This document shows positions 1 through 64,000 of a DNA stretch of 64,000 nt, piece by piece. The notes below the pieces were generated by a model. The model was given only the letters and a program-made list of their open reading frames with translations. It made no database searches and was not told the origin of the DNA. Numbering within the stretch: position 1 is the stretch's first letter; each line of letters opens with the position of its first letter. Source of the DNA: an uncultured Flavobacteriales bacterium (GTDB lineage: Bacteria; Bacteroidota; Bacteroidia; Flavobacteriales_E; Vicingaceae); assembly GCA_913056345.1 (NCBI GenBank), contig CAJXMH010000013.1, forward strand, positions 1 through 64,000, given 5' to 3'. Made by a program: the position numbers and the translations under genes.

Positions 1-3000
1 TGGGGTATATTATAACCTCTTCTGAGTTAAATGTTTCGTCCAAAACAGATAGAGTTAATATCCTGAGTTCTTGCGAGACGGGTTCAGCTGCTTTATAATT
101 AGCATTACCATCCTGACTTGCCGTAATTAGTACAGTTCCTTCAGTAGTAAAAGTAAGCTTATCTTCAAGTACTGTTGCAATAGATTCGTTTGAACTCGTA
201 TATGAAACTGATAAACCTGATGATGCATGTGCTGTTAAAACTAGTGTTTTACCTACAGTATTTTCAACATCTAATTGATGAAATGTAATGACTTGTGGTG
301 CTTTGGTGATCTCAAAAGTATTAGAAGTAAAATCGATGGTATAGTTTTCATTTTCCAGATTGTTTAAGATGGCGTAAGTCCCCACATCCTCACCATCCTC
401 TCTGGAAATCCCTCCCGTTAAAGCGTCGGTACCGATTAAACTATTAGATAGTATATATAATAGTTCAGGATCTTCTTCTCCATACACTTTTGAGTCAGTA
501 TAGAGTGTTGCTCTAATCGGTTTAGGTGTAATCGTAAATTCTGAAGAACTTAAAGTTATATTATAATTCTCGTTATTAGAAGAACTTGTTAATGTGTAAG
601 TACCAGCATCCTCACCAGCTTCTCTAGAAAGATTTATTGTAAGTATATCTGTTGCTAAAGGAAATTCAGACCATTCGTAAGAAAATGTTGGATCTTCATC
701 TCCATACACTTTGCTACTTGGAAATACGGTAGCCGTTATTAGTTTTGGTGTAATCGTAAATTCTGAGGAAGTTAATGTGATGCTATAATTTTTGTTTTCT
801 AAGGTACTTGTTAATGTATAAGTGCCCACATCTTCACCTGGTGTTCTACTAATTGCACCAGTTAGGGTCTCATTTCCTATTAATTCATCTGACAAGGTAT
901 AGCTAAATTCAGGGTCGGGTTCACCATACATTTTTGTATTTGTTACAGTTACTGCTAATGGTTTTGGAGTAATCGTAAATTCTGAGGAAGTTAATGTGAT
1001 GTTATAATTTGGGTTTTCTAAGGTACTTGTTAACGTGTAAATACCAACATCTTCACCAAGTGCTCTACTCACTGTACCAGTAAGACGGTCATTTCCTATT
1101 AATTCGCTTGAAAGGGTATAGCTAAATTCAGGATCAGCTTCACCATACACTTTTGTATTTGGAACAGATGCTGAAATCTGTTTTTTTGTGATTGTAAATT
1201 CTGATGCTAGAAAATCAACATCATAATTAGCATTAGAAAAACTACCACTAATACGATATGTCCCTACATTTTCTCCAGTTTCTCTTGATAAACTGCCTTG
1301 TAAAACCTGGTTGTTTAGTAGGGGCTCAGAAAGTGAATAGGTTAATTCAGGGTCTTCTTCTCCATATGTTTTAGTAATAGCATCTGCGAAAATAAAAATA
1401 GTTCTTGGTGTAATCGTTAAGTTTTTTGAAACAAAATCAATGTCATAATTTGGGTTTTGCAATGTGCTTTCTATTGCATAACTACCTACTTCTTCTCCGA
1501 AAACTCTAGTTAAAGACCCTTCTAATTCGTCTTCATTTAACAACTCTTCTGATAATGAATAACTAAACACGGGATCTTCTTCTCCGTATATTTTTGAACT
1601 TTCATCAGCTGTTAAGGTAATAGGCCTTGGTAAAATTATAAAATCTTCAATTACAGTAGTAATCTCGAAGTTTTTACTTTCTAGAGAAGAGGTTATTATA
1701 TAGGTACCTACATCTTCTCCAGCTTCTCTTGTTAAGGTTCCTTTGATGTCATCTAGATCTATCCAATCATAACCTGATGGCAATTGGTAGGTGATTTCTG
1801 GATCTTCTTCTCCATAAATTTTAGTGACTTGAGGTACTTTTATACTAATATTCTTTTTCGTGATGATAAAGTCTGAGTTTTCAAAATTTATAGTGTAATT
1901 AGGACTACTTAATGAAGATTTAATTTCATAAGAGCCTACCTGTTCTCCAGAAGTTCTATACAATTCGCCATCCAAAAGGTCATTATTTAATAGGTTATTT
2001 ACCTTATATGTTAATTCTGGATCTTCTTCGCCAAATAGTTTACTACTACTGTTTGCAATTACATCAATATCTCTTTTAGTAATGGTAATCGTACTTGTTT
2101 TTTCTAGCTGATAATACCCGTTAGCTTCTGTAAAAATTACTTTTACCAAGACTTCTCCAGCTCTATTTGTAGATAAAACCGAATTGTTAGTACCAGCTAA
2201 GCTCGCTAAACCGGTTCCGCCCTTTTCAATAAAGAATTCAAAATCACCACTTACATCAAGGATAGATGCTTCTAGATTTAATGTTTCACCAAAGGTAACC
2301 GATGTATCTTGAAAGTTAATTTCTGGAATGGCTTCTAACTGATACAGTTTCCAAAAAGGATGCTCTTCATACACTGCTAACTGTGCTGCAGGGACTAGAA
2401 CCTTAATGTTTTCTTGCTTGTTTCCAAATGTTGCACTTAAGCCCCCATCTTCTTCAATAAAAGGAGGCTCTGGAGTGTCAACAATAATGTATTCAAATTC
2501 ATCTTGGGTTTGATTAAAAGCTTCTCTTCCAAGCATCATGAGTTCATTTGAAACCATTATGTGCTTAAATTTATTTCCAGCAAACGCCATTTGGCCAATT
2601 TGCATCATAAATTTGGGTAGTGCTAGTTCTGTCAATTCATTTCCTGCAAATGCCTCATCTCCAATTGAAACAAGTTGATTTGGTAATGACACTTTGGAAA
2701 GTAAATTATTTTTAAACGATGCTGGCTGAATATAATTTAGCGCATCAGGCAAATCAATTTCAGTTAATTTATTACCTGCAAATGCTTCAGATTCAATATT
2801 TTCTAGTTGCTCTGGGAAACGAACAGCAGCAATATTATTATTTTCAAAAGCACCAGCCCCAACCTTACGAATATTGTCAGTTAGAATAACTTCTTCTAAA
2901 TTAGAGTTTCTAAAGGCGTAGCTTTGTATTTCTTCTAAACTAGCTGGAAACACAATTGAATTTATGCCAGTTTCTTGAAATGCACTTTCTCCTATAAATC

Positions 3001-6000
3001 TTAATTGATTAGGTAGATTTACTTTTGTTATTGTCTGCATATTAACAAAAACACCATCGCCAATTCCAGTTACTGTGTAGGTAATCGTAGAATTTTCTAC
3101 AGTATTTGGAATAGTAATTTCTGTTATTTCAGGATAAGGAAAATTAGCTCCAGTAAGCTTCACAGTATATGGAGAGGTAACCGAAGTAATTTCAAAAACG
3201 AAACCATCTATTTCAAAAATATTTTCTGGTATAATAGAGAAGGTTCCAGGCTCAAAAGTAATATCATATTCATCATTAGCTAAAGTTGAGGTGATTTGAT
3301 AATCACCAAGATCTTCACCTGAAGCCCTTGTTAAACTACCTGTTAATTCATCATTTCCTACCAAAGGTGGAGAAACAGAATAGGTTAATTCTGGTTCTTC
3401 TTGACCATACTTCTTTACAATATTATCTGCTTTAATGGTTATTGCTCTGTTTGCTATAGTATATTTTCCACTTTTAAACGTGATGTCATAATTAGGGTTG
3501 GCCAAAGTAGAGGTTATAAGATACTCACCTACTTCTTTACCTGTTGCTCTGCTTATTTCTCCTGTAAACTCATCTCCACTACTTATAGCTGGCTCTGTAG
3601 TAAACGTTAACTCAACATCTGTATCACCATAAAAAATAGTTTTATCCTCTGCAGTAATTGTAATCGGTTTTTTGGTAATCTCATAATTAGCTCCTACATA
3701 TGTTATAGAGTATCCAGGATGAGCTAATGTTGAAGTTATAGGATAGGTGCCAACAGTTTCTCTTGTTTCTCTTACAAGCTGCCCTACTAAATTATCTGTA
3801 CCCACTAAATTTTCACTTAAGGTATAAGTTAGTGGCTCAGAGTCTTCTCCATACACCACTGTTTTACTATCTGCAGTTATGGTAATTGGTTTTTTCGTAA
3901 TTGTTAAATCTGCAGGGATATAAGTTATGTCGTAGAGTGGATGTGATACATTTGAGCGTATTTCATAACTACCTGGAGCATTGCCAGCTTCTCTAGTCAG
4001 CCCCCCTTGTAAACTAACACCTGTCATAAGTGCCGTGGATAAGGTGTAGGTGAGTACTGGGTCTTGTTCTCCATATACCTTTGTTTTAGCATCTGCTGTT
4101 AGGCTTATGCTTTTTTTTGTGATTACATAGTTGGCTTGATTAAATGTAATGTCATAATTTGGATGGGTTAAGGTAGAACTTATTTTATAGGTTCCAGGGA
4201 GATTTCCTGTTTCTCTAGATAAGCTACCTGTTAGCACATCATCACCTACTAAATTTTCACTTAAACTATAGGTAAGAGGCTTTTCTGCAGCATCATATAT
4301 TTGTGTTATTGGGTTTGCAGTAATGGTAAGAGGTTTCTTCTTTATAGTATATATGCCTTTTTCCCATGACACATCATAGTTTGGGTTGTTCCCTTCAATA
4401 TGTATAAGATATCGATCAGGAGCTATGCTCGAAGACCCTCTATACATAAATACATCTAAAGATGCGTTCTCATTTAGACTGGGAGATACTTCATAAGTAA
4501 GAGCTTGTAACGCTTCCCCATAAATATGTTCTTTATCTACTGCCTTTACTGTTATTGGTTTTTTAGTAATAGTTAATTCGGCTGGGGTAAAGTTGATATT
4601 GAAGTTGTTGCTAGTTAAAGAAGAACTTATAGAATACACCCCAACATTTTCCCCAGCTTCTCGGGTTAATGTTCCATTTATACTAGTTAAGTTTATTCCT
4701 GTTGGTGAGACTGTGTAAGTAAATTCTGGATCTTCATCCCCATAGTGTTTTGATAATGTATCTGCGGTAATCGAAATTTCTTTTTTCTGTATGCTAAACA
4801 TTGCACCTATGTAGGTAATATCATAATTTGGATGTGCTAGAGTAGAGGTAATGGCGTATTCACCTACATCTTCGCCAGCTGCTCTTGTAAGGGCTCCTGA
4901 TAATTGATTGTTGCCATTTAAAAAGAAGGTGGTATTCAATGCACTGGTATTGGTTACTTCACCATCTATTTTAAGAGGTAAAGACGCATCTGTATCTCCA
5001 TAAAATTTTGATGTAGCTAGGGCTTCTATGGTTATTGCCTTTTTTAAGATGGTAGCTGTTATGGTGTCTTTTACTTCTAAATACCGCTCACTTTCTAGAG
5101 AAGTTACCTCTAGCAACACAGTACCTACTTCTGTAGGTGTAAAGGTGTGATTATCTGATGACAAAACAGCTTTTCCAGAGCCTCCTTCAATAACTTTGTA
5201 AGATAAAGAGGTGCTAAAGCTTGAGTTGGTAGGCAAACTTTCTTCTTCTCCATAGGAAGTACTAAAATCTTCCATGGTTAAGTTAGGAGTTGCTTGTGGG
5301 GTATATTCCTCCCATATAGAATCTTCCCAATAGGCATTTACACTAGAAAATGGTACAAGTACTTGTTCTAGTTTAGATGGGAGATAAAAATAGTTGCTTA
5401 ACGAAGGTGGAACTGTTCCATTTAGTAATACACGTTCCAACGGGTTATTGGCAAAAGCCCAGGGTCCAATTGAGGATACAGCAGATGGAATAGTGACCTC
5501 CTGCAGCTTATTCTTGTTAAAAGCCCAATTTCCAATAACTGTTAACGAATTAGGTAGTGCTATAGCCGTAAAATTATTAAATGCAAATGCATGTGCACTA
5601 ATATGTGTTAGCGAATTAGGGAGTGAAATTGTAGTTAAGTTATTGTATTTAAATGCCGAGGATCCAATTTTAGTTATGGAGTCAGGAAGACTAATACTGG
5701 ACAGGTCACTACCAAAGAATGCTGCACTACCTATCCCTGTTACGGTATATGCTAATCCAACATCTTCTACACTACTTGGAATAGATACTTCCCTAGAACT
5801 TCCAGTATAAGCTATAACCTCAACGGTTGGTGTTGGACCTGTTGCAGTAACCACATACACAAGGCCTTCTTTTTCAAACTCTGTTCTGTTAAGAATTGTG
5901 TAAATTGCTGTAGCTCCAGTAGCTAAATAATCTCCTTTTGCAGCAATATTAGCCTTTATATGTACTGTTCCTAAACTTGTTGGGTTTAGTATTTGGTTGC

Positions 6001-9000
6001 GTTCTCCTGTAAGGGTAGCTGTTGCTGTCCCACCAGGTACAATGCTGTAGGTGATTTCTCCATTAGATTCCGAACTAGCATTGAGCTCTATAGTTTCTGA
6101 AAAAGTTTTAGAAACATCATTAAAATTAAGGTTGGGTACACTTTTAGGAAAATAATCTTTCCAGAAATCTTCATTTTTATAGGATTGAAGGCTTTCTTGG
6201 GAGACTTCAACTAAAAGGTCTGTATTTATATCAAAAGGAAGATCGAATAAATTTGGTGGTGTTAAAGGTTCTACGAAAACTCTCGTGATTGGATTTTGAT
6301 GAAAAGCTCCTTTCCAAATTCCTGAAATTTGATTAGGAATACGAACCTCTTCGATGAGGTTATTTTTGAAAACATAAGCATAAAGAACACTTATTGAAGA
6401 AGGTATATCAACCTGTGTAATTTTATTATTAGCAAATGCCCACTTTCTTATTAGCCTTACTGAATTTGGAAATACGACCTCTTCAAGATGATTATTCATA
6501 AAGGCATTTTGTCCTATTTCTTTAATTGTGTTAGGCATATTAACTTTGGTTATGCTCTTGTCATAAAAAGCACTATTGCCTATACTGTAAACTGTGTAGT
6601 TATTACCTAAATCTGTTACCGTCTCAGGGATAGTAATTTCTTTATCTTCTCCTGAATATCCTTCCAAAATAACTTCATCTGAAAGGGTTTGAACACGAGT
6701 GGTTTGATTGTAATCAGTTATAATTTTATAGGTAAACCCATCTTTAGTAAAATTAATTCTTGGAGTAATCGTTAATTTTTGAGTAAGCTCTCTGCTTAAA
6801 TAATCCCCATCCGCTTCTACCATAACTTTAATGACAACGTCACCCAAAGATTCTGGATTTAAAACTTCATTGTTTTCACCCGATAGCGATGCTTCAGCAG
6901 TGGTGCCTTCTGAAACAATGGCATACGTAATTTTACCTTTAGAATCGGTTGTTGCATTTAATGGAATATGTTCTGAAAATGCTATATTCTTACTTGAGAA
7001 AGAAACTCCTGGAATTATTTTTGGTAAATAAGGGGCCCAAGGACTATTCTTATATAGTTCTAAACCTCTTGACGGAACCTGTAATTTGAAATTTGCACTA
7101 CTACTAAAGGTGTTGGAAGCAAATTCAGGAGGGTTTACATGTTCAAGAATCACTTGGCTTAGTGGTGTATTTTGAAACGCATTTTCCCGTATTTTGAACA
7201 CATAATTAGGAATTGATATTTTTTCTATTTGTTTGTTTTTAAACGCGTTGTCATCAATACTCACAACATAATATGAAATACCTAAATCTGTTACTTGTTT
7301 TGGAATAACTAGGTCTGTATCAGTACCGGTATAATCGAAAACGTCAACAACATTATCTAGGGATCCGGACCATTTCTCTGATATTTTGTAGTGTACGCCT
7401 GCTTTTACAAATTCATTTCTACGTGTTAAGGTAATGACACTAGTCTTTTCTGCTTCTACATAATCTCCACTAGCTGCAACCTTTGCTTTAACATGCAAGC
7501 TACCTAAGTTTGTTGGCTGTAATACTTGGTTGTTTGTGCCAGAAAGACTTGCGGTTGTTGTACCCCCTTGCACTATCTCATAGGTAAAAGAACCTCCAGA
7601 ATTGGATGTGGCATTTAAAGGAATCATTTCTGAAAATACAATACTAGTATCTTCAAAATTAATAGTAGGCCTTCCTTTTAGAATATATTGATCCCATTCC
7701 GCATTATTTTTATATGCCGATAAGCTCCCTTCAGGGACTACAACAACTAAATTAGTTAGGTAAGAACTACCAAGTGATGAAGATGTTATCGTAGGTGGGA
7801 CTGTAGCGTGTGTTATGATTTTTTCTACACTATTGGCTGGAAATACCCGAGAATCCATTCTCTTCAAGGATTTTGGCAACGTTACTTTAGTCAATTCATT
7901 ATTTCCTAAAAACACATACTTTTCTATATCAGTTATATTTTCGGGTATTACTACCTCTGTAAATTTATTACTAGAAAAGGTTGCTTCCTCTAAACTTGTA
8001 AGTGCTTCAGGTAATATAATACTTGTTAAACTGTTTGTTGCAAAGGCGTTGTTTCCAATTGTAGTTACTGAATTTGGAAGTGCTATCGTTGTTAATTTAT
8101 TACCTTCAAATGCAAAAGGTCCAATACTCAGTAAAGATTCGGGTAAGATAACTTTGGTCAATTCATTTCTACCAAAAGCATCTTCACCAATAGTAGAAAC
8201 AGGAGCAGAAATAACTACTTCTTTTAAACCTTTCTCAAAAAACGCTTTTTTTTCAACGGCTGTTACAGCAAAATCACCCCCTAAATTGGATATATGTCCA
8301 GGGATAGTTATTTCTTTTTCATTAGCCGTATAGCCTGAAACTGATAATTCGTAAGGTGAATTATCGGTTACTTTATACATAAAATCATTCTGCATAAACT
8401 CCGAACCAACTTGAGGTACTATCTGCAGGGTGATTGTTTTGCTATGAGTGACATAATCTCCTTTCTCTAAAACAGTTGCCTTAACTTTTACTGTACCAAA
8501 AGACGATGCTTCAAGTATTACATTTTCATTTCCATATAAACTGGCTGTTGCTGTCCCACCTTCCTCAATAGAGTAGACTATTTTACCGCCAGAATTAGAC
8601 GTAGCATTTAGAGAAATGGGCTCATTTATTGTAAACTCTTCGTTTTGAAGATTGAAGGTAATGCTTGGTTTTATTTTAGGCTTTAGGTGTTTCCATGTGG
8701 CATGTTCTTTATAAGCGTCTATACTTTGTTGAGGAACTATAAGTGAAAAAGGAGGGTTGTTTTCAAAAGCTGTTGCATGTAGAGCAGGAGGTACAGTTGA
8801 CTCTACTGTAACTTCAGTGAGGTTATTTCCATAAAAAGCCTCATATCCAATTTTCTTTATTGTGTTTGGAATGACAACTGTTCTAATTCCTTTCTCCCTA
8901 AAACTCTTATCCATAATTTCACCAACAGGAACATCAAATATATTAGGTAACAAATAATCAGGTGAGGTTAAAAAATCTGGAATGACTATATCTTTAGGGC

Positions 9001-9172
9001 CTTTGTCCCAATAGTCACGTATGCGATATTTTGTATTTGAACTGTTCGCATTATCTCGGCTATTACTAAAGATTGCGACGGCAAAAGAGAAAAAATCTCT
9101 ATTAGTTTGAGCATTTAACTGACTAACCGACATAAATAAGAAAAGAATAAAGCAAAATTTAGGAAACCTCAT
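1..9172 (-). CDS. Giant LRR/MBG-repeat T9SS surface protein (C-terminus beyond left edge)
   Basis: The frame stays open for 3,057 codons from ATG at 9170-9172 to the left edge. A signal peptide fills about the first 21 residues (hydrophobic core ending SQLNAQ). Five blocks of BspA-type leucine-rich repeats (LRR_5; recurring AF..N.L..V..P..V..IG) lie at about residues 35-1370. Each is joined to an Ig-like linker with a GGTA.ASLSG-type motif. Eight MBG-type modules of about 73 residues (KKPITITA..K.YGEEDPELTY) follow at about 1376-1985, then a sixth LRR block, then eight more MBG modules at about 2365-2960. The last visible residues, EEVIIYP, resemble the start of a type A T9SS sorting domain, so perhaps 70-80 residues are missing. 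LRR_5 and MBG modules are known from bacterial surface adhesins. Export by T9SS and a role in attachment are inferred. An integrase fragment and tRNA lie just upstream, so the gene may be island cargo. Confidence 0.9.
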   Translation of the reverse strand, partial: MRFPKFCFILFLFMSVSQLNAQTNRDFFSFAVAIFSNSRDNANSSNTKYRIRDYWDKGPKDIVIPDFLTSPDYLLPNIFDVPVGEIMDKSFREKGIRTVVIPNTIKKIGYEAFYGNNLTEVTVESTVPPALHATAFENNPPFSLIVPQQSIDAYKEHATWKHLKPKIKPSITFNLQNEEFTINEPISLNATSNSGGKIVYSIEEGGTATASLYGNENVILEASSFGTVKVKATVLEKGDYVTHSKTITLQIVPQVGSEFMQNDFMYKVTDNSPYELSVSGYTANEKEITIPGHISNLGGDFAVTAVEKKAFFEKGLKEVVISAPVSTIGEDAFGRNELTKVILPESLLSIGPFAFEGNKLTTIALPNSVTTIGNNAFATNSLTSIILPEALTSLEEATFSSNKFTEVVIPENITDIEKYVFLGNNELTKVTLPKSLKRMDSRVFPANSVEKIITHATVPPTITSSSLGSSYLTNLVVVVPEGSLSAYKNNAEWDQYILKGRPTINFEDTSIVFSEMIPLNATSNSGGSFTYEIVQGGTTTASLSGTNNQVLQPTNLGSLHVKAKVAASGDYVEAEKTSVITLTRRNEFVKAGVHYKISEKWSGSLDNVVDVFDYTGTDTDLVIPKQVTDLGISYYVVSIDDNAFKNKQIEKISIPNYVFKIRENAFQNTPLSQVILEHVNPPEFASNTFSSSANFKLQVPSRGLELYKNSPWAPYLPKIIPGVSFSSKNIAFSEHIPLNATTDSKGKITYAIVSEGTTAEASLSGENNEVLNPESLGDVVIKVMVEADGDYLSRELTQKLTITPRINFTKDGFTYKIITDYNQTTRVQTLSDEVILEGYSGEDKEITIPETVTDLGNNYTVYSIGNSAFYDKSITKVNMPNTIKEIGQNAFMNNHLEEVVFPNSVRLIRKWAFANNKITQVDIPSSISVLYAYVFKNNLIEEVRIPNQISGIWKGAFHQNPITRVFVEPLTPPNLFDLPFDINTDLLVEVSQESLQSYKNEDFWKDYFPKSVPNLNFNDVSKTFSETIELNASSESNGEITYSIVPGGTATATLTGERNQILNPTSLGTVHIKANIAAKGDYLATGATAIYTILNRTEFEKEGLVYVVTATGPTPTVEVIAYTGSSREVSIPSSVEDVGLAYTVTGIGSAAFFGSDLSSISLPDSITKIGSSAFKYNNLTTISLPNSLTHISAHAFAFNNFTAIALPNSLTVIGNWAFNKNKLQEVTIPSAVSSIGPWAFANNPLERVLLNGTVPPSLSNYFYLPSKLEQVLVPFSSVNAYWEDSIWEEYTPQATPNLTMEDFSTSYGEEESLPTNSSFSTSLSYKVIEGGSGKAVLSSDNHTFTPTEVGTVLLEVTSLESERYLEVKDTITATILKKAITIEALATSKFYGDTDASLPLKIDGEVTNTSALNTTFFLNGNNQLSGALTRAAGEDVGEYAITSTLAHPNYDITYIGAMFSIQKKEISITADTLSKHYGDEDPEFTYTVSPTGINLTSINGTLTREAGENVGVYSISSSLTSNNFNINFTPAELTITKKPITVKAVDKEHIYGEALQALTYEVSPSLNENASLDVFMYRGSSSIAPDRYLIHIEGNNPNYDVSWEKGIYTIKKKPLTITANPITQIYDAAEKPLTYSLSENLVGDDVLTGSLSRETGNLPGTYKISSTLTHPNYDITFNQANYVITKKSISLTADAKTKVYGEQDPVLTYTLSTALMTGVSLQGGLTREAGNAPGSYEIRSNVSHPLYDITYIPADLTITKKPITITADSKTVVYGEDSEPLTYTLSENLVGTDNLVGQLVRETRETVGTYPITSTLAHPGYSITYVGANYEITKKPITITAEDKTIFYGDTDVELTFTTEPAISSGDEFTGEISRATGKEVGEYLITSTLANPNYDITFKSGKYTIANRAITIKADNIVKKYGQEEPELTYSVSPPLVGNDELTGSLTRASGEDLGDYQITSTLANDEYDITFEPGTFSIIPENIFEIDGFVFEITSVTSPYTVKLTGANFPYPEITEITIPNTVENSTITYTVTGIGDGVFVNMQTITKVNLPNQLRFIGESAFQETGINSIVFPASLEEIQSYAFRNSNLEEVILTDNIRKVGAGAFENNNIAAVRFPEQLENIESEAFAGNKLTEIDLPDALNYIQPASFKNNLLSKVSLPNQLVSIGDEAFAGNELTELALPKFMMQIGQMAFAGNKFKHIMVSNELMMLGREAFNQTQDEFEYIIVDTPEPPFIEEDGGLSATFGNKQENIKVLVPAAQLAVYEEHPFWKLYQLEAIPEINFQDTSVTFGETLNLEASILDVSGDFEFFIEKGGTGLASLAGTNNSVLSTNRAGEVLVKVIFTEANGYYQLEKTSTITITKRDIDVIANSSSKLFGEEDPELTYKVNNLLNNDLLDGELYRTSGEQVGSYEIKSSLSSPNYTINFENSDFIITKKNISIKVPQVTKIYGEEDPEITYQLPSGYDWIDLDDIKGTLTREAGEDVGTYIITSSLESKNFEITTVIEDFIILPRPITLTADESSKIYGEEDPVFSYSLSEELLNEDELEGSLTRVFGEEVGSYAIESTLQNPNYDIDFVSKNLTITPRTIFIFADAITKTYGEEDPELTYSLSEPLLNNQVLQGSLSRETGENVGTYRISGSFSNANYDVDFLASEFTITKKQISASVPNTKVYGEADPEFSYTLSSELIGNDRLTGTVSRALGEDVGIYTLTSTLENPNYNITLTSSEFTITPKPLAVTVTNTKMYGEPDPEFSYTLSDELIGNETLTGAISRTPGEDVGTYTLTSTLENKNYSITLTSSEFTITPKLITATVFPSSKVYGDEDPTFSYEWSEFPLATDILTINLSREAGEDAGTYTLTSSSNNENYNITLSSSEFTITPKPIRATLYTDSKVYGEEDPELLYILSNSLIGTDALTGGISREDGEDVGTYAILNNLENENYTIDFTSNTFEITKAPQVITFHQLDVENTVGKTLVLTAHASSGLSVSYTSSNESIATVLEDKLTFTTEGTVLITASQDGNANYKAAEPVSQELRILTLSVLDETFNSEEVIIYP
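750..1187 (-). repeat. Near-identical tandem pair of 219-bp MBG-coding repeats
   Basis: Two adjacent 219-bp units (about 750-968 and 969-1187) inside the giant surface-protein gene are nearly identical over long stretches, whereas the other MBG-coding units agree mainly at the protein level. Each encodes one 73-residue MBG module with a YGE.DPEFSYTLS core. The unit is a multiple of three, so gain or loss of a copy keeps the frame. This looks like a recent duplication, and the locus could vary in length between strains. Confidence 0.75.
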
Positions 9173-9246
9173 TACAACTAATTTATAATTTAGAGGTTAA
9201 ATGTATCCTAGACGAGGATAAAAACAGAAGACCACCCCGCTAAATG

Positions 9247-9271
9247 TGTGTCAAAAAGTTTTTTTGACACA
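9247..9271. repeat. Perfect 11-bp inverted repeat upstream of the surface-protein gene
   Basis: TGTGTCAAAAA and TTTTTGACACA are separated by three bases. The element lies 75 bp before the ATG of the giant surface protein and 69 bp beyond the end of the integrase fragment. No T-run follows the stem on the strand being read, so it is not a typical terminator. It could be an operator for the surface-protein gene or a relic of the former mobile element. Only the symmetry is seen directly. Confidence 0.6.
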
Positions 9272-9339
9272 AGTCATATCAGTTTTATTAAAAATTCACC
9301 CTTAACAAATCCATGAAAGCAATTAATTTATAATTCACG

Positions 9340-9600
9340 TCAAAAGATAAGATTTATATCGTGATCTTGTTTGCATCGTTCTTTTTTGGTGCTCCAGTCT
9401 TTTTCTAATACAAAAAGATCTAATGAAATGCGTGCTCTTACACCGCTTTGTGAAGCGTGAAGTAGAATAGGTGACTTTCCGTCCTTTTTACGGACGTACT
9501 TCCGAATGGCGAAATGAGTTGTAATTGCCACAAGAATTTTTTTTGTGTCATGTTGTGTGGCATTTTTCAGTTTAAATAACGAAACTGCTGTAGAAATCAT
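9340..9600 (-). pseudogene. Tyrosine-recombinase (integrase) N-terminal fragment
   Basis: The 86-residue frame holds the Arm-DNA-binding region typical of Bacteroidota phage or conjugative-transposon integrases: IRKYVRKKDGKSPILL, then G.RARISLDLFV and KDWSTKKE. In intact relatives of about 350-450 residues this is only the N-terminal tenth to fifth. Here a TGA stops the frame after DINLIF. The 167 bases beyond contain no SAM-like core and no catalytic domain with the R..HxxR..Y residues. The first 30 or so residues do not look like the family, so the original start is uncertain. The fragment begins 75 bp beyond the 3' end of a tRNA-Arg gene, the classic position for an element integrated at a tRNA. 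It is best read as the scar of a lost element; an independent short protein is less likely. Confidence 0.7.
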
Positions 9601-9640
9601 AAAAAAAGGGTTCAGTTAAACATCTGTTTATCAGAACCCT
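9601..9640 (-). terminator. Rho-independent terminator after tRNA-Arg
   Basis: On the minus strand AGGGTTC pairs with GAACCCT, and inside it TAAACA pairs with TGTTTA around a two-base loop. A run of seven T follows. It lies 35 bp beyond the tRNA-Arg acceptor end and directly abuts the integrase fragment's first ATG. Confidence 0.85.
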
Positions 9641-9674
9641 AGCCTTTAAAATCAACCGTTGCGATGGTTTTCAG

Positions 9675-9748
9675 TGATCGCGACAGGATTCGAACCTGTG
9701 ACCGTCTGCTTAGAAGGCAGATGCTCTATCCAGCTGAGCTACGCGACC
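9675..9748 (-). tRNA. tRNA-Arg (anticodon TCT)
   Basis: Full cloverleaf on the minus strand. The acceptor stem is GGTCGCG with CGCGATC, including one G-T pair, and the discriminator base is A. The D arm contains GCTCAGCTGGATAGAGC, the anticodon loop is CTTCTAA (anticodon TCT, reads AGA), and the T arm is ACAGG-TTCGAAT-CCTGT. CCA is not encoded. Its first 12 bases recur three times in the tandem repeat directly upstream. Confidence 0.96.
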
Positions 9749-9937
9749 TTATGTTGTGTAGCGAAGCTGCCTGTCCGTCCGCAGTGAAACGGAGGCGGAA
9801 GCTACGCGACCTTATGTTGTGAAGCGAAGCTGCCTGTCCGTCCGCAGTGAAACGGAGGCGGAAGCTACGCGACCTTATGTTGTGAAGCGAAGCTGCCTAT
9901 CCGTCCGCAGTGAAACGGAGGCGGAAGCTACGCGACC
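9749..9937 (-). repeat. Three tandem 63-bp repeats, each containing the first 12 nt of tRNA-Arg
   Basis: Units start at 9749, 9812 and 9875 and are identical except for one base in the first (T for A) and one in the third (A for G). On the tRNA's strand each unit opens with GGTCGCGTAGCT, the exact 5' end of the tRNA-Arg gene. About 51 bases follow that contain an imperfect GC-rich palindrome (TCCGTCCG opposite CGGAGGCGGA). The array sits between the tRNA-Asp terminator and the tRNA-Arg gene, exactly where a tRNA-Arg promoter would be expected. It could have arisen by insertion of a palindromic element with a 12-bp target duplication, followed by tandem amplification. Confidence 0.95.
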
Positions 9938-9946
9938 AATCATATT

Positions 9947-9978
9947 TAAAAACAAAGCCACGCTTTGGGCGTGGCTTT
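9947..9978 (-). terminator. Rho-independent terminator after tRNA-Asp
   Basis: The 9-bp perfect stem AAAGCCACG with CGTGGCTTT has a seven-base loop. On the minus strand it runs into a T-rich tail (TTTGTTTTT). It starts immediately after the tRNA-Asp acceptor end and separates it from the tandem repeats and tRNA-Arg. Confidence 0.85.
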
Positions 9979-9979
9979 G

Positions 9980-10053
9980 CGGTCCGGACGAGACTCGAAC
10001 TCGCGACCCCCTGCGTGACAGGCAGGTATTCTAACCAACTGAACTACCGGACC
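9980..10053 (-). tRNA. tRNA-Asp (anticodon GTC)
   Basis: The acceptor stem GGTCCGG pairs with CCGGACC and the discriminator is G, as expected for tRNA-Asp. The anticodon stem CCTGC/GCAGG carries the loop CTGTCAC (anticodon GTC). The T arm is GCGAG-TTCGAGT-CTCGT. CCA is not encoded. Confidence 0.96.
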
Positions 10054-10090
10054 AATATTTTTGAGATCGTTCTGCTATTTTGCAGGACGG

Positions 10091-10098
10091 CAAATGTA
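10091..10098 (-). promoter_or_regulatory. Possible -7 element for tRNA-Asp
   Basis: TACATTTG on the minus strand matches the Bacteroidota -7 consensus TAnnTTTG and lies 38 bp upstream of the tRNA 5' end. No TTG is found at the preferred distance upstream. The rest of 10099-10271 is AT-rich leader of the cold-shock gene with no further signal I can support. Confidence 0.4.
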
Positions 10099-10271
10099 AA
10101 ATAATTTTTCAATTTGTTTTTACTTTTTCAAAGAAAAATATTGCCAAATAGACGATGCTATTTAAAATCTAATTCGGCTTTTTAAGCCTTTAAAAATAAA
10201 AAACTGATTATTCGGCTTTTGCATCCTTATTAAACCTACTTTAGCACTTTAATTATTTTATTTTATTTTTT

Positions 10272-10463
10272 ATGAATACAGGAACTGTAAAGTTTTTTAA
10301 TGACACCAAAGGTTTTGGTTTTATTAAAGAGGAAGGCTCAGAAGAAGAACATTTTGTACACGTAACCGGATTGATCGATGAGGTTAAAGAAGGCGACGCT
10401 GTCGAATATGAGCTTAAACAAGGAAAGAAAGGTATGAACGCTGTAAACGTGAAAATCGTTTAA
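10272..10463 (+). CDS. Cold-shock domain protein (CspA family)
   Basis: A 63-residue single cold-shock domain, a five-stranded OB fold that binds single-stranded RNA and DNA and acts as an RNA chaperone in the cytoplasm. The RNP1 motif KGFGFI is at residues 14-19, and the RNP2 region reads HFVHV at about 28-32. The N-terminus MNTGTVKFFNDTKGFGF is typical of the family, and the length is slightly below the usual 65-70. The gene is monocistronic, with a strong terminator 26 bp beyond its stop. A long AT-rich leader (about 170 bp back to the tRNA-Asp promoter region) is compatible with the cold-controlled leaders of such genes, but no structure was recognised. TACTTTAG at 10237-10244 is a weak -7 candidate. 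Confidence 0.95.
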   Translation: MNTGTVKFFNDTKGFGFIKEEGSEEEHFVHVTGLIDEVKEGDAVEYELKQGKKGMNAVNVKIV

Positions 10464-10489
10464 CAAGCATCATCATAAATTTTGAGTAC

Positions 10490-10520
10490 GTCCCCCGATT
10501 TGATCGGGGGACTTTTTTTT
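10490..10520 (+). terminator. Strong rho-independent terminator of the cold-shock gene
   Basis: A perfect 10-bp stem, GTCCCCCGAT with ATCGGGGGAC, has a three-base loop and is followed by eight T. It points rightward. The SulP gene on the other strand ends three bases further on, and no T-run favours termination in that direction. Confidence 0.93.
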
Positions 10521-10523
10521 GTC

Positions 10524-12053
10524 CTAAACTTGATCTACCATGACTTTATAGGTCGGATCTTCCATCACATTCACATCAATAATTCGCTCTGCATTCTTCA
10601 ATAATTTCTGACAATCAGGACTTAGATGTTTCAAATGCACCTTCTTACCGACCTTTTGATAGCGTTCAGTAATTTTATTTAAGGCCTCAATGGCAGACAT
10701 GTCAACCACTCTGCTTTCTTCAAAGTCGATCACGATCTCATCCGGATCATTTAAGACATCAAACTTATCGTTGAACACAGTGGTTGAACCAAAAAAGAGT
10801 GGTCCATAGATTTCATAATGCTTCACCCCATTTTTATCAATATGCTTTCTTGCTCGAATTCGTTTGGCATTGTCCCATGCAAAAACCAGGGCGGATATAA
10901 TGACTCCGATCAGTACTGCTAATGCAAGGTTGTGCAGCACTGCAGTGATCAAGGTTACGGTAACCATCACTAGAATGTCAGACTTCGGCATACGGTTAAA
11001 GGTCCTCAAGCTTGCCCATTCAAAGGTGCCGATTGAAACCATGATCATTAATCCTGTAAGAGCTGCAATGGGCAGTTTTTCGATAATGGATGAGCCAAAC
11101 ATGATGAAAACAAGTAACATCACGGAGGCTACAATGCCCGATAGTCTTGCTCGAGCGCCTGAGGAGATGTTGATCAAGCTCTGTCCGATCATGGCGCAGC
11201 CACCCATTCCTGAAAAGAATCCTGAAAGTACGTTTGCCAAACCTTGCGCCACTGCCTCTTTGTTGCCTCTTCCTCGAGTTTCTGTAATCTCATCTACAAT
11301 GTTTAAGGTTAACAGACTTTCGATTAAACCAACACCTGCTACAATTGCTGAGTAGGGGAAAATGATAACCAAAGTTTCGAGCTTTAAGGGAATGGATGGG
11401 ATGTGAAAAGGAGGGAACCCACCTTTAATGGAGGCAATGTCTCCAACTGATTTGGTGTCAATATCAAAGGCCACTACAATCCCAAAAATCACCAATATCG
11501 AAACGAGCGAAGCAGGGAGTGCTTTACTTATTTTGGGCAAACCCCAAATAATCAGCATGGTTAAGACCACAAGTCCTAACAAAACATAAAGGGAACCTCC
11601 TGTTAACCAACTTCCATCCGCAGTTTTAAACGCACTTAGCTGCGACATAAAAATTACCACTGCTAGCCCATTAACAAAGCCAAAAATAACTGGTTGTGGT
11701 ACTAAGCGCATCAGCTTACCGAGCTTAAGAAAACCAGCTGACATTTGAAGGATTCCGGCTAGAATCACTGCAGCAAAAACGTACTCAACACCATGGTCCT
11801 TTGCCAAACTAACAATTACAACTGCTACGGCACCAGTTGCTCCTGAGATCATTCCTGGTCTACCCCCTAAAACTGATGTAACCAATCCCATTACAAAAGC
11901 CGCATATAAACCAGTAAGAGGGGAGAGGCCTGCAATTAAAGCAAAAGCGACTGCTTCAGGAACCAATGCCATGGCAACGGTAAGACCTGAGAGGACTTCG
12001 TTTTTATAATTTACTTTTTGGGAGAGATCAAAGAGATTTAAATACTTGCGCAT
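10524..12053 (-). CDS. SulP-family inorganic anion transporter with STAS domain
   Basis: A 509-residue inner-membrane protein of the SulP/SLC26 family, which moves sulfate, bicarbonate or related anions. The N-terminal two thirds is a multi-helix transport core with the family features AMALVPEAVAFALIAGL near the start and GGCAMIGQSLIN near residue 290. A STAS domain fills about residues 405-505. An ATG seven codons upstream (12074) overlaps a well-formed -7 promoter element at 12072-12079, so the downstream ATG at 12053 (MRKYLNLFDL) is taken as the start. The gene stands alone and converges on the cold-shock gene. Bacteroidota SulP proteins near central metabolism genes are often bicarbonate or sulfate carriers; the substrate cannot be read from the sequence. 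Confidence 0.92.
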   Translation of the reverse strand: MRKYLNLFDLSQKVNYKNEVLSGLTVAMALVPEAVAFALIAGLSPLTGLYAAFVMGLVTSVLGGRPGMISGATGAVAVVIVSLAKDHGVEYVFAAVILAGILQMSAGFLKLGKLMRLVPQPVIFGFVNGLAVVIFMSQLSAFKTADGSWLTGGSLYVLLGLVVLTMLIIWGLPKISKALPASLVSILVIFGIVVAFDIDTKSVGDIASIKGGFPPFHIPSIPLKLETLVIIFPYSAIVAGVGLIESLLTLNIVDEITETRGRGNKEAVAQGLANVLSGFFSGMGGCAMIGQSLINISSGARARLSGIVASVMLLVFIMFGSSIIEKLPIAALTGLMIMVSIGTFEWASLRTFNRMPKSDILVMVTVTLITAVLHNLALAVLIGVIISALVFAWDNAKRIRARKHIDKNGVKHYEIYGPLFFGSTTVFNDKFDVLNDPDEIVIDFEESRVVDMSAIEALNKITERYQKVGKKVHLKHLSPDCQKLLKNAERIIDVNVMEDPTYKVMVDQV

Positions 12054-12071
12054 GCCGAATTTTTGAGGGCG

Positions 12072-12099
12072 CAAAAGTAAGTAGATTATATGGCTTCAA
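12072..12099 (-). promoter_or_regulatory. Promoter of the SulP gene
   Basis: TACTTTTG (12072-12079) matches TAnnTTTG, and TTG (12097-12099) lies 17 bp upstream of it. Transcription would start near 12066. This excludes the longer start of the SulP frame at 12074 and fixes the start at 12053. Confidence 0.65.
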
Positions 12100-12164
12100 T
12101 AGATTGAATGCCTTACAATCTATGGAAAGAGAATAAAAGCGATTTGTATCGAATTCAGTAATGC

Positions 12165-12195
12165 ATAAAAAAAGCCAATCACAATGATTGGCTTT
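12165..12195 (-). terminator. Terminator of the thrS-infC-rpmI-rplT operon
   Basis: An 11-bp perfect stem, AAAGCCAATCA with TGATTGGCTTT, has a three-base loop and a T-run on the minus strand. It lies 22 bp beyond the rplT stop. AATTTTTT on the opposite side could let it also work rightward. Confidence 0.88.
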
Positions 12196-12216
12196 AATTT
12201 TTTATGAAGCTAGACT

Positions 12217-12561
12217 TTATTTTATTTGGTCTACTATAGCTTTAAATGCAGTTGCATCATTCATGGCTAGATCTGCTAAAACTTTTCTATTTAGCTCGAT
12301 ACCTTTCTTATTGAGCAAGCCCATAAATTGAGAATAAGACATTCCATGTTCTCGAGTGGCTGCATTGATTCTTTGGATCCAAAGGGCTCTAAAGTTTCTT
12401 TTCTTTTGCTTACGGCCTACGTATGCAAACTGTTGACTTCTTTCTACAGCGTTTTTGGCTACGGTATGAACATTTTTTCTTCTACCGAAATAACCTTTCG
12501 CTTGTTTTAATACTTTTTTTCTTCTTGCTTTTGCAGCAACTGAATTTACTGATCTTGGCAT
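12217..12561 (-). CDS. rplT: 50S ribosomal protein L20
   Basis: 114 residues, the standard length. L20 is an early-assembly protein of the large subunit that binds 23S rRNA. The basic N-terminal helix region [20 protein letters not shown] and the compact C-terminal domain ([20 protein letters not shown]) are both complete. It is the last gene of the thrS-infC-rpmI-rplT operon. L20 is known to repress its own operon in several bacteria by binding leader RNA. The 100-nt spacer between rpmI and rplT (12562-12661) is longer than other gaps in the operon and contains a GC-richer core, so it could hold such a site, but I cannot assign a fold. Confidence 0.98.
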
Positions 12562-12661
12562 TTTTTTTCGTTTTTTGGAAAGCCGCGGTGAGATTCACGC
12601 TTTAATGGGCGACAGTCCGGGTTTTTTTGATTGAATTGATTTACGATAACCTGGCTTGGTC

Positions 12662-12859
12662 TTACTTCATGCAAAGTTGCAACTTAATATTGTACTCATC
12701 TGCTTTGTGTACTAAAGTAGATTGAGTCAAGTTGCGTTTTCTCTTTGTCTCTTTCTTGGTCAAAATGTGACTTTTGAAAGCATGCTTCCGCTTGATCTTA
12801 CCAGATCCAGTGAGTTTGAATCGCTTCTTAGCACTGGAAATAGATTTCATTTTAGGCAT
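12662..12859 (-). CDS. rpmI: 50S ribosomal protein L35
   Basis: 65 residues, strongly basic, with the family start [20 protein letters not shown], then [11 protein letters not shown] and the conserved KRKRNL segment. It is a structural protein of the large ribosomal subunit. It sits 35 bp after infC and 100 bp before rplT, the usual infC-rpmI-rplT order, and is almost certainly co-transcribed. Confidence 0.98.
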
Positions 12860-12894
12860 CTTGCTAAATTATTGGGTTATTAAATAGATTGATT

Positions 12895-13446
12895 TTACTT
12901 CTTCTTTTTAGGGGCAATCATCATAATCATGCGTTTCCCTTCCATTTTAGGCATAGACTCCACTGTTGCAACTTCTTCTAAAGCCTGTGCTAGCTTTAAT
13001 AAAAGGATTTGACCTTTATCTTTGAACAGTATAGATCTTCCTTTAAAGAATACATACGCTTTTACTTTTGAGCCTTCCTCTATAAACTTTTCTGCATGTT
13101 TCAGCTTAAAGTCAAAGTCATGATCATCAGTATTGGGTCCAAAACGAATTTCCTTAACAACAACTTTGGTTGTCTTGGCCTTCATTTCTTTCTTTTTCTT
13201 CTTCTGCTCGTATAAAAATTTCTTATAATCAATGATTTTACAAACAGGCGGATCTGCCTTTGGCGAAATTTCAACTAAATCAAGATTAGCTTCATTTGCC
13301 AATTCAAGGGCTTTTTCAATTGGATAAACTCCTTGTTCTACATCTTCACCAACAACGCGTACTTCATGAGCATCAATTTTGCTGTTGATCTTATGCGGAT
13401 CTTCGGTTCTTCTCCTAAAATTGCGTGTATTTCTTCCTCTAGCTAT
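12895..13446 (-). CDS. infC: Translation initiation factor IF-3, apparent ATA start
   Basis: IF-3 binds the 30S subunit, promotes subunit dissociation and proofreads the initiator tRNA and start codon. With the start chosen here it has 183 residues. The N-domain contains [20 protein letters not shown] and [20 protein letters not shown], and the C-domain contains [24 protein letters not shown] and ends in a lysine tail. No ATG, GTG or TTG exists in frame until a TTG at 13302, which would delete the first 48 residues including conserved N-domain sequence. The only plausible start is ATA at 13444-13446, preceded by AGGGAGG about eight bases upstream; the frame is closed by TAA eleven codons upstream. 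In E. coli infC starts at AUU, and IF-3 discriminates against it to control its own synthesis. The same logic is inferred here. Confidence 0.93.
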
Positions 13447-13459
13447 TTCTTGGTCCTCC

Positions 13460-15400
13460 CTAAATGGTTTTTATTAAATTATTAACTTCTTCTTGTATCA
13501 AACTTATGAATTCACTGATCTTCATGGTACCTTGATCACCTTCTCCGTGTTTTCTAACTGAAACCGTACCATTCTCAATCTCTTTTTCGCCAATGATCAA
13601 CATGTATGGAACCTTAGATACTTCTGCATCTCGTATCTTTTTTCCTACCTTTTCATTTCGCTCATCAACGAATCCGCGAATATCGGAATTATTTAAAACA
13701 TTTAAAACCTCTTTACACTTTTCATTGTATTTCTCACTTAAAGGCAAAATAGCCAGCTGATCAGGGGTTAACCAAAGCGGAAAATTACCTCCACAATGTT
13801 CAATAAGAACCGCAACAAATCGTTCAAGAGAACCGAAGGGAGCACGGTGAATCATTACCGGTCTATGTCTACCGTCATCGCTGCCAATGTATTCGAGTTC
13901 AAAGCGTTCAGGTAAGTTGTAATCTACTTGTATGGTACCTAATTGCCATTTTCGCCCTAAAGCGTCCTTTACCATAAAGTCAAGCTTGGGACCGTAAAAT
14001 GCTGCTTCGCCATATTCAATTACGGTTTTTAGGTTTTTACCTTCAACCGCATTCTTAATGGCATTCTCAGCTTTTTCCCAATTTGAATCGCTTCCAATGT
14101 ACTTCGTTTTATCTTCTTTATCTCTTAAAGAGATTTGAGCCGTAAATTCTTGAAAATCTAAAGCTTTGAAAACGTAAAGCACAAGATCGATCACTTTTTT
14201 GAATTCTTCCTCAACTTGATCAGGAGTACAAAACAAATGCGCATCATCTTGGGTGAAACCTCTTACCCGTGTTAGTCCATGTAACTCTCCGCTTTGTTCA
14301 TAGCGGTATACTGTCCCAAATTCCGCAAACCTAATTGGAAGATCACGGTAGGAGCGAGGCTCTGACTTGTATATCTCACAATGGTGTGGACAATTCATTG
14401 GCTTTAACAAGAACTCTTCGTTCTCATTAGGCGTCTTGATCGGTTGGAAGGAGTCTTCACCGTATTTGGCATAATGTCCTGAAGTAACGTAAAGTTCTTT
14501 ACTTCCAATATGGGGTGTAATTACCGCTTGATAACCTGCCTTAAGTTGTGCATCTCGCATGAATTTCTCGAGACGTTCTCTTAATTCCGCCCCTTTAGGT
14601 AACCAAAGTGGTAGGCCTTGACCTACTTTTTGGCTAAAGGTGAACAAACCGAGCTCTTTTCCAAGTTTACGGTGATCTCTTTCTTTTGCTTTCTCTAACA
14701 ACTCTAAATACTCGGTTAGCTCACTTTTTTTAGGAAAAGCAGTACCGTAAATTCTGGTCAGTTGTTTATTTTTTTCATCACCTCTCCAATATGCACCGGC
14801 TAAATTCAAAAGTTTTACTGCTTTAATATGCCCAGTATGAGGGATGTGTGGGCCTCTGCATAAGTCAGTAAAGTTGCCTTGATGGTAGAAAGTAATGCTA
14901 CCATCCTCTAATTCACTGATTAGTTCTAGTTTGTATTCATCGCCTTTTTTCTCGTAGTATTCTACTGCTTTAGCTTTAGCAATTTCTTCTCTTTGATAGG
15001 CATTTTTTTGTTTAGCCAGGGCTTTCATTTTTTGCTCGATCTTTGGCAAATCTTCTGCTGTAATTGTGCGGTCACCAGAATCAACATCATAGTAAAAACC
15101 ATTTTCAATTGGAGGTCCTATGCCAAGCTTTATTCCAGGATAGAGATCTTCAAGCGCTTCAGCGAGCAGGTGAGCAGAGGAGTGCCAAAAAGTATTCTTT
15201 CCTTCTTCATCTCTCCAAGTAAGCAATTGTAGATCAGCATCGCTGGTAATAGGGGTGAAGGCATCTTGCACTTTACCGTTTACTTTAGCTGCAAGTACAT
15301 TTCTTGCAAGTCCTTCGCTGATTTCTTTTGCTACATCAAGGGGAGTAACACTTTCATCATATTTTTTAACAGCCCCATCGGGCAGGGTAATTGAAACCAT
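13460..15400 (-). CDS. thrS: Threonyl-tRNA synthetase
   Basis: 646 residues, full length for bacterial ThrRS. It charges tRNA-Thr with threonine in the cytoplasm and edits mischarged Ser-tRNA. The N-terminal TGS domain (about 1-60) is followed by the editing/SAD domain with [11 protein letters not shown] near residue 75. The class II catalytic core contains [12 protein letters not shown] near 330, [12 protein letters not shown] (motif 2) and [13 protein letters not shown] (motif 3), and the C-terminal anticodon-binding domain starts at about 545. It is the first gene of the operon with infC, 13 bp before the infC start. The promoter lies directly upstream, with a predicted 5' untranslated region of only about 15 nt, so no T-box-like leader is present. 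Confidence 0.98.
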
Positions 15401-15419
15401 AAGTTAATTAAATTGGGTG

Positions 15420-15453
15420 CAAAGATACTAGCTTCAAAAAGCAATTGAAACAA
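15420..15453 (-). promoter_or_regulatory. Promoter of the thrS operon
   Basis: TATCTTTG (15420-15427) fits TAnnTTTG, with TTG (15451-15453) 23 bp upstream. The -33 element touches the stem of the neighbouring terminator, so the intergenic region is very compact. Confidence 0.65.
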
Positions 15454-15478
15454 AAAAGAGCGCCATTTAGCGCTCTTT
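15452..15478 (-). terminator. Terminator of the lipoprotein gene upstream of thrS
   Basis: The stem AAAGAGCGC with GCGCTCTTT has a short loop and a T-run (TTTTTTG) on the minus strand. It is 27 bp beyond the stop of the lipoprotein gene. Confidence 0.85.
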
Positions 15479-15505
15479 CTAATTGTGCTTTTAGGTACTG
15501 ATCAA

Positions 15506-16387
15506 TTAACCTTCAATGATTTTAGTTCTCAGGGTATTAATTTGATTTGTTAACTCATTTAATTCAGCTTCTGTAAGTTCAACATCAGAGATTGACATAT
15601 CACTATTGTCAAGCTGCTTAACGCTTTCAAACCCATTGAAGGTATCACGAATGTTTTTCAGGCCATCTATTAAAAAAGTAAGATCTAAAGAAGGGTCATT
15701 TTGCACTTTTAAAGCTTTGATCAAATCTCCAACTATGGTCATTTGTTCAACTAGACGTGTCGTCAATTTGGCTTGGTTAGAAGGACTGTTTGCGCCCAAA
15801 TACATCCCTTCTACCCATGCTGATGAGAAGAAAACGGCCTCTTTAGATTGCTCTTCATTTTCGGCTAAATACTCGTCCGTTCTTCTTTTTATAGTGGTCA
15901 AGATTCTAAGAATAGTATCTTGATTACCAATGTTTTGCTCAAAGCTCTTAATTAACTCCCCTGTTCCAAAAACACTCGGCATTCCAATTTCGTCAGTTAA
16001 ATTTTTAACAGCACCTAAATAGTCAATAGATTCTTGTTGTTGATTATTTAGAACTGTGTAGGCAAGATCAGCTGAGTAGACTCCGAAGTTCAAATATTTT
16101 GCAGTTTTAGTATTGTATTTACTTTGATTTTCGGTTGGGTTGGTTAAGCCACTTTTGTACTCTAATCCCGCACGGTTAAACATAGCCGCAATTTGAATAG
16201 GAGAGGGGAGCATAAATGAAAGATCTTCCATTTCCTCAGTTGGCTCGTTTTTTTCTTCAATTTTTTCTTCAGTATCTTCCGTTGTGGACTCAGCTTCTTC
16301 TTTATTCGGTGCTTCCGCACAAGAAACAGCAAAAAATACTACAGCTATCAGCAATGAGCTAAATTTTAGTGATTGCATTAATTTCAT
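15506..16387 (-). CDS. Uncharacterised acidic lipoprotein
   Basis: A 293-residue protein with a lipoprotein signal peptide: hydrophobic LLIAVVFFAVS followed by Cys at about residue 23. It then has a very Glu-rich low-complexity spacer (about 30-55) and a mostly helical globular part. No enzymatic motif is visible. Phrases such as NFGVYSADLAYTVLNNQQQ and FFSSAWVEGMYLG recall a family of Bacteroidota lipoproteins of unknown function, and I cannot name it more precisely. It is likely anchored in the outer or inner membrane facing the periplasm or surface; acidic residues after the Cys are compatible with surface export signals known in Bacteroidota, but this is inference. The gene has its own terminator and lies 41 bp downstream of the next secreted-protein gene on the same strand. 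Confidence 0.85.
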   Translation of the reverse strand: MKLMQSLKFSSLLIAVVFFAVSCAEAPNKEEAESTTEDTEEKIEEKNEPTEEMEDLSFMLPSPIQIAAMFNRAGLEYKSGLTNPTENQSKYNTKTAKYLNFGVYSADLAYTVLNNQQQESIDYLGAVKNLTDEIGMPSVFGTGELIKSFEQNIGNQDTILRILTTIKRRTDEYLAENEEQSKEAVFFSSAWVEGMYLGANSPSNQAKLTTRLVEQMTIVGDLIKALKVQNDPSLDLTFLIDGLKNIRDTFNGFESVKQLDNSDMSISDVELTEAELNELTNQINTLRTKIIEG

Positions 16388-16428
16388 TTGGTAAAAGTTT
16401 AGGATGGTAATGATTACTTGATGGGGTC

Positions 16429-16914
16429 TTATTCTTCAGCTTTTGAAGTGTCCACAAATGTGAGTTGGTAACCCAAAACAAAAACAAGACAACCTGCTTC
16501 AACTGTTTCAGTAACTGCAGGAATTGTATAGGTTACATAATGTCTTTTAGATTTTTCAGGTTCAAAATACAGAATGTCTCTATTATCTCCCTTTGAAGAA
16601 AATAAAGCTTTTCTGCTTTCATGACTTTTGTCCTGATCATAAACCTGAATCTCTACTTCTTGAGGAAGCGCTTTACGGTTAAAAACCATTCTGTATTGTT
16701 CTCCTTTAAATAGGGGAACTTCAATCTCTTTAGTTAGCTGTTCATTTTGATATTCAATCTTACTCACCTTAGCTGATGAATAATAGAATGGACTTAATTG
16801 AGCAATACCCTCTTTTTTTAGTGCTTTAATGTCGCAATTTGCTGTTTGCGCAAACAACTGATTAATTAACAGGCTACTAAAGAGCAGCATCGAAGTGAAT
16901 AGAATCTTTTTCAT
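16429..16914 (-). CDS. Small secreted protein of unknown function
   Basis: 161 residues starting at MKKILFTSMLLFSSLLINQL with signal-peptidase cleavage likely after LFAQ. A longer in-frame start at 17076 would overlap the M1 peptidase gene and place about 54 unlikely residues before the signal peptide, so the start at 16914 is used. A promoter-like pair lies just upstream. The mature part looks beta-rich, with YRMVFNRKALPQEVEIQVYD and a segment rich in charged residues. No catalytic motif was recognised. Two Cys (mature N-terminus and AGCLVFV near the end) could form a disulfide in the periplasm. It is adjacent to the lipoprotein gene and may form a two-gene unit with it. Confidence 0.8.
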   Translation of the reverse strand: MKKILFTSMLLFSSLLINQLFAQTANCDIKALKKEGIAQLSPFYYSSAKVSKIEYQNEQLTKEIEVPLFKGEQYRMVFNRKALPQEVEIQVYDQDKSHESRKALFSSKGDNRDILYFEPEKSKRHYVTYTIPAVTETVEAGCLVFVLGYQLTFVDTSKAEE

Positions 16915-16937
16915 TGATATGGAAATTAAATTCATGG

Positions 16938-16969
16938 CGAATATACTGAATGTTATAAATAGTTGACAA
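16938..16969 (-). promoter_or_regulatory. Probable promoter of the small secreted-protein gene
   Basis: TATATTCG (16938-16945; one mismatch to TAnnTTTG) has TTG (16967-16969) 21 bp upstream. It supports the start at 16914. Confidence 0.45.
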
Positions 16970-16996
16970 TAATTTAGATAATAGAAATAGGCTGTT

Positions 16997-19297
16997 TTAT
17001 TTCGCTCTTTTCGCTCTTTGCATTTCGTTTTCCCTTTCTGATTCTTTTCGTTTAAAGAGTTCAAATCGACTTTCAATGATTCGTGTAGGGTAATAATTGT
17101 TTGAACGATCTACATCTGCTGTTTCCAAGTTTGGATCTAGGTTGATTTCTTTTACCCTTTTATCAAGAAAGAAGACTTTTGAAATTTTACTTTGGTTGTA
17201 ACGCCATATTTCAGCCGGAATGTATTCCTTTTGGGTAGCCCCATCAGTAAAGGTAAACTCAACAATAATCGGCATCACCAATCCTCCGGGAGAGGAAAAT
17301 CTTACTTCATACAGGTGCTTTTTATTCTTTAGCATTGCTTTTTCATCTTCATCTAATTCATCGAAGTACTCTTGGTATTCCTCTCGATCTATGCTAGTCA
17401 CTTTAAAAGGGTCGTGAGAATTGTAAAAGTCTTTTGTCGAGGGATCGAGTTCAACAACTGTATTAGAGCGGTTGGATTCATTTCTAATGTCACCTATAAA
17501 GTCTTCTTTAGATTCCGCTTTTGCTTTTTCTTTCGAGAACTCTACATCAGGATTTTTAGTGTCTAGTTCTAAATAGTGTACTTCGTCAATCGCAAGGTCT
17601 ACATGATCTGTAGAGAAGAACCAACCTCTCCAAAACCAGTCTAGGTCTACTGCTGAAGCATCCTCCATGATTCTAAAAAAGTCTGCCGGAGTTGGGTGTT
17701 TGAACTTCCATGTTTGAGCATATTGTTTGAAGGCATAATCAAAGAGTTCTCGTCCCATTATGGTTTCTCTCAAAATATTAAGCGCAGTAGCCGGTTTCCC
17801 GTAGGCGTTGTTACCAAATTGAAATATCGACTCAGAGTTAGTCATGATGGGGCTGATCTTATTTTTATCACCTTTCATGTAGTCGACAATTTTGTATGCT
17901 GGTCCTCTTCTTGAAGGGTAATCCACATCCCATTCCTTTTCAGCAAGGTATTGACAAAAGGTGTTAAGCCCTTCATCCATCCATGTCCACTGACGTTCAT
18001 CAGAATTTACGATCATGGGAAAGAAATTGTGTCCCACCTCATGTATGATCACAGAAATTACGCCATATTTTAAGCGTTCTGTATAGGTGCCATCTTCTTC
18101 TGGTCGCCCATAGTTGAAACAGATCATGGGATACTCCATGCCTATGCTTGCTGCGTTTACAGAAATAGCGATTGGGTAGGGATAGTCAAAAGTTGTGTTG
18201 GAATAACTTCTAAGCGTATGAGCCACAGCTTTAGTAGAATATTGCTCCCAAAGTGGATTTCCTTCTTTGGGGTAGTAGGACATGGCCATTACTGTGCGGT
18301 CGCCAAATTTTACTCCCATAGCATCCCAAATGAACTTTCTTGAGGAAGCAAAGGCAAAATCTCGAACCATCTGCGCTTTATAGGTCCATGTTTTATTTTC
18401 TTTTGATTTTTTCTTTTCAGTTTTCTTTGCCTCACTTTCTGTAACAATCATAACAGGCTGATCAGCTTCTTTGGCCTGCTCGAGTCTTTCTTTCTGTTCC
18501 TCGCTTAATACTTCATCAGGATTTTGAAGTTCCCCGGTTGAAGCCACTATATGGTCTGCCGGTGCAGTTATGCTTACTTCATAATTTCCAAAGGGCAATG
18601 TAAACTCACCTCTGCCTAAGAATTGTTTGTTCTGCCAGCCCTCAACATCATTGTATACTGCCATTCTAGGGTAATACTGTGCAATGGTATAAAGGTAGTT
18701 GTCTTCTTCTTCAAAATACTCGTATCCCGATCTTCCTCCAATTTCCATGCGGTTATTGATGTTGTACCACCATTTGACCCTAAAGCTAAATTTCTCTCCT
18801 GACTCAAGTGGTTTCTTGAGGTGAATACGCATCATAGTCTTATTTACCATCACGTCTAATTCATTGCCATCAAGATCTTGCACAAAATCTAATTTAAAAC
18901 CGCCATCAAAGTCGTTGGTTAATCGCTTTAAGTTTGAAAAGCTGGTTTTATCGCCTATGGAGGAAGTCCTTATTTTTTTAGAATCAGAATCTTTAGCTCT
19001 CACATTTTGGTCTAACTGCACCCATAAGTAGGGCAGTTGGTCGGGTGAATTGTTGTAATAGGTGATGGTCTCTTCACCATAAATCCGTTGTTTTTCATCA
19101 TCCAAACGGATGTCCATTTTATAGTCTGCTTGCTGCTGGTAGTATTGATGACCAGGCATTCCTGAAGCATTCCTGTAAACATTGGGGGTGGGTAATTCTT
19201 GTTTTAACTGTCTGAATTTATTGTAGTTAATGTTTTCCTGTGAAAAAACTAATATTGAACTAATACCAAGAAAAACTGCCAAAAAGAGATGCTTCAT
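16997..19297 (-). CDS. Secreted M1-family metallopeptidase
   Basis: 766 residues with a signal peptide (about 1-19, ending VFSQ). The zinc site HEVGH is at residues 419-423, followed by 18 residues and then the third ligand Glu442 (WMDEGLNTF), giving the gluzincin HExxH-18-E pattern. The substrate-binding motif is GMEYPM rather than the textbook GxMEN. An N-terminal beta-sandwich precedes the catalytic domain, and a beta-rich tail follows it. M1 enzymes are aminopeptidases; in this Bacteroidota subgroup the role is presumably degradation of peptides in the periplasm or at the surface. A Lys/Glu-rich insertion lies at about 275-300. No T9SS sorting domain is visible. A second M1 gene (19946-21784) lies 650 bp away on the other strand. 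Confidence 0.93.
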   Translation of the reverse strand: MKHLFLAVFLGISSILVFSQENINYNKFRQLKQELPTPNVYRNASGMPGHQYYQQQADYKMDIRLDDEKQRIYGEETITYYNNSPDQLPYLWVQLDQNVRAKDSDSKKIRTSSIGDKTSFSNLKRLTNDFDGGFKLDFVQDLDGNELDVMVNKTMMRIHLKKPLESGEKFSFRVKWWYNINNRMEIGGRSGYEYFEEEDNYLYTIAQYYPRMAVYNDVEGWQNKQFLGRGEFTLPFGNYEVSITAPADHIVASTGELQNPDEVLSEEQKERLEQAKEADQPVMIVTESEAKKTEKKKSKENKTWTYKAQMVRDFAFASSRKFIWDAMGVKFGDRTVMAMSYYPKEGNPLWEQYSTKAVAHTLRSYSNTTFDYPYPIAISVNAASIGMEYPMICFNYGRPEEDGTYTERLKYGVISVIIHEVGHNFFPMIVNSDERQWTWMDEGLNTFCQYLAEKEWDVDYPSRRGPAYKIVDYMKGDKNKISPIMTNSESIFQFGNNAYGKPATALNILRETIMGRELFDYAFKQYAQTWKFKHPTPADFFRIMEDASAVDLDWFWRGWFFSTDHVDLAIDEVHYLELDTKNPDVEFSKEKAKAESKEDFIGDIRNESNRSNTVVELDPSTKDFYNSHDPFKVTSIDREEYQEYFDELDEDEKAMLKNKKHLYEVRFSSPGGLVMPIIVEFTFTDGATQKEYIPAEIWRYNQSKISKVFFLDKRVKEINLDPNLETADVDRSNNYYPTRIIESRFELFKRKESERENEMQRAKRAK

Positions 19298-19330
19298 AAG
19301 AAGTTTAAGTTATTAAGGACTAAAAAAAAT

Positions 19331-19338
19331 CAAATATA
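19331..19338 (-). promoter_or_regulatory. Possible -7 element of the M1 peptidase gene
   Basis: TATATTTG matches TAnnTTTG and lies 33 bp upstream of the ATG at 19297. No TTG occurs at 17-23 bp further upstream, so confidence is limited. Confidence 0.4.
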
Positions 19339-19348
19339 AGGGACTTGG

Positions 19349-19837
19349 CTAGAATGTACCCCACAGTTTCCCAAGATGTAGGTCTAAAGTTTCAACCTTA
19401 CCATTTAAGTAATAATTTACCTGATTTTTTTGGTCTTCAAATTGGTCTGTTAGCAAGGCATGTTTGATTTCGTGATCTAAATCAGTTGAAAACTTTTCTA
19501 CTTCAATGTACAGCCAAGTATAATCACGGTCCACTTCCTTTCCTAAGTAGTCATACTCCATAATTTCATCGCCCTCCTTTAAGATAAAATGTTTGCGCAA
19601 ATAGGCTTCCATAATAGAGTCAGTTTGATTTGCTTCCTTTTCAGTTCCCAAAAAAATAGGCTTTTCAATCTTTGATTCTAGCGCCTTTTCTATATCATCC
19701 GTAAACAGTTTGATCATGATCTCGAGACTTTGATTTTTTTCATTGTAGTGCATCTCAGTTATGCTCATGTAAAATTTATGGGCAAAAAGATGGCTGCTGA
19801 AAACTGCCATCAAACCGAATAAAAGAAGCTTTTTCAT
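19349..19837 (-). CDS. DUF6702-like secreted protein
   Basis: 162 residues with a signal peptide ending at SSHLFA, then HKFYMSITEMHYN, a start typical of the Bacteroidota family annotated as DUF6702. The mature protein is about 140 residues, beta-rich, with ENQ-type polar loops and no catalytic motif. The function is unknown. In other genomes relatives often lie next to M1 peptidase genes, and here the gene sits between two of them, which supports a functional link (inference). The family assignment comes from pattern memory and was not checked by a search. A TAACTTTG element (19854-19861) just upstream fits a -7 box. Confidence 0.75.
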   Translation of the reverse strand: MKKLLLFGLMAVFSSHLFAHKFYMSITEMHYNEKNQSLEIMIKLFTDDIEKALESKIEKPIFLGTEKEANQTDSIMEAYLRKHFILKEGDEIMEYDYLGKEVDRDYTWLYIEVEKFSTDLDHEIKHALLTDQFEDQKNQVNYYLNGKVETLDLHLGKLWGTF

Positions 19838-19945
19838 CTCGCTATTTTGAGTTCAAAGTTAACATAGACTAGCTAATCTACCGTTTATACTATGAACAAA
19901 AAGAGGCGTTAATCTTTTGTTAAATTCGCGGCAAATAAAAAAATC

Positions 19946-21784
19946 ATGCGACTCAACAATTTACTAGTATTACTTTTTACACTTTTTTCATTTACTGTTT
20001 ATGGCCAAAAATGTTATTGGCAACAAGAAGTAGCTTATGAGATGCAAATCGATATGGATGCAGAGCAAAATCAGTTTAATGGAATACAAAAGCTGAGCTA
20101 CACCAATCACTCACCAGATACCTTAAATCGAGTTTTTTACCATTTGTACTTTAATGCTTTTCAGCCAAACAGTATGATGGATGTAAGAAGTCGAACCATT
20201 GAAGACCCTGATCGAAGAGTTGGGAGCCGAATAGAAAAGTTAAGTCCTGAAGAGATCGGATACCAGAAAATAGAGCAACTACATCAAGATGGGAAAAAGC
20301 TTGATTTTGAAGTAGTAGGTACAATTCTTGAAGTTCAGTTAAATGAGCCCATCTTACCGGGAGAACAAACCGTTTTTGAAATGGAGTTTTCTGCCCAAGT
20401 TCCTTTACAAGTTAGACGATCTGGAAGAGATAACAAGGAAGGAATACGATTTTCCATGACCCAATGGTATCCTAAAATGGTAGAATACGATCAAGAAGGA
20501 TGGCATACCAACCCATATATCGGAAGGGAATTTCATGGTGTTTGGGGCTCTTTTGACGTAAAGATTTCGATCGATGCTGATTACATCTTAGGAGCGACTG
20601 GTATTTTGCAAAATCCGGATGAGATCGGTTATGGTTATTCAGATAAAGAAATAGAGCATAAGGAGGAGAAACTTACTTGGCACTTCAAGGCAGCAAAGAC
20701 TCATGATTTTGCTTGGGTTGCAGATCCAGATTTTACCCACACAAAAACTAAGTTGGAAAACGGTACAGTATTGCATTTCTTATATCAGGCAGATAGCAAC
20801 ACCGTTCATTGGGATAGCTTGCCGCACTACACAGCGCGCATTTTTAACATTATGAACCACTATTTCGGCGAGTATCCATACAAGCAATATACGGTTGCTC
20901 AAGGAGGTGATGGCGGCATGGAATACCCCATGATCACTTTAATTACCGGAAAGCGTTCAAAAGGAAGTTTAGTTGGGGTTACGGCACATGAAGCCATACA
21001 TTCTTGGTACCAGCACCTTTTAGCCACTAATGAAGCTCAGTATCCATGGATGGATGAAGGCTTTACCTCCTATGCGGGTGATTTTGTGATGGATTCAATT
21101 TGGAATGGCTTTACACCTTTTGAAGGCAGTTACCGCTCTTACTATCGATTGGTTGAATCTGGTAAACAAGAACCTCTAACAACCCACGCCGACCATTACC
21201 ACACCAATAGAGCTTACGGAACAGCATCTTACTCTATGGGGCTCATCTTCCTTAATCAATTGGCTTACATCGTTGGCGAGGATGTGCTTTTGAGCTCCTT
21301 GAAGCGTTATTATCACGAATGGCGTTACAAACATCCTACCCCTAATGATTTCATTAGAATTGTAGAAAAGGAAAGTGGTATTGAGTTAAATTGGTATTTA
21401 GAACAGTGGATTGAAACTACGAATCATATCGATTATGCGATAGAAAGTGTAAATGAGGAAGGAAAGAAAACAAAAGTATTACTAAGTAAGCTAGGCAATA
21501 TGCCGATGCCGCTTGATATAGAGGTAAAAACCAAAAAAGGGGAGACAAAGTATTATACTATTCCTTTACGTATTATGCGAGGAGCTAAGCGGAATGAAAA
21601 AGGAGTGGGAGAATTGATGGTAGCTGAAGATTGGCCTTGGACCTTCCCTCAATACGAGTGGATCTTAGACTTGCCAAAGGATGAAATAGAAAGCATAATG
21701 ATTGATCCAACAGGTCGGATAGCAGATATTGACCAAAGCAATAATCAATATCCATCTAAGACCAATATTACATTTAAAAAATAG
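19946..21784 (+). CDS. Secreted M1-family metallopeptidase (second copy)
   Basis: 612 residues, signal peptide about 1-20 (ending TVYGQ). HEAIH at 348-352 and Glu371 in WMDEGFTSY give HExxH-18-E. GGMEYPMITL supplies the exopeptidase motif in the variant form seen in the neighbouring M1 gene. It shares the layout of the other peptidase (16997-19297) but is about 150 residues shorter, lacking the charged insertion and part of the tail, so the two look like old paralogues. The shared C-terminal phrase is a DPTGRIADIDQSNNQYP-like motif. It is followed after 20 bp by the His/Cys-rich protein gene. It probably acts in the periplasm, releasing amino acids from peptides. Confidence 0.93.
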   Translation: MRLNNLLVLLFTLFSFTVYGQKCYWQQEVAYEMQIDMDAEQNQFNGIQKLSYTNHSPDTLNRVFYHLYFNAFQPNSMMDVRSRTIEDPDRRVGSRIEKLSPEEIGYQKIEQLHQDGKKLDFEVVGTILEVQLNEPILPGEQTVFEMEFSAQVPLQVRRSGRDNKEGIRFSMTQWYPKMVEYDQEGWHTNPYIGREFHGVWGSFDVKISIDADYILGATGILQNPDEIGYGYSDKEIEHKEEKLTWHFKAAKTHDFAWVADPDFTHTKTKLENGTVLHFLYQADSNTVHWDSLPHYTARIFNIMNHYFGEYPYKQYTVAQGGDGGMEYPMITLITGKRSKGSLVGVTAHEAIHSWYQHLLATNEAQYPWMDEGFTSYAGDFVMDSIWNGFTPFEGSYRSYYRLVESGKQEPLTTHADHYHTNRAYGTASYSMGLIFLNQLAYIVGEDVLLSSLKRYYHEWRYKHPTPNDFIRIVEKESGIELNWYLEQWIETTNHIDYAIESVNEEGKKTKVLLSKLGNMPMPLDIEVKTKKGETKYYTIPLRIMRGAKRNEKGVGELMVAEDWPWTFPQYEWILDLPKDEIESIMIDPTGRIADIDQSNNQYPSKTNITFKK

Positions 21785-21788
21785 CCCT

Positions 21789-21796
21789 TACTTTTG
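21789..21796 (+). promoter_or_regulatory. Possible -7 element before the His/Cys-rich protein gene
   Basis: TACTTTTG matches TAnnTTTG exactly and lies nine bases before the ATG at 21805, so any transcript from it would be nearly leaderless. No TTG lies at the usual distance. Confidence 0.35.
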
Positions 21797-21804
21797 CACT
21801 CCAA

Positions 21805-22119
21805 ATGCAAAAACAACTTCAAACATATATAGCTAGCTTTTTATTGCTTGTCTTAGCAGGTACTCTAATCCCTGCAGAGACTTTTCATCATCATGAAGAA
21901 GCTACAGTTGTTTGCCACGAATCTACGAATCACGTAGAAGAACCTTTCTTTGAATGTGAGTTATGTGACTTTGTGCTACCTGCTTACGAAATAGGATTTC
22001 AGACGGCTAACATAAAGGCACAACCGCTTTTAACGGAATTGATCCTCAACGAGGTAATCAATCCGTCAAGCAGTGCTCATAACCTCTACAAAGGGAGGGC
22101 ACCACCAAAATTGGGATAG
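21805..22119 (+). CDS. Small His/Cys-rich secreted protein, putative metal binder
   Basis: 104 residues. A hydrophobic N-terminal signal (about 8-24) is followed by a segment crowded with possible metal ligands: FHHHEE, then C.ESTNH, then CELCDF. The pattern HHH...C...H...C..C within about 40 residues would suit zinc or copper. The rest has no recognisable domain. The gene starts 20 bp after the M1 peptidase and ends 42 bp before the TonB receptor gene, whose plug region is itself rich in His and Asp. I infer a periplasmic metal-handling accessory to that receptor. Small proteins of this shape are common next to metal-related TonB receptors in Bacteroidota, but I cannot name a family. Confidence 0.75.
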   Translation: MQKQLQTYIASFLLLVLAGTLIPAETFHHHEEATVVCHESTNHVEEPFFECELCDFVLPAYEIGFQTANIKAQPLLTELILNEVINPSSSAHNLYKGRAPPKLG

Positions 22120-22161
22120 CACTTTTCTTAACCCAATTTATCTTACAACCTTTAAATTAAA

Positions 22162-24477
22162 ATGAGCAAGTCAATTGGCTTGCTGATAATTTTATTGGCT
22201 ATTTATTCAATTACGCTTGGCCAAGATAATTGTCAGCTAAAGCTTAGTGGACAAGTAATTGATGAGCATGATCAATCTGCTCTCTCTTATGCTTCAGTGC
22301 AGTTGTTAAACACCACTCATGGTGTTTCAGCAGATGGACTTGGTAAGTATGAGCTAAAAGGACTTTGTCCCGGAAATTATCAGCTTGTGGTAGCACATTT
22401 AGGTTGTGAGCCAGATACAATCAAAGTAAAGCTTGAGAAGAATCTTCAGTTAGATCTTTTTCTAGAGCATCATACTGAAGAATTAGAACAAGTAACTATT
22501 GAGTCTTCAAAGGATAAAGATCAAGGGGTGGTGAAGCAAAGGATCAGTCAGGAGGATGTTTTTAGAAAATCAGGTCTTCCGATAGCGCAAATGATAGCAA
22601 GCATAAATGGTGTAAACACATTGAATACAGGTAGTAACATATCCAAGCCGGTTATACAGGGATTTACCAATAACCGTGTACAGATACTTAATCATGGGGT
22701 TGAGCATCAAGGGCAGAACTGGGGTGATGAACACGCCCCAGAAATCGACCCTTTTGCAAGTGCTTCTTATTCTGTTATTAAGGGAGCAGGAGCAGTTCGT
22801 TATGGAAATGGCGCTATTGGCGGAGTGGTTTTGGTTGAGCCCAAACCCCTTCCACAAACTGCAGGTATTAAAGCTGAGTTTAATTCAATGCTAGCAAGCA
22901 ACAATCGCTTAGGTGCAAGCAGTTTGATGTTAGAAGGGAAGTTTAAGGCCTTACCAAGACTTTCTTGGCGTATTCAAGGTAGTTTAAAGAAGGGTGGAAA
23001 CATTAGAACTCCTAATTACTACCAAAGGAACTCAGGAGTGGAAGAGTTTAATTATTCATACCTGCTTGGCTATACGGCTGAAAACTGGACAGCAAAATTG
23101 CACTACAGTTTGTTTAATTCAAACGTGGGCATTTTCAGTGGCGCTCATATTGGAAACCTTACTGATTTGCAAAAGGCCATTGCTATGAATGAACCAAGGG
23201 AGCAAGACCAGGAAGGCTTTTCTTATGAAATAAGAAGACCTTATCAGCGATTGATCCATGAGCTTTTTAAGGTAGAGTTTAAACGCTACTTTGACAAAAT
23301 GGGCCAAGTAGAACTAAGCCTTAGTCGACAGTTTAACATAAGAGAAGAGTTTGACCGCGGTTTACCTAGGGATCCATTTTTGAGAAGCTTGAATATTCCT
23401 GAATTTTCTTTAAGCCTTGAGAGTTATGTAGCACAAGCACATTGGCAATTGCCGGCGTGGAGAAACATTCAAACCTCTTTTGGAGCTACAGCTAAAAACA
23501 TTGAAAACACCATTAATAGTTTTATTGACTTTATTCCTGATTATAAAAATCAAGCTATTGGTTTTTACAGTATATCAACAAAAACTTATTTAAAAGGACA
23601 AGTTGAGTTAGGTGTAAGGTACGACCAAAATCAAATGGATGTTAAGCAATACACTCAAAGCGGCATTGTAAGGACAGAACAAGACTTTACAGCTATTACC
23701 GCAAATTTTGGTGGATACAGAAGGCTTGGCAAGGAGTGGACTTGGAAGGCAAATGTGAGTTATGCTGAGAGACCTCCTGCAATCAATGAGCTTTACAGTG
23801 ATGGATTGCATCATGGAACAGCTTCCTTGGAGTTTGGAAGTCAGGATTTGGAAAAAGAAAAAGCCTTGGCTGTCAATACCGCTTTAGAAGGCAAATGGAA
23901 AAAGCTTGATCTGGAAATTGATGCATTTGTTCAGCGAATAGATGATTTCATTTACCTGAGTCCACAAGGGGTAGACCTGACCATCAGAGGGGCATTTCCT
24001 TCTTTTGATTGGATGAACGTAGATGGATTATTTAGAGGAACAGATCTTAAATTCAAACACCCTGTATACGAGAGCTTGAGTTGGGAGGGAAGTGCTAATT
24101 TTTTGTGGGCGAACGACTTAACAAGCAATAGCTTTTTAGTCAACATCCCCTCGAACCGTTACCGAAACGTCTTGCGGTATCGCTTTGATATGAAAAGAAA
24201 AAAAGACGAACTGAGTTTAGAACTCAATCATCTATTTGTGCAACGGCAAGAACGGTTTGATGTGGAAGAAGAAATTGCTCCTCCGCCGCCAGCTTATCAG
24301 TTGATGGGTACCGCTTTAAGCTATAACACAACTAGAAAAAAACTAGGCTATCAAATAGCCTTACAATTAAACAATGCCTTGAATGAGGTGTATCGCGATT
24401 ACATGAATCGATTTCGTTTTTACACCGATGAACAAGGCCTTGATCTTCAATTAAGATTAAAAATTAACCTTTTATAA
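22162..24477 (+). CDS. TonB-dependent outer-membrane receptor, likely metal-related
   Basis: 771 residues: signal peptide (about 1-20, ending LGQ), a carboxypeptidase-regulatory-like domain (about 28-105, SGQVIDEHDQSALSYASVQL), a plug domain (about 120-230, ending GNGAIGGVVLVEPK), then a 22-stranded barrel ending in LRLKINLL with a hydrophobic C-terminus. Such receptors import scarce ligands across the outer membrane using TonB energy. In the plug, the segment HGVEHQGQNWGDEHAPEID is unusually rich in His, Asp and Glu. Together with the His/Cys-rich neighbour upstream and acidic lipoproteins downstream this suggests divalent metal uptake, zinc being the first guess. The plug-barrel family is certain, the substrate is inference. 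Confidence 0.93.
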   Translation: MSKSIGLLIILLAIYSITLGQDNCQLKLSGQVIDEHDQSALSYASVQLLNTTHGVSADGLGKYELKGLCPGNYQLVVAHLGCEPDTIKVKLEKNLQLDLFLEHHTEELEQVTIESSKDKDQGVVKQRISQEDVFRKSGLPIAQMIASINGVNTLNTGSNISKPVIQGFTNNRVQILNHGVEHQGQNWGDEHAPEIDPFASASYSVIKGAGAVRYGNGAIGGVVLVEPKPLPQTAGIKAEFNSMLASNNRLGASSLMLEGKFKALPRLSWRIQGSLKKGGNIRTPNYYQRNSGVEEFNYSYLLGYTAENWTAKLHYSLFNSNVGIFSGAHIGNLTDLQKAIAMNEPREQDQEGFSYEIRRPYQRLIHELFKVEFKRYFDKMGQVELSLSRQFNIREEFDRGLPRDPFLRSLNIPEFSLSLESYVAQAHWQLPAWRNIQTSFGATAKNIENTINSFIDFIPDYKNQAIGFYSISTKTYLKGQVELGVRYDQNQMDVKQYTQSGIVRTEQDFTAITANFGGYRRLGKEWTWKANVSYAERPPAINELYSDGLHHGTASLEFGSQDLEKEKALAVNTALEGKWKKLDLEIDAFVQRIDDFIYLSPQGVDLTIRGAFPSFDWMNVDGLFRGTDLKFKHPVYESLSWEGSANFLWANDLTSNSFLVNIPSNRYRNVLRYRFDMKRKKDELSLELNHLFVQRQERFDVEEEIAPPPPAYQLMGTALSYNTTRKKLGYQIALQLNNALNEVYRDYMNRFRFYTDEQGLDLQLRLKINLL

Positions 24478-24504
24478 TTATTCATTAACCTTAAATTTTT
24501 TACT

Positions 24505-25083
24505 ATGAAACGTTTTTTTAAATATGCATTTGTATTCGCACTATCAGCATCTGTTTTTACAGCTTGTACTGACGATGATGATGATTCGGTGACCCCTAAT
24601 GGTGGAACTAATGTAACGCCTAATGAGGAAGAAGTGATAACCACCCTAGGTGTGGTAACTTTCTCTAATCAGGTTGCACAAGATACTTTCTTGTTCAGAG
24701 ACCTTGATGGAGATGGTGGAAATGATGGGGTAGTTGACACCCTAAGAATTCCTGCAGATAGCACCTTTAATGTGCAACTGTATTTCTTAGACGAGTCTGA
24801 TCCGAATGACATTGAAAACAAAACTGCCGAGATTCTTGCAGAAGCCGATGAGCATTTTATTTGTTATGAAGTTCAGGGTGGAAATAATGAGATCACCGTC
24901 AGCTATAATGACCAAGATGCAAACAATTTAGATCTAGGGATTGATACTGATTGGACAACTAGCAGTTCTGCTAACGGAACCTTCAGAATAACTTTGCGTC
25001 ATCAAGATGGTGGTGTAAAAGATGGTACCTGTGCACCAGGTGACTCAGACATTGAAGTTGATTTTCCTTTTGTTTTGCAATAA
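24505..25083 (+). CDS. Acidic lipoprotein associated with the TonB receptor (copy 1)
   Basis: 192 residues. The lipobox VFTAC places the lipid on Cys20, followed directly by a run of Asp (TDDDDD). The mature part begins NEEEVITT and contains RDLDGDGGNDGVV, an Asp-rich loop that could bind calcium or another cation. Its end has TFRITLRHQ and then a Cys before the last strand. These features match a Bacteroidota family often labelled 'type 1 periplasmic binding fold superfamily protein' and found beside TonB receptors; the label itself has little experimental support. It lies 27 bp after the receptor gene and is followed by a terminator. It probably presents or captures the receptor's ligand at the outer membrane. 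Confidence 0.82.
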   Translation: MKRFFKYAFVFALSASVFTACTDDDDDSVTPNGGTNVTPNEEEVITTLGVVTFSNQVAQDTFLFRDLDGDGGNDGVVDTLRIPADSTFNVQLYFLDESDPNDIENKTAEILAEADEHFICYEVQGGNNEITVSYNDQDANNLDLGIDTDWTTSSSANGTFRITLRHQDGGVKDGTCAPGDSDIEVDFPFVLQ

Positions 25084-25103
25084 AAGAAAATAGACCTTAG
25101 ACG

Positions 25104-25138
25104 AAAGCCCCAAGTGATCACTTGGGGCTTTTATTTTT
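25104..25138 (+). terminator. Terminator of the TonB-receptor operon
   Basis: A near-perfect palindrome has AAGCCCCAAG and CTTGGGGCTT flanking TGATCA, followed by TTATTTTT. It lies 21 bp after the stop of the first lipoprotein and separates it from its paralogue. Confidence 0.9.
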
Positions 25139-25149
25139 AAAGGTAATCT

Positions 25150-25157
25150 TATATTTG
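25150..25157 (+). promoter_or_regulatory. Probable -7 element of the second lipoprotein gene
   Basis: TATATTTG matches TAnnTTTG and lies 16 bp before the ATG at 25174. A TTG at 25122-25124 is 25 bp upstream, slightly outside the usual spacing and inside the terminator stem. Confidence 0.45.
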
Positions 25158-25173
25158 AGTTTTAACTGAGCTG

Positions 25174-25746
25174 ATGAGGAACTTTAATAAAATGCTTTTG
25201 GCAATGCTTATGCTTGCCTTCTTAGCCATTTCTTGTGAAGAAGATGAAGAGGATGAACCCGACTTCCCACCAGTAGATCGTGGTAATGTAAGCGCTAATG
25301 CTTATTTGTTGCTGCTTGAAGATATCAAAACTTCCGAAGTCGACACATTTGGTTACGGATCATTGACACAAGGTTCAGGTAACTTTGATACTATTTTCTT
25401 AGATACTGCTGTCAATTCAACAAGAAGGTATGAGTATAGTCTTTTATATTTTGACAATGGTCAGAATGTAACAACCAGCCTGAAACAACAAGCTGAACGT
25501 TACGTAAATTGTTTTAGAGACTTTGATACCCGAGATATTCGAATTATAGAAGAAAGTGAAGATAGTAATGGCGATAAACTAGGATTGGATGGTATATGGG
25601 CTGTTGACTTTAATGCAAATACACCAGGAACAGGTAATTTCAAGATTACTTTAAATTACAATAGCCTGGCAAAACAAGGTAATGCTTGTGATCCGGGAGT
25701 TCGAATATTTGAAGCAATCGTTCCTTACAAATTAACTATAAATTAA
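25174..25746 (+). CDS. Acidic lipoprotein, divergent paralogue (copy 2)
   Basis: 190 residues with lipobox LAISC (Cys21) and the acidic tail EEDEEDEPD right after it. It shares the architecture of the preceding lipoprotein: a TFxD/DTIFLDT strand, a Cys in the middle (YVNCF against FICYE), the motif KLGLDGIW against LDLGIDTDW, the stretch GTGNFKITLNYN against NGTFRITLRHQ, and a near-terminal Cys (ACDPG against TCAPG) before a closing strand. The conserved Cys pair suggests a disulfide. It lacks the DLDGDGGNDG loop of copy 1. It has its own promoter element and is followed after five bases by a mini-lipoprotein gene. The function is unknown; the pairing suggests divided roles around the same TonB receptor. 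Confidence 0.82.
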   Translation: MRNFNKMLLAMLMLAFLAISCEEDEEDEPDFPPVDRGNVSANAYLLLLEDIKTSEVDTFGYGSLTQGSGNFDTIFLDTAVNSTRRYEYSLLYFDNGQNVTTSLKQQAERYVNCFRDFDTRDIRIIEESEDSNGDKLGLDGIWAVDFNANTPGTGNFKITLNYNSLAKQGNACDPGVRIFEAIVPYKLTIN

Positions 25747-25751
25747 ATTAG

Positions 25752-25922
25752 ATGATGAAGAGAGCAAAATCACTACTTAGCCTTTTTCTTACAGCGGCTT
25801 TTCTTTTGAGTTTAACAATGGCTTTTGAATCATGCGCAAGCAGTAAGAATAGCAGTCGGGTAAAATCTGGCTCAGGCATGGGCAATAAGAACCATAAGAA
25901 CAAACACGTTTGGGGAAAATGA
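25752..25922 (+). CDS. Mini-lipoprotein A, 56 residues
   Basis: A 56-residue protein starting at ATG 25752 (a second ATG follows directly). The hydrophobic stretch SLFLTAAFLLSLTMAF ends in ESCASSK, so Cys28 is a likely lipidation site although FESC is a poor lipobox. The remaining 28 residues are basic and glycine/serine-rich and finish GMGNKNHKNKHVWGK. The start lies five bases after the previous stop, and the stop overlaps the next gene's ATG by four bases (ATGA), which suggests translational coupling. No family is known to me. The frame is intact, with signal, lipobox and coupling, so I think it is a real gene. Confidence 0.68.
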   Translation: MMKRAKSLLSLFLTAAFLLSLTMAFESCASSKNSSRVKSGSGMGNKNHKNKHVWGK

Positions 25923-26074
25923 AAACAGGAATAACTTTCAAGAGCAAAAAATCATTTTTTGCTTCCATTATACTAATTTCCTTTTTTTTAAACTCAGGCT
26001 GTTCAAGTTCTAAAAAAGCAAAGAAAACCAAAAAGGTACGTTCTTCTAACCAGATGTATCGCTCTAATTGGTAA
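25919..26074 (+). CDS. Mini-lipoprotein B, 51 residues
   Basis: A 51-residue protein whose ATG overlaps the TGA of the preceding mini-lipoprotein (ATGA at 25919-25922). The signal segment FFASIILISFFLNSGCSSSK has a good lipobox, LNSGC, giving Cys29. The mature part is only 23 residues, strongly basic (KKAKKTKKVR) and ends SSNQMYRSNW. Both mini-lipoproteins have a C-x-S-S-K start to the mature chain and a Trp at or near the C-terminus, so they may be distant duplicates. It ends five bases before the stop of the serine protease gene on the other strand. The function is unknown; a membrane-anchored basic tail might bind envelope polymers or a partner protein. Confidence 0.68.
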   Translation: MKTGITFKSKKSFFASIILISFFLNSGCSSSKKAKKTKKVRSSNQMYRSNW

Positions 26075-26078
26075 GTCT

Positions 26079-28358
26079 CTAATAAATAACTAGCTTTTCT
26101 GCAGGATATATCTTTTTAGAAGAACTTGCATTTATAAAGTAAATCCCCTTTGCAAGATTAGAAGGCAAGGTGAATCCCTCTTTTGAATTGGGAATGTTTA
26201 GGATCTTTTTCCCGTTCAAATTTCTAAGTTCAAGAAAATCAATACCATCTTGACCGCTAGTGTTGCCAAGCCCAATGGTTTCACCTGCTTTTATCGGATT
26301 AGGGTAAAGTTTAAGATTTGTCTCCTGACGAATTTCTTCAATTGAGGTAATGGTATTTAGACAAAAATTATATGTTGTTTGTGAGCCTCTAAAATTGTTC
26401 TCAAAAATTAATGTATCCCCATTGAGGTCAGTTAAAAGCAAGTAGCCATTACCAAAATTACCGTTGAATCCATCTCCGTATGAGTCGTTTAAGCTAAATG
26501 TAAAACAACTATCGTATAAACATAATGACTCTCTGTAAACTCGGCCACCATTTATGTCAGGGTAGGGTGGGCTTGAATGAATAAATAAACTCTCGCCCTG
26601 CTGCCTAATATTCCAGCTTAACTCAGAGCCATAATCGTCGGTTTTAAAGGTTAAATTAACGGTTTGCGCATTCTGATTATTCATAAAAATGCTCGCTCTC
26701 AAGGTGTCATTACTGCTATTTTGGTCTGTATTTGTACCTAAATTGTTAAGGGTGATTTCAACATTGTTATTGCCATTCAAGAAGTTAATTGTATTTAGCG
26801 GTAAGCTAATCAGTTCATTTCTTAGAAGGTTTCCTGTCCAGCTTATTGGTGCAACGGTAGACCCATTCAGCTTGACGTTAAAGTTGATGGCATTGATCGG
26901 ATTTGCACCCTTGTTTTTGAGAACAATTCTACCGCTTTGTAAACTATCGCAAGAATACCTTGGTAAATCGTAAATGTGCAATAGTTCTAAGTCATAATTA
27001 AAAGGAGCAGCATTAGGATCGAAACCACTTATTGAGCTTAAACCAGAATTATTAGGGTCTAACCAGTTTTGCAGCTGACTGTTAGCAGCAGAGGAGGCAT
27101 TCCATGACTGCGAAAATTTACCGTAAAAATCTTGTAAACGATTGCCACAAGCTGCATCGCCTCCATGCAATTGGCCTACAATTCTTTGGTATTGGTCAAA
27201 CAAGGGTGAGCCAGAGCTTCCACCTTCAGTAGTTCCTCTTTCCCAATTGCTTACTTGCCAGTGGCTGGTACCTGAAGAGTAGTACCCACTTTCTTTAACA
27301 GAGTCATGGTCGAAACTAATTTTCATGACATCATTGCTAGGGTGGTGAATGGCGGTTGATCGTTTTGAAGCTTGGTCTTGATTATTCCATGCCGCATAAT
27401 AAACATTGTAACTGCTCGGCGGTGATGAACTAAGTTCAAACAAAGTGAAATCAGAAGTGCTTCTTGTCGCTCTAAGAAAAGCGTTTGAAATGGAATTGCT
27501 CAATGAGCCATCGGTATTGGGACGACAATTGGCACTCTCATAATTGAAAACGAATACTGAGCTTGTTTGTAAGCCACAGTGCGCTGCTGTTAGCACGAAT
27601 GGTTTTTTAGGGGTGGTGTTGCTGTTGATTAATGCTCCTGTGCAAACTCTGGTATTATTCGACCTTAGAATAAGTACTATCGAACGTTTAACATCGTCCC
27701 ACCTTCCACCTTCAGTGCAATTTACGTTAATGTTGCAGCTGCCTGAACTGCCAAATGACTTCAAAGCTTTATCGAAAATGTCTCGGTAACCATAAACTAC
27801 TTGCTTGATCTTAATGCTGTTTTCTTCAAGTTCTGCTTCAGGAACAATGAGCTCAAGGACTAATTCGTCACCCCTAATAGGTCTTGTTGCAAATAAACTA
27901 TCAGCTTTGTTGTTCTGATGAGTGAGCGCACCTAATACATCACTGTAGTCAGCATTGTAAATAAATAACTTTGCATGCTTGCTGAGGTGAAAGGCACTGA
28001 AATTAAGGTTTAGAGAATTTGCTCCCTTAGCTTTGATCTTAAGTCTCCATATTTTAGATTGGTTACCATGGTTTTGCCACACCCCATCCTCATCTAAATC
28101 ATAACTAACGTCGATGGCTTGGCCAAATCGCCATGGAATATCCTTTATTGGGTCTTCTACTTGGTCTTCAGCCTTTAAAGTTGCTAGATTAGGTTTCGCC
28201 AATTCAACTTTCCAATCTGCTTGAGCTTTTTGATTGCTTGTTAATTCTGCTTGATAAAAAGATGGAGGATATTCATTCGTTTCGATCTGAGCAATTGCTA
28301 AAAAGCTCATTCCTAACAATGAAAACAGACTAAATAAGTATTTTGATATTTTTTTCAT
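26079..28358 (-). CDS. T9SS-exported trypsin-like serine protease (lysyl-endopeptidase type)
   Basis: 759 residues from MKKISKYLFSLFSLLG; a longer in-frame start at 28427 would precede the signal peptide by 23 residues and overlap the divergent gene. The signal peptide ends near IAQ. A long propeptide (about 20-205) precedes a chymotrypsin-fold domain with His260 (TAAHC), Asp303 (STSDFTLFEL) and Ser382 (GGSSGSPLF), plus several Cys. This resembles Achromobacter protease I and related secreted Lys-specific enzymes. A CARDB-like and a beta-sandwich region follow, then a type A T9SS sorting domain at about 690-759 (LKLYPNPIKAGETIGL...KGIYFI). Lys specificity is inferred from similarity only. It is an extracellular or surface protease for protein scavenging. 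Confidence 0.92.
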   Translation of the reverse strand: MKKISKYLFSLFSLLGMSFLAIAQIETNEYPPSFYQAELTSNQKAQADWKVELAKPNLATLKAEDQVEDPIKDIPWRFGQAIDVSYDLDEDGVWQNHGNQSKIWRLKIKAKGANSLNLNFSAFHLSKHAKLFIYNADYSDVLGALTHQNNKADSLFATRPIRGDELVLELIVPEAELEENSIKIKQVVYGYRDIFDKALKSFGSSGSCNINVNCTEGGRWDDVKRSIVLILRSNNTRVCTGALINSNTTPKKPFVLTAAHCGLQTSSVFVFNYESANCRPNTDGSLSNSISNAFLRATRSTSDFTLFELSSSPPSSYNVYYAAWNNQDQASKRSTAIHHPSNDVMKISFDHDSVKESGYYSSGTSHWQVSNWERGTTEGGSSGSPLFDQYQRIVGQLHGGDAACGNRLQDFYGKFSQSWNASSAANSQLQNWLDPNNSGLSSISGFDPNAAPFNYDLELLHIYDLPRYSCDSLQSGRIVLKNKGANPINAINFNVKLNGSTVAPISWTGNLLRNELISLPLNTINFLNGNNNVEITLNNLGTNTDQNSSNDTLRASIFMNNQNAQTVNLTFKTDDYGSELSWNIRQQGESLFIHSSPPYPDINGGRVYRESLCLYDSCFTFSLNDSYGDGFNGNFGNGYLLLTDLNGDTLIFENNFRGSQTTYNFCLNTITSIEEIRQETNLKLYPNPIKAGETIGLGNTSGQDGIDFLELRNLNGKKILNIPNSKEGFTLPSNLAKGIYFINASSSKKIYPAEKLVIY

Positions 28359-28384
28359 CTTAAGAGTAAAAATAAGCATATAGT

Positions 28385-29242
28385 ATGAAGCTAAATTCTG
28401 TTCGAAATCTAAAGTATATTGGGGCAAACCAAAAACTCTCTTTATTAGACGTCATTTACCCTGAAAAAGTTGAGCCTTTACCTTTGATAATATTTGCGCA
28501 TGGTTTCAAAGGGTATAAAGATTGGGGACATTTTCCACTATTGATGGAAAAGATAGCAGCATCTGGTTTTTGTGTATTGAAGTTCAATTTCAGCCATAAC
28601 GGAGGCTCAATAGAAGATCCGATTGACTTTCCCGATCTAGCGGCTTTTGCTGAGAATACTTATCTTAAAGAACAAGCTGATCTAGATGAGATTTTGAGCT
28701 GGGCTCAAAAAGATCAGCCCTTACCCATGCGGATATGGAATCCTGGAGAAATCTATTTAATTGGCCATAGCAGAGGCGGAAGTATGGCTATTTTAAAGGC
28801 AGCTCAAGATGCGAGAATAAAAAAGGTGGTTTCTTGGTCAGCAGTTTCTGATTTATTGATGCGACTACCTGCTGAAGAAGAATTGTATAAATGGAAGAAA
28901 GAGGGGGTACGGTACATCTCAAACGCTAGAACTAAGCAACAAATGCCTATGCGCTATCAATTTGTAGAAGAGCTAGAAGAGCATCAAGCGGAATTATCCT
29001 TGCAGAAAGCTTGTAAGCGAATTGATATACCGCAATTGATCGTGCATGGAAGTGAAGATGAAACTGTTCCATTGCAAATGGCTGAAGACTTAAATGCTTG
29101 GAATCAAAAAGCTAAATTAGTTAGCATAAATGGAGCTAATCACACCTTTGGCGGGAAGCAACCTTGGCCAAAGGACCAAGCACTTCCGCCAGAAGCTAAA
29201 GAACTGCTTCATGTAACGCTAAGTTTTTTAAAGTCTGACTAG
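28385..29242 (+). CDS. Alpha/beta hydrolase
   Basis: 285 residues with no signal peptide. The nucleophile elbow is GHSRGGS (Ser at about 130). An oxyanion-hole region HGFKGYKDWGHF lies at about 39-50, and GSEDETVP with NGANHTFGG at the end supplies the acid and His of the triad. This is a dipeptidyl-peptidase/esterase-like alpha/beta hydrolase; the substrate is not predictable. The gene is divergent from the serine protease (26 bp between starts) and its stop overlaps the tsaD stop by three bases on the opposite strand. It probably acts in the cytoplasm on small esters or peptides. Confidence 0.88.
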   Translation: MKLNSVRNLKYIGANQKLSLLDVIYPEKVEPLPLIIFAHGFKGYKDWGHFPLLMEKIAASGFCVLKFNFSHNGGSIEDPIDFPDLAAFAENTYLKEQADLDEILSWAQKDQPLPMRIWNPGEIYLIGHSRGGSMAILKAAQDARIKKVVSWSAVSDLLMRLPAEEELYKWKKEGVRYISNARTKQQMPMRYQFVEELEEHQAELSLQKACKRIDIPQLIVHGSEDETVPLQMAEDLNAWNQKAKLVSINGANHTFGGKQPWPKDQALPPEAKELLHVTLSFLKSD

Positions 29243-30246
29243 ATCTTCATTCTAGGCTCAGGAGCACTAGCTTGCTTGGCAATTTCTCCAGATTCGATTA
29301 AATAATGCGCAGCAATCGCGATCATGGCTGCGTTGTCCGTGCAGTATTCAAACTTTGGTATATAGCACGTACAAGCTTTTTCTTCTAGTTCTGTAAAGGC
29401 GGCTCTTAGTTTAGAATTGGCTGAAACTCCACCTGCTAAAGCAAGGTGTGTGATTCCTGTATCTTTTACGGCCTTGTTCAATTTCAACATCAAGGCATCA
29501 ACTATGCTCTTTTGAATTGAAGCACATAAGTCGGCTTTATTCTTTTCAATAAAATCAGGATCTTTCTTTACCTCATCTCTTAAAAAGTAGAGGATACCTG
29601 TCTTCAAGCCACTGAAGCTAAAGTTATAGCCTTCCATTTCTCCTACCTTGAATTTGAATCGATCTTCGTTTCCCTTTTTTGCTAATTCGTCGATTAAGGG
29701 TCCTCCGGGATAGGGTAGGTTCATCATTTTTGCAGCCTTGTCAAAAGCTTCGCCTGCGGCATCATCAAGGGTTTCTCCTAAAACTTCCATATCCAATTGG
29801 CTTTTGACCTTCACAATTTGGGTATGTCCGCCGCTAACTGTGAGGCATAAAAAAGGTAACTCAGGCTCCTTGTTTTCATCCTTGATAAAATGCGCTAAAA
29901 TGTGGGCTTTCATGTGATTGACCTCTATCAATGGTAGATTTCTGCTTAGAGCAATACCTTTAGCAAAGGAACTTCCAACCAAAAGCGAGCCAAGTAATCC
30001 CGGGCCTTTGGTGTAAGCTATTGCTTCCAGCTCATCTATACTTACCTTTGCTTTTTTTAAGGCTTGGTCAACTACAGGTAATATGTTTTTTTGATGTTCA
30101 CGCGATGCGAGTTCAGGTACAACCCCGCCATAATCAGCGTGTATAGTTTGGTTGGCAATTAAATTTGACTTAACTTCTCTATTGATCATGATAGCTGCAG
30201 AAGTTTCATCACAAGAAGATTCAATAGCTAGAATGCAGCCTTTCAT
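29239..30246 (-). CDS. tsaD: tRNA threonylcarbamoyladenosine synthase subunit TsaD
   Basis: 335 residues, the family norm. TsaD transfers the threonylcarbamoyl group to A37 of ANN-decoding tRNAs with TsaB and TsaE. Motifs: start MKGCILAIESSCDETSAAIM, metal-binding HMKAH at about 110-114, YTKGPGLLGSLLVG, SGGHTQ and LAGGVSANSKLR. A longer in-frame start at 30306 would add 20 hydrophobic residues foreign to the family, so 30246 is used. It is transcribed away from the tamB-like gene, and its tail overlaps that of the hydrolase gene by four bases. Confidence 0.97.
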   Translation of the reverse strand: MKGCILAIESSCDETSAAIMINREVKSNLIANQTIHADYGGVVPELASREHQKNILPVVDQALKKAKVSIDELEAIAYTKGPGLLGSLLVGSSFAKGIALSRNLPLIEVNHMKAHILAHFIKDENKEPELPFLCLTVSGGHTQIVKVKSQLDMEVLGETLDDAAGEAFDKAAKMMNLPYPGGPLIDELAKKGNEDRFKFKVGEMEGYNFSFSGLKTGILYFLRDEVKKDPDFIEKNKADLCASIQKSIVDALMLKLNKAVKDTGITHLALAGGVSANSKLRAAFTELEEKACTCYIPKFEYCTDNAAMIAIAAHYLIESGEIAKQASAPEPRMKI

Positions 30247-30283
30247 ATTAAACGATTTTGTAGAATTTTGAATTTTCGGTAAA

Positions 30284-33200
30284 ATTAAGACTATCAAAAG
30301 AAGCATTGCCTTTTACATTCGCTTAGTTCTAAGTAGCTTTTTACTGCTGCTGCTTCTTTTGTGGGTTGCACTGCAATTTACAATGGTACAGACTTTCTTA
30401 GCGCAAAAAGTAACAGATTATCTTGAAAAAGAGCTAGATACCAAAATTGAGATTGCGCTTTTGAAAGTTGATTTTTTCAACCAAGTGGAGTTGCAAGATC
30501 TTTACATAGAAGATCGAGCTCAGGATACCTTATTGCAATTGAAAAGCCTTACCGTCTCTCTAGATGCTTTTGACCGAAAAAAGAAGGACATTAGGTTATC
30601 ATTATCGCTCGATAGCTGCTTACTTAATCTTTATAAAACTAAAACGGACTCGCTCTTTAATTACCAATTTGTGCTGGATTATTTTACTGCCCCGCAAGAG
30701 AATCAAGATTCTTCGAAGTGGAACTTTACTGTTGATGCTTTAGCCTTAGAAAATACAAGCTTTAAACTGCATAATTATCAAAAGCAAGATACAAGCTGGG
30801 GAGTTAATTACAATCATCTAGATGTTAGTGATTTAAAGCTGATTGCCTCTAAAATAAAGTTTATAGATGGTGGTTTGAAGGCAATGGTGGATTCTTTAAG
30901 TTTAAAGGAGAAGAGCGGTTTAAATCTGGAGAACCTTAGAACAAATTTTAAGATGAATCAAGAGCAATTGGTATTCGATAGTTTAAAGCTACAAGCCAAT
31001 CAGTCTGAGGTAAATGGAAATTTAAATTTTATAGCCAATTCGTTCCAAGACTATAGTCAGTTTGTTGAGCTAGTTTACCTTTCTGCTAATTTGGACCGAA
31101 CTCGAATCCAAACAAAAGATCTCGCTCTTTTCGTTCCATCTCTTCGTTATTTAGATGAATCGCTTAAGTTAAGTGGTAGAGTAAATGGAACAGTTTCTAA
31201 TTTGAGTTGTGAGGACCTTAATTTACATTTGAATGAGCAAACCTATTTACGAGGTGACTTTAAGCTACGAGGTTTACCAGAGTTAGAAGAAACCTTTATT
31301 TTCTTAGACTTGAATGAGTTTGCCACCACTGCTGCAGGTTTAAGAGCAATTCCTTATCCTCCTTTTAAGGAGCAAAACCACCTTGAAGTTCCTGAAAATG
31401 TTGACCAACTTGGTATCATAAGTTTTCAAGGGAATTTTACAGGCTATTATGATGATTTCGTTGCCTTTGGTGAATTACAAACGCAGTTGGGCGAAATATC
31501 AACTGACTTGCAACTTCTTCAAAACAAGGAGGAAAAATTCACCTACAAGGGCGCTGTGAATTCTTCTTATTTTGATTTAGGGCGCTTTTTTCAAATCGCG
31601 AAATTGGGTGGTATGGGCTTAGATTTAAAGGTAGAGGGAGAGGGAATTGAAAAGGACAACATAAAAGCTAAAGCTAAGGGAACTATTTCAAAACTTGAAT
31701 TTGCCAATTACCGCTATGAAGATATTAAGTTGGATGGAGAAGTTGGGCCAAATCAATATCTAGGTAAGATTTTCATTCAAGACCCAAATTTAGATTTGGA
31801 TTTTGAAGGAGAGATTACAAATATTTCAGGGCTTACTGAGGCCGATTTTATTTTAGACCTAAGAAAATGCAAACTAAAGCAATTGGGTCTGGTGGACAGT
31901 AAAGACAGCACAGCAAACCTAAGTCTAAATGCCATAACAGACCTTGAGTTTGCAAGTGTTGACGATTTAAATGGTAAAATGGTTATTGATAGCATGTACT
32001 ATCAAGACCAAAAGCTGGAAGTAAAAGACAAAGCACTTACCCTTCAAGCAAAAAATGAAAAAGAAGAAAAGCATTTGATTGTAAATTCAACATTTTTAGA
32101 TGCTGAACTTTCAGGGCAATACAGTTTCAAATACTTAGCCGACTCTTACCGTTCATTTTTTAGCCATTATTTCAAAGGAGAAGAGGCAAAGAAACCGGAA
32201 GTTGAGCAATCATTTAGTTTAAACGCCTCTTTTAAAAAGTCTACTGCAATTTATTCAGCCTTAGTTCCAGGTTTAGAAATTGATAGTGGACTCAAGGTTC
32301 AATCTGATTTTAACACCGCAGAGCAAAAGGCAAGTCTAAAGGTCAGTGGACCAAGCCTTACTTATTTAAGTAACCACATTAGAGACTTTAAGCTTGATTT
32401 GGAGGCAAATGCAGATAGTGTTTATCACAAACTAAAAGCAGAGCAATTGGTCTTGGGAAAGGTTAACAAGCTGGATACTTTGCAATGGGAGAGTAGTTTA
32501 AGCAATAGCAGACTATCAAGTATTTTAAAATGGAATGGAAAAGAGCAAACCCTAGATCGAGCTTATCTTTCCATGCAGGGAGAATGGAGTCAATATAGTC
32601 AGGTGGAATTGCAGTTTAAAAACTCCTTTATAAGCATAGGTGACAGTTTATGGAATTTGAAGAACGGAAATTCATTGAAACTAAATTCCGATACCTTAAC
32701 GGTTCAGAATTTTGAATTTGAAAATGTTGACCAGCACTTAAGCTTTGATGGAAGGTTATCGAAAGACCCAAAAGATAGTCTAAACGTCTCATTGCAAGAC
32801 TTTCAATTGAGTTATCTTAATTTTTTAATGCCCGACCATAAAACTTCCTTAAAAGGAGTTACGAATGGGCAGCTATTTCTGAAAGACCCTTACCAAGAAC
32901 TCTCTTTGCTCGCTGATGTAAGAATAGACCAGTTAATTGTCAATCAAATCAAAATAGGCAACTCTGCCTTTAAAAGCAGTTGGAATGCTAATCGAAAAGC
33001 GCTAGAAGTAGATGGTTACCTTGGTCGTGATGAGAATGAAAAACTTAACATCAGAGGTTCTTATACTCCAAGAGACATCGCTGATCAGCTTGATATGAAG
33101 ATCAATTTCAGTGAGCTTCCTATTAAGGTTTTACAACCCTATCTTAAAGATTACCTCACGGATATAGATGGAGGTATTCAAGGTGAAATTACAGTGAAGG

Positions 33201-34717
33201 GAAAACTCTCTGAGCCATCACTCAATGGAGATCTCATGCTGGAAAATGCTGGAATGACAGTAGATTACCTAAAAACGCATTATAAAATTGATGATGAGAT
33301 TATCGTTCGGCCCGATTTTATTGGCTTTGATCTAATTGAAATTGTCGATCCGAAGGGAAAGAAAGCTATTGCTACCGGGACTATTTTTCATCAGAATTAC
33401 AGTAATTTTAATCTAGATATTGGTCTCGAGTATCAGGATTTTACTGCCTTAAGTACCAAGGCTAAAGACAATGAACTATTTTATGGCAAAGCCATTTGCT
33501 CAGGAACAGCGAACATTACAGGCTTTGCTGATCAGTTGATCATCAATATTAACGCCACCGCCCAAAAAGGAACCGACTTTAACATTCCGTTGACAGATGA
33601 GGCAGAAGTTTCTAGCAGTGACTTTCTGGTGTTTACCAATAGTCCGAAGAAGGAAGGGGAAACAGTCCAGGCAATAGACTTAAGTGGTATTCAAATGAAT
33701 TTTGATCTGGATATTGACGATGAGGCCAAGCTCAAGATCATATTTGATGAGCAAATAGGAGATATTCTAGAGGCAAAGGGGAGTGGGAATTTGAAATTGG
33801 AAATCAACACCTTAGGGAACTTTAATATTTATGGGCAATATATAATCGATGAGGGAAACTACCTCTTCACTTTAAAAAATGTAATCAGTAAACGCTTCCA
33901 GTTAGCGAATGGAAGTCGCATTGCGTGGGATGGTGATCCATACAGAGCGAAGATCGACCTGAGAGCAATTTACAATTTAAGAGCCCCACTGGCTGACCTT
34001 ATGCCTGAAGATAGTACCTCAAATTTAAGACGTCGTTCACCGGTTGAACTTGAATTACACATGACCAGCTTTTTGATGTCTCCTGAGGTAGGTTTTGATA
34101 TTCGTTTGCCAAACGCTACAGAAGAAATCAAACAACGATTAAGAAGCATTTTGTATGTCAACCAAAACACCGTTAACGAGCAAGAGATGAACCAACAAGT
34201 GTTCGGTTTACTTTTCTTGAACCGTTTTATTCCACCACAGAGTGGAACAGCTGTAAGTTCTGGTCGAGGTTCTCCAGGAATTAATAATGGCTACGAAATG
34301 CTGTCAAATCAGATGAGCAATTGGCTATCTAAAGTCAGCGATCAATTCGATGTAGGAGTCAACTATCGCCAAGGCAATGAGTTTACCGGAGATGAGTTTG
34401 ATCTATCCTTATCAACCGAGCTCTTTTCGGATCGCTTGATCTTGGATGGGAATTTTGGTTATGCCCAAAACAATATGATCCAAGAGGATAATCAATCAAA
34501 TTTTATTGGAGAGTTTACGGTAGAGTACAAGTTAAGCCGTGATGGGCGTTTAAGAGTGAGTGGGTTTAACCGATCAGTAAATAATAACTTGCTACAAACA
34601 GTTAGTCCTTACACCCAAGGTGTTGGTTTGTTTTACCGAGAAGAGTTCGATAATTTAAATGAGCTATGGAGGCGCTATTTTGGTCAACCTAAAAAGCAGC
34701 CTGACGAAGGCTCTTAA
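30284..34717 (+). CDS. TamB-like translocation/assembly protein, non-ATG start
   Basis: About 1,477 residues. An N-terminal membrane anchor (SSFLLLLLLWVALQF preceded by basic residues) leads into a very long beta-rich domain, with the TamB C-terminal domain at about 1000-1450 (GQYIIDEGNYLFTLKN, SRIAWDGDPYRAKIDL, ending ELWRRYF). TamB proteins bridge the periplasm and help outer-membrane protein insertion or lipid transport. No ATG exists in frame before the anchor: the frame opens at 30272 and its possible starts are ATT at 30272, 30284 and 30305 and ATC at 30293. TTG at 30359 would cut into the anchor. ATT at 30284 gives IKTIKRSIAFYIR before the helix, the usual positive-inside layout, so it is chosen with little certainty. 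A lost ATG or sequence error is an alternative. The glycosyltransferase gene starts directly after the stop. Confidence 0.88.
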   Translation: MKTIKRSIAFYIRLVLSSFLLLLLLLWVALQFTMVQTFLAQKVTDYLEKELDTKIEIALLKVDFFNQVELQDLYIEDRAQDTLLQLKSLTVSLDAFDRKKKDIRLSLSLDSCLLNLYKTKTDSLFNYQFVLDYFTAPQENQDSSKWNFTVDALALENTSFKLHNYQKQDTSWGVNYNHLDVSDLKLIASKIKFIDGGLKAMVDSLSLKEKSGLNLENLRTNFKMNQEQLVFDSLKLQANQSEVNGNLNFIANSFQDYSQFVELVYLSANLDRTRIQTKDLALFVPSLRYLDESLKLSGRVNGTVSNLSCEDLNLHLNEQTYLRGDFKLRGLPELEETFIFLDLNEFATTAAGLRAIPYPPFKEQNHLEVPENVDQLGIISFQGNFTGYYDDFVAFGELQTQLGEISTDLQLLQNKEEKFTYKGAVNSSYFDLGRFFQIAKLGGMGLDLKVEGEGIEKDNIKAKAKGTISKLEFANYRYEDIKLDGEVGPNQYLGKIFIQDPNLDLDFEGEITNISGLTEADFILDLRKCKLKQLGLVDSKDSTANLSLNAITDLEFASVDDLNGKMVIDSMYYQDQKLEVKDKALTLQAKNEKEEKHLIVNSTFLDAELSGQYSFKYLADSYRSFFSHYFKGEEAKKPEVEQSFSLNASFKKSTAIYSALVPGLEIDSGLKVQSDFNTAEQKASLKVSGPSLTYLSNHIRDFKLDLEANADSVYHKLKAEQLVLGKVNKLDTLQWESSLSNSRLSSILKWNGKEQTLDRAYLSMQGEWSQYSQVELQFKNSFISIGDSLWNLKNGNSLKLNSDTLTVQNFEFENVDQHLSFDGRLSKDPKDSLNVSLQDFQLSYLNFLMPDHKTSLKGVTNGQLFLKDPYQELSLLADVRIDQLIVNQIKIGNSAFKSSWNANRKALEVDGYLGRDENEKLNIRGSYTPRDIADQLDMKINFSELPIKVLQPYLKDYLTDIDGGIQGEITVKGKLSEPSLNGDLMLENAGMTVDYLKTHYKIDDEIIVRPDFIGFDLIEIVDPKGKKAIATGTIFHQNYSNFNLDIGLEYQDFTALSTKAKDNELFYGKAICSGTANITGFADQLIININATAQKGTDFNIPLTDEAEVSSSDFLVFTNSPKKEGETVQAIDLSGIQMNFDLDIDDEAKLKIIFDEQIGDILEAKGSGNLKLEINTLGNFNIYGQYIIDEGNYLFTLKNVISKRFQLANGSRIAWDGDPYRAKIDLRAIYNLRAPLADLMPEDSTSNLRRRSPVELELHMTSFLMSPEVGFDIRLPNATEEIKQRLRSILYVNQNTVNEQEMNQQVFGLLFLNRFIPPQSGTAVSSGRGSPGINNGYEMLSNQMSNWLSKVSDQFDVGVNYRQGNEFTGDEFDLSLSTELFSDRLILDGNFGYAQNNMIQEDNQSNFIGEFTVEYKLSRDGRLRVSGFNRSVNNNLLQTVSPYTQGVGLFYREEFDNLNELWRRYFGQPKKQPDEGS

Positions 34718-35410
34718 ATGAAGCTTAGCATTATTATACCAACCTTAAATGAGGAGAAACACCTTTCAAGTCTCTTGAACTCCCTTTTAAATTGGCAAAC
34801 GAGATTTCAAAAAGAAATCATAATAGTTGATGGCGGTAGCTCAGATGATACAGCATTAATTGCGAATTCATTTCCAATCTATTTTTTTAAGAGCCAGAAA
34901 GGTAGAGCCAAACAACTCAATTTTGGAGCAACTAAAGCAAAGGGTACCTACCTACTATTTATTCACGCTGATTCTGTTCTAAGTAAACAGGCACTTTTAT
35001 CCCTTTCAGCTTTCCTCGATGCAGGCCATGACTTTGGTAATTTTTATTTGCAATTTGACTTAGATCATTGGTTCTTAAAATTTAATGCTTGGTTTAGTCG
35101 ATTAACCTATACTGCTTTTCAATTCGGAGATCAGGCTTTAGTAGTAAAGCACGAGTTGTTTGAGCGCTTAGGGGGATATCCTGAAGATTATTTACTCTTC
35201 GAAGATCAAGCAATCATAAGAAATCTAAAAAAGGAAGCTAGTTTAGTCAAGATAAATGCTCCAATCACAACATCAGCTAGGAAGTATCAAAATGTAGGCG
35301 TGTATAAACTACAGTTTGGTTATTTCTTTCTCTTTTTCTTGTATCGCCTAGGGTATTCTCAAAAAATACTATTCAGCTATTATAATAGATTAATAGCGAA
35401 ACCTGATTAA
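34718..35410 (+). CDS. Family 2 glycosyltransferase (TIGR04283-like)
   Basis: 230 residues of GT-A fold. The N-terminus is MKLSIIIPTLNEEKHLSSLL, then IIIVDGGSSDDT (residues about 35-46) for nucleotide-sugar binding and FIHADS as the DxD-like metal site near 87-92. GDQALVVKHELF and FEDQAIIRNLK follow, giving the ED..I motif of the acceptor site. This is the pattern of small GT2 enzymes annotated as TIGR04283, whose substrate is usually unknown. A hydrophobic segment near the C-terminus (FGYFFLFFLYRLGY) may attach it to the membrane. ATG directly follows the tamB-like stop, so the two are probably co-transcribed. Its last 21 bases overlap the end of the PAP2 gene on the opposite strand. Confidence 0.9.
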   Translation: MKLSIIIPTLNEEKHLSSLLNSLLNWQTRFQKEIIIVDGGSSDDTALIANSFPIYFFKSQKGRAKQLNFGATKAKGTYLLFIHADSVLSKQALLSLSAFLDAGHDFGNFYLQFDLDHWFLKFNAWFSRLTYTAFQFGDQALVVKHELFERLGGYPEDYLLFEDQAIIRNLKKEASLVKINAPITTSARKYQNVGVYKLQFGYFFLFFLYRLGYSQKILFSYYNRLIAKPD

Positions 35411-36343
35411 GCCTAACCTTCTGCTTAAGCTGAATCCTCCATAAAATAAAAGGAAATTGAGTAAGGCGATGATGATTACATCAGCATAATCTATGCCTGT
35501 AAAGTGAAGCCGTGGATTGAGGTAAAAGCAAGCCAAAAGGGAAATCAATCCTATAAGAGTGGTTGATATACGCTTCCAAGGCACGATGTGAAAAACAGGA
35601 AAATTCCGTCGCAGTATTAGAAGTAAGGCAGCTGCATTAAGACCTAAGATTGCTCCTAGAACGCTGATATTAACAAACGCACTAAAAGGAATTAAAAGGA
35701 GCGGAATCCAAAGTATACTCAAGCTTTTAGCCTGATGAGTTCTTTGTTTTTCATAATTTGAAAACCTGATTAGGGCTATTAATAGTAAAGCGATTAAGAG
35801 TCCTAATAGCGTACCTGCCACAACATCGGCTAAAAAGTGTGCGCCAAGGTAAAGACGAGAGAGCGATGTTAAGGTAACTATTGAACTACCTAAAATAAAG
35901 ACCCATCTTTTTCTAAAAGCATAAAAAATAGAAACCCATAATGCAGTTTGAAGAGCTGCGTGTCCCGAAGGAAAACCAAACTGCACAAGCTCATCGTTTT
36001 GCGTCTTTTGAAGTGTTTCAGCGGAAAACAATTCCCAAAAAGCCTCAGGAGTAGTTGTGTTCAAGTATTTCTTTGGGCTAGGGTAGATACTTTGGATGTT
36101 TGGATCTATATCGGGAGGTCTTGGAAAATCGATGGAAACTTTTGCAAAAACAACCACAATTGAACTCCAAGCAAGCACATTAATAAGAAAAAGACCCTTT
36201 TTAAAATTAATCCCATATGCGATCAGTCCTATTAAAACTATTAGAATAGGAGCTAGGCCCAAAAAGGAAATGAATTCCATGAAGGCTTCTAATAAGGGAA
36301 AATCGAAAGATTGAAGAAAATGAATGGGCTTTGTGGTGAACAT
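35390..36343 (-). CDS. PAP2-superfamily membrane phosphatase
   Basis: 317 residues with about eight membrane segments. All three PAP2 motifs are present: KVSIDFPRP (K-x6-RP), FPSGHAA (PSGH) and SRLYLGAHFLADV (SR-x5-H-x3-D). These enzymes dephosphorylate lipid phosphates such as undecaprenyl pyrophosphate or phosphatidic acid at the outer face of the inner membrane. Two starts are possible: ATG at 36367, overlapping the UbiA gene by 23 bases, or ATG at 36343, immediately after the UbiA stop. The latter is preferred because of spacing (TAATATG). The gene is co-directional with the UbiA prenyltransferase, consistent with lipid metabolism. Confidence 0.9.
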   Translation of the reverse strand: MFTTKPIHFLQSFDFPLLEAFMEFISFLGLAPILIVLIGLIAYGINFKKGLFLINVLAWSSIVVVFAKVSIDFPRPPDIDPNIQSIYPSPKKYLNTTTPEAFWELFSAETLQKTQNDELVQFGFPSGHAALQTALWVSIFYAFRKRWVFILGSSIVTLTSLSRLYLGAHFLADVVAGTLLGLLIALLLIALIRFSNYEKQRTHQAKSLSILWIPLLLIPFSAFVNISVLGAILGLNAAALLLILRRNFPVFHIVPWKRISTTLIGLISLLACFYLNPRLHFTGIDYADVIIIALLNFLLFYGGFSLSRRLGLIRFRY

Positions 36344-36344
36344 A

Positions 36345-37214
36345 TTAAGCCAAGTAAAAGCTTGCAATTACAAAGATAGAAAAGATAACACTTGCAACTC
36401 CATTGGTGGTAAAGAAGGCTAAATTGACCTTTGAGAGGTCATTAGGTTTGACTAAGGTGTGTTGGTAAAATAACAAAGCAATGAAAAGTGCTGATCCTGT
36501 CCAAAAGATCCAATTTCCTTCAGCCCTGTAGGTGGCAAGAATGATAAAAAAGGCGCTAAAAAGGTGTAATAAAGTCGATAGAAGAAGAGCTCCTTTAGCC
36601 CCTAAAGCAACAGGAATAGATTTTAGGCTCATCTTACGGTCAAAGGCTTCATCTTGTAAGGCATAGATCATATCAAAACCTGAAACCCAAAAAAGTACCG
36701 CAAAAGAAAAGTAGAGTGGGAGCCAAGCAAAGCTTCCAACCACCGCTAAATAAGCACCAATAGGCGCAAGGGATAAACCCAAGCCTAGAATAAGGTGACA
36801 CAGGGCTGTGAAACGCTTGGTATAGCTGTAACCTAATATTACAATTAAAGCTACAGGTGAAAGGTAAAAGCAAATAGTATTGATCAAGTAGGTCGTCAAT
36901 ATAAAAAGTACAGCGTTCAAGACCACAAAGAGCAAGGCAGCTTTTGGGCTGATAACTCCTTTCGGAATTTCTCTCACTTTAGCAGTGCGTTCATTTGCTT
37001 TGTCAATATCGCGATCAATGTAACGGTTAAACGCCATGGCTGCGCTACGCGCAAATACCATACATAGCAATACTTTAATAAACAGACTCCATTCAAATTC
37101 ATGAATTGAAAATTCTAGCGCTAAGAAATAACCGATCAGGGCGAACGGTAAGGCAAAAAGCGTATGACTGAACTTTACGAGAGAAAAGAAATTGTTAACC
37201 GATGAAAACTTCAT
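36345..37214 (-). CDS. UbiA-family polyprenyltransferase
   Basis: 289 residues, about eight membrane helices. The two Asp-rich motifs of UbiA enzymes are present: NRYIDRDID at about 63-71 and DMIYALQDEAFDR at about 180-192. UbiA enzymes attach a polyprenyl chain to an aromatic acid in quinone biosynthesis. The sequence KVREIPKGVISPKAA after the first motif recalls the 4-hydroxybenzoate-like prenyltransferases assigned to the futalosine route of menaquinone (MqnP) rather than MenA; this is inference. In operon with the PAP2 gene downstream. Confidence 0.93.
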   Translation of the reverse strand: MKFSSVNNFFSLVKFSHTLFALPFALIGYFLALEFSIHEFEWSLFIKVLLCMVFARSAAMAFNRYIDRDIDKANERTAKVREIPKGVISPKAALLFVVLNAVLFILTTYLINTICFYLSPVALIVILGYSYTKRFTALCHLILGLGLSLAPIGAYLAVVGSFAWLPLYFSFAVLFWVSGFDMIYALQDEAFDRKMSLKSIPVALGAKGALLLSTLLHLFSAFFIILATYRAEGNWIFWTGSALFIALLFYQHTLVKPNDLSKVNLAFFTTNGVASVIFSIFVIASFYLA

Positions 37215-37227
37215 TTAGACTCAAAAA

Positions 37228-37262
37228 GAAAGACCGTTCATCAAAGTGCTGAACGGTCTTTT
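37228..37262 (-). terminator. Terminator of the dihydrolipoyl dehydrogenase gene
   Basis: The stem AGACCGTTCA with TGAACGGTCT, a nine-base loop and flanking A/T runs lies 18 bp beyond the stop of the gene. T-runs on both sides allow action in either direction. Confidence 0.88.
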
Positions 37263-37279
37263 TTGTTTTTAGAAATGGC

Positions 37280-38668
37280 TTAAAGGTGAATCACTTCATC
37301 GTAAGCAGCAGCTGTTGCCTCCATTACTGCTTCACTCATAGTTGGGTGAGGATGAACTGTTTTGAGTAACTCGTGTCCTGTTGTCTCAAGTTTTCTAGCT
37401 GCCACGATCTCTGCGATCATTTCGGTAACATTAGCACCGATCATGTGGGCACCTAGGAGTTCACCGTATTTGGCGTCGTAAATTACCTTTACAAAACCAT
37501 CTTTATGACCTGCTGCACTTGCTTTTCCTGAGGCAGAGAAAGGAAACTTACCCACCTTAACTTCAAAACCTGCTTCTTTCGCTGCTTTTTCTGTATGCCC
37601 TACTGAGGCAATCTCAGGAGAGCAGTAAGTGCAACCAGGAATGTTATTGTAATCTAATGGTTGAGGATTCTCACCAGCAATTTTCTCTACGCAAATAATG
37701 CCTTCTGCAGAAGCTACGTGAGCAAGAGCTTGACCGGGAACACAATCTCCGATGGCGTAATAGCCGTCTATGTTGGTCTTGTAAAAGTCGTCGACCATGA
37801 TCTTCCCTTTATCGGTGGCAATGCCTACATCTTCTAAACCAATATTCTCGATGTTCGCTGAAACACCAACTGCAGAAAGCACGATGTCGCAGTCAAGCTT
37901 TTCTTCACCTTTTTTGGTCTTTACCGTTACTTTACAGCCTTTTCCTTTCGTGTCTACCTCGGTTACCTCAGCTTCGGTCATGATCTTCATACCATTCTTC
38001 TTGAAAGTTCTCGCTAATTGCTTCGAGACCTCTTCGTCTTCAACGGGTACGATGTTGGGCATGTATTCTACCACTGTTACATCAACACCAATAGCATTGT
38101 ACATGTAGGCAAACTCAACACCAATAGCTCCTGATCCAACTACGACCATCTTCTTAGGCATTTTCTCCAAGGTCATGGCCTTGCGGTAGCCAATAATTTT
38201 CTTACCATCTTGTGGAAGGTTTGGTAATTCTCTTGATCTTGCTCCGGTAGCAATGATGATGTTCTTGCCCGAAACCTCCTTCTTTTTACCATCCGCATCG
38301 GTAACTTCAATTTTCTTCCTTGGCTTCACTTTTCCCGTTCCCATGATCACGTCGATCTTGTTCTTTTTCATTAAGAACTGAACCCCTTTACTCATGCCTT
38401 CGGCCACGTTTCTACTTCTACTTATCATTCCATCGAAGTTTACTTTGCTTTCTTTCACTTCAATGCCATAATCTTGTGCGTGCTGAATGTATTCAAATAC
38501 ATTAGCACTTTTCAGTAAAGCTTTGGTAGGAATGCAGCCCCAATTCAAGCACACACCACCTAATGATTCCTTTTCAATCACGGCAGTTTTTAATCCCAAT
38601 TGAGCTGAACGGATGGCGGCTACATAACCTCCAGGTCCACTTCCTAATACAATTACATCGTAATCCAT
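37280..38668 (-). CDS. lpdA: Dihydrolipoyl dehydrogenase (E3)
   Basis: 462 residues, full length. The FAD-binding GSGPGGYVAAIRSAQLG is at about 9-25, and the redox-active disulfide is in GGVCLNWGCIPTKALL at about 37-52. The NAD site reads VVGSGAIGVEFAYM at about 180, and the C-terminal dimer domain has the catalytic pair HPHPTMSE. E3 reoxidises dihydrolipoamide in pyruvate and 2-oxoglutarate dehydrogenases or the glycine cleavage system. No E1 or E2 gene adjoins it. It is divergent from the aminotransferase cluster; the 252-bp region between holds that cluster's promoter and nothing else I can assign. Confidence 0.97.
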   Translation of the reverse strand: MDYDVIVLGSGPGGYVAAIRSAQLGLKTAVIEKESLGGVCLNWGCIPTKALLKSANVFEYIQHAQDYGIEVKESKVNFDGMISRSRNVAEGMSKGVQFLMKKNKIDVIMGTGKVKPRKKIEVTDADGKKKEVSGKNIIIATGARSRELPNLPQDGKKIIGYRKAMTLEKMPKKMVVVGSGAIGVEFAYMYNAIGVDVTVVEYMPNIVPVEDEEVSKQLARTFKKNGMKIMTEAEVTEVDTKGKGCKVTVKTKKGEEKLDCDIVLSAVGVSANIENIGLEDVGIATDKGKIMVDDFYKTNIDGYYAIGDCVPGQALAHVASAEGIICVEKIAGENPQPLDYNNIPGCTYCSPEIASVGHTEKAAKEAGFEVKVGKFPFSASGKASAAGHKDGFVKVIYDAKYGELLGAHMIGANVTEMIAEIVAARKLETTGHELLKTVHPHPTMSEAVMEATAAAYDEVIHL

Positions 38669-38831
38669 GCAGTCTATATTTTTGTGTTTTTACTTTCTTT
38701 TTTCGTTGGCACGAAGTTATGAAAAAGCCTTTATGATAAGAAACGTAAAATAGGCTTAGCTGAATTTGAAAACTCTTTCTAAAATTTGGCTAGAATTGGG
38801 CATTGTAGGCTACTTACAAATAAAATGCAAA

Positions 38832-38865
38832 TTGCTCATTTAGAACTCAAAAAGAAATACTTTTG
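38832..38865 (+). promoter_or_regulatory. Promoter of the amine-metabolism cluster
   Basis: TTG (38832-38834) and TACTTTTG (38858-38865) are 23 bp apart and match the Bacteroidota consensus. Transcription would start near 38872, leaving about 50 nt before the ATG at 38921. No comparable signal was found in the short gaps inside the cluster, which supports one long transcript. Confidence 0.65.
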
Positions 38866-38920
38866 CGGCTTTAAAATAAGTCATTTAGCTTCTTGAAGCA
38901 ACTAAAAAATAAAAGATAGA

Positions 38921-40231
38921 ATGAGTGATACAGCAAAGAGCGAAGATCTTCTAAGAAGAAGAAAAGAAGCAGTAGCAAATGGGGTAGGAGTATTTAATAC
39001 AGCTACCGCAATTTCAGCCAATAATGCCACCATAATAGATACCAATGGGAATGAGTTGATCGATTTTGCAGGAGGTATTGGAGTGGCGAATGCAGGTCAT
39101 TGTCCGGAACCGGTAATTGAGGCCATAATTGAGCAAGTAAAAAAATACATCCACGTTAGTTTTAATGTGGTTACTTATGAACCTTATGTTGCCCTATGTG
39201 AAAAATTGAATGCGCTTTTTCCACATGGTGAAAAGACGAAAACTATGTTGGTGAGCACCGGTGCTGAAGCGGTAGAAAACGCCATTAAAATTGCCAAGCA
39301 GGCTACCGGTAGAAATGCGGTATTGTGCTATTCAGGAGCTTTTCATGGTAGAACTTTAATGGCCATGACCTTAACCTCAAGAACCTCTTATTCTATTGGT
39401 TGTGGACCTTTTGCGCCGGAGGTTTACCGCATTGATTATCCTAATTTTTACAAGAAAGGAATCGGTTTAACAGAAGCTGAATTTGTTGAACAAGAGCTTC
39501 ATCGCTTGCGTAAGTTTTTCAAGACTAATGTGAGGGCGGAAGACCTAGCAGCAATTATTATTGAATTGGTGCAAGGAGAAGGTGGCTTTCATGTCGCTCC
39601 TAAAGGCTATGTGGAAGGCTTGCGAGAAATATGCGATGAATACGGAATCTGCTTGATCTTTGATGAGGTGCAAACCGGCTTTGGTCGAACTGCTGCTTGG
39701 GGTGCTATGGATCATTTCGGGGTAACTCCTGATCTGTCTACCTGGGCCAAAAGCATGGGTTCAGGTTTACCCATTGGTTGTGTAATTGGTAAAGCAGATG
39801 TTGTAGATTCAGCCAAGCCGAGTACCATTGGAGGGACTTACATTGGTAATCCTGTTGCTTGCGCCGCTTCTTTGGCTACCATTAAGTATATGGAAGATAT
39901 TGATCTGAATGCCAAAGCGAAAAGAGTAGGAGAAATTACCATGCAACGTTTCCAAGCTATGAAAGATCAGTTTTCATGCATTGGTGATGTGCGAGGCTTA
40001 GGTGCCATGAACGCTATGGAGTTTGTAATTGACCAGAATCCTGCTAAACCAGACGCAGACTTATGCCATAAGTTGATCAAAGCTTGTGCGAAGCGCGATT
40101 TAATTGTAATTTCTGCAGGTGTACACAAAAATGTATTGCGCATCTTATCACCCTTAACTATTGAAGAAAACCTTTTAAACAAAGGGTTGGATATTATAGA
40201 GGAAGAGCTTTCTAAATTGACAGAAGATTAA
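38921..40231 (+). CDS. Class III aminotransferase, GABA-aminotransferase-like
   Basis: 436 residues of PLP fold type I. TGAEAVENAIKIAK binds the cofactor phosphate, FHGRT and FDEVQTGFGRT lie around the pyridine ring, and Lys277 (TWAKSMGSGLP) forms the Schiff base; TIGGTYIGNPVA follows. The sequence is closest to 4-aminobutyrate/5-aminovalerate/diamine aminotransferases, which move an omega-amino group to 2-oxoglutarate and leave a semialdehyde. The aldehyde dehydrogenase at the end of the cluster would be its natural partner, and the decarboxylase a source of amine substrate. First gene of the cluster, 34 bp before the nitrilase gene. Confidence 0.93.
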   Translation: MSDTAKSEDLLRRRKEAVANGVGVFNTATAISANNATIIDTNGNELIDFAGGIGVANAGHCPEPVIEAIIEQVKKYIHVSFNVVTYEPYVALCEKLNALFPHGEKTKTMLVSTGAEAVENAIKIAKQATGRNAVLCYSGAFHGRTLMAMTLTSRTSYSIGCGPFAPEVYRIDYPNFYKKGIGLTEAEFVEQELHRLRKFFKTNVRAEDLAAIIIELVQGEGGFHVAPKGYVEGLREICDEYGICLIFDEVQTGFGRTAAWGAMDHFGVTPDLSTWAKSMGSGLPIGCVIGKADVVDSAKPSTIGGTYIGNPVACAASLATIKYMEDIDLNAKAKRVGEITMQRFQAMKDQFSCIGDVRGLGAMNAMEFVIDQNPAKPDADLCHKLIKACAKRDLIVISAGVHKNVLRILSPLTIEENLLNKGLDIIEEELSKLTED

Positions 40232-40265
40232 TCAAAGATTTTTTACTTAAACGAATTATTAATTA

Positions 40266-41180
40266 ATGAAGCCATTTTCCATCGGAGGCATCCAAATGCA
40301 TGTATCAGCAGCTCATTCCAATATAGAGCTAATGAAACACAAAATAGAAGTAATGTGCTCGGTTTACCCTTGGGTACAAATGATCATGTTGTCTGAATTA
40401 TGCGCTCATGGTCCCTTAACGCATCATGCGCAAGAATTTCCAAATGAAGACGAAAAAGTTTTTCAAGAACTAGCCAAGAAGCATAAAATTTGGCTTATTC
40501 CAGGTAGTATGTTTCGAAAAGAAGGAGCACACATTTACAATACTGCTTCAGTTATTAATCCTGAGGGAGAAATCGTAGGCCGTTACGATAAGATGTTTCC
40601 ATTTTACCCTTATGAGGTCGGCGTTACAGGAGGTGACCAATTTTTATTATTTGATGTACCCGATGTTGGTCGTTTTGGACTCTCCATTTGCTATGATGCA
40701 TGGTTTCCTGAGACATCAAGAACCTTGGCGGTGCAGGGAGCAGAAGTAATTTTACACCCAACCTTAACCGGAACCATTGATCGTGACATTGAACTGTCGC
40801 TCATGCAGGCCACTGCAGCAACCAACCAATGTTATGTTTTTGATATCAATGGTTTGGGAGATGGCGGAACTGGAAGGTCTATCGTCTGCGGCCCGGATGG
40901 TAGAGTGCTTTATCAAGCCAGTACAGGCCCTGAGCTAATTCCTATAGAAATTGATTTGGAACGTGTAAAGCGTAGCAGAGAGGAAGGTTTACTTCGCTTA
41001 GGACAACCCCTTAAAAGCTTTCGAGACAGAAGAGTTCATTTCGATATTTACCAACAAAAAGAGAGTCCTTATTTAAATAGTTTAGGAACACTAACCAAAC
41101 CGAGTAGATTGAAGGAAATTGAGCAAGCTATGGGAGGCTCGATCAGCGATCCTTCTTCAAATAGCTCTAGTGATAAATAA
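40266..41180 (+). CDS. Nitrilase-superfamily carbon-nitrogen hydrolase
   Basis: 304 residues with the full Glu-Lys-Cys triad: Glu44 (LSELCAHG), Lys109 (GRYDKMFPFYP) and Cys142 (LSICYDAWFPE). Members hydrolyse amides, N-carbamoyl compounds or omega-amides in the cytoplasm. The motif around Cys and the position next to an aminotransferase and amino-acid decarboxylase would fit a carbamoylputrescine-amidase-like, omega-amidase-like or gamma-glutamyl-amide-like function; the sequence alone does not decide. The C-terminus has a Ser-rich tail of about 15 residues (SDPSSNSSSDK) without obvious role. In tandem with the aminotransferase and 42 bp before the VOC gene. Confidence 0.92.
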   Translation: MKPFSIGGIQMHVSAAHSNIELMKHKIEVMCSVYPWVQMIMLSELCAHGPLTHHAQEFPNEDEKVFQELAKKHKIWLIPGSMFRKEGAHIYNTASVINPEGEIVGRYDKMFPFYPYEVGVTGGDQFLLFDVPDVGRFGLSICYDAWFPETSRTLAVQGAEVILHPTLTGTIDRDIELSLMQATAATNQCYVFDINGLGDGGTGRSIVCGPDGRVLYQASTGPELIPIEIDLERVKRSREEGLLRLGQPLKSFRDRRVHFDIYQQKESPYLNSLGTLTKPSRLKEIEQAMGGSISDPSSNSSSDK

Positions 41181-41222
41181 ACAAACTAATTTTTTGTATT
41201 TTAACCAATCTTATCTACTATC

Positions 41223-41627
41223 ATGAAATCACCCTCAAAGAGGCCCGCCGATATAGCGAATTACAAAAACTTTGTTAGCTGGTTTGAAATACCGGCGATT
41301 AATTTTGAACGTGCGGTTGAATTTTACGAGAACATTTATGGTATTCAGTTAGAAAGGCATCAAGGAAAGGATTTTAAAATGGCCTATTTTCCAGCCGAAG
41401 GAGGAATAGGAGGAGCCATAATATGCGGGGAAGGATCAGTGCCTTCTGATACTGGTTCTTTACTTTATTTAAATGGCGGAGATGATCTCCAATTGATATT
41501 AGACCGCATACCTGAGGCAGGTGGTAGGATTTTACTAGAAAAACAAACGATAAGTGCAGAGGCAGGTTGCTTTGCCCTTTTTATTGATAGCGAAGGCAAC
41601 AAAATGGCGCTGCACTCAAAAGCGTAA
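41223..41627 (+). CDS. VOC-family (glyoxalase/bleomycin-resistance fold) protein
   Basis: 134 residues made of two beta-alpha-beta-beta-beta modules: SWFEIPAINFERAVEFYENI at about 19-38 and GGRILLEKQTI..AGCFALFIDSEGNKMALHS at the end. The first module ends in IYGIQLE and a Met-rich KMAYFP strand. VOC proteins bind metal and act as dioxygenases, lyases or binding proteins; single-copy members of this length are often of unknown function. The metal ligands usually found at the start (His) and end (Glu) of strands are not clearly conserved, so it may be non-catalytic. The stop is one base before the ATG of the decarboxylase gene, so translation is likely coupled. Confidence 0.9.
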   Translation: MKSPSKRPADIANYKNFVSWFEIPAINFERAVEFYENIYGIQLERHQGKDFKMAYFPAEGGIGGAIICGEGSVPSDTGSLLYLNGGDDLQLILDRIPEAGGRILLEKQTISAEAGCFALFIDSEGNKMALHSKA

Positions 41628-41628
41628 C

Positions 41629-44403
41629 ATGGCATCAACAAAAAAGAAAAATAAGTTTAAGGCTACAAATTATTTTAATATCGCTCAATTTAGAAGTGAT
41701 ACATGGAATAATTTAAAGTTGGCCGCTAATCAGTTTGTGCAAACCAATTATCAGAAAATTGACTCTAATGAATTTTCTGATCGTATCGGGGAATCTTTCA
41801 AGACCCTCAAACTGATTGAACGCTATTTTGCCTATCCTGGAACTAACTTCGTAGAGCACTTGGAAAGCATGTATTCAAAAGGTGAATACAGCGCATTTAC
41901 CCACGCTATTTCTGATGTTGTTCGTTCTCTTGTAAGTCAATCTTACCGATCGAACCGTTCAGCCACTGAAACGGAAGAAAAGCGGAAAAAAATTCTAAAA
42001 GAAGACCAAGCATCGGCTCCACGTAAACAGAATTATTTTGAAGTAGTTTTTGTAGATGACTTTAAGGTCAATGACAAGCCCAAACTGCAAGAACGCTTTA
42101 GCGAATTAAAAAGCAAGAAAGACCAATTTACTTATGATGTAATATTGCTCGATAATGCTAAAGATGCTTTAATTGCTCTGCTTTTTAATCCCAATATTCA
42201 AGCATGTGTCATTCGCTCCGGCATAAAGCTCAAGAGTAATGAAGACCTTGAAGTGATCAAGCCTTTTATCAGTAGTCTAGAAAGTATTGATATTACCTCT
42301 GAAGGGAAATTAGACCTCGGGGATAGTTTAGCCAAGCATTTAAAGCAAATGCGACCTGAAATAGATACTTACTACATTGCAGATATGGCTGTTTCTCAAT
42401 TGGGAGACCAAATGCTTGATGGCTTTCGCAGAGTATTCTACCGAACTGAAGACCTACAAGAGATTCATTTAAGTCTTATTCAAGGGGTAAAAGAACGCTA
42501 TGAAACCCCTTTCTTTTCGGCTTTAATGGACTACAGCCGCAAACCGACGGGCGTGTTTCATGCTATGCCAATATCACGGGGAAATTCTATTTTTCGCTCC
42601 CAATGGCTGCAGGATTTTGGCGAATTCTATGGTCGCAATATTTTCTTGGCAGAAACTTCTGCTACCACAGGTGGCCTGGACTCATTGCTGCAACCTGTAG
42701 GGCCCTTAAAGAAGGCTCAAGAAATGGCTGCGAGAGCGTATAGTTCAAAGAAAACTTACTTTGTAACTAATGGGACATCAACAGCTAATAAAATAGTACT
42801 TCAAGCTTTAGTTAAGCCTGATGATTTGGTTTTGATCGACCGTGATTGCCATAAGTCTCACCATTATGGCTTGGTATTAAGTGGAGCTTTACCAGTTTAC
42901 TTGGACTCTTATCCTGTAGAGGAATATTCTATGTATGGAGCAGTTCCTTTAGCTGAAATAAAGAAAAAGCTTCTCGACTTAAAAGAAGCAGGTCGTTTAG
43001 AGCATGTCAAAATGCTACTGCTTACTAATTGTACTTTCGACGGTATTGTGTACAATGTAGAAAGGGTAATGGAAGAAGTGTTGGCCATCAAGCCAGATAT
43101 GGTCTTCTTATGGGATGAGGCTTGGTTTGCTTTTGCCGGTTTTACACCTATTTACAAGCAGCGTACCGCAATGAGAGCGGCACGTAAACTGCAAAAGAAA
43201 TTCCAATCCAAGGCCTACAGAAAGGCTTTCGAAGCCAATCAGAAAGCCGAGCAGCCTCTATTGATGGTTGATCCTGAAGAAGTTCAAATTCGAGTTTACT
43301 CAACCCAATCGACTCACAAAACGCTCTCTTCATTGCGGCAGGGTTCAATGATTCACATATTCGATGAGGTATTTAGAAGGAAAACCGAGGATTCTTTTCA
43401 TGAAGCCTATAAAACCCATACTTCTACATCACCTAACTACCAAATTTTAGCTTCGCTAGATGCAGGTAGGAGGCAAGTAGAATTTGAAGGCTATGAAATG
43501 GTTGAAAAGGCTGTAGAAATGGCAATGGTTTTGCGTTCTAAAATTATGACTCATCCGCAACTAAAAAAGTATTTTGATGTACTTACGGTACGCAATTTTA
43601 TTCCAAAGGAGTTTCGTAAGTCGGGAATTTCTGAATATAACCACCCCGAAAATGGATGGGTACGTATGGAAGAAGCCTGGGCGAGTGATGAATTCGTTTT
43701 GGATCCAACTAAAATCAACCTTTTTATTGGTCGGACAGGTGTAGACGGAGATACTTTTAAGAACCAATATCTGATGGATCAGTTTGGGATTCAGATTAAT
43801 AAGACTTCTCGAAATACTGTGCTGTTCATGACCAATATTGGTACTACTCGGTCTTCAGTGGCTTATCTGATCTCAGTTCTTTTGAAAATTGCCGATCAAT
43901 TGGATCAGCAAAGAGAGGCAATGAGCCAAACCCAATTGAAGAATGTAGAAAAGAACATTAATTCGCTTACAACGCAAACACCCCCTTTACCTGACTTTAG
44001 CCATTTTCATTCCTCATTTCAAGCGGTACCCGGTGTTCCTGGAGGGAATATTCGAGAAGCGTATTTTTTATCTTACGATGAAACGAAAACAGAGTACATT
44101 GGAAGAACAGCTTGTCGAAGAGCTATGCGAAGCGGTCGGGAGATCGTTAGTGCCTCCTTCGTAATTCCCTATCCACCTGGTTTTCCTATTCTAGTGCCCG
44201 GGCAAGTGTTAAGTGAAGAGATCCTAGACTTTTTCATAAAGCTTGATGTGAAGGAAATACACGGTTATCGAGATGAACTAGGAATTAGGGTTTTTACAGA
44301 AGCTGCCTTAAATAGGAAGCAAACCGCTACGGCCATGATGCACACTAAAATAAAAGATGGGATTCCCATTGGACAGAAGAACGGAAATACTAATACGAAA
44401 TAA
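41629..44403 (+). CDS. PLP-dependent Orn/Lys/Arg-type decarboxylase, 924 residues
   Basis: The start is the ATG one base after the VOC stop; a longer frame (41554) runs through the VOC gene and is rejected. A long N-terminal region (about 1-300) includes a receiver-like wing segment (YFEVVFVDD..., YDVILLDNAKDALIALL). The catalytic fold-type-I part follows, with FLAETSATTGGLDSLLQPVGP, YFVTNGTSTANK, the conserved LIDRDCHKSHHYGL and Lys564 in QSTHKTLSS, the SxHK motif of this family. Known relatives make cadaverine, putrescine or agmatine. At 924 residues it is longer than E. coli relatives (about 710-755). The substrate is not readable. Adjacent enzymes suggest the amine is both conjugated (ATP-grasp) and catabolised (aminotransferase, aldehyde dehydrogenase). 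Confidence 0.92.
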   Translation: MASTKKKNKFKATNYFNIAQFRSDTWNNLKLAANQFVQTNYQKIDSNEFSDRIGESFKTLKLIERYFAYPGTNFVEHLESMYSKGEYSAFTHAISDVVRSLVSQSYRSNRSATETEEKRKKILKEDQASAPRKQNYFEVVFVDDFKVNDKPKLQERFSELKSKKDQFTYDVILLDNAKDALIALLFNPNIQACVIRSGIKLKSNEDLEVIKPFISSLESIDITSEGKLDLGDSLAKHLKQMRPEIDTYYIADMAVSQLGDQMLDGFRRVFYRTEDLQEIHLSLIQGVKERYETPFFSALMDYSRKPTGVFHAMPISRGNSIFRSQWLQDFGEFYGRNIFLAETSATTGGLDSLLQPVGPLKKAQEMAARAYSSKKTYFVTNGTSTANKIVLQALVKPDDLVLIDRDCHKSHHYGLVLSGALPVYLDSYPVEEYSMYGAVPLAEIKKKLLDLKEAGRLEHVKMLLLTNCTFDGIVYNVERVMEEVLAIKPDMVFLWDEAWFAFAGFTPIYKQRTAMRAARKLQKKFQSKAYRKAFEANQKAEQPLLMVDPEEVQIRVYSTQSTHKTLSSLRQGSMIHIFDEVFRRKTEDSFHEAYKTHTSTSPNYQILASLDAGRRQVEFEGYEMVEKAVEMAMVLRSKIMTHPQLKKYFDVLTVRNFIPKEFRKSGISEYNHPENGWVRMEEAWASDEFVLDPTKINLFIGRTGVDGDTFKNQYLMDQFGIQINKTSRNTVLFMTNIGTTRSSVAYLISVLLKIADQLDQQREAMSQTQLKNVEKNINSLTTQTPPLPDFSHFHSSFQAVPGVPGGNIREAYFLSYDETKTEYIGRTACRRAMRSGREIVSASFVIPYPPGFPILVPGQVLSEEILDFFIKLDVKEIHGYRDELGIRVFTEAALNRKQTATAMMHTKIKDGIPIGQKNGNTNTK

Positions 44404-44413
44404 ACCTATTACC

Positions 44414-45904
44414 ATGCCCAAAAGCAAGAAGACAAAAGCCAAGAATAAGGAGAAAGTTTTAAGAGGAATACCTGAGATTAGGCGGTTCTTTTACCGGAAT
44501 GAAAAACCCATTTACTTCATCTCAGCTACAAACTTTAATTTGCTTGGAGCTGATGAATGGGTTAGAAAGTTTCGTTTTATCTGTTACATTGAATGCTTCG
44601 ACGGATTGCATCCAAATGTGTTTTCTCCGCAAGAGGAGCTGCCCCATGAAGAGTTTGAAAGTATTGAAGATATCAACAACTATTTGCTTGAGCATAAAGA
44701 GGTTGTTGAATACATTAAAAAGCGAGGAAAAGGCGGTAAAGCGCTGTTTTTGATGTTTGACGAACGGACGGAGGAGTTAGCCAAAAAGCACAAACTCGAA
44801 GTTTGTTTTCCGCCTGCCAAAATGCGGGACTTCATGGATAATAAGGTGAACACTAACCGCATTGCTGAGAAAGCAGGTGTTCCATGCGTGCCTTACATTC
44901 TCGATAAGATCAATAGCTATGAAGATCTAAGAGAAAAATCTAAGCATCTTGGCAAACATTTAGTGATTCAATTACCATTTGGCGATAGTGGTCATACTAC
45001 CTTTTTCATTTCTGATGAGAAATCTTGGAAGAAGCATGAGAAAGAAATTGTTGGAGAGGATGAAGTAAAGGTGATGAAGCGCATCAATTGTCGGGGGGCA
45101 GCTCAAGAGGCCTGTGTGACCAGACACGGAACGATTGTAGCTCCCCTAATGACAGAACTAGTTGGTTTTAAAGAGCTAACTCCCTATAAAGGTGGATGGT
45201 GCGGTAATGAGATCTATGCAGATGCATTTACCCCTAGACTTCGTCAAAAGGCAAGAAAATACACCAGACTTTTCGGCGATCAGCTGAGAGAAGAGGGTTA
45301 CAAAGGGTATTTTGAATTGGATTATTTGATCGATCAAGACACCAATGAGATCTATTTGGGTGAATTGAATCCGCGCATCACTGGTGCTAGCTCCATTACC
45401 AACCATGCCGTGTTTGCTTTGGCTGATATGCCATTGTTTATGTTTCACTTATTAGAGTGGATGGATCAGCCATACAAGATCAGTGTAAATGCCATAAACG
45501 CAAGATGGGCAAGAAAAGAAAACATTGACGATTGGTGTCAATTGGTAATTAAGTACACCAAAGATGATGTGCTTAAAGTCACAAACGCGCCCAAATCAGG
45601 GATTTGGAGATTAGATAAAAAAGGAAAGATCCACTATGATCGCATGGATACGCACCGAAGAGCAATTGATAATGATGATGAGGCTTTCTTCTTACGCATT
45701 ACCAGGGTGGGAGACTATGTTTACGAAGGGGCCGATATTGGAATCTTAGTACTTCGTGGCAGGTTGATGACAGATAAATTTCAGTTAAAAGAACGGGCAA
45801 AAGTATGGATCAAGGCCTTGAAGGATCAGTACATAGGAGAGCCACCTAGCAATGAGACTTTAGCACAAAAAGAAGCAGAGATTGGTGGCTTTAAAATGAT
45901 GTAA
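44414..45904 (+). CDS. ATP-grasp ligase, biotin-carboxylase-like fold
   Basis: 496 residues from MPKSKKTKAK. The frame's earlier ATG (44357) lies inside the decarboxylase gene and is rejected. The lysine-rich start is followed by a Rossmann-like N-domain and an ATP-grasp core with LVIQLPFGDSGHTTFF (ATP-binding loop, about residue 190), GYFELDYLIDQ and YLGELNPRITG (metal-binding Glu and Asn, about 300-320). It lacks the carboxylase-specific and carrier features of biotin carboxylase, so an amide- or peptide-bond ligase using a carboxylate, ATP and an amine is more likely. The cluster context (amine-producing decarboxylase upstream, C45 acyltransferase two bases downstream) suggests the ligand is an amine conjugated to an amino acid or other acid. 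The specificity is unknown. Confidence 0.88.
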   Translation: MPKSKKTKAKNKEKVLRGIPEIRRFFYRNEKPIYFISATNFNLLGADEWVRKFRFICYIECFDGLHPNVFSPQEELPHEEFESIEDINNYLLEHKEVVEYIKKRGKGGKALFLMFDERTEELAKKHKLEVCFPPAKMRDFMDNKVNTNRIAEKAGVPCVPYILDKINSYEDLREKSKHLGKHLVIQLPFGDSGHTTFFISDEKSWKKHEKEIVGEDEVKVMKRINCRGAAQEACVTRHGTIVAPLMTELVGFKELTPYKGGWCGNEIYADAFTPRLRQKARKYTRLFGDQLREEGYKGYFELDYLIDQDTNEIYLGELNPRITGASSITNHAVFALADMPLFMFHLLEWMDQPYKISVNAINARWARKENIDDWCQLVIKYTKDDVLKVTNAPKSGIWRLDKKGKIHYDRMDTHRRAIDNDDEAFFLRITRVGDYVYEGADIGILVLRGRLMTDKFQLKERAKVWIKALKDQYIGEPPSNETLAQKEAEIGGFKMM

Positions 45905-45906
45905 GC

Positions 45907-46911
45907 ATGTTAATTTCTTTGAAGTGTGTGGAGATAGATGAGGCAGGAGAGCAATGGAAAAAACGCTTCGACAAATCATGGCCTTATTATAAAAAGTGGT
46001 ATCTGTCAGAGGGTTATACCGCTAGGCCAGGTTATCTGAGTTGCTTGGAAGCGCTAGAAGAGCACATGCCTGAACTTCTGCCTACCTACGAAAGATTGTG
46101 CGAGTTAGCAGGAGGAGGGGATATTGCATCTCGTTACTTGAGCCAATTTAACCCACCGCTTTTTATGAGTGGTTGCACCCAAGTTGCTTGGAATCGTGAA
46201 CCTTACAGTTTGATTAGAAATTACGACTACAACCCCAAGTGGTTTGAAGGTAATTTTTTCAAGACCAATTGGCTAAAGCCCGTGATTGGGATGTCAGATT
46301 GTAACTGGGGACTGTTAGATGGCATGAATGCTGATGGCTTAGCTATATCCTTGACCTTTGGAGGAAGAAAAGTCTCGGGTGAAGGTTTTGGTATCCCTTT
46401 AGTGATGCGCTATGTATTAGAGACTTGTAAAGATGTTCCCGAAGCTGTTTCTACCTTGCTTCGACTACCTGTGCACATGAGTTACAATGTGACTATTTTA
46501 GACAAGACCGGAAAATACAAAACTGTTTACCTCACTCCGGATAAAGGCCCACATGTAGACATTGAAAAAGTTGCTACCAATCATCAGCAAGATGTGGAAT
46601 GGTTTGAATATGCTGAAATGACCGCTACCAAAGAACGAAAAGCTTTTTTGGATCACTTGGTTGATCAAGAAGCTCAAGATAGAGACGACCTAAGGCAGCG
46701 CTTTTTAGCTGCTCCCTTGTACAACGAAGACCTCAAACGATCATTTGTAACGCTCTACAGCATGCAGTATGATCTAGAAGAATTAAGTGCTACCGTATTT
46801 TGGCCCAATAAAGAAATCAAGCAAACGTTTGATAAGTTTTCAGAATGCAGAGAAATGGTGAAAATGCAGAAGCCGGGAAAAGGGGAACTGACTCAGTATA
46901 AATTGCATTAA
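45907..46911 (+). CDS. C45-type (AAT-like) autoproteolytic acyltransferase/hydrolase
   Basis: 334 residues of the Ntn-hydrolase family related to acyl-CoA:6-aminopenicillanate acyltransferase (peptidase C45). The probable processing site is Gly89-Cys90 in MSGCTQVAWNREP, with RNYDYNP shortly after, as in family members where self-cleavage exposes Cys as nucleophile. This would give chains of 89 and 245 residues. GMSDCNWGLLDGMNADGLAISLTFGG matches the family's conserved stretch after the nucleophile. Known members transfer or remove acyl groups from amine-containing substrates or hydrolyse amide bonds. No signal peptide, so cytoplasmic. Its stop-start gap to the ATP-grasp gene is two bases, so the two are likely to act on the same conjugate, one making and one breaking or exchanging an amide bond. 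Confidence 0.88.
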   Translation: MLISLKCVEIDEAGEQWKKRFDKSWPYYKKWYLSEGYTARPGYLSCLEALEEHMPELLPTYERLCELAGGGDIASRYLSQFNPPLFMSGCTQVAWNREPYSLIRNYDYNPKWFEGNFFKTNWLKPVIGMSDCNWGLLDGMNADGLAISLTFGGRKVSGEGFGIPLVMRYVLETCKDVPEAVSTLLRLPVHMSYNVTILDKTGKYKTVYLTPDKGPHVDIEKVATNHQQDVEWFEYAEMTATKERKAFLDHLVDQEAQDRDDLRQRFLAAPLYNEDLKRSFVTLYSMQYDLEELSATVFWPNKEIKQTFDKFSECREMVKMQKPGKGELTQYKLH

Positions 46912-46966
46912 TTCAATATTAAGATTTACCTAAAGATTAGATTTATCCATAAAATAAAAAACAAAG

Positions 46967-48397
46967 ATGAGTAAGTATACTTCTCACAATTTCGTGAATA
47001 ATCAATGGTTAGGCGATGGTGATGGCAACCATTTATCGATATTACAAAAGTATAGCGGTAAAGAAATAGGGAAAATACCGCAAGCATCTGAAGCGCAAAT
47101 GGAAACTGCCATAGTTTCTGCTTTAGAGGCCTTTGAAACTACTAAGAAATGGTCCGCAGGAAAGCGCGCAGAGATGATGCAGAAGCTACACGACCGCTTG
47201 GCTTCAGAGAAGGAACGATTTATTCAATTGATCATTGATGAAGGAGGAAAACCACGCTCTTATGCCACTACTGAGATCGATCGTTGTCTTTCAACTTTGA
47301 GTATTGCAATTGAAGAAGCAACCAGATATGGGGGAGAAGTGGTGCCCATGGATTTTGACAACGGTGAAGGGAAAACCGCTTTCACCAAGCGTTATCCTAT
47401 TGGGGTGATCGCTTGCATTACGCCTTTTAACTTTCCTTTAAACTTAGTGATGCACAAAGTGGCTCCTGCCTTAGCAGTTGGCTGCACCGTTGTGATTAAA
47501 CCTGCACCTCAGGCTCCTATGAGTTGTTTGGCTTTTGCTGAACTCATGAAAGAAGTAGGCTATCCCGCAGGAACGATCAACGTGCTTTGTTGCGATATTC
47601 CGGTGGCAGAGAAATTAGTGCGAGATGATCGAGTAGCTAAGCTATCTTTTACTGGAAGTGACAAAGTGGGTTGGTATTTAAAAAGCATTTGCGGTAAGAA
47701 AAGGGTGACCCTTGAACTTGGAGGAAATGCGGCTATTCTCGTCGATGAAGACACAGATGTTGAAGCAAAGGCCAAGTTGATGGCAGTAGGTTCATTTTTA
47801 TACGCCGGACAAATTTGTATTTCTACCCAACGGATTTTTGTACATGAAAAAGTATTTGAGCGATTCAAAAATGCATTTTTAGCCGAAGTAGAGAAGCTTC
47901 CGGTTGGCGATCCCAATCAAGAAGAGACTTTGGTAGGGCCGGTTATAGACGCCGGACACCTAGAGCGTATAGACAATTGGGTAAAAGAAGCTGTGGATGG
48001 AGGTGCTGAAGTTCTCTGTGGTGGAATGGTGAAAAACAAATCGCAAAATCTTTACCTGCCTACTGTGTTGACCAACACTCAGAACAGCATGAAAGTCTGT
48101 GCCGAAGAGGTATTTGGACCAGTAGCTGTGATAGAGCAAGTAAAAGATTTTGAGGCCGGTATTAAAGCTGTCAATGATTCCAAATATGGATTACAAGTGG
48201 GTGTTTTTACGAATTCAATGAGCCATTTTAAAGAAGCCTTTGAAAGGTGTGAAGTAGGAGGGGTAATGATGAACAACATTCCCGGCTTCCGCATTGACCA
48301 CATGCCCTATGGTGGGGTGAAGGACTCCGGATTAGGTCGTGAAGGTTTAACCTACGCCATGGATGAAATGACGGAAGGAAGGTTGATTGTTTTTTAG
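46967..48397 (+). CDS. Aldehyde dehydrogenase, NAD(P)-dependent
   Basis: 476 residues, standard length. The nucleophile is Cys284 (YAGQICISTQ) and the general base Glu250 (VTLELGGNA). The cofactor motif FTGSDKVG is at about 227, and EVFGPVAVI is near the C-terminus. The sequence resembles lactaldehyde/succinic-semialdehyde-type ALDHs. As the last gene of the cluster it would oxidise the semialdehyde produced by the class III aminotransferase, for example aminobutyraldehyde or glutarate/succinate semialdehyde. 55 bp separate it from the C45 gene, the widest gap within the cluster, with no promoter I can support. It converges with the deacylase gene. Confidence 0.94.
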   Translation: MSKYTSHNFVNNQWLGDGDGNHLSILQKYSGKEIGKIPQASEAQMETAIVSALEAFETTKKWSAGKRAEMMQKLHDRLASEKERFIQLIIDEGGKPRSYATTEIDRCLSTLSIAIEEATRYGGEVVPMDFDNGEGKTAFTKRYPIGVIACITPFNFPLNLVMHKVAPALAVGCTVVIKPAPQAPMSCLAFAELMKEVGYPAGTINVLCCDIPVAEKLVRDDRVAKLSFTGSDKVGWYLKSICGKKRVTLELGGNAAILVDEDTDVEAKAKLMAVGSFLYAGQICISTQRIFVHEKVFERFKNAFLAEVEKLPVGDPNQEETLVGPVIDAGHLERIDNWVKEAVDGGAEVLCGGMVKNKSQNLYLPTVLTNTQNSMKVCAEEVFGPVAVIEQVKDFEAGIKAVNDSKYGLQVGVFTNSMSHFKEAFERCEVGGVMMNNIPGFRIDHMPYGGVKDSGLGREGLTYAMDEMTEGRLIVF

Positions 48398-48426
48398 CGT
48401 CATTTGCTTCTTTTAAAGGATGCTAT

Positions 48427-48461
48427 CAACTTTAGGTAAAGTTGTGATTGGATCATTTTTT
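48427..48461 (+). terminator. Weak terminator candidate after the cluster
   Basis: CAACTTT pairs with AAAGTTG around a four-base loop at 48427-48444, and a T-run (TTTTTT) follows at about 48456-48461. The stem is only 7 bp and AT-rich and there is a gap before the T-run, so it is a weak candidate for the end of the seven-gene transcript. Confidence 0.35.
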
Positions 48462-48469
48462 GGACTTTC

Positions 48470-49420
48470 TTAATGATTTAAAGTGCCCAAATGAAACAAG
48501 GCATCCCCTTGATTGACCAAAGGGGCATTATTGTGACCGATGATAATTCCAGAATCAGGAGCTTTAATCCTAACAGGTTTGCTGCCAAAAGGATCGGATA
48601 GATAGCCCATCACATCATTTTGATCAACCCATTCTCCACTTTTTAAAGCAGGGTGAAAAAGGCCTGCTCTTCTTGCTCGTACCCATTGACTTTTAGAGCA
48701 GAAAGTATGGTTTTGAACTGGTATTTCCTCTTCGATCATACCAAAGTGAGATAATACTCTCTTCGCACCTCTAATTCCTTCCGTAATGCTCAACTCATCA
48801 AAGCGCATGGATTCTCCTCCTTCATAAACCACAATGGATTTTCCCATTTTGTAGGCTTCTTTTCGCAAAGATTTATCAATCAGATTGGATTCTAAGCTAA
48901 TCGGAGCATTGAAGATAGCGGCGATTTCACGGGCCTTTGAATCATTAGGCGCAAATCGACTTTGTGGATAATTATAACGATTGGCACCTCCGGTGTGGAA
49001 GTCAATCCCAAAATCAATTTCAGCTAATACTTTCTTTGTAAGATTATAAGCTACGCGAGAAGCAAGTGAACCGGTCTTATTTCCCGGGAAATACCGATTA
49101 ACATCTTTTCCGTCAGGGACTTCTCTAGAAAAGTTGAGAAAACCATAGATATTCAGCACAGGTATGGCTATTACAGAGCCCCTTTTTAGGTTTTTAAAAG
49201 TCTTTGCTCTTATCAGTCTACGGATGATTTCGATCCCGTCCACTTCATCGCCATGCAAACCACCGCTTAACAGAATAATTGGGCCAGGCTTTTTACTCCG
49301 ATAAACATAAATAGGTAGATCGATTGCAGTACCTGAAACTAAACGAGCGATGTTTAAGTCAATGACTTTGCTTTCTCCTCGCTTTATGAGCTGGCCATCT
49401 ACACTAAGCTCTCTTTTCAT
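48470..49420 (-). CDS. Succinylglutamate desuccinylase/aspartoacylase-family deacylase
   Basis: 316 residues of the zinc-dependent M14-like AstE/ASPA family, which removes acyl groups from N-acyl amino acids. Metal-site motifs are visible: GGLHGDEVDGIEI (His and Glu ligands, about 57-69), then IDFGIDFHTGG with the second His, and a C-terminal lipoyl-like beta domain (SGIIIGHNNAPLVNQGDALF). The N-terminal segment RGESKVIDLNIARL is typical of marine Bacteroidota and Proteobacteria members often paired with RimK. ATG overlaps the RimK stop by one base (TAATG). The pair may attach and remove amino acids from a substrate, or the deacylase may free an acylated intermediate of the facing cluster; both are inference. 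Confidence 0.9.
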   Translation of the reverse strand: MKRELSVDGQLIKRGESKVIDLNIARLVSGTAIDLPIYVYRSKKPGPIILLSGGLHGDEVDGIEIIRRLIRAKTFKNLKRGSVIAIPVLNIYGFLNFSREVPDGKDVNRYFPGNKTGSLASRVAYNLTKKVLAEIDFGIDFHTGGANRYNYPQSRFAPNDSKAREIAAIFNAPISLESNLIDKSLRKEAYKMGKSIVVYEGGESMRFDELSITEGIRGAKRVLSHFGMIEEEIPVQNHTFCSKSQWVRARRAGLFHPALKSGEWVDQNDVMGYLSDPFGSKPVRIKAPDSGIIIGHNNAPLVNQGDALFHLGTLNH

Positions 49421-50328
49421 TATACGCCTACCTTGTCTTTCAATTTTGCCTTTTTACCTACGCTATTTTCTACGTATTCAATGATCTTGCCAGCAATATC
49501 AACTCCGGTAGAGCGCTCAATGCCGCCTAATCCAGGCGAAGAGTTAACTTCTAAGATTAAAGGTCCACGATCAGATTGGAGCATATCTACTCCTGCAATA
49601 CTTAGGCCCATGGCTTTGGCAGCTTTTACAGCCGCCGCAGTCTCTCTTCTTTTGAGTTTGATCATGCTGCTGCTGCCACCACGGTGTAGGTTACTTCTAA
49701 ATTCACCCTCCTTACCTTGACGTTTCATGGCACCAACAACTTTTCCATCGACCACAAATGCCCGAATATCAGCTCCTCCTGCTTCTTTAATAAACTCCTG
49801 TACCAAAATACTCTTATCCATACCCATAAAGGCTTCAATTACCGATTTGGCCGCCTTTTGTGTTTCGGCCAAGACAACTCCTAAGCCTTGTGTTCCTTCT
49901 AAAACCTTTAAGATTAATGGGGCACCGCCTACAGTTCTGATAAGGTGAGGAATATCTTTAGGACTTCGGGCAAAAGCTGTTTTGGGAATATCCAAATTCT
50001 CTCTCGACATGATCTGTATGCTCCTCAGTTTATCTCTTGAGCGGGTCAAGGCTACGGACTTGACTGTAGAAAATATTTTCTGCATCTCAAACTGACGGAT
50101 TATGGAAGCACCATAAAAAGTTACAGAGGCTCCTATTCGTGGTATTATGGCGTCAATTCCTTTTATTTCTTCCTTACCATAGTAAATGGACGGGTCACGA
50201 CTTTCGTTTACGATATAGCATTTAGCGTGGTCGAGCACTCTCATATTGTGTCCTCTTTCTTCGCCGGCTTGAACTAATCTTGAAGTTGAGTATAGATGTG
50301 GGTTTCTTGAAAGTATGGCAATGTTCAT
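49420..50328 (-). CDS. rimK: RimK-family ATP-grasp ligase
   Basis: 302 residues from [10 protein letters not shown]; an in-frame ATG at 50352 would add eight residues foreign to the family. RimK adds glutamate residues to the C-terminus of ribosomal protein S6 in E. coli, and relatives make peptide bonds on other carboxylates. The ATP-grasp signature is complete: [19 protein letters not shown] (about 148), [20 protein letters not shown], and [16 protein letters not shown] with the Glu and Asn metal ligands. Here it is coupled to an aspartoacylase-like deacylase, a pairing seen in other Bacteroidota, so its target may be a small molecule or a protein other than S6. Confidence 0.92.
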
Positions 50329-50456
50329 GAAATGGTATTTACTATGGTACATTCCAAAACTAATGTTCTTGAAGCAATACTAAAACAGAAGCGGCTAATA
50401 AAATGTCAAAATCAAATCGTTCTGTTTGCTTATTTTCGATTTCTCAAAGTTGTAAG

Positions 50457-50963
50457 ATGATCATGCCCAACTTTTCCTCATTGAAATTCTTAGCTATCCT
50501 GCTGTTATTTGGTTCTCTTGCTTCAAATTTGAGCGCACAAGTGGTACATAAATTTAGCGGTAAAGTATACAGTTATGGAGACCCTTGTGATGATGTAAAG
50601 GTAGAATTGAAACAAGCAGGGGAAGTGGTTTACACTGAGGTGACCAAGGGTAATGGGAAATTTACTTTAGAAGTACAGGCAGAAAGTGAGTATATGCTAA
50701 GCCTAAGCAAGGAGGGATTGAAGTCGAAAACAATATGGATCAATACCAAGCAGACAGAAAAGCTCGCACAACAACCACCTAATTTTAAATTTGATGTGGG
50801 TTTAAAAAAAGATAAGCGTTCTAAATATGATGAGCTTTATGAAATTCCGGTGGCTTTAATCAAATACGATAGAAAAAAGCAGGCTTTTTACATGGACGAT
50901 ACTTATGGAGATCTTCTAGATCGAAAGAAAAAGAGGCTTCGTGAAAATGCTCCTAGACGCTAA
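50457..50963 (+). CDS. Small secreted protein with carboxypeptidase-regulatory-like domain
   Basis: 168 residues starting MIMPNFSSLKFLAILL with signal cleavage near LSAQ. The in-frame ATG at 50403 adds 18 residues unlike a signal peptide start. The first part is a CarboxypepD_reg/Cna-B-like beta-sandwich (VVHKFSGKVYSYGDPCDDVKVELKQAG ..., split here for clarity into FSGKVYSYGDPC and VKVELKQAGEVV), then GNGKFTLEV and YMLSLSKEGLKSKTIWI. A basic tail ends DLLDRKKKRLRENAPRR. Function unknown; such domains stabilise or present periplasmic or surface proteins. It faces rimK with 128 bp between, and converges with the PorP/SprF gene with two bases between stops. Confidence 0.8.
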   Translation: MIMPNFSSLKFLAILLLFGSLASNLSAQVVHKFSGKVYSYGDPCDDVKVELKQAGEVVYTEVTKGNGKFTLEVQAESEYMLSLSKEGLKSKTIWINTKQTEKLAQQPPNFKFDVGLKKDKRSKYDELYEIPVALIKYDRKKQAFYMDDTYGDLLDRKKKRLRENAPRR

Positions 50964-50965
50964 AT

Positions 50966-51907
50966 TTAAAATTTGGGGCAAGATTGTCTGCGGTAATTTT
51001 TCTTTCTTCGGTGCTTTTGAAACCTGTATTGCACTGCTAATTCATGAGAGCCTAAAGGCTCATTAAGCATTTTAGAAGAGTAGAGGTCGTAGGAGTAGGC
51101 GAAACTAAACTGTTTAAGGTTAAGTCCTGTTGAAAGGATTAAACGTTCCTCACTTCCATACCATGCGCCTACTTGCAAGCTACCAATATTCATTAAAGCT
51201 CCTGTCTGTAAGACATTATAGCGGCCTTGTTTTCTGAATAAAATTACCGGAGTTAATGAAGTTTGATTGCCCATGCCTATTTGAGTCCCCAATTGAAAAG
51301 CGTAAGCTCTTCTTAAAACTGCTTCGCCTACCTGATTAATGAGTCCTCCTCTTGGTTGTGTTAGGTGATCAACGTTAAAACCGAAAAAGTGCTTATCTGA
51401 AAATAAGGTAAAACCTAACGATACATCAAAGTGATCTATATTCTCTCCCATTGGCTGCTGACTGTCAAAAGAAACTCCACTTCGCGGGTCGATCATGTCT
51501 TCAAAAACCAATTTATCCCAATCAACCGACTTAATTGAATAGCCGCCCATGATGCCTGAGCGCAAATACCAATTTTGACTTACTGCAATTTCATGTGCAT
51601 AGCTTAGGTTAATGCTATTTTGGGAAAAGTTTCCTGCGCCTGCTCTGTCATTAAGTAGTGAAAAGGCAAAACCATTGGTTGAACGTTTAATATTGGTTTC
51701 GTAAATAAAGGCTTGGGTAATAAATGAATTCTCTAGCTGTGGCCAATGATTTCGGTAAAGTAGGGTAGCTTGTTTTTGTACATCTATTCCAGTTAAGGAA
51801 GGATTTAGAAATGGGCCACTGTTAAAATATTGGGTAAAGTGAGCTGATTGCGTGAATGCAGTTAGGCTTAACAAAAAGAATAACACATATAGGGAACCTT
51901 TTTTCAT
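50966..51907 (-). CDS. PorP/SprF-family type IX secretion membrane protein
   Basis: 313 residues with a signal peptide (to about residue 20, ending FTQS). The FTQYFNSGPFLNPSLTG start of the mature chain and alternating strands (SFAYSYDLYSS...HELAVQYRF) mark the PorP/SprF family, an outer-membrane beta-barrel. SprF in Flavobacterium johnsoniae is needed for delivery of the large adhesin SprB. Here it is encoded directly after a giant PKD adhesin and a mini sorting-domain protein, and its ATG overlaps the latter's stop (ATGA), so this is the same adhesin-SprF arrangement. It probably anchors or secretes the adhesin encoded at 52433-58168. Confidence 0.93.
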   Translation of the reverse strand: MKKGSLYVLFFLLSLTAFTQSAHFTQYFNSGPFLNPSLTGIDVQKQATLLYRNHWPQLENSFITQAFIYETNIKRSTNGFAFSLLNDRAGAGNFSQNSINLSYAHEIAVSQNWYLRSGIMGGYSIKSVDWDKLVFEDMIDPRSGVSFDSQQPMGENIDHFDVSLGFTLFSDKHFFGFNVDHLTQPRGGLINQVGEAVLRRAYAFQLGTQIGMGNQTSLTPVILFRKQGRYNVLQTGALMNIGSLQVGAWYGSEERLILSTGLNLKQFSFAYSYDLYSSKMLNEPLGSHELAVQYRFQKHRRKKNYRRQSCPKF

Positions 51908-52347
51908 AAGAGCACAGTTATGGTTCCTTTTTGCTCTATACTTTTGCCGCTTTGTGCCTCAGTAGCTGTAAACTGATAAACGTAAACTCCCTCTGAAACC
52001 GTTTCACCTTGAAAAGTGCCATCCCATCTATCGTAAATGTGTTTGCTTTCGAATAGTAGTTCACCCCAACGGTTGTAAATTTTTAAATGATACTCTTGAG
52101 CGTTAAGTCCAACTGCACCAAATGTGTCGTTGTGTCCGTCATGGTCAGGGCTGAAAGCTGTCGGGAAATAAAGTGTTGTTCTGCCTGTAAAGGAAACTTC
52201 GTTTGAAGTAGAAGCTAAAAGAGAACCATCTTTCATGTGAGCAATCAAGCGAAATTCATGCTTGCCATCCTCCACCTGTGCTTTTAAAGAGAGGCCAAGA
52301 CACAGAAGAATCACAGTAGTGCTATATGTCAGGAAGTTCTTTATCAT
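51904..52347 (-). CDS. Mini T9SS protein: signal peptide, half fibronectin-III domain, type B sorting domain
   Basis: 147 residues from MIKNFLTYSTTV; a longer start at 52386 adds 13 basic residues before the signal. Signal peptide 1-24 ends LKAQ. The mature chain opens with the second half of a fibronectin-III domain (DGKHEFRLIAHMKDGSLLAS then TSNEVSF) and continues into a complete gliding-motility-type (CHU_C, type B) T9SS sorting domain: FPTAFSPDHDGHNDTF, IYNRWGELLFES, WDGTFQGE, VSEGVYVYQF. The preceding gene encodes a giant adhesin that lacks a sorting domain and ends in the first half of a fibronectin-III domain, so the two seem to be parts of one former protein. A hairpin just upstream of the ATG may limit translation. 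Its stop overlaps the PorP/SprF ATG. Confidence 0.85.
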   Translation of the reverse strand: MIKNFLTYSTTVILLCLGLSLKAQVEDGKHEFRLIAHMKDGSLLASTSNEVSFTGRTTLYFPTAFSPDHDGHNDTFGAVGLNAQEYHLKIYNRWGELLFESKHIYDRWDGTFQGETVSEGVYVYQFTATEAQSGKSIEQKGTITVLL

Positions 52348-52384
52348 GGTCAAGGCTAAGTTAGGATGCCTTAATGCCTTGACC
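52348..52384 (-). promoter_or_regulatory. Perfect 9-bp inverted repeat ending at the start codon of the mini T9SS gene
   Basis: On the transcribed strand GGTCAAGGC and GCCTTGACC are separated by 19 bases, and ATG follows with no gap. In the mRNA this stem would cover the region before the start codon and could reduce initiation. No T-run follows, so it is unlikely to be a terminator. Confidence 0.55.
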
Positions 52385-52432
52385 ACGGCCTTGTTACCTT
52401 ACGCAGGAAGGTCTAAAGTTGCGTTAGGAAGC

Positions 52433-55400
52433 TTAAAAGTCAATTTCGGAAGTCGTGCTAGTTGCAGGCACTGTTTTCACCCTGATCCATCTGCCGTATT
52501 TATCCTTTTTTTGGATCTCATAGTAGTCAACTTCTTTATTGTTTAAATGGTATTTGCTCCATTCTAATCGACCCGATCTGTCGCTGTAAGGAATAGCCTT
52601 TAGTAGGATAGGGGAAGTTGACTGATCAGGTGAACCATCAATAAAACATTGTGATGCTAAGCCAATTTTGTAGGTGTATTTCTCTGAATCAACAAGTACT
52701 TCTTCATCAACATAATTAAGATGTGTATGGGGCACCTGGTCTATCAGTTGAAATTCATTTACAGTAGGCGATTTACGGTAGATCTTATAGCCAATAAATT
52801 GAGGAATATTTCCTTGATAGGCTTCCCAATCTAATGCTATGAATTCATTGTTCTTAATTGTACTTCTTAAAATATTAACGCTTTTGCCTTGGAAGATGCC
52901 TTCTAGATGCTCTTGGATAATATTTGACTGACTGCTAAGATTGATTTGGGTATCCAAAATAGCTTTTACTTGATATTGATACTCATGTGCACAATAGGCG
53001 GTGCTATCTTGATAAAACCGAGTTTGCCAGTCCAGGTCTGCTAGTTCAATTAGTTCTTTTTCCTCAAGATCATAGCGAAATAACTTGTATCTCAGAACAT
53101 TGCTACCTCTATAGGGTGTCCAAAAAACATTTACAGTGTTCTGGTTAATTTTTTGTTTATTGAGTTTAATACTACAATGGGTTTCAACTTGTTCTAGACT
53201 GTATTGTAAATTACATTTATCTGCCGCAATCACCTTGTAGCAGTAGCCATAACGATCTGTTTCAACTGATTGATCGAGGTAAAACGTAGAGTTCTTGTTG
53301 TTGATCTGGGCCAATTCAATATACTCTTCTGAATCACTTCTTTTACGAAAAATCTTAAGCTGATCAAATCCAAGGTCTGTAATGGTATCCCAGTTTACCA
53401 TCAATTGATTATGCCCCATTACATCTACATTTAACACATTTACTCGATATGGAACGGTATCGTGCACCCGAATCAACTTTTGGTGCATCAGGCTGTCTGA
53501 GCAACCATCATTGCTGCTAACCTTTAGACTAATATCATAATAACCTGCATTGAACGTATAGTGAAAGTTAGCTTGTTGACTAAGTGGATTTTCGTTTGTA
53601 TACCATTGATAATTCAAGTTAGCAGGGTTGATTCCTGAAGTATCTAATGCTTGAAGCTGCGTATTTAGAGTTGAGCAAGCCTCTTGAGGTCCAACTGATA
53701 TTTTAATTGCAGGAGAAGGCTTGATGTGCAAAATTGCAGTATCAGAAGCAGGACAATTTCCGTCAAAACGGTAAATAATGCTATCAGTCATTCTCTGATT
53801 GGAGGGTGCACGGTACAAATTGGAATTTTCATCACGAATGCCAGTAGCAAACCATTTACCACCCGAATTGGCTGCACTTAAGCTTATGGGACTTTCATTA
53901 AAGCAAATACTTTCAGGTGCTTGAATTTCTGGGTTCGGGGTATGGTTTATGCGAATGGCTTGTCTAGTGGTATCGCTGCATCCAAGTCTACTAAAAGCTA
54001 TTAAGCTAAGTTGATGGGAGCCACTGTCTGTAATGCTTTGAGGTATTGAATCACTCAAGTATGTACTATCATTTAAGTACCAGCCATAACGCACAGCGCC
54101 GTTTGATGTATTTTGTATTTGCGGATTAAAAGGACTGCAGCTGACTGTTGAAGGTAAATTAAACTCAGCGTTTGGCTTATAATCAATTTTAAGCGTATCA
54201 TTCATTTGGTAGAAACCACTGCAACCGCTAGCATCTGTGGCCATTAACCTAACTACATAACTCCCCGTGTCTTGATAGGTGTGTTGTGGATTACGACTAG
54301 TTGAACTGTTTCCATCTCCAAAATCCCATAGCCAGCTTACAGCATTTTGAGTAGAATCATGAAATTGAACACTTTTTTGATCACATAAGAGGGGATCATC
54401 AACCCCAAATTTCACTAGTGGACCGGGAACTTGAATTTGAGTTTCTTTTCTTAAGGTATCTAAACATCCTTCTGCACTGCTTACAATCAGTTGAGGGGAG
54501 AAGTAACCAGAATTCAAGTAGGTGTGAGTAGGGCTTTCAAGCTGACTTTGACTACCGTCTCCAAAATCCCAATGGTAACTTACAGCATTACTACTCAAGT
54601 TTTGAAAATGAACCATCATGGGGGCGCAGGTAGGCGTAAAGCTTTCACCAAAAGCAGCTTTCACCTCATTCACCCTTATGAGATTAGTTAAACTTAAAGA
54701 GTCTACGCAACCACCCGCACTGTATACTTTTGCTTTAACGGTATAAACTCCTGCTTGTAAATACCGATGATTTGGCTGCATTGCTTTTGAGCTATGCCCA
54801 TCACCAAAGTTCCAAATTACGCTGTCAACTGTGGTGTTAAGTAAATTGAAACGAGCATCAAAAGGAGCGCAACTTACTGTGTCGTTAACCGAGAAGTTTG
54901 CACTTAGCAACTGAGGATTAATTAGCTGACTAAGGGTGTCTTGGCAGCCGTTTAGATTTTGCGCAATCAGTTTTACCCTAAATGAATGGGTGTCTGCACG
55001 ACTAATCACCATTGAATCATTCTGGTAGCTTTGGCCGTCAATTAACCAAATGCTATAGGCTCTAACTGAGGCTGTATCCTTTAAGCTATATTGAATCGGT
55101 AAACAGGCATTAAGCTGATCCACTACAAAACTTCGTTCGAATGGCTTAACGGTTACCCGAGTAGAATCAAATTGAGTATGGCTGCAATTGTCTTTAGTGA
55201 TACTTAGTTTTAATTGATAATCACCTGATTTATTAATGTTGTAATGCAATTGGGCGCCATGAGCAACCAAAGAATCATTCAAATACCAATTATACTGATC
55301 TGCTTGTTGGTGATCTGCAACAGCACTTAGTTCTTCTGCTTCACAAAGTTGATGTACATGCGTTGTAAAGTTTGCCCTAGCTCCCTTGATTTTAATGGAA

Positions 55401-58168
55401 TCTAGTTGAATGGTATCAATGCATCCTAAAGTATCAAGAGCCTCTACAAATGGTGTGTACCAACCCGGATTTTGATAGCGGTGAAAATTGCGATCATCTG
55501 TAGTATCAATTTGCCCATCTCCCCAGTGCCAAACATAACGTGCATCCTGTAGATTGGCCATAAAGCTTAAGCTGTCACCGACGCAACTACTATCTTGGTG
55601 GTAAATATTGTAACGTTTCTCGGGCAAGTTAAACGCGCTGACACTTGTTGAGGAACATCCTGTAGAGTCGAAGCCTTTATATACAACCGTATAAAATGCA
55701 TGGCCATGCGGCAGCATTAAGTTTAAAGTATCATAGGTTAAAGAATCTTGGCCGCCATAAAACCAATAATGTTCGCTATTGGTAAATTCATTAAACAGCT
55801 TAACATTAGTCTCTTCACAGTCAGGTTCCAATAAGCTATTTATAGCAGTCTTGGGACTATTAACTTCGATTAACTGAGGATAATCAAAGGTGTCGGTTCT
55901 ATTTAGATGCCGTTCTATGAGTTTTACATTGTAAATTCCTCTGTTGTAGTAGATGTGCAATGGATTTTCTGCTGTGGAAGCTTGCCCATCTCCAAAGTCC
56001 CATAAATAGCTTAAAGCCGAGTCACTTTCTGCACTAAATTGTACCAATTGCGGTGCACAATTAGACGGACCATTTCCTGTATTATTATGTGGGATATTCG
56101 CTACAACTCCTGAAGAGCTTGCATTTGATGTATCAACTATTACTGCCGATGAAATTTTACACTTGCTAAAGTCAACCAAATGAGGATAGAAAACACTCTC
56201 CACACAACCACCTGCTGTAACTACCGTTAAACTAATGTTATAGCTTCCACTATCATTATAACGATGTCCCGGACTTTGTAAATTAGAAGAGTTTCCATCA
56301 CCAAAGTTCCACAACCAACTAACGGCATTAGGAGTTGAGTCTGCAAAAGCCACTATTTTTTGACTACAATCAAAGTAAACCAGCTTTGGGTTTAACTGAA
56401 TTTCTTCGATTTCGTAGGTTAAGATGTTTTCATAAATCGTGGGGCAACCCATGTGGTTTTCAGTTTGTAGCGTCAATGAATAAGTACCCGAACTGTTGTA
56501 AACGTAAGTAGGGTTTTGTGCATGGCTTGTATCGCCATTACCAAAATGCCAAAGCCAATTATTCTGCCCTAATTTTATGTTGGATAAACTAAGGGGAGAA
56601 GGTGAACAACTTTTTATGGTATCACCATTAAGATCAATGGTGTCTGAACTAACAGATATGCCATTTGCAATATAACTCGTATCGCTACAGCCGTTTTGAG
56701 TCTGAGAAACTAGATAAGGATAATAAGCTCCTGAATTAGAGTAGGTATGCTGTGGATTTTGTAGGTAGGAAGTATCACCATCGTCAAAGATCCATTTCCA
56801 AAAGCTTGATTGACTGCTGCTATCAGAAAACTGAATATTAAGCGGAGTACAACCTTCTTTAGGATCAGCTGCTAGTTCAGCTTCATAGTTCTTGATTAAT
56901 AAATTCCTTTGCACCGTATCACTGCAATGCATTGCATTTTGTAAGATCAATTTCACGGGGTAAATACCGGTATCTTGATACGTATGATTTGGATTTTGAG
57001 CGTTTGAATTTGTTCCATCACCAAAATCCCAAGTATAGTTTTGGCCTTGAAAAAGCGAAGAAAAATTTAGTGTACCACCTGCACAGTGATTTAGCGAATC
57101 ATAAGTAAAACTTGCGTCTGCAGCTTGATGTATTTGAATAGATGGATGAACCTCTATAGTGTCTGTACAATACTGATACTGTTGGCTAACTAATAGTAGC
57201 TTACTGCTTCCACTTTGTGAAATATTAGTATTTAATTGAGCTTGCTGACCTATTTCTGTACTATCTAAAAACCAGCGGTAATTGATTTGATTTGAAATTG
57301 GCGTGGCTGAAGCTCTTAGCTGCATCGGTGCGCAAGCTACACTGTCGAAAAGGCTTGTGGTAATCCTAGATTTTTCCTTGAATTTAAGGGTTTGAAAAGC
57401 GGTATCCTTGCAAGCCATTTGGTTTTGAACAATCAAACGAACTTGATAGCTTCCCGTGTCTTGATACTGTAATGAAGGGTTGCCTATTGATGCAGAGTTA
57501 CCATTGCCAAAATCCCATTGCCAAGATTGAAGGTTTTGCCCTAGACTATACAGCTTAATCGAATCGCTTGCCTCGCATTGAACGGGCTTTGGGCTTGCAA
57601 AGCTGGCATCAGCCTTAGGATGAATCAAAATGCAATTCTGACTGGTATGCATTCGGCTACAACCTAGCGTATCTGTTACCATCAAACTAACTGTGTAACT
57701 TCCGGCTTGTTGGTATACATGAGTTGGATTTGCTTGCGTGGACTGATGCCCATCACCAAAATCCCAAATAAAGAGTTGTCCACCTGTGCTTCGTTCCTGG
57801 AAATGCACTAAATTATTGTTTGCACATGAGTCTATTATCTGGTAAGAAAAAGATACTTGAGGCGTATCCCTAACTGAGATTAAATCTTCTTGAATTAGGG
57901 TGTCACGCTGTCCATTATTATCAAATGCGATAAGTGTAATATCGTACAAGTTTTTATTAAGATAAATTTTAGCAGGATTTACAGCCGTTGAGGTAGAGCC
58001 GTCACCGAATTTCCATAAGTAGTTCGTCGCACCACTTGATTTATTAGTAAATTGAACACTATGCGGGATGCAGCCATGTGTTTGATTTACTTCAAAATCA
58101 GCCTGCACGTTTTGGCAGATGACGTTCAAGGAAAATAGAAGTAGAATTGAGCTAAAAAGACTTTTCAT
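52433..58168 (-). CDS. Giant PKD-repeat adhesin lacking its own sorting domain
   Basis: 1,911 residues. Signal peptide 1-19 ends VICQ. I count twelve PKD-type motifs of the W.FGDG form (for example YLWKFGDG, FIWDFGDG, WLWDFGDG) with matching NPxHxY partners across about residues 20-1560. A disulfide-like pattern (SC/GC pairs) recurs between repeats. About three complete fibronectin-III domains follow from about residue 1570, and a fourth stops after the phrase ATSTTSEIDF. T9SS cargo of this size normally ends in a type A or B sorting domain, and none is present. The next gene (51904-52347) carries the missing half domain plus sorting domain after its own signal peptide. The PorP/SprF gene follows. 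Surface adhesin for gliding or attachment, by analogy to SprB-like proteins. Confidence 0.93.
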   Translation of the reverse strand: MKSLFSSILLLFSLNVICQNVQADFEVNQTHGCIPHSVQFTNKSSGATNYLWKFGDGSTSTAVNPAKIYLNKNLYDITLIAFDNNGQRDTLIQEDLISVRDTPQVSFSYQIIDSCANNNLVHFQERSTGGQLFIWDFGDGHQSTQANPTHVYQQAGSYTVSLMVTDTLGCSRMHTSQNCILIHPKADASFASPKPVQCEASDSIKLYSLGQNLQSWQWDFGNGNSASIGNPSLQYQDTGSYQVRLIVQNQMACKDTAFQTLKFKEKSRITTSLFDSVACAPMQLRASATPISNQINYRWFLDSTEIGQQAQLNTNISQSGSSKLLLVSQQYQYCTDTIEVHPSIQIHQAADASFTYDSLNHCAGGTLNFSSLFQGQNYTWDFGDGTNSNAQNPNHTYQDTGIYPVKLILQNAMHCSDTVQRNLLIKNYEAELAADPKEGCTPLNIQFSDSSSQSSFWKWIFDDGDTSYLQNPQHTYSNSGAYYPYLVSQTQNGCSDTSYIANGISVSSDTIDLNGDTIKSCSPSPLSLSNIKLGQNNWLWHFGNGDTSHAQNPTYVYNSSGTYSLTLQTENHMGCPTIYENILTYEIEEIQLNPKLVYFDCSQKIVAFADSTPNAVSWLWNFGDGNSSNLQSPGHRYNDSGSYNISLTVVTAGGCVESVFYPHLVDFSKCKISSAVIVDTSNASSSGVVANIPHNNTGNGPSNCAPQLVQFSAESDSALSYLWDFGDGQASTAENPLHIYYNRGIYNVKLIERHLNRTDTFDYPQLIEVNSPKTAINSLLEPDCEETNVKLFNEFTNSEHYWFYGGQDSLTYDTLNLMLPHGHAFYTVVYKGFDSTGCSSTSVSAFNLPEKRYNIYHQDSSCVGDSLSFMANLQDARYVWHWGDGQIDTTDDRNFHRYQNPGWYTPFVEALDTLGCIDTIQLDSIKIKGARANFTTHVHQLCEAEELSAVADHQQADQYNWYLNDSLVAHGAQLHYNINKSGDYQLKLSITKDNCSHTQFDSTRVTVKPFERSFVVDQLNACLPIQYSLKDTASVRAYSIWLIDGQSYQNDSMVISRADTHSFRVKLIAQNLNGCQDTLSQLINPQLLSANFSVNDTVSCAPFDARFNLLNTTVDSVIWNFGDGHSSKAMQPNHRYLQAGVYTVKAKVYSAGGCVDSLSLTNLIRVNEVKAAFGESFTPTCAPMMVHFQNLSSNAVSYHWDFGDGSQSQLESPTHTYLNSGYFSPQLIVSSAEGCLDTLRKETQIQVPGPLVKFGVDDPLLCDQKSVQFHDSTQNAVSWLWDFGDGNSSTSRNPQHTYQDTGSYVVRLMATDASGCSGFYQMNDTLKIDYKPNAEFNLPSTVSCSPFNPQIQNTSNGAVRYGWYLNDSTYLSDSIPQSITDSGSHQLSLIAFSRLGCSDTTRQAIRINHTPNPEIQAPESICFNESPISLSAANSGGKWFATGIRDENSNLYRAPSNQRMTDSIIYRFDGNCPASDTAILHIKPSPAIKISVGPQEACSTLNTQLQALDTSGINPANLNYQWYTNENPLSQQANFHYTFNAGYYDISLKVSSNDGCSDSLMHQKLIRVHDTVPYRVNVLNVDVMGHNQLMVNWDTITDLGFDQLKIFRKRSDSEEYIELAQINNKNSTFYLDQSVETDRYGYCYKVIAADKCNLQYSLEQVETHCSIKLNKQKINQNTVNVFWTPYRGSNVLRYKLFRYDLEEKELIELADLDWQTRFYQDSTAYCAHEYQYQVKAILDTQINLSSQSNIIQEHLEGIFQGKSVNILRSTIKNNEFIALDWEAYQGNIPQFIGYKIYRKSPTVNEFQLIDQVPHTHLNYVDEEVLVDSEKYTYKIGLASQCFIDGSPDQSTSPILLKAIPYSDRSGRLEWSKYHLNNKEVDYYEIQKKDKYGRWIRVKTVPATSTTSEIDF

Positions 58169-58187
58169 TCATTAGGTAGTTATCTTT

Positions 58188-58220
58188 CAAATGTATTGCG
58201 CTTTTATAATGTAGATTCAA
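58188..58220 (-). promoter_or_regulatory. Promoter of the PKD-adhesin operon
   Basis: TACATTTG (58188-58195) and TTG (58218-58220) are 22 bp apart on the minus strand, as in the Bacteroidota consensus. Transcription would start near 58182, 14 nt before the ATG at 58168. A LytTR-like direct repeat lies directly upstream. Confidence 0.65.
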
Positions 58221-58231
58221 ATGAATTTTCT

Positions 58232-58261
58232 TACGTTGGGAAACTAAAAGCTCACGTTGGG
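58232..58261. promoter_or_regulatory. Direct repeat matching a LytTR-type operator
   Basis: TACGTTGGG (58232-58240) and CACGTTGGG (58253-58261) are two nine-base direct repeats with a 12-bp spacer, so they lie on one face of the helix. The first matches the published LytTR consensus [TA][AC][CA]GTTN[AG][TG] at every position and the second at all but the first. The usual spacer for LytTR sites is 12-13 bp. The sites lie about 50-79 bp upstream of the predicted adhesin start site and about 81-110 bp upstream of the kinase ATG at 58342, so either gene could be the target. No LytTR regulator is encoded in the window. Confidence 0.5.
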
Positions 58262-58341
58262 AAGTTGGCTTACCTTTAAACGTCTTACTAATAAGGTATT
58301 TTAAAGCGGTTATGATAACTAGAGCTTAACCGACCTAATAA

Positions 58342-60618
58342 ATGGAACAACCTTTTGTATTTAAGCAAGAGAATTTAGATACCATGCCACTCATTTTTCT
58401 AAAACTGAAAAGTGATGGCTTAATTCTATATGCCAACCAATATTCCAGTTCAATTATAGGCTATCAAGCTGAGGAGTTGATTGGAAAAAAATTCTGCGAA
58501 GTTTTCACACCGAGTAAAGACTTGGAGAAAGCTAAAAATAATTTGGAGACAATAGCCCAAGGCGTACCTTCTGGTGCTACGTTTAATAATTGGGCACAAA
58601 CTAGAGATGGTAAGCACATCTACATTGAATGGAGAATATCCTGCTTAGAATTAACATATCAAGATAAATTCAACTTTCTTGCCTACGGAATAGAGATAAC
58701 CCAAAACTATAAGAATGAAATTCTATCAGAGGCAAAGGGCAAAATAGGCGCATCGTTAAACAAATCGACTTCTATACAACAATTACTGAGAAGAAGTTTG
58801 AAATGTTTTGCAGACTTTGCTCTATTAGACTTTGGTTTTGTAGACAATTCTGACCCAGAAAAAGAGGAAGAAGCTTGTCAGGCTTGGTATTGTCAAGATC
58901 TAAAACATGGAAAACAAGCGTTGCAAGCTTACAAGGATGCTGAAGAGAAAAAGAACATTCTTGAAAATTTAGAAATAAACGTTTCTGACGGACCTCAGTT
59001 GTTTTTTGAAGATCCCAAAAAGTCAACCAGAGAGGCTTACCATAAATTAATCTACTTTTTTCCTACAATAGATAGAGAAGAACAAAAAGTCTTCTGTTAT
59101 TATTTTTTCTTCCACCCTCAAGAGCATCAGTCCAAAGAATTCATTACCTCCTTTTTTGAAGATATTGAAGAAATGTTGTACCAAACTTTTGAGCGGATCA
59201 AAGACAAGGAGAGAATTGAGTCAGCTAAAGAGAAAGCAGAAAAAGCAAACAAAATTAAAGATGCTTTTGTGGCTAGTGTGTCACATGAAATTAGAACTCC
59301 ACTCAATGCGATTTTAGGACATGCTCAAATGCTTCAAAGAGATAATTTGAGTGAAGGTGCAAATAAAAGTATCTCCATTATTAATTCTAGCGGAAAACAT
59401 TTAGTTAAGCTACTCAATGAAGTATTAAATAATGCAAGTTTGGAAAGCGGGAAGGTAAGGGTTACTAAGATAGCCTTTAATTTGCTTGATTTAATCATAG
59501 AAGTGCGTGACACTTTTATGCTAAAGCTAAAGGAAAAAGACTTAGAATTTATTTTAGAATATTCACTTGCCTTACCTCAAATTATTTTTGCTGATCGAGA
59601 TAAACTCAAGCAAATTCTGATCAACCTTATTTCAAATGCCATAAAATTTACTTCTGAAGGCACAATTAAAGTATCAGTTCAATTTATTGAGAATCAAATT
59701 AAATTGAGCGTAGAAGATACAGGCGCAGGAATTCCTAAAAAGCAGCTTGCTAACGTATTCAATCAATATGAAAAGAGCAGCAAACATGAAAATGCAGAAG
59801 GAATAGGTTTAGGTTTGAGCATAACTAAAAGACTGGTCCGCTTACTTAAAGCAACCATAGAAGTAGAGAGTAAAGAGGGTGAGGGTAGTTGTTTCAATAT
59901 AATGCTGCCTTACGATAAGCCAAGCATGGAAAAACTATCCGCATTTAAAAAAGTTGAAAATGAAGCTATTGCCCTACAAAGTCTAAAAGTTAAAGGACCC
60001 GCTCCAACTATTTTGGTTATTGATGACCATTTAGACAGCTTGAACCTTGTGGCTGATCTATTAAATAAAATGGACTTTGATTTATTTTTAGCATCATCTG
60101 TAAATGATGCTGAAGAAATTATAAAATCAGAGGAAATAGACTTAATTATCTTAGATATTGTAATGCCTGATGTGAATGGGGTTACTTTTTTAAAGCACCA
60201 CAAGAAATATCCTAAATTGAGAAATACACCTATTGTAGTGGTTAGCGGAGAGGCAGAACCTGACCAAATTGATAGTGCTTTGAATTATGGTGCAGTTAGT
60301 TTTATTAGTAAACCCTTTGATCATGAAAGACTCGTGTCATTGATAGAAGATTTGTTGGATTTAGAGTTTACTTACACTAACGATTGGAAGGATGATGCTT
60401 ACAAAGCCAAGCTGATTAAATTATTTAAAAATATTGACCGTGAGCTAATAGAGCTTTTCATAGAATTATCTGAGGGTGGTGAAGTTTCTGAATTAAAAAC
60501 ACTGACTAAAGAAAGAATAAATGATGCTACCTTAAAGAAATTTATGGATGATACCATTAAAGATCTAAATTTAGAGTACTTGAGCATGCTCTTGAACTTA
60601 GCTCTACAAGAAAAATAA
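58342..60618 (+). CDS. Hybrid sensor histidine kinase (PAS, HisKA, HATPase, receiver)
   Basis: 758 residues with no signal peptide or membrane segment, so cytoplasmic. A PAS domain at about 14-125 (NQYSSSIIGYQAEELIGKKF) is followed by a poorly recognised region that may be a divergent sensor domain. A dimerisation domain has His315 in VSHEIRTPLN, a HATPase has ISNAIKFTSEG (N-box) and VEDTGAGIPKK, and a receiver domain has Asp605 (IILDIVMPD) and Lys in SFISKPFD. The final about 90 residues are helical and rich in charged residues with ELIELFIELSEGGEV, which may be a remnant histidine-phosphotransfer-like domain without a clear His. First of three adjacent signalling genes with a one-base gap to the next; they likely form a phosphorelay. 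Confidence 0.93.
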   Translation: MEQPFVFKQENLDTMPLIFLKLKSDGLILYANQYSSSIIGYQAEELIGKKFCEVFTPSKDLEKAKNNLETIAQGVPSGATFNNWAQTRDGKHIYIEWRISCLELTYQDKFNFLAYGIEITQNYKNEILSEAKGKIGASLNKSTSIQQLLRRSLKCFADFALLDFGFVDNSDPEKEEEACQAWYCQDLKHGKQALQAYKDAEEKKNILENLEINVSDGPQLFFEDPKKSTREAYHKLIYFFPTIDREEQKVFCYYFFFHPQEHQSKEFITSFFEDIEEMLYQTFERIKDKERIESAKEKAEKANKIKDAFVASVSHEIRTPLNAILGHAQMLQRDNLSEGANKSISIINSSGKHLVKLLNEVLNNASLESGKVRVTKIAFNLLDLIIEVRDTFMLKLKEKDLEFILEYSLALPQIIFADRDKLKQILINLISNAIKFTSEGTIKVSVQFIENQIKLSVEDTGAGIPKKQLANVFNQYEKSSKHENAEGIGLGLSITKRLVRLLKATIEVESKEGEGSCFNIMLPYDKPSMEKLSAFKKVENEAIALQSLKVKGPAPTILVIDDHLDSLNLVADLLNKMDFDLFLASSVNDAEEIIKSEEIDLIILDIVMPDVNGVTFLKHHKKYPKLRNTPIVVVSGEAEPDQIDSALNYGAVSFISKPFDHERLVSLIEDLLDLEFTYTNDWKDDAYKAKLIKLFKNIDRELIELFIELSEGGEVSELKTLTKERINDATLKKFMDDTIKDLNLEYLSMLLNLALQEK

Positions 60619-60619
60619 A

Positions 60620-61846
60620 ATGAATGCACAAGTAACCAATCCCCTTAGTCAAGAAATACTGATTGTAGACGATAATCCTGAAAATCTAAGATTGCTTAGT
60701 CAGATTTTGGAGGAAGAAGACTATAAGGTTCGTATTTCTAAGTCAGGGCATCAGGCTTTAAAAATAATTGAGAAAAAGACGCCCGATTTGATGTTGCTAG
60801 ATATCATGATGCCTGATTTAGACGGGTTTGAAGTGTATGAAGAGGTAAAAAAAAGGATTGACAAACCTTTTCCTGTAATTTTTATTAGCGCCATGAATTT
60901 TGTTAAGCAGAAATTAAAGGCTTTCCAAAGTGGGGCAGTAGATTACATTGAAAAACCATTTTACGTTGAAGAGGTGAAAGCAAGGGTAAAGAGCCACCTC
61001 ACCATTGAAGATCAAAAAAGAGAGCTAGAGCTAAAAAATCTTGAATTAAAGAAAGCAAAAGAAAAACTAAAGCAGGCAGAGCGATTTGCCCTTATAGGGG
61101 AAATAACAGCTAAAGTAACCCATGAAATCAATAATCCCATTAACTTCATTAGTTTGGGAGCTCAGTCTATGGTTCAAGAATCGCAAGAAGTGACTAGAAT
61201 GTGTGACCAAGTTTACAACATAATTAAAAGTACAGCTAACAAAGAGTTATTGGAAGAAATAGACCGTGCCTATGAACAAAGTGAGTTTGCAGAAACCAAA
61301 GAAGGCTTAATAGAAATTTCAAACCACGTAAACCAGGGAGCTAAGAGAGTTGGCAAGTTGATTGGTAACTTAAAGCAAAATCTTATCAGTAACGCTAAAG
61401 AAAAGGCACTGTTTAACCCGAATAAAAGTATTGAAGAGGCATGTGAGATTGTAGAAATGTTAAGCAATAAGAATTTCAGAATGAAAAAAGATCTCAAAGC
61501 TGAATGTGAATTATTAACATTTGAGCAAAACTTTTTTCAAATTTTACTTAACATTATTAAAAACGCAGAAGAGGCCATTCCTGACCAAGGTGGTGAGTTA
61601 ACGTTGTCCTCTAGGTGTAAACAGAATCTACTTCATATAACAATTGGAGACAATGGACAAGGAATAAAAGAAAAAGAGATTGGAAAGATCTTTGCACCTT
61701 CTTACACAACAAAAAAGAAGCAGGGAGGCACAGGCCTGGGGCTTGCTATTACTAAGGAATTATTAAATGAAGTTGGTGCAAACTTCGATGTTGAAAGCAA
61801 AATGGGTAAAACACGTTTCAATTTAACGTTTGATTTAGCTAGATAG
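60620..61846 (+). CDS. Receiver-histidine kinase protein
   Basis: 408 residues. An N-terminal receiver domain (about 8-130) contains ILIVDDNPEN, phosphoacceptor Asp61 (LMLLDIMMPDLDG) and Lys in YIEKPFYVE. A coiled linker follows, then a kinase core with His168 in VTHEINNPINF (of the type seen in PAS-less HisKA_2-like kinases), a HATPase N-box NIIKNAEEAIPD, and G-boxes GDNGQGIKE and GGTGLGLAI. The domain order (receiver first, then kinase) suggests it is controlled by phosphorylation and passes phosphate onward. It begins one base after the stop of the first kinase and is followed directly by the third, so the order of relay is likely gene 1 to gene 3; this is inference. Confidence 0.92.
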   Translation: MNAQVTNPLSQEILIVDDNPENLRLLSQILEEEDYKVRISKSGHQALKIIEKKTPDLMLLDIMMPDLDGFEVYEEVKKRIDKPFPVIFISAMNFVKQKLKAFQSGAVDYIEKPFYVEEVKARVKSHLTIEDQKRELELKNLELKKAKEKLKQAERFALIGEITAKVTHEINNPINFISLGAQSMVQESQEVTRMCDQVYNIIKSTANKELLEEIDRAYEQSEFAETKEGLIEISNHVNQGAKRVGKLIGNLKQNLISNAKEKALFNPNKSIEEACEIVEMLSNKNFRMKKDLKAECELLTFEQNFFQILLNIIKNAEEAIPDQGGELTLSSRCKQNLLHITIGDNGQGIKEKEIGKIFAPSYTTKKKQGGTGLGLAITKELLNEVGANFDVESKMGKTRFNLTFDLAR

Positions 61847-64000
61847 ATGGAAAAAAAAATTAAACCTCTTATCCTTTACATAGACGATGAGGCTTCAAAC
61901 CTTAAGGTAATAAGCTTTACGCTGAGAAAAGACTTTAAAGTTATTACTTGCCAAGATCCGCTAAAGGCAGAAGAAATAATCGAGAAGATTCAAGAGATCA
62001 GCTTGGTTTTATCTGATCAATTTATGCCTAAACTGGAGGGAGTAGAACTTTTGAAAAGAATCAAGAAAAAGTATGAGGACCTTCCATGCGTTCTTGTTTC
62101 GGCACATAGTGACTTTGAAATTTTAAAAGACGGGCTTAATAATGCACAAATTGACCGCTTTATAAGTAAACCAATTGATAAGGAAAATGTAAAATCGATT
62201 ATCAACCTGTTAATAGATAGCTATGAACTGAAAAGAAGAAATAGACTTTATCGTCGTGAGTTAATTCGAAGTGAAGAAAAATACCGTAACATCTTTCTTT
62301 CCATTCCTGATTTATGGATACGGGTAACCTTAGAAGGTACAATCATAATGGCAAATCCAGCTGTTGAAAAGCATCTTGGTTATAAAGCGGAAGAACTGAT
62401 TGGAAAGCAGATTAAAGAATTGTATTTTGATTATGAAGATCGTGAGGAAATTCTAGACAATTTGAAAGAAGAAAAAGTTAAAGAATTTGATAATAAGCTA
62501 GTTACGAAATCAGGGAAGGTGAAGGTCTTTCGTTCCTCCTCTAAAAAGGTAATCGACTCTGATGGTCAGATTATTATAGAAAGCTTACTAAAGGACATTA
62601 CAAACGAATATCACCTTAAAGAAAAGTTAGAGATTCAATCAGCTTTACTTAAGGTATCACAAAAAGCGGCTAAAGTGGCCAGTGTTTATATAGAGATTAA
62701 TAGTGATCAGGTCTTAGTAACTAAAGAGTTTAAACGAACTTTTAAAGTCGCAAGTAAATATAAAAGTGATACTATTTCTTTAGCGGAATTTTTAGAGCTA
62801 TTTCAAGGCAACTATCGTGACCGTATGAGGGAAGTCATACAAAAGTCAATAGAGGATTACAAACCCTTCAATGTGGAAAGTAGGATTCAAATTGAGGAAA
62901 AAGGTATATACTACATCAGAGCTTCAGGAACAATTTTTCACGATGACTACAACAAAGTTGAAGTAAAAAATCCCATTTTGGTAATTGCATGTTTGGATAT
63001 TACCTATGAAGTGGAGAATCAAATAGACTTGATCGAAAGTAAAAATAACTTTGAATCGATTTTAGAACAATCTCCAAGTCCCATTTTTCAAGTAGACCGG
63101 AACCTTGTTGTAGAGTATGCTAATTCTTCTGCAGAAGCAATTTCTGTAAAATTATTTAAAGCAGCTATGAGCTTTAAAAAGGAGATCAAAAAGATAGATC
63201 CTGTAATCGAACAAAAGGTCAAACAGGTTTTTGAAACTGGGAAATCAGAAAAACTACAAATTCATAACTCATATCAGCGGTATTTTCCTGAGTGGTTGTT
63301 TGTTTTAGTGAACCCTGTAAAAGAAAAGTCTAAAATCAATAAAGTGCTTTTGATCTTTACTGATGTTACAGCAGTAAAAAAAGCAGAGACCGTTTTACAG
63401 AATGCAAACGAAGCATTAGAAACAAAAGTAAAAGAAAGAACTAAGGAACTAGAACAAACTAAGGCAGATCTTGAGAAAGCGATTGAAAAAGAAAAGCAAT
63501 TGAGCAAGATGAAGTCGCAATTTGTGGCCACAGCTTCTCATCAATTTAGAACTCCTTTAACTGTTATTCAATCTAGTATGGGTTTGTTGGGGCTTTACCT
63601 TAACAAAATAGAAAATGAGGCTTATCAAGAAAAATTTGATGGTTTAGTCGAAAGGGTTAATGCTGAAATTGAGCGTATGACTAGTCTTATGAATGAAGTT
63701 CTGGTCTTGGGTAAAAACGAAAGTGGTAAGATCTATTTTGAAGGTTCAAATCAAGATGTGCTTAAGATTTGTGATTCATTAAAAGAGCAGTATGATCATA
63801 TTCAGAAAGACGGCAGGGAGCTTGAATTGAAGGTAAGCGGATCTGCGAGCTCAAGCTTGTACACAGACCCAAGTTTGTTTGAAAACGCAATATCCAATTT
63901 AGTTTCAAACGCCTTCAAATATTCAGAGAAAAGTGAGAGGAACCCCGAATTGCATTGTATTTTAGATGAAGATAAAGTTGAAATTATGGTTCGTGATTAC
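61847..64000 (+). CDS. Receiver-PAS-histidine kinase (C-terminus beyond right edge)
   Basis: 718 codons are visible with no stop. The receiver domain (about 5-115) has DDEASN, Asp57 in VLSDQFMPKLEG and RFISKPID. PAS domains follow at about 140-255 (NIFLSIPDLWIRVTLEG ... VEKHLGYKAEELIGKQ) and at about 400-505 (FESILEQSPSPIFQVDRN), with a possible third sensor segment between. A coiled coil (about 510-555) leads to the kinase with His565 in ATASHQFRTPLTV and the N-box NLVSNAFKYS. The visible sequence ends inside the HATPase. The ATG starts directly after the preceding TAG (TAGATG), so translation may be coupled. No output regulator is visible in the window, so the target could be the operator at 58232-58261 through a separate LytTR protein; that link is speculation. 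Confidence 0.9.
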   Translation, partial: MEKKIKPLILYIDDEASNLKVISFTLRKDFKVITCQDPLKAEEIIEKIQEISLVLSDQFMPKLEGVELLKRIKKKYEDLPCVLVSAHSDFEILKDGLNNAQIDRFISKPIDKENVKSIINLLIDSYELKRRNRLYRRELIRSEEKYRNIFLSIPDLWIRVTLEGTIIMANPAVEKHLGYKAEELIGKQIKELYFDYEDREEILDNLKEEKVKEFDNKLVTKSGKVKVFRSSSKKVIDSDGQIIIESLLKDITNEYHLKEKLEIQSALLKVSQKAAKVASVYIEINSDQVLVTKEFKRTFKVASKYKSDTISLAEFLELFQGNYRDRMREVIQKSIEDYKPFNVESRIQIEEKGIYYIRASGTIFHDDYNKVEVKNPILVIACLDITYEVENQIDLIESKNNFESILEQSPSPIFQVDRNLVVEYANSSAEAISVKLFKAAMSFKKEIKKIDPVIEQKVKQVFETGKSEKLQIHNSYQRYFPEWLFVLVNPVKEKSKINKVLLIFTDVTAVKKAETVLQNANEALETKVKERTKELEQTKADLEKAIEKEKQLSKMKSQFVATASHQFRTPLTVIQSSMGLLGLYLNKIENEAYQEKFDGLVERVNAEIERMTSLMNEVLVLGKNESGKIYFEGSNQDVLKICDSLKEQYDHIQKDGRELELKVSGSASSSLYTDPSLFENAISNLVSNAFKYSEKSERNPELHCILDEDKVEIMVRDY

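What the first reader, a model, noticed from the sequence alone, without database searches (positions are those of the whole stretch)
38921..48397. Seven-gene amine cluster with ligase and C45 acyltransferase: candidate undescribed pathway
Seven genes on one strand with gaps of 1-55 bp combine a class III aminotransferase, a nitrilase-fold hydrolase, a VOC protein, an unusually long Orn/Lys/Arg-type decarboxylase, an ATP-grasp ligase, an autoproteolytic C45 acyltransferase and an aldehyde dehydrogenase. Catalytic residues are present in all the enzymes. One promoter is visible (38832-38865). The set suggests that an amine made by decarboxylation is conjugated by an ATP-dependent amide bond, the conjugate is processed by the Ntn-type enzyme and nitrilase, and the amine end is transaminated and oxidised. 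Parallels exist in gamma-glutamylated putrescine degradation (PuuA-PuuD route), which also makes an amide with ATP, but the PuuA, PuuB and PuuD families are replaced here. I know of no described pathway with this exact combination; novelty is not proven.
Basis: partly seen in the sequence, partly recalled or inferred. Interest (0 to 1): 0.82.

Follow-up and report, generated by a model that had tools for sequence, protein, structure and literature searches.

The report
Conserved arginine-linked amine catabolism gene cluster
A row of seven enzyme genes, whose core is kept together in distantly related bacteria, probably breaks down arginine or a related amino acid by an apparently undescribed route, using an enzyme that databases, probably wrongly, call a biotin carboxylase.

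Summary
Observation confirmed: seven same-strand genes, gaps 1-55 bp, catalytic residues conserved. It is a recurring unit: in 62 of 63 loci with enough flank (mostly Bacteroidota), aminotransferase, nitrilase, decarboxylase and ATP-grasp gene keep order and strand; the last three recur with C45 in 3 of 12 proteobacterial plasmid loci read. VOC, C45 and ALDH are less constant. It is patchy: 6 of 394 other genomes of the phylum.

The conjugation idea is partly supported. The ATP-grasp protein has TGAS where biotin carboxylase has QVEH (80 of 80 loci), favouring a ligase; C45 has the right fold and nucleophile. The aminotransferase keeps GABA-transaminase residues, so it likely acts on the final omega-amino acid. 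New: on Shinella-type plasmids the ATP-grasp, C45 and nitrilase genes lie in an arginine-degradation cluster, and 4 of 8 plasmids with the nitrilase carry the rare 2-ketoarginine decarboxylase. Best reading: an arginine-linked route to GABA and succinate through an ATP-made amide. Substrates are unproven; relatives of the decarboxylase beside aspT antiporters keep an acidic substrate possible. The decarboxylase belongs with Rv2531c, whose activity is unknown. Ten searches of open papers found no description.

The parts
38832..38865 (+). possible promoter (TTG N23 TAnnTTTG), unproven
   Evidence: sequence present; not enriched and not conserved (1 of 61)
38921..40231 (+). AT3: class III aminotransferase, GABA-transaminase type
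   Evidence: PF00202 367.7 bits; TIGR00700 469.8 bits, below cut-off 506.65; R144, E220, K277, R407 kept in 63/63, 64/64, 65/65, 65/65 matches in the 80 loci; of two plasmid matches one keeps all four and one only K277
40266..41180 (+). NIT: nitrilase-superfamily C-N hydrolase
   Evidence: PF00795 109.9 bits; E44, K109, C142 kept in 66/66, 67/67, 68/68 matches and in 7/7 plasmid copies
41223..41627 (+). VOC-family protein, accessory
   Evidence: PF00903 20.8 bits, just over cut-off; present in 49 of 69 loci
41629..44403 (+). DC: 924-aa fold-type I Orn/Lys/Arg-type decarboxylase of the Rv2531c group
   Evidence: PF01276 270.4 bits; 814.8 bits over residues 17-902 to PDB 9n0n; upstream of GRASP in 70 of 70 loci; PLP lysine K564 in 73/73 matches and 8/8 plasmid copies, but H411 in only 4 of 8 plasmid copies
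44417..45904 (+). GRASP: ATP-grasp protein annotated biotin carboxylase (PRK06524), probably a ligase
   Evidence: NF005096 772.1 bits; TGAS 322-325 in place of the biotin-carboxylase QVEH; fold ties BC, PurK, PylC
45907..46911 (+). C45: autoproteolytic Ntn-type acyltransferase/hydrolase
   Evidence: NF040521 150 bits, cut-off 85; AAT fold Z 30.1, rmsd 3.0, 300 aligned; Cys90 in 56/56 matches
46967..48397 (+). ALDH: aldehyde dehydrogenase
   Evidence: PF00171 488.7 bits; 43 of 80 loci have a different ALDH (under 40% identity), 14 of 80 the window's type; the one different ALDH tested (L030) is most like SSADHs

Best explanation
A horizontally spread catabolic operon that takes a basic amino acid, most likely arginine, to GABA and succinate through an amide intermediate made with ATP. 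Proposed steps: (1) DC decarboxylates arginine (or ornithine from arginase) to agmatine/putrescine [inferred]. (2) GRASP, a carboxylate-amine ligase and not a biotin carboxylase, caps this amine or a later intermediate with an acyl group such as glutamate [inferred; loss of the biotin-carboxylase residues is shown]. (3) The free end is oxidised to an acid by a transaminase or oxidase plus ALDH [inferred]. (4) C45 and/or NIT hydrolyse the amide and release an omega-amino acid [inferred; active-site residues shown]. (5) AT3 turns GABA into succinate semialdehyde and ALDH oxidises it to succinate [supported by families and residues, not assayed]. VOC is accessory.
For: Order and strand kept in 62 of 63 loci; distance matrices of AT3, NIT, DC and GRASP correlate 0.79-0.92 over 62 loci, null maximum 0.27 (shared species history contributes). 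NIT, DC, GRASP and C45 recur together on Roseobacter, Pseudorhodobacter and Cupriavidus oxalaticus plasmids, in Roseobacter with a gabT (47% to AT3) 2.6 kb upstream of NIT. In Shinella, Roseateles XES5 and Sinorhizobium RAC02, GRASP-C45 and a nearby NIT lie with 5-guanidino-2-oxopentanoate decarboxylase (737 bits, cut-off 500), an agmatinase-family protein (TIGR01230 212 bits, cut-off 174), ALDH, D-amino acid dehydrogenase, a racemase fused to an arginase-family domain, an APC permease and Lrp (family scores for Shinella). NIT relatives (E <= 1e-50) are in 8 plasmid records; 7 also hold GRASP within about 10 kb, and 4 hold that decarboxylase, found at E <= 1e-100 in 24 of 72,556 records. Lrp or APC permease genes accompany 10 and 9 of the loci. 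AT3 keeps the GABA-transaminase R/E/K/R set (assignment recalled). The common alternative ALDH, tested in one copy, is SSADH-like (538.9 bits to NF006915, cut-off 730).
Against: The Shinella-type cluster looks like a complete arginine-to-GABA route without DC yet keeps GRASP, C45 and NIT, so the ligase may act on 4-guanidinobutyrate or GABA, not on the amine. Three of the four arginine contexts share one architecture, and in the fourth (Ensifer) there is no GRASP and NIT has lost the catalytic lysine. DC relatives without GRASP sit beside aspT antiporters; in Phyllobacterium such a DC with Lrp and aspT lies beside a divergent aminotransferase and succinate-semialdehyde dehydrogenase, as if DC itself fed GABA breakdown. 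C45 is missing from 21 of 76 loci and, by PF03417, from 2 of 29 whole genomes, with only a 556-aa paralogue in a third; C45 relatives also occur without GRASP, e.g. Sulfitobacter. No amine oxidase is in the cluster. The window's genome has no agmatine deiminase hit, lacks the two-part SpeA-like hit seen in the 28 other genomes and, by my reading, has arginase but no clear agmatinase, so removal of the guanidino group is unexplained if DC makes agmatine. Rhizobial DC-GRASP-C45 operons lack AT3 and ALDH.
Confidence: 0.37

Rival explanations
1. DC acts on an acidic amino acid (aspartate or glutamate), giving beta-alanine or GABA directly; GRASP makes and C45 cleaves beta-alanyl or GABA amides, as Ebony and Tan do in insects, and AT3/ALDH degrade the omega-amino acid.
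For: DC relatives on four alphaproteobacterial plasmids stand next to aspT aspartate-alanine antiporters, in two with aspartate 4-decarboxylase, and in Phyllobacterium beside an aminotransferase and an SSADH; Tan is a C45 enzyme (recalled; the listing has a paper on ebony and tan that mentions peptidase C45); AT3 is GABA-type.
Against: DC is an OKR-family protein; GRASP and NIT occur in arginine contexts. The aspT-linked DCs are 42.6-43.3% identical to the window's, against 52-53% for Roseobacter, Pseudorhodobacter and C. oxalaticus, but rhizobial GRASP-linked DCs are also only 42-48%, so this separates little.
Confidence: 0.2
2. The DC-GRASP-C45 core is biosynthetic: it makes an acylated amine product (signal, storage or symbiosis compound), and AT3/ALDH only recycle the omega-amino acid.
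For: R. leguminosarum plasmids keep DC-GRASP-C45 without AT3/ALDH nearby, in two cases beside nifH, with a peptide-type ABC importer and an amidase; S. meliloti SM11 likewise has DC-GRASP-C45, importer and amidase. In fungi a decarboxylase, an ATP-grasp enzyme and an amide synthetase build E-64 from amines (PMC12568646, passages).
Against: AT3 and NIT accompany GRASP in 62 of 63 and 65 of 66 loci, which suits catabolism; the ABC genes annotated nearby include substrate-binding proteins, so importers.
Confidence: 0.2
3. The substrate is lysine: DC makes cadaverine, the amide route gives 5-aminovalerate, and AT3/ALDH work as DavT/DavD to give glutarate.
For: The OKR family includes lysine decarboxylases; GABA transaminases and SSADHs often accept the C5 homologues (recalled).
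Against: The neighbourhoods with assigned pathway genes next to GRASP or NIT point to arginine. Glutarate degradation genes were not looked for.
Confidence: 0.13
4. GRASP is a biotin-independent, bicarbonate-using carboxylase (like PurK) that acts on the guanidino group or urea, with NIT/C45 hydrolysing the product.
For: Foldseek ranks biotin carboxylases first and PurK and biotin carboxylase lead by Z (22.0, 21.9); the top NCBIfam model for NIT is N-carbamoylputrescine amidase (82.9 bits).
Against: QVEH is replaced by TGAS in 80 of 80 matches; PylC, an amide ligase, ties in fold (21.6).
Confidence: 0.1

Closest known systems
Gamma-glutamylated putrescine route (PuuA-PuuB-PuuC-PuuD, then PuuE/GabT and SSADH)
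   Same: Amide made with ATP, aldehyde oxidation, amide hydrolysis, GABA transamination, semialdehyde oxidation would be the same logic (route recalled).
   Different: Ligase is ATP-grasp instead of glutamine-synthetase type, hydrolase is C45/nitrilase instead of class I GATase, no FAD amine oxidase in the cluster, and a dedicated decarboxylase is included; donor unknown.
Arginine transaminase / D-arginine dehydrogenase route (2-ketoarginine decarboxylase AruI, ALDH, guanidinobutyrase)
   Same: GRASP, C45 and NIT are encoded within or beside such clusters on three plasmids.
   Different: AruI and guanidinobutyrase are not in the window cluster; DC is there instead.
Rv2531c-type decarboxylases (M. 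tuberculosis; PDB 9n0n, 9n0o, 9n0p)
   Same: Near full-length match to DC, 814.8 bits.
   Different: Rv2531c has no clarified activity (PMC12910592, passages); PMC4569260 (one passage) says its gene is not crucial for growth on arginine.
E-64 pathway of Aspergillus (PLP decarboxylase, ATP-grasp Cp1B, amide synthetase Cp1D)
   Same: Decarboxylase clustered with an ATP-grasp amide-forming enzyme; amines such as agmatine and putrescine are built in (PMC12568646, passages).
   Different: Biosynthetic, fungal; there the ATP-grasp enzyme makes the pseudodipeptide and a second enzyme, Cp1D, is needed for the product with the amine; sequence relation to GRASP not tested.

Membership tests
Puu (gamma-glutamyl-putrescine) pathway | glutamine-synthetase-type ligase PuuA in the cluster | tested here: not met
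   none of the seven proteins matches it; the ATP-using protein is NF005096
Puu (gamma-glutamyl-putrescine) pathway | class I GATase hydrolase PuuD (PF07722) in the cluster | tested here: not met
   none of the seven proteins matches it
Puu (gamma-glutamyl-putrescine) pathway | PuuD elsewhere in the genome | tested here: inconclusive
   29 of 29 genomes, G000 included, have PF07722 hits over the family cut-off, but the listed hits are partial (profile from 87 on) and at most 47.8 bits; I read them as other GATases
Puu (gamma-glutamyl-putrescine) pathway | GABA transaminase PuuE/GabT | tested here: inconclusive
   AT3's best PDB matches are GabT and PuuE, residues kept, TIGR00700 score below its equivalog cut-off
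Biotin carboxylase | catalytic QVEH after the NPR/NTR motif | tested here: not met
   TGAS in its place; invariant in the 45-sequence alignment A1 and 80 of 80 loci; in 12 plasmid copies the Glu position is Ala in 11 and Cys in 1. Role of QVEH recalled
PRK06524 / NF005096 | NCBIfam curated score | tested here: met
   772.1 bits, cut-off 684
OKR decarboxylase (fold type I) | PF01276 with PLP lysine | tested here: met
   270.4 bits, cut-off 27; K564 in 73 of 73; the C-terminal domain PF03711 is below cut-off (22.5 of 24.2)
OKR decarboxylase (fold type I) | activity on Orn, Lys or Arg | not testable with these tools
   no assay; specificity residues not assigned
C45 / AAT Ntn hydrolase | fold and N-terminal nucleophile Cys | tested here: met
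   NF040521 150 of 85 bits; Z 30.1 to 2x1c, and Cys90 aligned with the first residues of bile salt hydrolases and penicillin V acylase
N-carbamoylputrescine amidase (AguB) | TIGR03381 score | tested here: not met
   82.9 bits, cut-off 410.25, though it is the top-ranked model
2-ketoarginine (AruI) arginine route | AruI and guanidinobutyrase in the cluster | tested here: not met
   absent from the window cluster; present with GRASP/C45/NIT in 3 of 12 plasmid loci read

The most novel reading that the evidence does not exclude
An undescribed arginine-to-GABA route, shared by Bacteroidota and Proteobacteria through gene transfer, in which a misannotated 'biotin carboxylase' is an amide ligase and a C45 or nitrilase enzyme removes the cap; it would also suggest what the orphan Rv2531c-type decarboxylases do.
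Probability: 0.33. Interest if true: 0.75.

Novelty: new variant of a known kind. Interest (0 to 1): 0.56.

Why it matters
If right, it adds a route of arginine or polyamine breakdown to scattered marine and soil bacteria, corrects the annotation of a whole family now named biotin carboxylase, and offers a testable function for a group of decarboxylases whose tuberculosis member has a structure but no known reaction. The same genes beside nif genes on rhizobial plasmids raise a question about amine metabolism in nodules.

Tried and rejected
Rejected: GRASP as an ordinary biotin carboxylase. Promoter claim: not supported by counts. PuuD in place of C45: the 220-235 aa gene between GRASP and ALDH in L061, L102 and L103 has no Pfam match at E <= 1e-5 where tested (L102) and does not look like a GATase by eye. 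A putrescine supply test gave no clear answer: 29 of 29 genomes have some ureohydrolase-family hit; agmatine-deiminase hits at E <= 0.001 are in 11 of 29, covering most of the model in 7 (3 in one piece, 4 in two), and none reaches the cut-off; SpeA reaches its cut-off in 0 of 29. The fold search of GRASP could not separate ligase from carboxylase, since BC, PurK and PylC tie. Ten paper searches found no description of the cluster; the paper on the Rv2531c structure is not held. The neighbour genes c8 (trans-sulfuration-type PLP enzyme, named by eye) and Lrp in ten loci were not followed. A first synteny run used a frame-shifted DC query and was discarded; one search replaced it. Only the best 80 of 165 confirmed GRASP loci and 12 of 32 GRASP-bearing plasmid records were read for the main counts; two more rhizobial GRASP neighbourhoods were seen later. 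The five loci L021-L025 (duplicates or fragments) were left out of the counts.


Full report
What is there. Seven genes on the + strand, 38921-48397, separated by 34, 42, 1, 13, 2 and 55 bp. Pfam and NCBIfam confirm a class III aminotransferase (AT3), a nitrilase-superfamily hydrolase (NIT), a marginal VOC protein, an OKR-type decarboxylase of 924 aa (DC), an ATP-grasp protein (GRASP), a C45 acyltransferase/hydrolase and an aldehyde dehydrogenase. The flanking genes are a pyridine-nucleotide-disulphide oxidoreductase in divergent orientation (lipoamide-dehydrogenase-like by my reading) and, on the other strand downstream, an AstE-family and a RimK-family gene.

Is it a unit? A scan of one genome per species with GRASP confirmed 165 relatives; the best 80 were fetched, GRASP identity 66-89%. 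By record title, 72 of the 80 are Bacteroidota (assignment recalled), 4 Balneolia or Balneolaceae, 1 Calditrichaeota, 1 Planctomycetota and 2 unnamed; many are MAGs, so single odd titles may be misbinned. Where the contig leaves room, DC is upstream of GRASP in 70 of 70 loci, NIT in 65 of 66, AT3 in 62 of 63, VOC in 49 of 69; downstream, C45 is in 55 of 76 and an ALDH of either type in 48 of 67. AT3, NIT, DC, GRASP are in that order and on that strand in 62 of 63; L056 is the exception. Distances between the four core genes correlate 0.79-0.92 over 62 loci, null maximum 0.27, though species history alone gives part of that. The distribution is patchy: besides the window's own genome, 4 of 59 relatives and 6 of 394 genomes drawn from the phylum pass the family cut-off, which fits horizontal transfer.

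Outside Bacteroidota. GRASP is in 32 of 72,556 plasmid records at E <= 1e-5, 23 of them with at least 80% of the query; I read 12 of these neighbourhoods and matched the cluster proteins to them. C45 follows GRASP in 12 of 12 (cut short in L115, in two pieces in L108). DC precedes it in 8 of 12 (in two pieces in L115). NIT is in 7 of 12: Roseobacter, Pseudorhodobacter, two Cupriavidus and the three Shinella-type loci; short stretches similar to NIT (35-38 aa) lie between DC and GRASP in two rhizobial loci (L109, L116). All four together are in 3 of 12 (L106, L107, L113). The converse holds too: NIT relatives (E <= 1e-50) occur in 8 plasmid records and 7 of these are GRASP records. C45 is looser: its relatives (E <= 1e-40) are in 93 records, more than hold GRASP, and the Sulfitobacter copy read has none of the other genes annotated beside it.

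The arginine link. In Shinella zoogloeoides, Roseateles XES5 and Sinorhizobium RAC02, GRASP-C45 stands in a run of genes with an APC permease, an agmatinase-family protein (TIGR01230 212 bits, over its cut-off), 5-guanidino-2-oxopentanoate decarboxylase (737 bits, over its cut-off), ALDH, D-amino acid dehydrogenase, an ornithine-racemase-like domain fused to an arginase-family domain, and RidA; NIT and Lrp are divergent beside them (family scores are for Shinella). The eighth NIT record, Ensifer adhaerens, has no GRASP but also lies beside that decarboxylase and an ALDH, though its NIT has Asn in place of the catalytic Lys. At E <= 1e-100 that decarboxylase is in only 24 of 72,556 records, so 4 of 8 is far above background; three of the four share one architecture, so they are not independent. 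The decarboxylase is also found without these genes (three loci read). On the Roseateles XES5 plasmid an unlinked DC lies some 7 kb from an arginase gene and near LysE/ArgO and ArgP genes.

What speaks for another substrate. DC relatives without GRASP stand beside aspT antiporters in Rhizobium T136 (with aspartate 4-decarboxylase and an HdeA/HdeB gene), Rhodobacter CZR27, Phyllobacterium T1018 and Ensifer canadensis (with aspartate 4-decarboxylase). In Phyllobacterium an Lrp-DC-aspT run faces a divergent SSADH and aminotransferase. This looks like acid resistance or direct feeding of GABA breakdown, and keeps an acidic substrate for DC possible.

What each protein can do. GRASP: the NCBIfam name is 'biotin carboxylase', but in the alignment with pyruvate carboxylase the stretch after NPR is TGAS where the carboxylase has QVEH; it is TGAS in 80 of 80 matches, and in 12 plasmid copies the catalytic Glu position is Ala (11) or Cys (1). 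The role of QVEH in biotin carboxylase is recalled. The model (mean pLDDT 84.5) matches PurK (Z 22.0), biotin carboxylase (21.9) and the amide ligase PylC (21.6), a tie; Foldseek itself ranks biotin carboxylases first. A ligase is the likelier reading. C45: model pLDDT 92.8, best match isopenicillin N acyltransferase, Z 30.1, rmsd 3.0, 300 aligned; Cys90 and residues R104, N105, D107 in 56 of 56. NIT: Glu-Lys-Cys triad kept in every match examined in the 80 loci and in 7 of 7 plasmid copies; its best NCBIfam model is N-carbamoylputrescine amidase, far below cut-off. DC: relative of Rv2531c over 886 residues (814.8 bits); PLP lysine kept throughout, but His411 in only 4 of 8 plasmid copies. Relatives in the Roseobacter cluster (828.4 bits) and in an aspT-linked, GRASP-free locus (759.6 bits) are about as close to Rv2531c, so these scores do not tell which context it shares. 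AT3: residues corresponding to the GABA-transaminase set Arg141, Glu211, Lys268, Arg398 (numbering recalled, matched by spacing) are kept in all matches in the 80 loci; of two plasmid matches one, which I take to be the Roseobacter gabT, keeps them and the other, in Pseudorhodobacter, keeps only the lysine. ALDH: the window's type is in 14 of 80 loci, another ALDH in 43 of 80, none in place (or no room) in 23; the one copy of the other ALDH tested is most like succinate-semialdehyde dehydrogenases.

Reading. The end of the pathway, omega-amino acid to dicarboxylate, is the best-supported part. The start is probably a basic amino acid, arginine by context. The middle, an amide made by GRASP and cleaved by C45 and/or NIT, is inference. 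Two facts limit it. The Shinella-type clusters appear to make GABA from arginine without DC, so GRASP may act after the two routes meet (4-guanidinobutyraldehyde, 4-guanidinobutyrate or GABA). And the window's genome, reported 99.66% complete, shows no agmatine deiminase, only a partial 72.7-bit SpeA hit where the other 28 genomes show a two-part hit (none of the 29 reaches the cut-off), and three ureohydrolase-family hits, the strongest next to what I read as argS and so call arginase; agmatine would have no evident classical fate there. If DC acts on ornithine instead, arginase would supply it.

Literature. Ten searches of the open full-text library found no account of the cluster. PMC12910592 (passages read) lists Rv2531c as a putative amino acid decarboxylase of unclarified activity; PMC4569260 (one passage) reports that its gene is not crucial for growth on arginine; PMC12568646 (passages) gives a fungal precedent for a decarboxylase, an ATP-grasp enzyme and amines in amide synthesis; the passages of PMC9007349 that I saw do not mention this cluster.

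Noticed in passing
L116:7201-12471, L138:1829-7020, L108, L117, L139: R. leguminosarum and R. beringeri plasmids carry DC-GRASP-C45, in L116 and L138 beside nifH, with a peptide-type ABC importer and often an amidase; some copies look split.
   Followed up: partly
L110:15782-17569: A protein annotated alanine racemase is an ornithine-racemase-like domain joined to an arginase-family domain.
   Followed up: partly
L061:11529-12191, L102:11476-12180, L103:2088-2795: A similar-looking 220-235 aa protein stands between GRASP and ALDH where C45 is missing; the L102 copy has no Pfam match.
   Followed up: partly
L119, L121, L134, L135: Relatives of the long decarboxylase sit beside aspT antiporters, in L119 and L135 also with aspartate 4-decarboxylase, in L119 with an HdeA/HdeB gene, in L134 beside an SSADH and an aminotransferase.
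   Followed up: partly
window 48470-50352 (-); L069:15569-17432: A RimK-type ligase and an AstE-type hydrolase form a pair just downstream on the other strand; the same pair lies about 4 kb from the cluster in L069.
   Followed up: no
L108:3142-6969, L117:611-4445: A Nif11-leader peptide with radical SAM RiPP enzymes lies near the rhizobial DC-GRASP genes.
   Followed up: no
L067, L093: Two C45 genes in tandem follow GRASP in Brumimicrobium.
   Followed up: no

What the first reader, a model, noticed from the sequence alone, without database searches (positions are those of the whole stretch)
51904..58168. T9SS adhesin apparently split inside a fibronectin-III domain
The 1,911-residue adhesin ends in the first half of a fourth fibronectin-III domain and has no sorting domain. 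The next gene starts with its own signal peptide and immediately resumes with what looks like the second half of that domain and then a complete type B sorting domain. Joined after removing the signal peptide, the two halves read as one continuous domain (...TTSEIDF then QVEDGKHEFRLIA...). The interval is not a frameshift: several stops lie in frame between them. Fission or insertion of a signal-peptide segment is implied. The large partner would then need another way of surface retention, perhaps by strand complementation with the mini-protein or through PorP/SprF.
Basis: partly seen in the sequence, partly recalled or inferred. Interest (0 to 1): 0.72.

Follow-up and report, generated by a model that had tools for sequence, protein, structure and literature searches.

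The report
Split adhesin with separate export tag
A giant bacterial surface protein and the small tag that should export and anchor it are made as two separate proteins, cut at the same point inside one fibronectin-III domain in dozens of related bacteria, which suggests that the two halves find each other and are exported together.

Summary
The 1,911-aa PKD/Fn3 adhesin (52433-58168, -) stops after strand E of its fourth Fn3 domain. The next gene (51904-52347, -) encodes a signal peptide, then Fn3 strands F and G, then a type B sorting domain (CHU_C), followed by PorP/SprF.

I found 49 such truncated adhesins in 42 genomes. In 46 of them the stop lies 15-19 residues after the same invariant Trp. 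In a 395-genome class sample, 39 genomes have the truncated adhesin. Each of these also has exactly one stand-alone mini-protein. One further genome has a mini plus an adhesin broken by stops. The other 355 have neither. Seven genomes have two truncated adhesins but one mini. The truncated adhesins form one clade (99/98) against uncut homologues that carry complete Fn3+CHU_C. On a profile of uncut homologues the adhesin half ends at position 82 and the mini starts at 88 (medians). Gene order varies.

Best reading: an ancient, conserved split T9SS cargo, in which the mini supplies strands F/G, sorting signal and PorP anchor in trans. Binding and export were not tested; the composite could not be modelled. 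I found no earlier description in the open-access papers searched.

The parts
52433..58168 (-). Adhesin, 1911 aa: signal peptide, PKD repeats, three Fn3 domains, then the first part of a fourth Fn3; no CTD
   Evidence: ORF; PKD_4 492.7 bits and no sorting domain
52436..52621 (-). Last 62 residues of the adhesin: strands A, B, C, C' and E of Fn3 no. 4
   Evidence: Alignment with 48 other truncated tails and with uncut homologues; strands from the AlphaFold model of an uncut homologue
52348..52432 (-). Gap between adhesin stop and mini start; two hairpins, the second (52345-52387) pairing with the mini start codon; not alike in G011 or G036
   Evidence: Fold z = -3.7; unique in the genome
51904..52347 (-). 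Mini-protein, 147 aa: signal peptide + Fn3 strands F and G + type B sorting domain
   Evidence: ORF; CHU_C and TIGR04131 over cut-off; 43 further stand-alone minis
52279..52347 (-). Predicted Sec signal peptide of the mini-protein (cleavage ...LKA|Q)
   Evidence: Hydrophobic core (mean KD 2.3 over 12 residues) and the A|Q pattern shared by most minis
52189..52275 (-). Strands F and G of the divided Fn3 (VEDGKHEFRLIAHMKDGSLLASTSNEVSF)
   Evidence: Minis start at position 88 (median) of a profile built from uncut homologues only
51913..52167 (-). CHU_C type B sorting domain of the mini-protein
   Evidence: PF13585, mini residues 61-145; AlphaFold pLDDT about 90 and above
50966..51907 (-). PorP/SprF-family outer-membrane shuttle/anchor; start overlaps the mini stop; C-tail ...SCPKF
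   Evidence: PF11751 162.9 bits, TIGR03519 208.9 bits

Best explanation
This is a two-subunit T9SS type B cargo. The adhesin and the mini-protein are exported separately to the periplasm by Sec. There the mini's strands F and G would complete the adhesin's fourth Fn3 domain (strands A-E) without a covalent bond. The joined molecule would then use the mini's CHU_C domain as the T9SS signal, cross SprA, and stay on the surface bound to a PorP/SprF carrier (here the next gene). Shown by sequence: the divided domain, the two signal peptides, the sorting domain, conservation of the cut, co-occurrence, and SprA in the genome. Inferred: physical assembly, its place in the periplasm, joint export, and anchoring by this particular PorP.
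For: (1) The stop lies 15-19 aa after the last invariant Trp in 46 of 49 tails and 27 aa after it in one family (f14), although the last residues vary. (2) On a profile made only from uncut homologues the adhesin half ends at position 82 and the mini begins at 88 (medians), so almost nothing is lost or duplicated. (3) In 395 genomes of the class, 39 have both parts, one has a mini plus a broken adhesin, and 355 have neither; each positive genome has exactly one mini. (4) Co-occurrence holds although gene order differs. (5) Truncated adhesins form one clade, 99/98. (6) The cut falls in the E-F loop in the AlphaFold model of an uncut homologue; the mini alone gives a confident CTD but low confidence (about 62-70) and no F-G hairpin in the Fn3 part. 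(7) Adhesin and mini distances correlate, r = 0.82. (8) SprA is present, 2605 bits. (9) Type B CTDs bind PorP/SprF carriers (PMC9143113) and are recognised by dedicated shuttles (PMC12618676).
Against: No binding, export or localisation data exist. A model of the two chains together could not be made. The AlphaFold model of the uncut homologue is only moderate for this Fn3 (pLDDT about 65-80) from a 13-row alignment. The r of 0.82 and the co-occurrence count are inflated by shared ancestry. PorP is next to the mini only in the window's lineage. All search profiles came from the family itself.
Confidence: 0.75

Rival explanations
1. The two proteins work apart. The adhesin reaches the surface, or stays in the periplasm, by another route with a stable half-domain end, and the mini is an independent small PorP-bound surface protein.
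For: Short CHU_C proteins next to PorP exist elsewhere in the same genome (L001, 198 aa, with a complete upstream domain). In several families the mini and adhesin genes are unlinked.
Against: Strict joint presence across 12 families. The halves meet within a few residues. The mini keeps Fn3 strands F and G, which would have no partner, under conserved sequence YRVtA / SxSN. The adhesin has no other sorting domain.
Confidence: 0.13
2. The halves are joined covalently after export, by an isopeptide bond, a disulfide or trans-splicing.
For: A giant surface adhesin under load would gain from a covalent link. Isopeptide bonds are known in other surface Ig-like domains (general knowledge).
Against: Mature minis have no conserved cysteine. 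There is no room for an intein: the adhesin ends 15-19 aa after the conserved Trp and the mini goes straight from signal peptide to strand F. No invariant Lys plus Asn/Asp pair stood out in the alignments, though this was not tested formally.
Confidence: 0.07
3. Recent gene fission, decay or assembly error in this one genome.
For: The window comes from a fragmented assembly (66 contigs), and the two halves read on smoothly when joined.
Against: 49 truncated adhesins in 42 genomes with the same cut and one clade. Minis have their own signal peptides, and gene orders differ.
Confidence: 0.01

Closest known systems
T9SS type B cargo with PorP/SprF carrier (SprB-SprF of Flavobacterium johnsoniae; PG1035-PorP of Porphyromonas gingivalis)
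   Same: Sec signal peptide, CHU_C/TIGR04131 sorting domain, PorP/SprF gene next door in the window, giant adhesin (PMC9143113, PMC12618676)
   Different: In the known cases the sorting domain is part of the adhesin chain. Here it is on a separate protein together with the last two strands of an Fn3 domain.
Uncut PKD/Fn3/CHU_C adhesins of the same class (e.g. G037, G052, G359; L257)
   Same: Same tail: Fn3 domains, then a complete fourth Fn3, then CHU_C, in one ORF
   Different: One polypeptide; no stand-alone mini in the five such genomes checked beside the split ones
Donor-strand complementation in pili and fimbriae (chaperone-usher; Mfa/FimA type, PMC4789730)
   Same: An incomplete Ig-like domain would be completed by strands from another exported protein
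   Different: The pieces here are the two parts of one Fn3 domain cut in the E-F loop; two strands are supplied, by a protein that also carries the export signal; no chaperone, usher or polymerisation is implied
Engineered fragment complementation of an Fn3 domain (from memory: Koide laboratory; paper not read here)
   Same: An Fn3 cut in a loop can reassemble from two pieces
   Different: Artificial; not coupled to secretion

Membership tests
T9SS type B cargo (mini-protein) | C-terminal CHU_C / Bac_Flav_CTERM domain over the curated cut-off | tested here: met
   PF13585 66.4 bits (cut-off 27); TIGR04131 51.9 (cut-off 35)
T9SS type B cargo (mini-protein) | N-terminal Sec signal peptide | tested here: met
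   Hydrophobic N-terminus with A|Q junction in most minis; hydropathy only, no SignalP
T9SS type B cargo (mini-protein) | Organism has the SprA translocon | tested here: met
   TIGR04189 2605 bits in the window's genome
T9SS type B cargo (mini-protein) | T9SS-dependent export and PorP/SprF binding | not testable with these tools
   PorP/SprF gene overlaps the mini gene in the window; no functional data
T9SS cargo (adhesin) | Own C-terminal sorting domain (type A or B) | tested here: not met
   No CHU_C or Por_Secre_tail in the 1911 aa; all 49 homologues stop before it
Fibronectin type III domain (split) | Seven strands A, B, C, C', E, F, G | tested here: inconclusive
   Five strands on the adhesin, two on the mini, by alignment to uncut homologues and their AlphaFold model; folding of the joined window domain not shown
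Donor-strand complementation | Non-covalent completion of the domain by strands from another subunit | not testable with these tools
Split intein / protein trans-splicing | Intein halves at the cut | tested here: not met
   Adhesin ends 15-19 aa after the conserved Trp; mini goes from signal peptide to strand F

The most novel reading that the evidence does not exclude
A T9SS export signal and surface anchor that acts in trans: one small adaptor per cell plugs into the cut Fn3 end of one or more giant adhesins and carries them through the translocon. It would be shared between different adhesins, as the seven genomes with two truncated adhesins and a single mini suggest.
Probability: 0.5. Interest if true: 0.87.

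Novelty: new variant of a known kind. Interest (0 to 1): 0.78.

Why it matters
T9SS cargo are described as carrying their own C-terminal signal. A conserved family in which the signal sits on a second protein would mean that the T9SS can export a non-covalent pair, and that one signal can serve several adhesins. Adhesins of this family would also be missed by searches for sorting domains. It offers a natural split Fn3 tag pair, and a direct test of how folded a cargo is when it crosses SprA.

Tried and rejected
Repeated or mobile element at the cut: the 190-nt junction is unique in the genome, has no plasmid match and no Rfam match. Conserved RNA element: the window hairpins (z about -3.7) have no counterpart in G011 (z 0.15); G036 folds differently.

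Translational bypassing (considered while reading the sequence): the mini has its own signal peptide and often lies upstream or elsewhere. RemZ as a precedent: it is a full-length type A cargo.

MAFFT would not place the truncated tail rows beside the mini rows, so I folded an uncut homologue and the mini alone instead.

Stand-alone-looking minis in G203 and G304 are contig-edge pieces of uncut genes. Further clients with a half-Fn3 end: no convincing third class among 16 genomes, but not every weak hit was checked for its stop. A mini/CTD tree could not show one origin (121 columns).

Full report
WHAT IS IN THE WINDOW. On the minus strand, in order of transcription, lie an adhesin gene (52433-58168, 1911 aa), a small gene (51904-52347, 147 aa from ATG) and a PorP/SprF gene (50966-51907) whose start overlaps the stop of the small gene. 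The adhesin has a signal peptide, many PKD domains and then Fn3 domains. It has no sorting domain in Pfam or NCBIfam. Its last 62 residues are the first part of an Fn3 domain. The small protein is a signal peptide followed at once by VEDGKHEFRLIAHMKDGSLLASTSNEVSF and then a CHU_C / TIGR04131 type B sorting domain over both curated cut-offs. The genes are in different frames with several stops between. The junction is unique in the genome.

IT IS NOT LOCAL. A search of 60 related genomes showed separate adhesins and separate small CHU_C proteins in other families too, with the same end and the same start. A profile of the adhesin tail, run over 395 genomes of the class, gave a group of high scores (about 186 bits and more). 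All of those I fetched stop at the end of the profile. The next group down (about 177 bits and less) consists of uncut genes: all 27 I took from it carry CHU_C in the same ORF, about 125-150 aa further on. Altogether I hold 49 truncated tails from 42 genomes: 39 in the class sample, two close relatives and one MAG. The stop falls 15-19 residues after the last invariant Trp in 46 of them and 27 in the three from one family.

THE HALVES ARE COMPLEMENTARY. I built a profile from uncut homologues only (208 positions covering the end of Fn3 no. 3, Fn3 no. 4 and CHU_C). The truncated adhesins cover it to position 82 and the minis from position 88 (medians). The cut lies in the stretch SYIDK|LTDLNQAK|YCYRV of the consensus. 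In the AlphaFold model of an uncut homologue (L257) the strands are A 98-102, B 108-112, C 122-130, C' 136-141 and E 147-149, then a loop, then F 162-169. The cut is therefore in the E-F loop: five strands stay on the adhesin and two go with the mini. Foldseek matches that model to Fn3 tandems. The window's mini folded alone has a confident CTD (pLDDT about 90 and above), but the Fn3 part is at about 62-70 with only short strand pieces. That fits strands that lack their partner, though it is weak evidence.

THEY COME AND GO TOGETHER. A profile of the minis over the same 395 genomes finds a stand-alone mini in 40 genomes, one each (the per-genome lists show no second one). Thirty-nine of these are exactly the genomes with a truncated adhesin. 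The fortieth, G120, has an adhesin interrupted by stops. The other 355 have neither. Apparent extra minis in G203 and G304 are contig-edge pieces of uncut genes. Twelve families are involved. Within f1, f5, f21, f24 and f58 both parts are present in some genomes and absent together in others. Seven genomes (G058, G136, G252, G101, G415, G084, G312) have two truncated adhesins and one mini; in at least four of them both adhesins are complete in the fetched sequence. Relatedness among genomes means the count should not be turned into a p-value.

GENE ORDER. The mini lies directly upstream of the adhesin in G004, G043, G049, G253, G227, G397, G340, G084, G128, G169, G238, G182, G312, G137, G333 and others. 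In G041 one more gene lies between. It lies downstream, followed by PorP, in G000, G011 and G036. It is divergent in L185 and unlinked in families f23, f56, f58 and f61. The window's order, which suggested a fission in place, is thus the exception. The tail tree separates truncated from uncut adhesins on one branch (99/98), so one origin of the cut is the simplest reading. The tree does not root itself, so which state came first is not shown.

HOW IT MOST LIKELY WORKS. Both proteins have Sec signals. T9SS export needs a CTD, and type B CTDs are taken up and anchored by PorP/SprF carriers (PMC9143113, PMC12618676). The window's genome has SprA and a GldJ-like protein just under its cut-off. The economical explanation is that the mini completes the Fn3 domain of the adhesin in the periplasm, and that the pair is exported and anchored through the mini's CTD. 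Adhesin and mini distances correlate (r = 0.82 over 41 genomes), but a shared species history would give much of that. The assembly, the joint export and the role of this PorP are inference. No mature mini family has a conserved cysteine and there is no room for an intein, so a non-covalent joint is favoured. A possible benefit is sharing one export and anchor module between adhesins, but most genomes have only one adhesin, so this cannot be the whole reason.

LIMITS. Profiles were built from the family itself. Literature searches covered open-access papers only and found no description of a T9SS cargo whose CTD is on another protein. That is not proof of absence.

Noticed in passing
window 52345-52387 (-): A strong hairpin (GTGGTCAAGGC ... 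GCCTTGACCATG) pairs with the start codon of the mini gene and could limit its translation; not seen in G011, and G036 folds differently.
   Followed up: partly
window 50966-50980 (-), PorP C-tail; also L067 7912-8865 and L072 2004-2957: The three linked PorP/SprF proteins end in a C-tail with one cysteine (SCPKF, SCPKF, LCPVF). In SprF a CxC tail makes a disulfide with GldK (PMC12635249), so this Cys may link the carrier to the gliding track.
   Followed up: no
L185 128-6167: Truncated adhesin and mini are divergent neighbours in a MAG labelled Saccharospirillaceae (Gammaproteobacteria); the genes are of Bacteroidota type, so the label or bin is probably wrong.
   Followed up: no
L284 (G120:C3) about 3190-9015 (-): The adhesin next to this mini is interrupted by stops before its C-terminus: either decay or an assembly error.
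   Followed up: partly
L001 1174-2708 (G000:C21): Another short type B protein (198 aa, with a complete upstream domain) followed by a PorP-like gene whose end reads FCPAYQ.
   Followed up: partly
L068 3025-3492 (G041): Between mini and adhesin lies a further small secreted protein (155 aa) that looks like a single Fn3-type domain.
   Followed up: no
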